From positions 1 through 21,720 of the IMG/VR virus record IMGVR_UViG_3300005647_000023: a DNA stretch of 21,720 nt; one strand, written 5' to 3'. This DNA is from a virus. A program made the position numbers and the translations under genes. Positions 1 to 21,720 of this stretch are shown piece by piece. Each line of letters opens with the position of its first letter. Position 1 is the first letter of the stretch. The notes beneath the pieces were generated by a model that saw only the letters and a program-made list of their open reading frames with translations, did not search any database and was not told where the DNA came from.

Positions 1-42
1 CCTTTAACACCTAAAGTGGATGATAAACAAGTATTATTTTAA
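1..42 (+). CDS. 3' end of an upstream gene (partial)
   Basis: Reading from base 1 gives 13 sense codons ending PKVDDKQVLF and a TAA stop at 40-42, 13 bases before the tail fibre start. The frame, the tight spacing and the same strand fit the last codons of another structural gene. Too little is present to say what it encodes, and a chance open frame of this length cannot be excluded. Confidence 0.5.
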   Translation, partial: PLTPKVDDKQVLF

Positions 43-55
43 CAAAAATTAGAAA

Positions 56-2500
56 ATGGGATATTTAAAATTTAGCGAAAACATGTTTCTTGAAGTAGCA
101 GAATTCAAGAGACTTCAGAAGTTTTTAGATAAGAATGGAATTAAAAGACATACGCTAATAAATACTGATACATTTGGTTTAGTCAGACAAGCTGTTTTGC
201 CTCAAATTGGTTCTATAGAATTAGCTGATTCATTTTATGTTGCAAAAGCAGGAACGCCATTCGATAATGTAATAGTTAATCCTGGTATTGCAGTTGATTC
301 AGATGCAAATTTAATTATAAATACTAAGTCACAAAATTTACAAGTTCCAAATGACGGTTTATGGTATTGGCTAAAAATTAAACATAAATTTGATGTAAAA
401 GAAAATGGAGTTGTTAGTATAGATACTTTAGGTAATATGACTGGAGTAGGTACTGAATTTACAGAAATTTTAAGAGGGCAACCTAATTATCCAGCCAAAA
501 TAAAATTTCTAAATTCTACAACTGGTAATGCTAATATATATGAAGTTGTTAAAGTTGTTAGTGATACTTCAGTTATATTACAAGGTGACTTTACAGCTGA
601 GCAAGATTTAGAGTTTGGGGTGTACGGAACTTTCACACCTGGATATCCTGTTCCTACAGATGATCAAATGATATTTCAATATGACTCTGTAGAAATAGAA
701 ATGACATCAGAAACAGTTTTAGGTCAAGCACCTAATTACTTATTAAATAAAGAGTTCTATATAGCAAGAGTTCGTAATAATGGTGTGGATGTAACTCTAC
801 AAGATAAGAGAATAAATTGGTGGGAGACTGAAGCAATGGCTTATCTGAAACAAATAGACCGTAGCCTTGAAAATCCTTTAATTGGAGTCGAAGCTGTGAA
901 GTATGATATAGGAACTTCTACAAGAGCAAAAAATTTAGTAGAACTTGCTTGGGGTTTTAGAACTGATAAATACACCATAGACACTAGTTCTAAGAAAATT
1001 TCTATACTTATTGGAGAGGGTGGAGTTTACAAAGATACTTCTCATTTTCAAAGTGGGGATTTTAATGACTGGAGATTATATGCTAAGAATGGTAGTTGGA
1101 GAACTATAATTGATAGCCAAAAAACAGGAACTCAAATTGTAATAACATTAGATGTATTAGAACCATCTGAATATTCTATGTCTACATTAGTTACTTCAGA
1201 TACTGTTCAGGATGAAATATTTATTGCCCCACCTTTTGAATCAATAGAATTTAGATTTAGAGAAGATGCTAATCCAAATGTAATATCTGTAGCAACTTTA
1301 GATGAAGATATAGATAATGAAAATTGGCCAATACTTGAAAATAAATACATATTTAATATAAATACTCCTTTAGCTAGAGTAAGCGTTCCATCATTAGATG
1401 GATGTTATAAATATAATCTTACGTACAGACTAAAAATATTTAATGAATATACAGATTGGCAAGTTATGCCTGATGATATTATTGGATATTACGATGAAAC
1501 ATCTTTTGATAAAAGAGGTAATTTGAATGATAATCAGATAGACCGAGTTAGAGTACCATATGAAGGTCATTTGACTTATGGATTTATAAAAATTTGCGAA
1601 AATCCAAATTCATTTAATAATTTTCAAGAATATATAGATACAGGTGATTTATTTGGAGTTAATACTACTGAATTTGCTAATTCTACACCTACTTTGAATT
1701 TAGTTGTTGGAGAAAGTAAAAGATATCAACATTTTAAAGGTCAAGAATTAGCTTTAAGTGCAGATATGTATATACATTTAAATAGAAAAAATGTAGATGG
1801 AGACGATTTTAGAGAGGGTAATACATTTTATATACATATAGAACAATGGATAAATTTATCTACCTTTAAAATGAGAATTGTTGAAGATTTTGTTGATCCT
1901 ACAAACTATACTGAATTAGCTGATATAGATGTTAATGATATGATGTATGTTAGAAACAATACTGTAAATAATCCTATTCAAAATTTACGTAGAGGTTTAT
2001 TTATAGTATGTACTTATAATGAATTTAATCATTGGATAGTTAGTTATGATACTGAAATTTGCCCTAAAGGTATAGTAAGAATGGCTATGAATATTCCAGC
2101 TAACACTTTTGATAGTTCTGGTAATGGACAAAAACAAGGATTTTGGGGATGGAAAATAGTTAATGAAATGGATAATGTGTTTCCAGTAGGAACTTTAAAT
2201 ACTGGTGCTTCAGGTTCTGTAGGTGGTGATAATAGTGTCACACTTAATGAAAATAATATGCCAAAACATACTCATACTGTTAATGATCCTGGGCATACTC
2301 ACGATGTTACAATTAAACAAGGAATTGATGATCACTCATCTGGTCGTCATAGTAATTCAAGAATAGATAGAGATAGAACATATACAACTGCAAGATCATA
2401 TACAGGAATAACTCTAAATCCATCTGGATCAATAAATCCATCTGCAATAGATAAAAGACCGAAAAGAATGAAATTTTTATTCATAGAAAAAATAGTTTAA
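56..2500 (+). CDS. Tail fibre / baseplate protein with gp12-like collar tip
   Basis: This 814-residue protein is most likely a virion tail fibre or baseplate-attached adhesin. Residues about 118-190 form a beta-rich module with the pattern GVVSI...TGVGTEFT...YEVVKVVSDTSVIL, a type common in phage tail and baseplate proteins. The C-terminus carries the short tail fibre signature: PKHTHTV (736-742), DPGHTHDV (744-751) and a closing NPSAIDKRP segment. In T4 gp12 the paired HxH motifs bind metal in the trimeric receptor-binding tip, so H738/H740 and H747/H749 probably do the same here. The middle of the protein (about 280-700) shows no motif I recognise. No signal peptide or membrane segment is seen, as expected for a virion protein. 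It sits at the end of a structural block, three bases upstream of the next gene. Host receptor specificity cannot be read from the sequence. Confidence 0.85.
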   Translation: MGYLKFSENMFLEVAEFKRLQKFLDKNGIKRHTLINTDTFGLVRQAVLPQIGSIELADSFYVAKAGTPFDNVIVNPGIAVDSDANLIINTKSQNLQVPNDGLWYWLKIKHKFDVKENGVVSIDTLGNMTGVGTEFTEILRGQPNYPAKIKFLNSTTGNANIYEVVKVVSDTSVILQGDFTAEQDLEFGVYGTFTPGYPVPTDDQMIFQYDSVEIEMTSETVLGQAPNYLLNKEFYIARVRNNGVDVTLQDKRINWWETEAMAYLKQIDRSLENPLIGVEAVKYDIGTSTRAKNLVELAWGFRTDKYTIDTSSKKISILIGEGGVYKDTSHFQSGDFNDWRLYAKNGSWRTIIDSQKTGTQIVITLDVLEPSEYSMSTLVTSDTVQDEIFIAPPFESIEFRFREDANPNVISVATLDEDIDNENWPILENKYIFNINTPLARVSVPSLDGCYKYNLTYRLKIFNEYTDWQVMPDDIIGYYDETSFDKRGNLNDNQIDRVRVPYEGHLTYGFIKICENPNSFNNFQEYIDTGDLFGVNTTEFANSTPTLNLVVGESKRYQHFKGQELALSADMYIHLNRKNVDGDDFREGNTFYIHIEQWINLSTFKMRIVEDFVDPTNYTELADIDVNDMMYVRNNTVNNPIQNLRRGLFIVCTYNEFNHWIVSYDTEICPKGIVRMAMNIPANTFDSSGNGQKQGFWGWKIVNEMDNVFPVGTLNTGASGSVGGDNSVTLNENNMPKHTHTVNDPGHTHDVTIKQGIDDHSSGRHSNSRIDRDRTYTTARSYTGITLNPSGSINPSAIDKRPKRMKFLFIEKIV

Positions 2501-2503
2501 GTT

Positions 2504-3019
2504 ATGATATTATTATTATCAGGAGCAACACATAAGGATGCTCAACAATTAGACCTAAATAGAAGTCTTGGTGGATTAGTATCTTCTACTCCAGTACCTA
2601 ATGGTAGGATGAATGGTTTGTTTTCAGATGTATCAAATTATACTGTTGCTAATAATTCGTCAGAAATAGTAGGTATTTTTCTTGTGAATAATACTTCAAA
2701 TGATTTAGCGAATTTATCTATTCAAGAAATATATGAGGATGATAACATATGTGAATTTGAATTTGCAGTAGTATCTGTTACGGATAGTGGAGCTATGGAA
2801 TTAATTGGTAGTAAATTTGAAGAGCCTTATTATGCTAATTGGTTCGAGCCTATTGATAAGACTTTAATTAAAGAAATCTTTAAGTCAGGTGAGATGATTG
2901 GTCTATGGATAAAAAGAACTATAATCAAAGAAAGTGAAGAAGTTTCAGAATGTTTACCAGCTGATTCAGTTAATAAAAATATAGATGAGTGCTTGGAAGT
3001 TATTTTTAGCCACGATTAA
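2504..3019 (+). CDS. Hypothetical protein, probably structural
   Basis: A 171-residue protein I do not recognise. The start lies 3 bases after the stop of the tail fibre gene, so the two are almost certainly co-transcribed, and a strong terminator follows 33 bases downstream. The sequence is acidic overall. It has a glycine-rich start (LLLSGATHKDAQQLDLNRSLGG), a beta-like middle (EIVGIFLVNNTSNDLANLSI) and a C-terminal part with an EEPYYANW segment. Position alone suggests a tail or baseplate accessory protein, or an assembly factor for the fibre; that is inference. No catalytic motif, signal peptide or membrane segment is visible. Confidence 0.7.
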   Translation: MILLLSGATHKDAQQLDLNRSLGGLVSSTPVPNGRMNGLFSDVSNYTVANNSSEIVGIFLVNNTSNDLANLSIQEIYEDDNICEFEFAVVSVTDSGAMELIGSKFEEPYYANWFEPIDKTLIKEIFKSGEMIGLWIKRTIIKESEEVSECLPADSVNKNIDECLEVIFSHD

Positions 3020-3051
3020 CCACATATTTGGTGTGTAATCTTTTTGGTAAG

Positions 3052-3087
3052 AGCCTTAAACTAAAAATTTAAGGCTTTTATTATTTT
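3052..3087 (+). terminator. Rho-independent terminator after the structural block
   Basis: A perfect 9-bp stem AGCCTTAAA / TTTAAGGCT (3052-3060 with 3068-3076) closes a 7-base loop and is followed by TTTATTATTTT. It lies 33 bases after the stop of the 171-residue gene and separates the structural genes from the replication genes. Confidence 0.85.
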
Positions 3088-3340
3088 AAAGATTTTATCA
3101 GCTTAAAACTCATGTAATGAGATTATCGTTTAAAAATTTTTCATAGTTAATTCTAAATGTGTTAAATGCGCTGCATTCTTTTTTGAGGGTTTGGTGAGTG
3201 CGCAGCAGCCTCAATTCGATGGGAATATTCCTTTTGATTGTTATAAGGTCATAAACTTCTTAATGTGTTACAATGTTTATTTGTCTCGCATAAGAGGGTT
3301 TATGTTTTTATGACCTTAATCTTCTGGGAATAATAATATA
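3088..3340 (+). promoter_or_regulatory. Structured non-coding leader between structural and replication blocks
   Basis: This 253-base stretch holds no credible gene. It contains CTCAT-gta-ATGAG (3109-3121), a near-50% GC patch at about 3167-3232 within otherwise very AT-rich DNA, a TTGAGG/CCTCAA pair (3183-3188 with 3209-3214), a TGCGCA palindrome (3199-3204), a GGAATATTCC palindrome (3222-3231) and a 12-bp inverted repeat at 3244-3318. The helicase gene starts directly after it. Possible roles are a structured 5' UTR, a small RNA, an operator region or an origin. No convincing promoter hexamers or Bacteroidota TAnnTTTG element was found in it, so the promoter for the replication block is not identified. 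Confidence 0.5.
3244..3318 (+). repeat. 12-bp inverted repeat with competing inner pairings
   Basis: TAAGGTCATAAA (3244-3255) is the exact reverse complement of TTTATGACCTTA (3307-3318), with 51 bases between the arms. The inner part of the left arm, CATAAAC (3250-3256), is also complementary to GTTTATG (3298-3304), and its ATAAAC to GTTTAT (3275-3280). The RNA could therefore adopt mutually exclusive folds. The right arm ends 22 bases before the helicase start codon. Confidence 0.7.
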
Positions 3341-4906
3341 ATGATGATAGAGATAACAAGAACATCTTTTAATAGAGCCAAATTTACAGGAAAGTCCAAA
3401 GAGACAAAGCATATTAAGCGTCTTTTGAAAATTTGGGTAGATGGAGCTCAATATTCACCAAAGTACAATGAGACTGACAAATATGGAAGACGAAGATGGG
3501 ATGGATATTTTAGATTTTATAATTCAGATAATGAATTCGATTGGGGTATTGTAGATGAAATAATGTATCATTTAAAGTCTAAAAAAATAAATTTTACTGT
3601 TCACGATGATTCAGGAATAAAATTCATAAAAAAGATAAAAACAAGAGATACCTTACGTCCACACCAGAACAGAGCAGTAAAAAAATTCTTCAAAAATAAC
3701 TTAGGTATAACAATAGTACCAACCAGAGGTGGTAAAACTTATATAGCATCTGAAAAAATAAGATTAGCTATGAAAAATGATGAAAATTTAGTGTCATTGT
3801 TTCTTGTAGATACAATAGATTTATTTAATCAGACCTTAGAAGAGTTTTCAGGTTATTTTGGAATAGAACAATCTGAAATAGGAACTATAAATGATAAAGG
3901 TGTGAATATAAAACAAATTAATGTTTGTATGATACAGTCATTAGTTTCTAAGATGTATCCTGCTAAACGTAAAACAGATACAAGAGAAAAAATACGTGAA
4001 AGGAATAGAACTACAAGACAGATGAGAAAATTTCTTCATTCTGTTAATTTTCTAATCGTAGATGAGATACAAGAATATTCATCATCTAAACGTATGAATT
4101 GTTTAAAAGCATGTAAAAATGTCACTTTCTTATCAGGACTTTCTGCTACACCATTTAAAGATGAGGATGAAGACACTACCAAAAATGTAATACAAAATCT
4201 AAAAATAAAAGCGTTTTTTGGAGGAATTGTATATTCAGTACCTATATCAGAATTGCAAGAACAAGGCTATCTTGCTTTAGATAAGGCTATATTATTTAGC
4301 TATAATCATGAATATTATAAAATTGATAATAGAGTTAATGAAGATGATGGATATCATTCGTTATTAACTCAACTCATACATGAAAACAAAGAGCGTAATA
4401 AAATATTGATAGATTTTATAAGGTTATGTAGAAAAAATAAGTGGAAGACACTTGTATTATTTAATTCTAAGAAACATGGTAGAATTATATCAAGAAAAAC
4501 AGCTCAACCATTTATATGTGGAGATGATAAGTCAGATGTTCGTAAGGCTGCTAAAGACAAATTTTTATCTGGTAAAGGTAAGATACTATTAGCGTCAAAT
4601 ATATACAAAAAAGGGATAACTTTACCAGAGGCAGAAATACTTGTATTTGGAGATGGTGGTTTAGAGGGTAGTAATGTTACTCAGAAAAAAGGTCGTGTGC
4701 TTGGAGCTGTAGATGGTAAGACTAGAGCAATTATAGCTGATATAATGGATATTGAAGATAAATATTTTTCCAACCATAGTTATAATAGATTGAGAGTTTA
4801 TGATGAGGAAATTGGTCAGGATAGAATTGAAATTCACGAGCCGACTGATATGAAAGATGTAGAAGATAGTATCAAAGAATGGTTAGATGAGAAAAAAGGA
4901 ATTTAA
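3341..4906 (+). CDS. uvsW: UvsW-like SF2 DNA helicase
   Basis: A 521-residue superfamily 2 helicase, probably the counterpart of T4 UvsW, which unwinds branched DNA and R-loops and shifts the phage from origin-dependent to recombination-dependent replication. In order: a small N-terminal domain (1-100), a TLRPHQ motif (104-109), the Walker A motif PTRGGKT (127-133), a DEIQ Walker B box (241-244) in place of DEAD/DEAH, the SAT motif (268-270), and the motif VI element QKKGR (448-452) in the second RecA-like lobe. Length matches T4 UvsW (about 500 residues). Two ATG codons are tandem at the start; the first is used here. It is the first gene after the structured leader and overlaps the next gene by 20 bases. 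Helicase family is certain; the specific UvsW role is inferred from architecture and neighbours. Confidence 0.88.
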   Translation: MMIEITRTSFNRAKFTGKSKETKHIKRLLKIWVDGAQYSPKYNETDKYGRRRWDGYFRFYNSDNEFDWGIVDEIMYHLKSKKINFTVHDDSGIKFIKKIKTRDTLRPHQNRAVKKFFKNNLGITIVPTRGGKTYIASEKIRLAMKNDENLVSLFLVDTIDLFNQTLEEFSGYFGIEQSEIGTINDKGVNIKQINVCMIQSLVSKMYPAKRKTDTREKIRERNRTTRQMRKFLHSVNFLIVDEIQEYSSSKRMNCLKACKNVTFLSGLSATPFKDEDEDTTKNVIQNLKIKAFFGGIVYSVPISELQEQGYLALDKAILFSYNHEYYKIDNRVNEDDGYHSLLTQLIHENKERNKILIDFIRLCRKNKWKTLVLFNSKKHGRIISRKTAQPFICGDDKSDVRKAAKDKFLSGKGKILLASNIYKKGITLPEAEILVFGDGGLEGSNVTQKKGRVLGAVDGKTRAIIADIMDIEDKYFSNHSYNRLRVYDEEIGQDRIEIHEPTDMKDVEDSIKEWLDEKKGI

Positions 4907-5477
4907 ACTTGTTGTAGAATTATACAAGACTTACTATAAACAGATAACTAAAAATGAAGGCTTCAGATTATATATGTCTGATAGTCGAGCCAAGATGGTT
5001 GATAGGTTTTTAGATAATTTTCTTGAATTAACTCAATCTACATTTATTCAAGAAGATGCTCTCAAGAAATTTATGGAATTTCAATTTAATTATTGGTATA
5101 AACGTAATGCTAAATACGGTGCAGGAACTTCTATACAGTTAGAGTGGATAATTGGTAAGAAAGCTATTGTAAGGTGGGAGAAAGCCAATAAGAAGTATAT
5201 TAGCTGGATAATACGTAAGAATTTAAAAACAGACCATAAAATTGTGGTTAAAAATACTGATAATTCTTATGCTAATTTAGTAGTTAGATTAAATGATGTT
5301 GAAGAAAAAGAAAAAGAACGTGCTCACAATACTGTAAAAGGATTTTGGAACTGTTTAATAAATACCACATTATACAACCACAAAAGCAGTCTATGTGTAA
5401 GTTGTGATAAGTCTATGGGTTGTAAAGAAAATTTAAAAATTAAGTTTCCAAAGATATATAAAAAAAGAGGATATTAA
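4887..5477 (+). CDS. Hypothetical protein with C-terminal Cys cluster
   Basis: A 196-residue basic protein of unknown function. Its start lies inside the end of the helicase gene (20-base overlap) and its stop overlaps the next start (TAATG), so it is translated as part of the replication operon. Residues 1-110 look helical and rich in Tyr, Trp and Lys, with a WIIGKK...W pattern near 87-106. A CVSCDKSMGC cluster (C170, C173, C179) near the C-terminus, with C156 upstream, could bind zinc or an Fe-S cluster. The protein ends in a lysine-rich segment. DNA or nucleoprotein binding is a reasonable guess from charge and context, but no family is recognised. Confidence 0.75.
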   Translation: MRKKEFKLVVELYKTYYKQITKNEGFRLYMSDSRAKMVDRFLDNFLELTQSTFIQEDALKKFMEFQFNYWYKRNAKYGAGTSIQLEWIIGKKAIVRWEKANKKYISWIIRKNLKTDHKIVVKNTDNSYANLVVRLNDVEEKEKERAHNTVKGFWNCLINTTLYNHKSSLCVSCDKSMGCKENLKIKFPKIYKKRGY

Positions 5478-6022
5478 TGGATAGTTTGTTTAAAAATTTC
5501 GGTAAAAGATATAATAGAAATATGTCTGGATTAGAAGTAGCTAAATTGATAGGTACATCCAGAACCATATTATACAAATTCCTTAGAGAACAAAACATAT
5601 TCTGTAAAACAAATGGGCGTAATTTACCTACAGATATTTATATGCGCAAGAAGTGGTTTTTTATAAAAGAAACTAATGTAGATAATGAAAATTTTAAAGG
5701 TATAGTTACTACTACAATGTTCACACCTTTAGGATATGAAAGCATAAGAGATATCATATACAAAGACCATGATAATATAATACATACTTTAAATAATGAT
5801 AGTTTTTGGGTAGTCCTTGCTAATAAAATTAGGTCAAAGTTATCTTATTTAGGTCGAGATTTTAAGACCGATAATGAGCTTGAAGAACATATGAAAAAAC
5901 ACTCATATTTATTCACTCATGGAGAAACTAATAATAAAAGCGTATTCTACTTTGCTAATGATAGAAAGTATGAATTGATAAAATTTAATGTAGATAATCT
6001 ACGAATATTTGAAACATGTTAA
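5477..6022 (+). CDS. KilAC-like (phage antirepressor C-terminal) DNA-binding protein
   Basis: A 181-residue protein. Residues about 16-95 match the layout of the KilAC/ANT domain that forms the C-terminal half of many phage antirepressors: an HTH-like LEVAKLIGTSRTILYKFLRE (19-38), then NLP...MRKKWFFIKE, and a final TTTMFTPLGYESI strand-turn (79-90). The usual N-terminal Bro-N or AntA domain is absent; instead the unit is followed by about 85 residues of unfamiliar sequence. The start overlaps the previous stop by one base (TAATG), and an AGAGG lies 6 bases upstream, one of the few Shine-Dalgarno-like sequences here. It lies inside the replication operon, between the UvsW-like and DnaB-like helicases, so a DNA-binding role in replication or its control is inferred. 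The domain call is by pattern only. Confidence 0.65.
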   Translation: MDSLFKNFGKRYNRNMSGLEVAKLIGTSRTILYKFLREQNIFCKTNGRNLPTDIYMRKKWFFIKETNVDNENFKGIVTTTMFTPLGYESIRDIIYKDHDNIIHTLNNDSFWVVLANKIRSKLSYLGRDFKTDNELEEHMKKHSYLFTHGETNNKSVFYFANDRKYELIKFNVDNLRIFETC

Positions 6023-6025
6023 TTA

Positions 6026-7384
6026 ATGGCTAAAAAAGAACAATTAACCAGCGAGTTCATACTTGAGCTATTTAAGGCTGCTTTTGAAAAAGATTATATA
6101 TTTGAGATATTAGTTCAGTATCTCAAATATTCATATTTAACATATGATTATGAAAAGAAGTTTTGGAAAAAAGCATTGCAAATATATAAGCTAAAAAATA
6201 AAATACCTACTCTTGGGCTTATACAAGTAGAACTGCGAAAGGATGAAGCTGTAAAAGATTTTATAATTGATATAAAAGAAGCAAGACTACGAGATGTAAA
6301 GAGTGTTGTTGATTCATTTCAAGAATTCATAAAAGAAAGCAAATTTGTAGAAATATTTGAAAAAGCTGGAGAACTTTATAACAGAGGTGATGAGTCTGAA
6401 GCATTTAAAGAATTTCAAAAAGGTGCTGAAGAGATGTCTCTATTTTCTATACAGGATAAGGTATTCAAAAAGGTTTTTAAAGGATTTGAAGAACGTCATG
6501 CAGGTCGTAAGATAGATGAGCAGAGAACCAAATTACCATTCTTTATAGATAGATTAGACGAGATAACCTACGGTGGGTCAGAAACTGGCGAAATTACGCT
6601 TGTAACAGCTGAGTCTGGTATAGGTAAGTCTCAATATTTAATACATAGAGCAATACAGACTGCTAGGTCTGGATATGATGTTTTGTTATTTCAAATAGAG
6701 GGTACTGAGAGACAAGTTATGGATAGATTAGATGCAGCTTGGACAGGAGCATTATATCATGACATGAAAAAAGGTAATATAGATGATAAGAGATACAAAA
6801 AGTTATTACCTATAATAAAGAAGATGTCTGGCGAAATACATGTGGAAGCATTTGAAAAGTTTGGTGGAGCAACTGATACTGATATAAAAAATTCAGTATT
6901 GGAAGCAAAAAAGATGTATCCAAACCTTAAATTAGTCTTAATTGATTACATGGAATTAATGACTCTAAATGATGGTACTAATTATGGACCAAGGGATGAA
7001 CGTTTTAGGCAACAAAAGATAGGTAGATTTATGAAAGAACTAGCTATGGAACAAGATGTAGGTGTAGATACTGTAACTCAAGCATCTAATTTACCGTCAG
7101 ATTTAAAGGCTGATCCATCTTTTGTAATGACCAGAGAATACTTGTCTGAAGATAAAGGTAAAATAAGACCTTTTGATTATCATTTCACTCTTAACCAGAC
7201 TTTTGACGAAATGAAGTTTATAGATACTGATGGTGTAAGAGCGTCAATTATACGTATGTATGCTGATAAAATTCGTGAATATAGTTCAGGACAAACTGTA
7301 CCTATAATAACTAATTTTAAAAGTTCAAGATTTTATGATAGACGTAGAACACTTGAGCACTTTATAGATGACGAGGATGAGTAA
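6026..7384 (+). CDS. Replicative DNA helicase, DnaB/gp41-like
   Basis: A 452-residue RecA-fold helicase of the DnaB family, close in length to T4 gp41 (475). It should form a hexamer that unwinds the fork 5'-3' and works with the primase encoded next. The N-terminal part (1-150) is helical. The ATPase domain has Walker A AESGIGKS (195-202), the family's catalytic Glu in FQIEGTER (E225), Walker B LVLIDY (303-308), the TVTQAS sensor (349-354), and a basic NFKSSRFYDRR segment (430-440) where DnaB proteins carry the arginine finger. The C-terminus is acidic (DDEDE), as in several phage helicases that bind partner proteins. It starts 3 bases after the KilAC gene and overlaps the primase gene. Confidence 0.9.
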   Translation: MAKKEQLTSEFILELFKAAFEKDYIFEILVQYLKYSYLTYDYEKKFWKKALQIYKLKNKIPTLGLIQVELRKDEAVKDFIIDIKEARLRDVKSVVDSFQEFIKESKFVEIFEKAGELYNRGDESEAFKEFQKGAEEMSLFSIQDKVFKKVFKGFEERHAGRKIDEQRTKLPFFIDRLDEITYGGSETGEITLVTAESGIGKSQYLIHRAIQTARSGYDVLLFQIEGTERQVMDRLDAAWTGALYHDMKKGNIDDKRYKKLLPIIKKMSGEIHVEAFEKFGGATDTDIKNSVLEAKKMYPNLKLVLIDYMELMTLNDGTNYGPRDERFRQQKIGRFMKELAMEQDVGVDTVTQASNLPSDLKADPSFVMTREYLSEDKGKIRPFDYHFTLNQTFDEMKFIDTDGVRASIIRMYADKIREYSSGQTVPIITNFKSSRFYDRRRTLEHFIDDEDE

Positions 7385-8330
7385 GGACACTACTATACCT
7401 GATGAAGATTTAAAAGGATTATTTGGAAGAATGCGTAAAGCTGGTAGAAATCAATATATAACTGATTGTGTATATTGTGGAAAACAAGCACACTTCTATA
7501 TGAATAGAACTACCCAACAATGGGACTGTAAAAAATGTGGAGAAGAGGGTAATATTGTAAAATTACTACATTTTCTTGGAAAGTTATTCCTATTAGGTGA
7601 TTTCAAATCAATAGATAGAACTAAAATAAAAATGTTAGGTGAAGATGAAGAAGATCAGATAACTGATTTAGTTGTTCCTAACAGACGTTTACCATTAGGA
7701 TTTAAGCGAGTTTATGAAGATGAGTATTTATTTGGTAGAAGATTTACAAAAGAAAATTTACAAAAATTAAGAGTTGGCTATACTAATCTCAGACCATTCT
7801 TAAAAGACTACATAATATTTGCAGTAGATGAAGAAGATGGGTGTAAAGGTTATGTTGCTAGATACTCAAAAACAATTCCTAAAGGTGATAAAAAGACTTT
7901 AAGGTACAGAAATGATAAAGGTGCTAAATTTTCTCATCTTCTATTTGGCTATAACGAAATTATTGAAGGCAAAACCGACACTGTAATATTAGTCGAGGGT
8001 TTACCAGACAAAGTCACTACTGATAATGTATTACAGCTTGATAATCAAGATGAAATAAAATGTTGTTGCACATTCGGCAAGAAAATTTCCAAATTTCAGA
8101 TATTAAAACTTTTGAAAAAAGGAGTCAAGAATATTATACTCATTTTCGATTATGATGCTATTTCTGAAATGAAAAAGTATGGAGTAATTCTTGAAGAATT
8201 TTTTAATGTACAAATTGGTTTCACTTTCCAAAAAGATATAAACGACTCAACTGAAGAAGAGATTTTTGATATTTTTCAGAATTTAAAAGATGTTGTTTCT
8301 TTTAATAGGAAAACTGTAAAAACATTATAA
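7377..8330 (+). CDS. DNA primase with zinc ribbon and TOPRIM domain
   Basis: A DnaG/gp61-type primase that makes RNA primers for lagging-strand synthesis. Counted from an upstream in-frame ATG at 7368, the zinc ribbon ligands are CVYC (34-37) and CKKC (54-57), and the TOPRIM core has VEGLPD (209-214; E210, D214) and FDYDA (260-264; D261, D263) for metal binding. I chose the ATG at 7377 because it gives an ATGAGTAA overlap with the helicase stop, the same junction used at 16354; the upstream ATG at 7368 adds only three residues. With about 317 residues it is shorter than bacterial DnaG (no separate helicase-binding domain) but near T4 gp61 (342). Adjacent helicase and primase genes are the classic phage primosome arrangement. 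Confidence 0.9.
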   Translation: MSKDTTIPDEDLKGLFGRMRKAGRNQYITDCVYCGKQAHFYMNRTTQQWDCKKCGEEGNIVKLLHFLGKLFLLGDFKSIDRTKIKMLGEDEEDQITDLVVPNRRLPLGFKRVYEDEYLFGRRFTKENLQKLRVGYTNLRPFLKDYIIFAVDEEDGCKGYVARYSKTIPKGDKKTLRYRNDKGAKFSHLLFGYNEIIEGKTDTVILVEGLPDKVTTDNVLQLDNQDEIKCCCTFGKKISKFQILKLLKKGVKNIILIFDYDAISEMKKYGVILEEFFNVQIGFTFQKDINDSTEEEIFDIFQNLKDVVSFNRKTVKTL

Positions 8331-8332
8331 AA

Positions 8333-8755
8333 ATGGCAAAGTCACATATTTCAATATTGGAGTACTACGAGCGACTTCAGATTGAATATATAATCTACGA
8401 ACTAAGACTGAAAATATACCCATCTTCTAAAGATAAGGCTAAATTCAGAGAAATTTTAGAATTTAAACAACAAAAGATATTTGATATATCAGATAAGAAT
8501 GATCTTATTAATATGTTTGAGTCTAAACAGAAAAGACAAGAAATTGAATCTAAAGTCTATAATGAATTTGGAAATCCAACTGACATAACTAAAAAAGATA
8601 AGTATTTTTATTATTTCTTAAATACTGACTTTTCATATAAAGGTGAGGGAGTTAAATTATCCAGCTATAATTTAGATGATGGAACTGCAGTAATTCAATA
8701 TAAGGATGATACTACAGAAATGGTGGATATTAACTTTATACGTAGAATTTTATAA
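8333..8755 (+). CDS. Hypothetical protein in the primosome operon
   Basis: A 140-residue protein of unknown function starting two bases after the primase stop. The first 80 residues are predicted helical and charged (ILEYYERLQIEYIIYELR...). The last 35 form a likely small beta barrel (VKLSSYNLDDGTAVIQYKDD, then MVDINFIRRIL), which recalls Tudor/SH3-like folds; this is a visual impression only. Context suggests a partner of the helicase or primase, such as a loader, but nothing in the sequence identifies one. It is the last gene before a 137-base AT-rich gap. Confidence 0.7.
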   Translation: MAKSHISILEYYERLQIEYIIYELRLKIYPSSKDKAKFREILEFKQQKIFDISDKNDLINMFESKQKRQEIESKVYNEFGNPTDITKKDKYFYYFLNTDFSYKGEGVKLSSYNLDDGTAVIQYKDDTTEMVDINFIRRIL

Positions 8756-8892
8756 ATTTTTCAACATTTGTTATCTGTATTATTTGTACAGAAACTAAAA
8801 ATAAATGAAAAATATTTTGTAAAAAATTTTGCGGTTAAGAATAAAGTTACGAATTTAGCCTCAGATTTATTTAACAACGGAAATTTTTTATT

Positions 8893-9123
8893 ATGGACTT
8901 ACAAAATGCAGCAAATAGATTAAAGCAATTATTCACTGATCATAGATACGCTATGCAAGAGGATAATGAAACAAAAGCTAATTCAATAGGTAATGAGTAT
9001 AGAATACTAAGAGCCTTTTGTATAGAATTTAACATCTTCACTTTTACAGAGATGGAAAGATTAGAATACGAATGTATCCAAAGAATGGATAAGATACATA
9101 AACAAAATCAACTTACTAACTAA
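8893..9123 (+). CDS. Small hypothetical protein
   Basis: A 76-residue, probably all-helical protein (AANRLKQLFTDHRYAMQ..., then FTEMERLEYECIQRMDKIHK). It has no motif I recognise. The start is preceded by an A/T-rich leader (GGAAATTTTTTATT) and it ends 16 bases before the sigma factor gene, so the two are probably co-transcribed. A small transcription or sigma accessory protein would fit the position, but this is speculation. Confidence 0.6.
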   Translation: MDLQNAANRLKQLFTDHRYAMQEDNETKANSIGNEYRILRAFCIEFNIFTFTEMERLEYECIQRMDKIHKQNQLTN

Positions 9124-9139
9124 TAACTTATATTCTAAA

Positions 9140-9730
9140 ATGACAAAAGTAGAACAAATTTATCACAGACACGAAAGTCTTGTTAACTATTACGCTAATA
9201 AAATCTGGAATGAGAATAATATAGCGATGGAAAAAGAAGACTTAAAACAGGAACTTAGAATCAAATTATTTTTAGCTATTAAGAGTTATGCTAAAAGATG
9301 GAAACAATACCGAGAAACCAATTCAAATAAGCCTGTACCAATAGAGTTCTTTTTAAAGACAGTAATGGCTAATAAAGTAAAAGACTTTATAAAATTGATA
9401 AATAGAATGCCTACTGATTCAATAGATGATTTGAATTTCGATTATGGTAGAGAAGATATGACTGAGATAGCTTATGACTCTACAGACATAAAGATAGGTG
9501 AGAAGAGCCTTATAAGTTTATTTGAAGGTCAAGAAAGACAAATTATGAGTCTTTTATTTCTAAAAGATTTTGATCAACGTAAGGTTAAAAAGATTTACAA
9601 GAAGATTGAAAAATCTGAAGTAGAAAATATAATGGAAAACGGACTTAATAAATTAAGAGATTATTTAGAGTCAAATTGTAATCCTGTACAAGAATTTAGA
9701 ATTATGTATTCTGAAAATTTACAAAGTTAA
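9140..9730 (+). CDS. Phage sigma factor, gp55-like
   Basis: A 196-residue sigma-70-family protein, about the length of T4 gp55 (185), which directs host RNA polymerase to late promoters. Residues about 7-90 resemble sigma region 2: HRHESLVNYYANKIW, then MEKEDLKQELRIKLFLAIKSY (30-50), then a helix around 70-88. Residues about 127-176 (LFEGQERQIMSLLFLKDFD...VENIMENGLNKLRDYL) resemble the helices of region 4, but with a poor recognition helix. That would fit a minimal sigma that recognises only a -10-type element, as gp55 does. The target promoter cannot be fixed from this window. It follows a small unknown gene by 16 bases and precedes the acidic protein gene. Confidence 0.72.
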   Translation: MTKVEQIYHRHESLVNYYANKIWNENNIAMEKEDLKQELRIKLFLAIKSYAKRWKQYRETNSNKPVPIEFFLKTVMANKVKDFIKLINRMPTDSIDDLNFDYGREDMTEIAYDSTDIKIGEKSLISLFEGQERQIMSLLFLKDFDQRKVKKIYKKIEKSEVENIMENGLNKLRDYLESNCNPVQEFRIMYSENLQS

Positions 9731-9772
9731 TAATATCAATTACAAACAATAATAATTTAAAATCCAAGTAAA

Positions 9773-10867
9773 ATGGCAAAGAAAGCTAAAAAAGTTGAAA
9801 AACTTACAAAAGAACAAGTAAAAGACCTTAAAACAATAGGTATTAAGGCTAAGAGCGTAGAAGATGCTAGAAATCAAATGATCGAATTTCTTGCAGAAAA
9901 TGACATCGAAGATGTTAATGATGATCCGTTTGATGAGTTATTTGATATGTGCTCTGTAATGTATGAAGACTCTGAAGAAGAGATGGATGAAATGGTTGAA
10001 GAAGAGGACGCAGCTGAAGATGAAGACGAGGACGAGGACGATGAAGATGAAGATGAAGATGAAGACGAAGATGAAGACGAAGATGAAGACGAAGATGAAG
10101 ATGAAGACGAAGACGAAGATGAAGATGAGGACGATGAAGATGAGGACGATGAAGATGAAGATGATGAGGATGAAGATGATGAGGATGAGCCTGCTCCAAA
10201 GAAAAAATCTTCTAAGTCAAAAGCAAAGCCTGTTAAAAAATCAGACAAAAAAGCTGACAAGAAAGCTGCTAAAAAGAAAACACGTACTAAGCGTTTGAAT
10301 CCTAAAGAGAACAAGGATGATGCTGCAAGATACGATGTGGTTCGTGAAGCATTAGAAAATTTAGGTGAATTTATTTTCAACTTCATTGCTAATGGTGGAG
10401 TGTCTGTAAAATATAAAGGTAAAAATAGCAACAAAGTATTCTTTAGCTATGATTCACCTAAATTAGATGCTGACGGTAATATTACTGGTAGAGTTTATTT
10501 ATCTTCAGTAAAAGATGAAGAATTACTTTATGAGTTATTCGGTGATGAAATAGAAATCAAGAAATCTTGGTCTGGAAATCTTCTTGTAGTAGATACTCCA
10601 CTTGAAGACTTAGCTTCTGCACTAACTAATAATGCAGAAGCATTTGAGAAAGTGCTTGTAGGATTAGGTAAAAAAGATGAGAAGTTAGGCAAAAACCGTG
10701 ATAAGATGGAAAAAGACCTAAAAGCTACAAAAAAGGCTAAAGCTACTGCAAAAAAGTCTAGCAAGAAAGCTAAAACTGAAGAAGTTGTAGAAGAGCCTAA
10801 AAAAGCTTCAAAAAAGTCTAGCAAAAAGACTTCTAATAAAAAGAAGTCAAAGAAGTCTAAAAAGTAA
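9773..10867 (+). CDS. Acidic/basic low-complexity protein with unknown folded core
   Basis: A 364-residue protein built of blocks: a Lys-rich start, a short folded segment (about 10-65), an uninterrupted Asp/Glu run (82-139, 58 residues), a Lys-rich linker starting EPAPKKKSSKSK, a folded core of about 130 residues (184-310; RYDVVREALENLGEFIFNFI... then a beta region) and a long Lys/Ser/Ala tail to the end, like histone H1 tails. The core is not recognised. A charged polymer of both signs suggests a nucleic-acid or nucleoprotein partner, a chaperone-like role, or a DNA-mimic function. The A-rich leader lacks a Shine-Dalgarno sequence. A terminator follows 21 bases after the stop, so the gene may be a highly expressed transcript end. 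Its charged tail resembles that of the ssDNA-binding protein encoded at 17226. Confidence 0.8.
   Translation: MAKKAKKVEKLTKEQVKDLKTIGIKAKSVEDARNQMIEFLAENDIEDVNDDPFDELFDMCSVMYEDSEEEMDEMVEEEDAAEDEDEDEDDEDEDEDEDEDEDEDEDEDEDEDEDEDEDEDDEDEDDEDEDDEDEDDEDEPAPKKKSSKSKAKPVKKSDKKADKKAAKKKTRTKRLNPKENKDDAARYDVVREALENLGEFIFNFIANGGVSVKYKGKNSNKVFFSYDSPKLDADGNITGRVYLSSVKDEELLYELFGDEIEIKKSWSGNLLVVDTPLEDLASALTNNAEAFEKVLVGLGKKDEKLGKNRDKMEKDLKATKKAKATAKKSSKKAKTEEVVEEPKKASKKSSKKTSNKKKSKKSKK
10016..10189 (+). repeat. Asp/Glu-coding microsatellite-like repeat
   Basis: 174 bases encode 58 consecutive Asp/Glu residues using GAT/GAC and GAA/GAG only. Much of it is a degenerate 12-base unit of the form GATGAAGACGAA, with later GATGAGGACGAT variants. 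All unit changes keep the reading frame in multiples of three, so length can vary without frameshift. Confidence 0.9.
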
Positions 10868-10888
10868 TTTTAAGACCTTAATATTAAT

Positions 10889-10920
10889 AAAGCCTCATTA
10901 ACATTGAGGCTTTTTTTTTA
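10889..10920 (+). terminator. Rho-independent terminator after the acidic protein gene
   Basis: A 9-bp stem AAAGCCTCA / TGAGGCTTT (10889-10897 with 10905-10913) with a 7-base loop runs directly into a tract of T. It lies 21 bases after the acidic gene's stop and ends the transcript before the thymidylate synthase gene. This is the strongest terminator in the window. Confidence 0.92.
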
Positions 10921-10970
10921 TTTTATCATAGTTATATCTAAAAATTAATAATAAACGAATTTCAAAAATT

Positions 10971-12155
10971 ATGAAAGAACAAATAATTAACAACTCTATT
11001 ATGACTGAAACATTTTCAAAGTCATATCCTGTTATTAATAAATATCTTGTAGAAAATGGAGATCATGTAGAAAGTCGAAATGGAGATACAAAAGAAATTC
11101 TAAATTTTAAAACAGAAATACATAATCCTTATAGAAGATGTGTTGGTAATAATGGACGTGATATAAATGTGTTCTTTTTATTAGCTGAAGCATTATGGAT
11201 TTTTAGAGGTCGAAAAGATGTTGAGTTTTTAGCTAAGTTTAATAATCAGATGAAAGCGTATTCGGATGACGGAGTTAATTTTCATGCTCCTTATGGTTTT
11301 CGTATGCGTAGATATGGAGTAAGTAGTTTTGATAATACTAAACCTACTTCACCAGAAAATAATGGTCATAACCACCAACAAATGACTGATGGGATAGATC
11401 AAATATTATTAGCAATGCAAATGTTAGTAGATAATTCAGAAAGTAGAAGAGTTGTATTGTCTATCTGGAATCCAGAATTAGATTTAGCTACTATATCAAA
11501 AGATTTACCTTGTAATGATATGCTTATGTTAAAAGTTAGAAATGAGAAACTTCATTCTACAATAGCTAATAGAAGCAATGATTTGCATTGGGGATTGCCT
11601 ACTAATGTTTTCCAATTCAGTTTTGTTACAGAAATTATGTCTAATATTATGAGCATTAGTTTGGGCACTCAAACTCATAATTCTCAAAGTCTTCATTTTT
11701 ATATAGATAATGATATTGCTATGAGAATGTATGAAAATATGAGCTTTACAAATTCTAAATTTGATGACTTATATGATTATACAGAAGAGATGAGAATGGA
11801 TATGAATTTTTCAAAATCTGATAATATAGAAAAAAGACTTTCCATAGTAGATGATTTTATAGACAGAATTATATATAGTCTTAATAAAGGTGAGAAATTG
11901 CCTAATTCAGATTTAAAATCATTAAAAAACTTTTCAGAATATTTATATTTAACATATGAATTATTATGGAATTATCTAAGGTATAAATTTGGTTCTAAAA
12001 AGACTGATGATGATAAATTAAAAGCCTTAGATAAATTAAATGATTTATCTGAGCACTATGGAAATCCAGACATAATTGCTATGTCTAAGAATTTTTATGT
12101 TTCTAAAATGAAAGATAATTCTAAATTTGAAGATACTATTTTAGGTACGCTATAA
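10971..12155 (+). CDS. thyA: Thymidylate synthase family protein with C-terminal extension
   Basis: A ThyA-type enzyme that methylates dUMP to dTMP with methylene-tetrahydrofolate, supplying an AT-rich phage genome. Residues seen by alignment to ThyA: E73 in EALWIFRG, the Arg pair R159/R160, the catalytic C181 in LPCND (normally PCH, here Cys-Asn), RSND (201-204), N212 in GLPTNVF and LHFY (241-244, H242/Y244). N212 is the residue that selects uracil over cytosine nucleotides, so dUMP rather than dCMP is expected; a dUMP hydroxymethylase cannot be excluded. At 394 residues it is about 130 longer than bacterial ThyA (264). The extra part lies after about 270, is helical and ends without the usual hydrophobic C-terminal loop. 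The start ATG follows an A-rich leader; M11 is an alternative. Confidence 0.88.
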   Translation: MKEQIINNSIMTETFSKSYPVINKYLVENGDHVESRNGDTKEILNFKTEIHNPYRRCVGNNGRDINVFFLLAEALWIFRGRKDVEFLAKFNNQMKAYSDDGVNFHAPYGFRMRRYGVSSFDNTKPTSPENNGHNHQQMTDGIDQILLAMQMLVDNSESRRVVLSIWNPELDLATISKDLPCNDMLMLKVRNEKLHSTIANRSNDLHWGLPTNVFQFSFVTEIMSNIMSISLGTQTHNSQSLHFYIDNDIAMRMYENMSFTNSKFDDLYDYTEEMRMDMNFSKSDNIEKRLSIVDDFIDRIIYSLNKGEKLPNSDLKSLKNFSEYLYLTYELLWNYLRYKFGSKKTDDDKLKALDKLNDLSEHYGNPDIIAMSKNFYVSKMKDNSKFEDTILGTL

Positions 12156-12156
12156 T

Positions 12157-15100
12157 ATGACAAAAGATTTTAAAAATTGGTGTGAGTCAAATTCTATTAG
12201 TTATTCTAAGTCTAAAGAGGGATTTTGGGAGATTAATGATTTTGGATCATTCATATTTGTAGATGATAAGGAGGGCAAATTATTAGATGACGTATTCCTC
12301 ATAATCCTTACAGAAAAAGAGCAAGAGATTGTAGAAGATCAAAAAGTTGATTTTATAGTTTATAAATGGGGCACTAGATTTTTCTATACTTCTACTAAAG
12401 AAACTGATAAAAATGAATACAATGAGATAGGTGTTAAGTTGAAATTAAATGACTTTAAGAATATTGGAAAATATGAACCTATTGTAGATGTAGATTTTGT
12501 TAATTTAGGAGTACATACAGGATACGAATTATTGAATGGGAGTTGTGAAGCATTTCAATATGCTGATAAAGCAAAATACTTAGGTCATGATAGTTTAGGA
12601 TTAGCTGAAAAAAATACATTAGCTGGAACAATTGCATTTCAAAGTGCTTGTCTAAAAAACGATATCAAGCCAGTATTAGGATACACCGTATCAGTTGCTT
12701 ACAATTATGACCCTGAAGCAGAAAATCAAGAATTATTTGATTTAAAGTTCTACGTAAAAAATGAACAAGGTTGGAAAAATGTTCTACGTATGAATAAGGC
12801 TGTCAATGTAGATAATGAAGGGTTTTTAATAAAAGAAGATATTAAGTCATTTTCGGATGGTTTAATATGTGTATTTCCAATGGAAAGTTACTTTCATAAG
12901 TTTATATATCAAAAGAAAAATTCAGTCAAAGAAATCAAGGAATTTAAGTCTATATTTAAAAAAGACCTTTATTTCCAGATTGATCTTTCAGAATTTATAG
13001 ATGATGGCATAGACATAGATAGATTGAAAATTATACGAAAGTATATGAAATCTTATTCTAAAATGATAAAACCTGTATATATTTCAGATGCTTATTATGT
13101 GGATGAAATAGATAGTGAGGTTAAAGGTATATTAAACAGCATAGACAGGAAAGCTAATCCAAAATCTTCTGATCAATACTTAAAAACTATAGATCAAATA
13201 TTCGATAAAAATATTAGCCTTTTTGAATCAAATGATAGGAGTCTGTCTATATTTCTGGAATCAATAGATAATACTAGAATTATATCAGATGCTTGTAATT
13301 ATCAGATTGATACAGGAAATCATAAATTACCTAAATTTGAAGTAAAAGACCCAATAGAACTTTACAATGATTTACTAGCAGAAGCATTTGAGAAAAAAGT
13401 TATAAATAAAGGATTAGATGTAGAAAAATATTGGTCAAGACTTGAAGAAGAGAATGAGGTGATTGTAGGTGCAGGTTTTGTAGATTATTTTTTAATTTTA
13501 TGGGATGTTATAGAATATTCTAAAGCTAATGATATATTAGTTGGAGTAGGTCGAGGATCAGCTGGAGGATCACTTGTAGCATATCTATTAGGTATTATAG
13601 AGATAGACCCAATTGAATATAATTTATTATTTGAGCGTTTCTTGAATAAGACACGTGTATCTGGAGAACGTGCTAAAGCTGCAGATGCTTTGCCAGATAT
13701 TGACTTAGATTTTGAAGGTAAAAAAAGAGATGAAATAAAGCGTTATATAGAACATAAATATGGTTCAGATCATGTGTGTTCTATTGGTACTTTTAATAGG
13801 ATGAAAGTGAAATCAATTATTAAAGATTTTGCTAGAGTTTTAGGAGTTTCTTTTCAGGAAGCAAATTCAATCACAAAAAAGATTGATCCATTCGATAAAA
13901 AGGTTGCTAAAGGTTTACCATATGAAGATATTTTCGATTGGGCTATGAAAAATAAGACCTTAAAGGCTTTTGTTCAAAAACACATAGATTTATTCGAGTT
14001 AATAAAAGCTCCAATGAATCAACAACGCTCATCTTCTATACACGCATCTGCCGTAATTATAACACCAAAAGAAGATAAACAAGGAAATCCAATGACTATA
14101 TATGAATGGATGCCTGTTCGTAAAATAGATGGAGTACTTGTATCAGAATGGGAAGGCAAATATATAGATAAGGCTGGATTTTTGAAAGAGGATATTCTTG
14201 GAATAGCTCAATTAGACAAGTTCAGAATGACTTTAGAACTTATAAAAGAAAATATTGGAGAAACAATAGATTTGAATGAAGTAGATACTAAACATAAAAA
14301 AACTTTTAAGACTTTCCAAAAAGGAATGAATGAAGATGTTTTTCAGTTTGGTACTGGAGGTTTGAAAAAGTATTCTATAGAGGTTAAACCTACTGAAGTA
14401 GAAGATTTAATATCAATGAATGCTTTGTATAGACCTGGACCAATGAAGTCTGATGCTCATAATGATTTTGTTAGAATTAGACGTGGTAGAAAAAAGGCTA
14501 AATTTGATATAGGTATGGAAGTCGTAACAGAGAAGACTTTTGGATTATATGTATATCAAGAACAGGTTATGCAAGCTATGGTGGTTGGAGGTATGACTCT
14601 ATCAGAGGCAGATCAAGTTAGAACTTATATGAAAAAATTTGATGATAAAAGCCTACAAAAATTCAAAAAGAAGTTCGTGAAAGGATATTCAAAAGTAGTA
14701 GATGGTAAAGTCAAAAAACCTAAATCATATGCTACGGAAGTTTGGGATAAATTATACCAGTTCTCAAGTTATGGTTTCAACAGGTCTCATGCTGCAGCTT
14801 ATAGTGTTATGGGATATTGGAGTCAATGGTTAAAAGTAAATTACCCATTAGAGTTCTGGACAGCTTCATTAAATTTCGTAAAACATCTTGAAGATTTTCC
14901 AAATAGAATTTCTGAGATGAGGAAGTTAACAAAAATTAAAGTTGCTCCACCAGACATAAATAAGTCCGATATATATTTTACATCAGATACAGAAACTAAT
15001 AATATATATTGGTCATTTGAACAAATAAAACAGGTTGGTCCAGCATCTGCAGCAGCAATATTGAATGAGCGTAAGGAAAATGGTCAGTTTTATGATATGG

Positions 15101-15735
15101 AAGAGTTCTTACAAAGAATACCTAAAAGACAAGTCAATAAAAGAGTTGTTACTCATCTGATTTTAGCTGGAGCATTTGACGAACTCTGCATAGGTAGTAA
15201 TAATGACGTCCGTAGAAGATTAGACATATTAAAGGAATATTATGAGCTAATTAAGACTGATTTACCAGAAGAGTTCAGTGATGAAAAATGTACTAAGGCT
15301 TTTTATTGGAAGATGAGACAAAGAGAATTAACTGGATTTGCAGATTTGTCTTTTGATAGCTTATTAGCTAGAAATAAAAAGACAAAAAGGTATTTAGATA
15401 TTTATAAAACACCTCAAGAAATAGTCTTAATGGATTTGAAGCCTAAAGAAAAGAAACCTGTATTAGTAGCTGGATTAGTATTAAATGTTAAGATAAAAAA
15501 TACTAGCAAAGGAGATAGAATGGCTAATATTACTATGGACAACAACAATAATACATTTATGGTAACATTTTGGTCTCAAATGTTTGAAAAGAACGGATTT
15601 GAAGAATACTTAGCAGAGTTAGGTAAAAGAGAAGTAGTTATAGCAATTAAAGCTCAAATTTCAAATTGGAAAGAGATGGTTCAAATAACAAATACTTACG
15701 ATACTTCTCATACTAAAATTATAGAACTTACTTAA
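12157..15735 (+). CDS. dnaE: DNA polymerase III alpha subunit (C-family replicative polymerase)
   Basis: A 1192-residue C-family DNA polymerase, presumably the phage replicase. Order: an unfamiliar N-terminal region (1-112), a PHP domain (about 113-330), palm/fingers, an HhH region (about 957-1010) and an OB-fold (about 1100-1190). Polymerase motifs are intact: GVGRGSAGGS (463-472), PDIDLDF with D516 and D518, LKEDILG giving D679 as third catalytic Asp, YQEQVMQ (800-806) and FNRSHAAAYS (874-883). The PHP domain looks inactive: where active family members have HLHVHS and TDH, this one has NLGVHT (116-121) and AEK (150-152). The protein stops right after the OB-fold, and no clear QxxLF clamp motif is seen before it. 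The gene starts one base after the thymidylate synthase stop and is followed two bases later by the HD nucleotidase gene. Confidence 0.95.
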   Translation: MTKDFKNWCESNSISYSKSKEGFWEINDFGSFIFVDDKEGKLLDDVFLIILTEKEQEIVEDQKVDFIVYKWGTRFFYTSTKETDKNEYNEIGVKLKLNDFKNIGKYEPIVDVDFVNLGVHTGYELLNGSCEAFQYADKAKYLGHDSLGLAEKNTLAGTIAFQSACLKNDIKPVLGYTVSVAYNYDPEAENQELFDLKFYVKNEQGWKNVLRMNKAVNVDNEGFLIKEDIKSFSDGLICVFPMESYFHKFIYQKKNSVKEIKEFKSIFKKDLYFQIDLSEFIDDGIDIDRLKIIRKYMKSYSKMIKPVYISDAYYVDEIDSEVKGILNSIDRKANPKSSDQYLKTIDQIFDKNISLFESNDRSLSIFLESIDNTRIISDACNYQIDTGNHKLPKFEVKDPIELYNDLLAEAFEKKVINKGLDVEKYWSRLEEENEVIVGAGFVDYFLILWDVIEYSKANDILVGVGRGSAGGSLVAYLLGIIEIDPIEYNLLFERFLNKTRVSGERAKAADALPDIDLDFEGKKRDEIKRYIEHKYGSDHVCSIGTFNRMKVKSIIKDFARVLGVSFQEANSITKKIDPFDKKVAKGLPYEDIFDWAMKNKTLKAFVQKHIDLFELIKAPMNQQRSSSIHASAVIITPKEDKQGNPMTIYEWMPVRKIDGVLVSEWEGKYIDKAGFLKEDILGIAQLDKFRMTLELIKENIGETIDLNEVDTKHKKTFKTFQKGMNEDVFQFGTGGLKKYSIEVKPTEVEDLISMNALYRPGPMKSDAHNDFVRIRRGRKKAKFDIGMEVVTEKTFGLYVYQEQVMQAMVVGGMTLSEADQVRTYMKKFDDKSLQKFKKKFVKGYSKVVDGKVKKPKSYATEVWDKLYQFSSYGFNRSHAAAYSVMGYWSQWLKVNYPLEFWTASLNFVKHLEDFPNRISEMRKLTKIKVAPPDINKSDIYFTSDTETNNIYWSFEQIKQVGPASAAAILNERKENGQFYDMEEFLQRIPKRQVNKRVVTHLILAGAFDELCIGSNNDVRRRLDILKEYYELIKTDLPEEFSDEKCTKAFYWKMRQRELTGFADLSFDSLLARNKKTKRYLDIYKTPQEIVLMDLKPKEKKPVLVAGLVLNVKIKNTSKGDRMANITMDNNNNTFMVTFWSQMFEKNGFEEYLAELGKREVVIAIKAQISNWKEMVQITNTYDTSHTKIIELT

Positions 15736-15737
15736 AA

Positions 15738-16361
15738 ATGGAAAACATATTTGATAGATTTTTACACGACAACGATTTTGACCAATTAAATAATATGGTT
15801 AGATGGAACGGAATGAACAGAATAAAAGATGAGACAGTGGCTCATCATTCATTTATAGTTTCTGTATTTTCAAGAGTTTTAGCTCAAGAAATTTTTACTG
15901 GGATTTTATTCTCAGATATGAAGATAAAACTTGACGTAGTTACTTATGCACTTTTTCACGATTATGATGAAATGTTTACTGGAGATGTGTTGCATGGATT
16001 GAAATATAATCCTTACAATGGTCCAGAAATTAGAAATAGTATAGATGATTATTTAAAGTATAAAATAAAAGATAAATTCAAAAATGGTTCTAAGACAGAT
16101 GTAATGTTTCAAGATACTATGCTAAAGAATTTTGCTACTTTTATTTCAGAGTTAGTAAAGGTCGCAGATTGGTTATCTATGTATTTTTATCTATATAAAG
16201 AGATGGAATTAGGTAATAAAGGCTTGGATAAAACTAGACAATATTGTATTAAAGGCATAAAAAATTCTGTAGATACAGTAGTAAGTTCATTAAATAAACA
16301 AACTGTATATGAAGTAAATTTAGAAATCCTTAATCAAATTAAAAATATATCATATGAGTAA
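15738..16361 (+). CDS. HD-domain 5'-deoxynucleotidase, YfbR-like
   Basis: A 207-residue HD-superfamily hydrolase resembling YfbR, which dephosphorylates deoxynucleoside monophosphates. Matching features are R22 and HHS (H37), the HD pair in LFHDYDEMFTGDVLHGLKY (H74, D75, E78, TGD 81-83), and D144 in KVADWLSMYFYLYKEMELGN. These give the metal-binding H-HD-D set. Length matches YfbR (199). It starts two bases after the polymerase stop and overlaps the next gene by eight bases (ATGAGTAA). Next to a thymidylate synthase and a polymerase, a role in setting dNMP/dNTP pools is likely; breaking down a host-type nucleotide that should stay out of phage DNA is also possible. Substrate is unknown. Confidence 0.82.
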   Translation: MENIFDRFLHDNDFDQLNNMVRWNGMNRIKDETVAHHSFIVSVFSRVLAQEIFTGILFSDMKIKLDVVTYALFHDYDEMFTGDVLHGLKYNPYNGPEIRNSIDDYLKYKIKDKFKNGSKTDVMFQDTMLKNFATFISELVKVADWLSMYFYLYKEMELGNKGLDKTRQYCIKGIKNSVDTVVSSLNKQTVYEVNLEILNQIKNISYE

Positions 16362-16659
16362 AGATTTAGTAAACAAATTAGAGCAATCTAATAGATCAAA
16401 ATATGGAGATAAAAGTCATGATCAAATATCTCAAAATTATAGAGTTTCTAAGCAAAAAGGAGATGTTTGGTGTTCTGAAAATGTTAAGAGATATTTAGAT
16501 AGATTTACTAGACCTGGATCAAGCAAAGCTAATAATTTAACAGACCTCTATAAAGCTAAAGATTATTTACAAAGAATGATCGATGCTAATGAAGAGATAG
16601 GTATTGATACCGAAACAAATGAGGTTATAGAAGATTTTAAAGATGGCGAAAAAAAGTAA
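16354..16659 (+). CDS. Small DUF3310-like protein
   Basis: A 101-residue protein. Residues about 38-78 (DVWCSENVKRYLDRF...NLTDLYKAKDYLQRMID) follow the pattern of DUF3310, a small helical phage domain often found beside nucleotide-metabolism genes (usual form: GNxxKYxxR, then DLxKAxxYL). The match is by pattern and is incomplete at the N-terminus, where the usual HY motif is not clear. The C-terminus is acidic. It overlaps the nucleotidase gene by ATGAGTAA and the next gene by 17 bases, so it is translated in the same operon. Function unknown. Confidence 0.6.
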   Translation: MSKDLVNKLEQSNRSKYGDKSHDQISQNYRVSKQKGDVWCSENVKRYLDRFTRPGSSKANNLTDLYKAKDYLQRMIDANEEIGIDTETNEVIEDFKDGEKK

Positions 16660-17185
16660 ATTAGTTTTCAATCTTGGAGACAAAGTAGTAAAGTTTACAG
16701 TTCAAAATTTCGATAAGAATGTAGAGATTGATAAACTTTTAAAGATAGATTATGGTAATTTAGTAGCTGAATTAGTCACATTTCCAGTAGTAGTAAACAA
16801 ATTAGGTTTATTGGCAGCAGAGATGGATAATGAAGTACAAATGGCTAAATTAAATTTATCTGTTACAGAAGCAAAATTAAAGGATAAGATACGTAAGCAA
16901 TTAACATTTTCTGATGATAAAGGTAAACGTAAAACACCTACTATATCAGAAGTGGATGATGCTTTGACCAGAAATAAGTTATGGATAAAAAAGAAGTCTG
17001 CTTACATAACTACTATGAAAGAGAAAGAGTACATGTACTCTATATATGAATCAGCTAAAGATAAGTCAAGAAAATTAGACAAACTTAGCCTTACTTTAAG
17101 AGCTGGAGATATTGATACTGATTTAATACAAAAGCAGTTGAATAATGTATATTTTAAAATCAAAGATGGTTTTATAAAAGATTAA
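16643..17185 (+). CDS. Hypothetical helical protein, possible UvsY-like recombination mediator
   Basis: A 180-residue, mostly helical, basic protein with a beta-like start (KLVFNLGDKVVKFTVQNFDK). The middle is a long helix (LLAAEMDNEVQMAKLNLSVTEAKL), followed by a PTISEVDDALTRN turn and a second long helix ending with LDKLSLTLRAG. This helix-turn-helix layout is like that of UvsY-type proteins, which load UvsX onto ssDNA covered by SSB. The gene stands directly upstream of the SSB and UvsX genes, as would suit such a job. The identity is inference from layout and context; no diagnostic motif was found. It overlaps the previous gene by 17 bases and is followed by 40 bases of A/T-rich leader. 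Confidence 0.55.
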   Translation: MAKKSKLVFNLGDKVVKFTVQNFDKNVEIDKLLKIDYGNLVAELVTFPVVVNKLGLLAAEMDNEVQMAKLNLSVTEAKLKDKIRKQLTFSDDKGKRKTPTISEVDDALTRNKLWIKKKSAYITTMKEKEYMYSIYESAKDKSRKLDKLSLTLRAGDIDTDLIQKQLNNVYFKIKDGFIKD

Positions 17186-17225
17186 AAACATAGTTAATAT
17201 TACTAATAATTCAATACCGATAAAC

Positions 17226-18416
17226 ATGTCAAATTTACGTAAGAAATACGCAAAAAAGGTCACTAAGCTAAAAGACCTTGAAGAAAAAAATAGTCAAGAC
17301 GATGCTAACATAGGTTATTCTGGAGGTAGCGACTACCTTGAAATAACAGATGGTAAGACTAACAAATTTAGATTATTTCCAGCTCACGATGGTCCAGACT
17401 TCTTTAAATTAAGAAAAAGATATTGGGTTACCATTAATGGGGATGATGGAGATGCTAAAAGAACTGTATTAGATGCTAGAGTTCATGGTGGAGCAAAAAG
17501 AGACATAATCGATGAGTATGTTAAATTTGCTAAAAAGAATGTTAAGGATAATGATATATTATCTAAAATAACTCATTGGAAAGATGGCTTAACTGCAGAA
17601 CATTCTTGGATAGCTTATGCTGTTAAATTAACTAAAAAAGAACGTGAATTTGGTTTACTATCTTTTAAAAAGACAGTAAGAGATGCTATAAATAAAGCCA
17701 TATTTATAGAGTCAGATGATGAGCCGATAGAAGTTGATCCATTTACTCATCCAGACGATGGTTTACCTTTACTTGTAAAATATAATAGTAAACCTAACAA
17801 GAAAAAAGGTGAAGACTATTATGATGTTCAAATAGGTCGTAGAGCTGTAGAATTAACAGATGAAGAACTTGAGAAGCACGATGCAGCTAAGTCTTTAGAT
17901 GAATTGTTCGACAATGTATATACTGTAAAAGATTTTGAGCTTGCATTAGATGCGCTTGAGAAATTTGATATAGATAATGAAGTTGATATCTTTGAAGACG
18001 ATAGATGGTTAGAGTTAGTTCAAGAAATTAGAGATTTGTTAGGTGACGATGAAGACGATGAAGATGAAGAGCCTAAGAAAAAATCTAAAAAGAAGTCTAA
18101 AAAAGTCCAAGAAGATGAAGATGAAGATGAAGACGAGGACGATGAGGATGAGGACGAGGACGATGAGGATGAGGACGATGAGGATGAGGATGAGGATGAG
18201 GATGAGGATGAGGATGAGGATGAGGATGAGGATGAGGATGATGAAGATGAAGACGATGAAGACGATGAAGACGATGAAGACGATGAGCCTGCTTCAAAAA
18301 AGAAGTCTAAGAAATCTAAAGACAAAAAGAAGTCTAAAGATAAGAAATCTAAAGACAAAAAGAAGTCTAAGATGTCTGTTGATGACATAAGAACAAGACT
18401 ACGTAAAAAGAAATAG
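17226..18416 (+). CDS. gp32-like single-stranded DNA-binding protein with long charged tail
   Basis: A 396-residue protein. The first 270 residues look like the phage ssDNA-binding family: a basic start, an OB-fold-like core with NKFRLFPAHDGP (46-57), an aromatic/basic KLRKRYWV strand (61-68), and VDPFTHPDDGLPL (170-182) followed by a DYYDVQIG strand. It should coat ssDNA at forks and recombination intermediates and recruit helicase, polymerase and UvsX. An acidic C-terminal tail is typical of SSBs, but here it is extreme: 59 Asp/Glu in a row (296-354), bracketed by Lys-rich segments (EEPKKKSKKKSKK before; EPASKKKSKKSK after) and ending in a basic RTRLRKKK. Ordinary SSBs end acidic, so the basic terminus is odd. 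Its stop is TAG, the only one seen. A hairpin follows 26 bases later. Confidence 0.8.
   Translation: MSNLRKKYAKKVTKLKDLEEKNSQDDANIGYSGGSDYLEITDGKTNKFRLFPAHDGPDFFKLRKRYWVTINGDDGDAKRTVLDARVHGGAKRDIIDEYVKFAKKNVKDNDILSKITHWKDGLTAEHSWIAYAVKLTKKEREFGLLSFKKTVRDAINKAIFIESDDEPIEVDPFTHPDDGLPLLVKYNSKPNKKKGEDYYDVQIGRRAVELTDEELEKHDAAKSLDELFDNVYTVKDFELALDALEKFDIDNEVDIFEDDRWLELVQEIRDLLGDDEDDEDEEPKKKSKKKSKKVQEDEDEDEDEDDEDEDEDDEDEDDEDEDEDEDEDEDEDEDEDEDDEDEDDEDDEDDEDDEPASKKKSKKSKDKKKSKDKKSKDKKKSKMSVDDIRTRLRKKK
18111..18287 (+). repeat. Asp/Glu-coding repeat with a perfect (GATGAG)10 tract
   Basis: 177 bases encode 59 consecutive Asp/Glu residues. Inside it, 18177-18236 is ten exact copies of the hexamer GATGAG, a true microsatellite, flanked by GATGAGGAC and GATGAAGAC variants. 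Copy number can change by slippage in steps of two residues without breaking the frame. Confidence 0.92.
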
Positions 18417-18442
18417 GATTTTCTATTGTTTGTAGTTAATAT

Positions 18443-18474
18443 AAAGGGTATGTGATTAATTTTGCATACCCTTT
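18443..18474 (+). terminator. Hairpin after the SSB gene (terminator or processing site)
   Basis: A perfect 10-bp stem AAAGGGTATG / CATACCCTTT (18443-18452 with 18465-18474) has a 12-base loop. It is not followed by a run of T beyond the CCCTTT of the stem itself, so termination may be partial; an mRNA end-protecting or processing hairpin is an alternative. It lies between the SSB and UvsX genes and would let the SSB be made at a different level. The loop holds TAATTTTG, which fits the Bacteroidota -7 element TAnnTTTG. Confidence 0.65.
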
Positions 18475-18501
18475 CAGAGTTAAATATAAAAATATAAACT
18501 G

Positions 18502-19587
18502 ATGAGCATAATTGATAAAATTGTAAAGAAATTTAATAATGAAGATATAATTAAATTTTCTGATAAAGACAACTTCAAAGAAATGAAGTCTTGGTGTGGA
18601 ACCAATATACCACAGCTTGAGTATAATTTAGGAACTTTAGGTTTGCCGACTGGTATAATAGAGATAGCAGGAGTTTCTAAGTCTGGAAAAACCACTCTTG
18701 GTCTTGAGTCTATGGCTAACTTTCTAAGACAAGACGAAAATGGTATAGCAGTCATTCTTTCATCTGAGAATAGAGATAATAAAGAATATGCTGCCAAATT
18801 AGGAATAGATACTGACAAAGTGATCATATTGAAGATACGTTATGTGGAAGATATGTTCATGAAAGTAAAGAAGATTATACAGGACGTTGAGGATATTTTT
18901 GAGATTGAAAAACTTGGTGAACCTAAATTCTTTTTCATGTGGGATAGTTTAGGAGCAACGCTATCTAAAGCCGAGTTAGACACTATGGAACACAATACAG
19001 CTGAGATGGGGAAAGCTGCCATAAAAGGTAATGATATACCAAAATCTAAATACAAACATGCTCAGATGGGTGCTTTTGCTAAACAAGCTAAAATGTTTAG
19101 TAAATTTCTATTAGGTGAAATGTATGATAAAACTATACATTTTATAATACTTAATCACGTCTATAATAAAATGGACGGACGTGGTGGTAAAAAATCTGGA
19201 GGTGGAGAATGGGTTGAATATATGCCTACTATTAGATTAAGAATGGCAGTTGTAGGTCATGAAAAGATAGATGATGTAGAAGTCCTACAATATTCTGAAG
19301 TTAAGGTAGTTAAAAACGATTTTGGCTCAAGACGTAAGACAAAAGTAGAAATACTATTAGGTAAGGGATTTGTATTAAATGCTGATGATATAGCATTCGC
19401 TGTAGAAGAGGGTATAATCACAAAGCCATCTGCATCTAAATGGTCATTTATGAAAGGTAAGCTCACTTGGAACTCAAAAAGAACCTTTTACCAGTTGTAC
19501 TACGATAATAATAAATACTTAATTTTATTACATAAAAAAGTAGCTAAGGCTAGACATGAACAAGTTTTAAGTGAAAGAGAGTCATAA
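18502..19587 (+). CDS. uvsX: UvsX/RecA-like strand-exchange recombinase
   Basis: A 361-residue RecA-family protein that should form filaments on ssDNA and drive strand invasion. Visible are Walker A GVSKSGKTT (57-65), a catalytic Glu in ILSSENRD (E89) followed by AAKLGIDTDKVII as in RecA, Walker B FFFMWDS (143-149) and the L2-like GGKKSGGGEWVEYMPTIRLRM (228-248). Length is near T4 UvsX (391). The start follows a short A/T leader, 28 bases after the hairpin. Downstream of the core, a C-terminal 80 residues includes a KPSASKWSFMKGK segment of unknown role. Neighbours SSB, SbcD and SbcC place it in the recombination-dependent replication set. Confidence 0.9.
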   Translation: MSIIDKIVKKFNNEDIIKFSDKDNFKEMKSWCGTNIPQLEYNLGTLGLPTGIIEIAGVSKSGKTTLGLESMANFLRQDENGIAVILSSENRDNKEYAAKLGIDTDKVIILKIRYVEDMFMKVKKIIQDVEDIFEIEKLGEPKFFFMWDSLGATLSKAELDTMEHNTAEMGKAAIKGNDIPKSKYKHAQMGAFAKQAKMFSKFLLGEMYDKTIHFIILNHVYNKMDGRGGKKSGGGEWVEYMPTIRLRMAVVGHEKIDDVEVLQYSEVKVVKNDFGSRRKTKVEILLGKGFVLNADDIAFAVEEGIITKPSASKWSFMKGKLTWNSKRTFYQLYYDNNKYLILLHKKVAKARHEQVLSERES

Positions 19588-19588
19588 T

Positions 19589-20623
19589 ATGAGTAAGATA
19601 AAACCAATAGCAGTATTCTTAACAGATACGCACCTAAAAAAAGATAATCTTGATCTTGTATATAATATATTTAAGCAAGCAATAGAATTAGCTGAAAATT
19701 TAGGTGTAGATAAGGTATATCATGGTGGAGACTTCTTTACTAATCGTATTGCTCAGAATTTGCAAACACTTCTTACGTTTTCAAAAATACTGAAATTGTT
19801 TAAAAAGCGAGGTATTGAACTCATTGGTATTCCAGGCAATCATGATAAAACAAATCAGAATAGTGAAGATAGTTATCTTGATATATTTTATAACTACTCT
19901 AATTTTACAATAGTTAGAGATGTTCATGTAGAAGTTGAAAAAGATGTTTCTATTGGTTTTTTACCTTATTTTACTGGTTCTTATTTAGAACGCTTAAAAA
20001 AACTTAAAAGTCAGACTAAGCGACTAAAAACTGGTAAAAACATATTGATAACTCATAAGGCTTTTAATGGAGTTCGTAATAATGATGGTTCATTAGTAGA
20101 AGATGGAGTAAGAGTTAAAGATGTATCATTTTGGGATACTGTAATGGTAGGTCATTATCACGATGCGTCTGAATTAGGTAAAAACATAATTTATACAGGT
20201 TCAGCATATCAAAGTAATTATGGAGAAAATATAGAAGACAAAGGATTTACTGTTATAATGTCTGATGGATCACTTGAATTTGAACAATCTGTTTTTCCAA
20301 AATATGTAAAAGTTAAACTTGATATATCAGACGATATAGAAAGTGAAATAGAAATGCATGATGTAGAAACAAATAATGTAAGGTTTGTATTTACAGGTGA
20401 TAAGTCTGATATATCAAAAGTAGATAGGTCAAAGTTAGATGAATTAGGAATAGATTGTAAGTTTGAACTCAACGATGTAAATGAAGAGATACTAAAAGTT
20501 GAACAAGGAGATTTTTCTGTAATGTCAAGAAAAACAATAGTAAAACATTTCAGTGATTATTGTAATATACAAGAAATTCCTAAAAAGATGAAATCTAAAG
20601 GACTTAAAGTATTGATGAGATGA
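19589..20623 (+). CDS. sbcD: SbcD/Mre11-like nuclease subunit (gp47)
   Basis: A 344-residue calcineurin-like phosphoesterase, the nuclease half of an Mre11-Rad50 complex that resects DNA ends for UvsX. Motifs: LTDTHL (D13, H15), HGGDFF (D48), PGNHD (N84, H85), ITHK (H156) and GHYH (H189, H191), giving the full metal-ligand set. Length matches T4 gp47 (339). I chose the ATG at 19589, one base after the UvsX stop; an upstream in-frame GTG at 19571 would add six residues but would begin inside the UvsX gene. It ends with an ATGA overlap with the next small gene. The ATPase partner begins 360 bases further on. Confidence 0.92.
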   Translation: MSKIKPIAVFLTDTHLKKDNLDLVYNIFKQAIELAENLGVDKVYHGGDFFTNRIAQNLQTLLTFSKILKLFKKRGIELIGIPGNHDKTNQNSEDSYLDIFYNYSNFTIVRDVHVEVEKDVSIGFLPYFTGSYLERLKKLKSQTKRLKTGKNILITHKAFNGVRNNDGSLVEDGVRVKDVSFWDTVMVGHYHDASELGKNIIYTGSAYQSNYGENIEDKGFTVIMSDGSLEFEQSVFPKYVKVKLDISDDIESEIEMHDVETNNVRFVFTGDKSDISKVDRSKLDELGIDCKFELNDVNEEILKVEQGDFSVMSRKTIVKHFSDYCNIQEIPKKMKSKGLKVLMR

Positions 20624-21006
20624 TTGTAAAAGCGTTTGGTAAATATATATTAAAAAACAATAGCTATTTTATAAGAATAAACAGTAAGCGTAAATTCAGA
20701 TTCAAAAAAATATTCGGTAAGAAGTTAAGAATTGAAGAAAATTTAGACTTATTTATGCACAAAGTCACCTTAAAAGGTAAGACTTTCTATACAGTAAGTG
20801 AAGCTACTTCAGGTTGTAGAGTTGCAAAACTACATAAAAATCCTAAGAAAGCGATAGACAAAGCTAAGTCTATAATTGAAAAATATGGTGAGTCTTCTAT
20901 CATGAATAGAGCGAATAGGCAAATAAAATCTTCTAGCCTTTCACCCAGATACGGTTTTATAGTTAATCCAACAAGACAAAAAAGATGTGGCAACCTAAGA
21001 AAATAA
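20620..21006 (+). CDS. Small basic protein between SbcD and SbcC
   Basis: A 128-residue, strongly basic protein (many Lys/Arg) I do not recognise. It overlaps SbcD at the start (ATGA) and the SbcC start by 22 bases at the end, so it is translationally coupled to both. A central YTVSEATSGCRVAKLHKNPKKAIDKAKSII stretch (77-106) looks like a beta turn then a helix, a pattern found in small phage proteins that wrap nucleic acid or serve as accessory factors. Position suggests an accessory factor of the SbcCD-like complex, but nothing else supports this. Confidence 0.65.
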   Translation: MIVKAFGKYILKNNSYFIRINSKRKFRFKKIFGKKLRIEENLDLFMHKVTLKGKTFYTVSEATSGCRVAKLHKNPKKAIDKAKSIIEKYGESSIMNRANRQIKSSSLSPRYGFIVNPTRQKRCGNLRK

Positions 21007-21720
21007 TACTACATAATTTAATGACACATATAGAAACTGAATATGAGTTTCAACAAAATAGATGTGTTATGATATTTGGTAGAAATCTATCAGATGCTGG
21101 TACAGATAGTAATGGTACTGGAAAATCTACTATACTTGAAGCTATATCTATAGCAGTAACAGGACAAACAAATAGAGATGTAAATAAAGATGAATTTATT
21201 AATGATGATTCAGATGATTGTTATGTTCAATTCGATTTAGAAAATAATCTTGGAAATGTAAACAAATTATCTTTAAGAAGATGGTTCCATCGTAAAAAAT
21301 CTTCTAAAATAGAAATTTGGGAAAATGACGTACTGAATGAAGAGATGACTTCTGTTAATGAAGCTAATAAGCGAATATATGAATTGATAGGATTGACAAA
21401 AGAAGATTTGCTACATTTCTTCATAATAGGTCAAGACACTAATTATTCATTCTTGACTGCTGGAGATACTGAGAAAAAAGACATTATATCCAGATTTTCA
21501 AACATAGATTTTATCAATGATAAAATAGATGAATTAAAGTCTAATAAAAAAGATTTAGAAAGCGAAATAGATGAATTGGATAAGGATATACAGAAATTGG
21601 ATAATAAAAATGAATTTCTGTTAGAGCAAAAAGAAGACCTTGAAGAAAATTTCGAGAATGAAAAATTACAACGCATAAAAAAACTAAAAACTAAATTATC
21701 TAAGCAAAAGAAATTAAAGA
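20985..21720 (+). CDS. sbcC: SbcC/Rad50-like ATPase (gp46), 5' part
   Basis: The first 245 residues of an SMC-like ATPase, the partner of the SbcD-like nuclease; the frame runs off the window end. It starts at an ATG inside the end of the small basic gene (MWQPKKIILHN). The N-terminal ATPase lobe has the Walker A end NGTGKST (43-49), ILEAI after it, a Q-loop FIIGQD (Q150), and a coiled coil from about residue 180. Compared with T4 gp46 (a GRNGGGKST type P-loop), residues 32-34 (GRN) are separated from NGTGKST by eight residues (LSDAGTDS), so the first glycine of the usual loop is replaced by Asp at its normal distance. Function follows from the family and the neighbouring gp47-like gene. Confidence 0.88.
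   Translation, partial: MWQPKKIILHNLMTHIETEYEFQQNRCVMIFGRNLSDAGTDSNGTGKSTILEAISIAVTGQTNRDVNKDEFINDDSDDCYVQFDLENNLGNVNKLSLRRWFHRKKSSKIEIWENDVLNEEMTSVNEANKRIYELIGLTKEDLLHFFIIGQDTNYSFLTAGDTEKKDIISRFSNIDFINDKIDELKSNKKDLESEIDELDKDIQKLDNKNEFLLEQKEDLEENFENEKLQRIKKLKTKLSKQKKLK

Follow-up and report, generated by a model that had tools for sequence, protein, structure and literature searches.

A conserved structured RNA element, and candidate new RNA family, at the start of a phage replication operon

What fills the long gap between the tail genes and the replication genes of a compact phage genome, and does the cluster of palindromes within it belong to DNA or to RNA? The DNA analyzed here (the window) is a 21.7-kb phage fragment (21,720 nt), in which the larger genes all lie on the + strand. 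Its structural (tail) operon is closed by a hairpin resembling an intrinsic terminator, and such a hairpin was also found at the equivalent place in two relatives, G001 (IMGVR_UViG_3300029585_000037, 93.9 kb) and G002 (IMGVR_UViG_3300033553_000165, 96.9 kb; helicase approximately 54% identical). Beyond a gap of about 320 bases, which is large for so compact a genome, a UvsW-type superfamily 2 DNA helicase gene (approximately 27% to annotated UvsW-like helicases by tblastn) opens a run of replication genes encoding a DnaB-like helicase, a primase, a sigma factor, a thymidylate synthase-like protein, a DnaE-type polymerase, a RecA-like protein and SbcCD; the names thymidylate synthase-like and RecA-like are our own reading of the sequence. 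By homology with G001 and G002, the ATG at 3344 is the more likely start of the helicase gene; two ATG codons stand in succession at 3341-3344. Another strong intrinsic-terminator-like hairpin with a T-run (10889-10922; site 10889-10913) is found within the replication run, before the thymidylate synthase-like gene. The DnaB-like protein is nearest to those of Chryseobacterium phage MA9V-3 and of Bacteroides phage DAC16 and its relatives, which makes a bacterium of the Bacteroidota the most likely host. The 94 kb of G001 contain just 30 upstream gaps that reach 40 nt, and the gap corresponding to the one described here (about 320 nt) is among the largest.

Table 1. Features at the boundary of the structural and replication genes, in window coordinates
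Feature	Position	Strand	Basis or remark
Tail protein and 171-aa protein	to 3019	+	5' of the terminator-like hairpin
Intrinsic-terminator-like hairpin with T-rich tail, closing the structural (tail) operon	3048-3085	+	13-nt arms 92% complementary; tail by direct reading
Domain A, hairpin P1, 11 bp with one bulge	3167-3207 (arms 3167-3178 and 3196-3207; loop 3179-3195)	+	Fold of isolated segment
R1, first direct-repeat copy, CCTCAATTCGATGGGAATA	3209-3227	+	R1/R2 similarity
Domain B, long hairpin	3226-3332	+	P5 3226-3232/3326-3332; P4 3244-3252/3310-3318; P3 3253-3267/3287-3301
R2, second direct-repeat copy, 3' strand of part of P4 and of P5	3314-3332	+	R1/R2 similarity
UvsW-type superfamily 2 DNA helicase, first replication/recombination gene	3344-4906	+	PHROG 16, E=3e-52

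A GC-rich, non-coding stretch before the helicase gene

The original prediction described a GC-rich element with several palindromes at 3167-3318, and the motifs that it named are all in place: TGCGCTGCA at 3167, TTGAGG at 3183, TGCGCAGCA at 3199, CCTCAA at 3209, GGAATATTCC at 3222, CATAAAC at 3250, GTTTAT at 3275 and 3298 and GTTTATG at 3298. The local enrichment is real, with 49.2% GC in the best 65-nt window of the element and a mean of 29.5%. Moreover, 3168-3232 is the sole GC peak in the window outside repeats; the only other equally GC-rich stretches are in two acidic-repeat genes (9976-10070 and 18104-18246). As had been proposed, the element is non-coding, with no frame conserved among the window, G001 and G002, and lies directly 5' of a replication operon that begins with the helicase. 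A small leader peptide was rejected as a candidate: a GTG frame at 3194 stays open in the window, but in G001 it runs into a stop codon after three codons, and in G002 the frame is different.

The 12-bp inverted repeat 3244-3255/3307-3318 is exact (12/12), and at least one 12-bp repeat with arms no more than 100 nt apart arose in 0.75% of dinucleotide shuffles of the gap. Across the whole window, there are 7 overlapping matches for 12-bp inverted repeats where 0.6 are expected, and therefore the inverted repeat alone is not decisive. It is the folding scores of domain B in three phages, together with conservation, that place the element above chance. The best bounds of the element are 3167-3332, and conservation begins near 3145; relative to the original prediction, the 3' end moves from 3318 to 3332. 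Within these bounds lies an imperfect direct repeat (R1 and R2, Table 1) that the original prediction did not contain.

Fold and conservation in two relatives

In domain A, the segment folded in isolation takes the shape of P1 as its minimum-energy structure in the window, G001 and G002. The P1 loop (14-17 nt) is U-rich and carries GAGGGUU, in the form UUUUU(G)AGGGUU... One G-C to A-U change and one G-U to A-U change distinguish P1 in the window and G001, and both arms are rewritten in G002. An invariant AGCCUCAA directly follows domain A. Domain B has 37 pairs in the window and 38 each in G001 and G002, with a 3' bulge of 7-8 nt at the equivalent place in all three (8 nt, 3302-3309, in the window). 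Folding z-scores for domain B were -6.7, -7.2 and -8.9 on the + strand and -4.7, -4.1 and -5.2 on the - strand (window, G001 and G002, respectively), a difference that is due to the 3-8 G-U pairs per hairpin. The + strand folds far better, which argues for an RNA transcribed in the same sense as the helicase gene.

Base changes in the helices are suggestive of compensation, as read from the alignment and not from a formal test. In G002, six pairs of P5 are kept, five of them with changes on both sides, and P4 has one double change, with the G002 register of both helices aligned by hand. RNAalifold reported double changes in 7 of 34 pairs for the three sequences, a statistically weak signal from three members of which two are close. 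The check proposed for the original prediction was an alignment of the same gap in related phages, and both conservation and apparently compensatory changes were present, the opposite of what would have refuted it. G002 has two further features that were not seen in the window: domain A is preceded by an additional strong hairpin, AGAAGUU...AACUUCU (minus strand, approximately 2572-2534 of the piece searched), and the element as a whole may be enclosed by a closing helix, AGUUUAG/CUAAACU.

The element is 93% identical between the window and G001, whereas identity is 80% over the remainder of the gap and 78-86% over the adjoining genes. In G002, a 481-bp gap at the equivalent place holds a rewritten element of the same shape. 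A covariance model built only from the window and G001 found the G002 element at this syntenic site (39.8 bits, E 2.3e-7 in 212 kb), whereas a sequence-only model from the same alignment did not find it at E<=10. Structure therefore picks out a distant homologue at the syntenic site where sequence alone fails, as a conserved structured RNA should, and we consider the existence of such an RNA very likely. On this evidence 3167-3332 is one RNA element, conserved, structured, non-coding and transcribed in the sense of the replication operon, instead of an assortment of separate palindromes.

The covariance model gave no further match at E<=1 in approximately 1.05 Mb of other sequence, including the whole of a third genome, G003, and most of MA9V-3, and the model searches of G001 and G002 found the element once per genome. 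Pattern scans of IMG/VR and GTDB genomes returned real matches in G001 and G002 only, the others being inside genes or unrelated; 57 loci from the last scan were screened with the covariance model. When GenBank phages were searched with the element at the nucleotide level, the matches were all due to chance, and a search of Rfam 15 with the window yielded none above a family's gathering threshold, the best sub-threshold hits being chance matches to eukaryotic snoRNA or miRNA (E>=0.25). Two apparent copies were rejected as chance: one in G001 at 29.8 kb, which lies within a gene, and one in MA9V-3 at 32.7 kb (E 0.005), which is short and AT-rich. The element defines a candidate new RNA family of three members, two of them close.

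The element is not tied to the helicase gene throughout. G003 has the helicase (37% identical) with just 36 bp at the junction and no element; therefore, the helicase gene does not need the element. MA9V-3 has neither, its gene order being tail, 171-aa, 196-aa and DnaB, without helicase and leader (compared with window positions 2504-6022). With both lacking in MA9V-3 and the helicase alone in G003, the junction corresponding to 2504-6022 is one of step-wise gain or loss.

Other RNA features were observed elsewhere in G001. At approximately 36.5-36.9 kb, a phage tmRNA (RF00023, 67.5 bits; 16570-16918 of the piece) stands right after a tRNA (16475-16547), whose anticodon was read by ARAGORN as two bases. 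At 54.03-54.25 kb, another strongly structured gap of 219 nt (mfe -0.41 per nt; 14033-14251 of the piece) with CCTGATAAGG...TTGAAA repeats is found just 5' of a holin-like/amidase lysis region; no Rfam match was found for this gap.

Direct repeats and alternative pairings

By shuffling, the similarity of R1 and R2 has p values of approximately 0.003 in the window, 0.0004 in G001 and 0.006 in G002, despite changed sequence. From the window to G002, the change from GGGAAU to CUCAAG affected R1, R2 and their common partner strand alike. The two repeats compete for this one middle strand, M (3226-3250), and the competition is kept in all three phages; it is a conserved feature with a putative function. 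The R1:M pairing is weak, at -6 to -7 kcal/mol versus -33 to -41 kcal/mol for domain B, and is not better than shuffles in the window and G001; the G002 hairpin has a z-score of -2.55. Because R1:M is weak, it could matter only during transcription. The CCTCAA of R1 could alternatively pair with UUGAGG in the P1 loop (3183-3188). The resulting H-type pseudoknot, perfect in the window and G001 and bulged in G002, would be sterically awkward with the full 11-bp P1 and is not claimed here.

In the original prediction, the element resembled a switchable leader RNA in which the left arm of the inverted repeat paired with two inner sequences. The place, structure and covariation support a leader RNA; the switch by these pairings is not supported. 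When pairing of 3251-3256 with 3275-3280 was forced, the fold was approximately 15 kcal/mol worse in the window and 17 kcal/mol worse in G001. Pairing with 3298-3304 lies approximately 1 kcal/mol from the consensus register and merely slides the bulge; this pairing has the lowest energy in the window but not in G001, and it is not kept in G002. Moreover, the hairpin and the start codon are 11 nt apart in the window and approximately 58 nt apart in G002, and since this spacing is not conserved, direct occlusion of the start is unlikely. A riboswitch or attenuator is thus not indicated, the alternatives being either some 15 kcal/mol worse or a sliding bulge, with a start spacing that is not conserved.

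Possible functions and known systems

Taking into consideration the terminator on its 5' side, the long operon on its 3' side, its + strand structure and its conservation, we infer that the element is the 5' leader of the replication operon after the structural-gene terminator, transcribed from a promoter just upstream and acting in cis. No promoter motif was recognised when the Bacteroidota -7 motif and enriched 7-mers were checked. In all three phages, domain B has the features of an RNase III-type structure, with about two helical turns of double strand and an asymmetric bulge (37-38 pairs and 7-8 nt). By analogy, domain B (about 37 pairs, bulged) may be an RNase III-type processing stem or a 5'-protecting stem, which would separate the replication message and set its stability. 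Domain A, with P1, its conserved loop and the CCUCAA strand, could be a protein- or RNA-binding module that tunes the domain B stem, and R1 might briefly hold the 5' strand of domain B during transcription until R2 is made. This cis-acting leader or processing element is our preferred reading, and as a whole mechanism its chances are somewhat short of even.

A free-standing small RNA, made from its own promoter or cut from the leader and acting in trans on host or phage, would fit two compact domains that are conserved above the genes and that sit between a terminator and a new operon. It is unlikely, given that none of the three phages has a terminator or terminator-like U-run 3' of domain B and that the element adjoins the helicase in all three.

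The element could instead remodel RNA polymerase as an RNA-hairpin antiterminator, so that the operon is read past internal terminators. The HK022 put RNA is a pair of hairpins that directs antitermination, and a structured leader before a long one-strand operon with a terminator-like site inside (10889-10913) would suit such a role. Antitermination directed by an RNA hairpin in the leader of an operon is an established mechanism, as in the dfn hairpin bound by LoaP (PMC12691694). However, no NusG/LoaP-type protein (PF02357) was found in G001 or G002 with positive controls, which speaks against a LoaP-type leader with a phage-encoded partner (a host NusG paralogue could take this part), and the element occurs just once per genome. 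We regard antitermination as rather unlikely. Equally speculative, and not to be expected on present evidence, is a new kind of leader RNA in Bacteroidota phages that would control the replication switch without a dedicated phage protein, either by modification of the host RNA polymerase or by R1-to-R2 strand exchange, with the UvsW-type helicase as its main target.

A ligand- or factor-sensing switch, in which competition of R1 and R2 for 3226-3250 would alter operon expression, appears doubtful. The repeat similarity that persisted through the GGGAAU to CUCAAG change with its complement and the z-score of the G002 R1:M hairpin favor it, but R1:M is far weaker than domain B and in two phages no better than shuffles, the output end has no terminator or sequestration of the start site, and the alternative pairings of the original prediction fail.

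The transcript could also prime replication as an R-loop, as at T4 oriF and oriG, and be removed later by the adjacent UvsW-type helicase. The gap stands at the start of the replication genes, with an AT-rich stretch 3' of the GC-rich patch, and T4 UvsW unwinds origin R-loops (PMC3016281). T4 origins, however, consist of a promoter and an AT-rich unwinding element and are not defined by a conserved folded RNA (PMC3016281), and G003 carries the helicase without the element. Cumulative GC skew is monotonic in G001 and G002 and, with almost every gene on one strand, uninformative on the origin. An origin at this site is improbable.

A double-stranded DNA element, either a cruciform or the repressor operator that the original prediction had offered as an alternative, is suggested by the 12/12 inverted repeat and by the GGAATATTCC palindrome in the window but is highly improbable, as the G-U pairs are strand-specific, the + strand folds much better in all three phages and neither G001 nor G002 keeps the perfect palindrome.

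To our knowledge, little is known of regulatory RNA in Bacteroidota phages. The element is compact and testable, has defined helices and sits where the structural genes give way to the replication genes; should it process or control the message for replication, it would offer a way into how these viruses time their early-to-late transition.

Among known systems, the HK022 put and LoaP-dfn hairpins resemble the element as structured leaders ahead of a long operon, put being likened by description; unlike dfn, P1 has a loop of 14-17 nt and no UNCG tetraloop, and no LoaP/NusG-like phage protein was found. T4 oriF/oriG with UvsW likewise tie a transcribed region to replication and a UvsW-type helicase, with a promoter and unwinding element in T4 versus a conserved fold, known from sequence, in the phages analyzed here. 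The retron ncRNA (msr-msd) also has one or more short hairpins followed by one long hairpin, and the possible closing helix of G002 may be a further likeness; however, no reverse transcriptase (PF00078) was found in G001 or G002, and the adjacent gene encodes a helicase. Y RNA associated with Ro is not indicated either, as TROVE (PF05731) was absent from G001 and G002 with a positive control. For a type III toxin-antitoxin RNA, in which tandem pseudoknot repeats accompany a ToxN gene, PF13958 gave no match, with its control silent as well, and the element has no tandem array.

For the preferred reading, the T7-type RNase III hairpins provide the comparison. The R1.1 substrate, which lies between genes 1.0 and 1.1 of T7, is a hairpin of 60 nt whose internal loop is asymmetric (4/5) (PMC6121014). 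Domain B is likewise a long hairpin with a bulge, in which the unpaired bases lie asymmetrically, and it too stands between blocks of genes in a phage genome with one coding strand (PMC6121014); the element, which is RNase III-type in structure, is longer, adds another conserved domain as well as a direct repeat, and comes from another phage lineage and host phylum. A screen of the HMP2 microbiome has reported candidate structured RNAs from Bacteroidetes that lie between genes and close to those of phages (PMC8040213); judged by description, the element is like them in being structured, intergenic and near phage genes in this group. The element represents a new candidate family, matching none in Rfam 15, of a known kind, the structured leader or intergenic RNA of phages.
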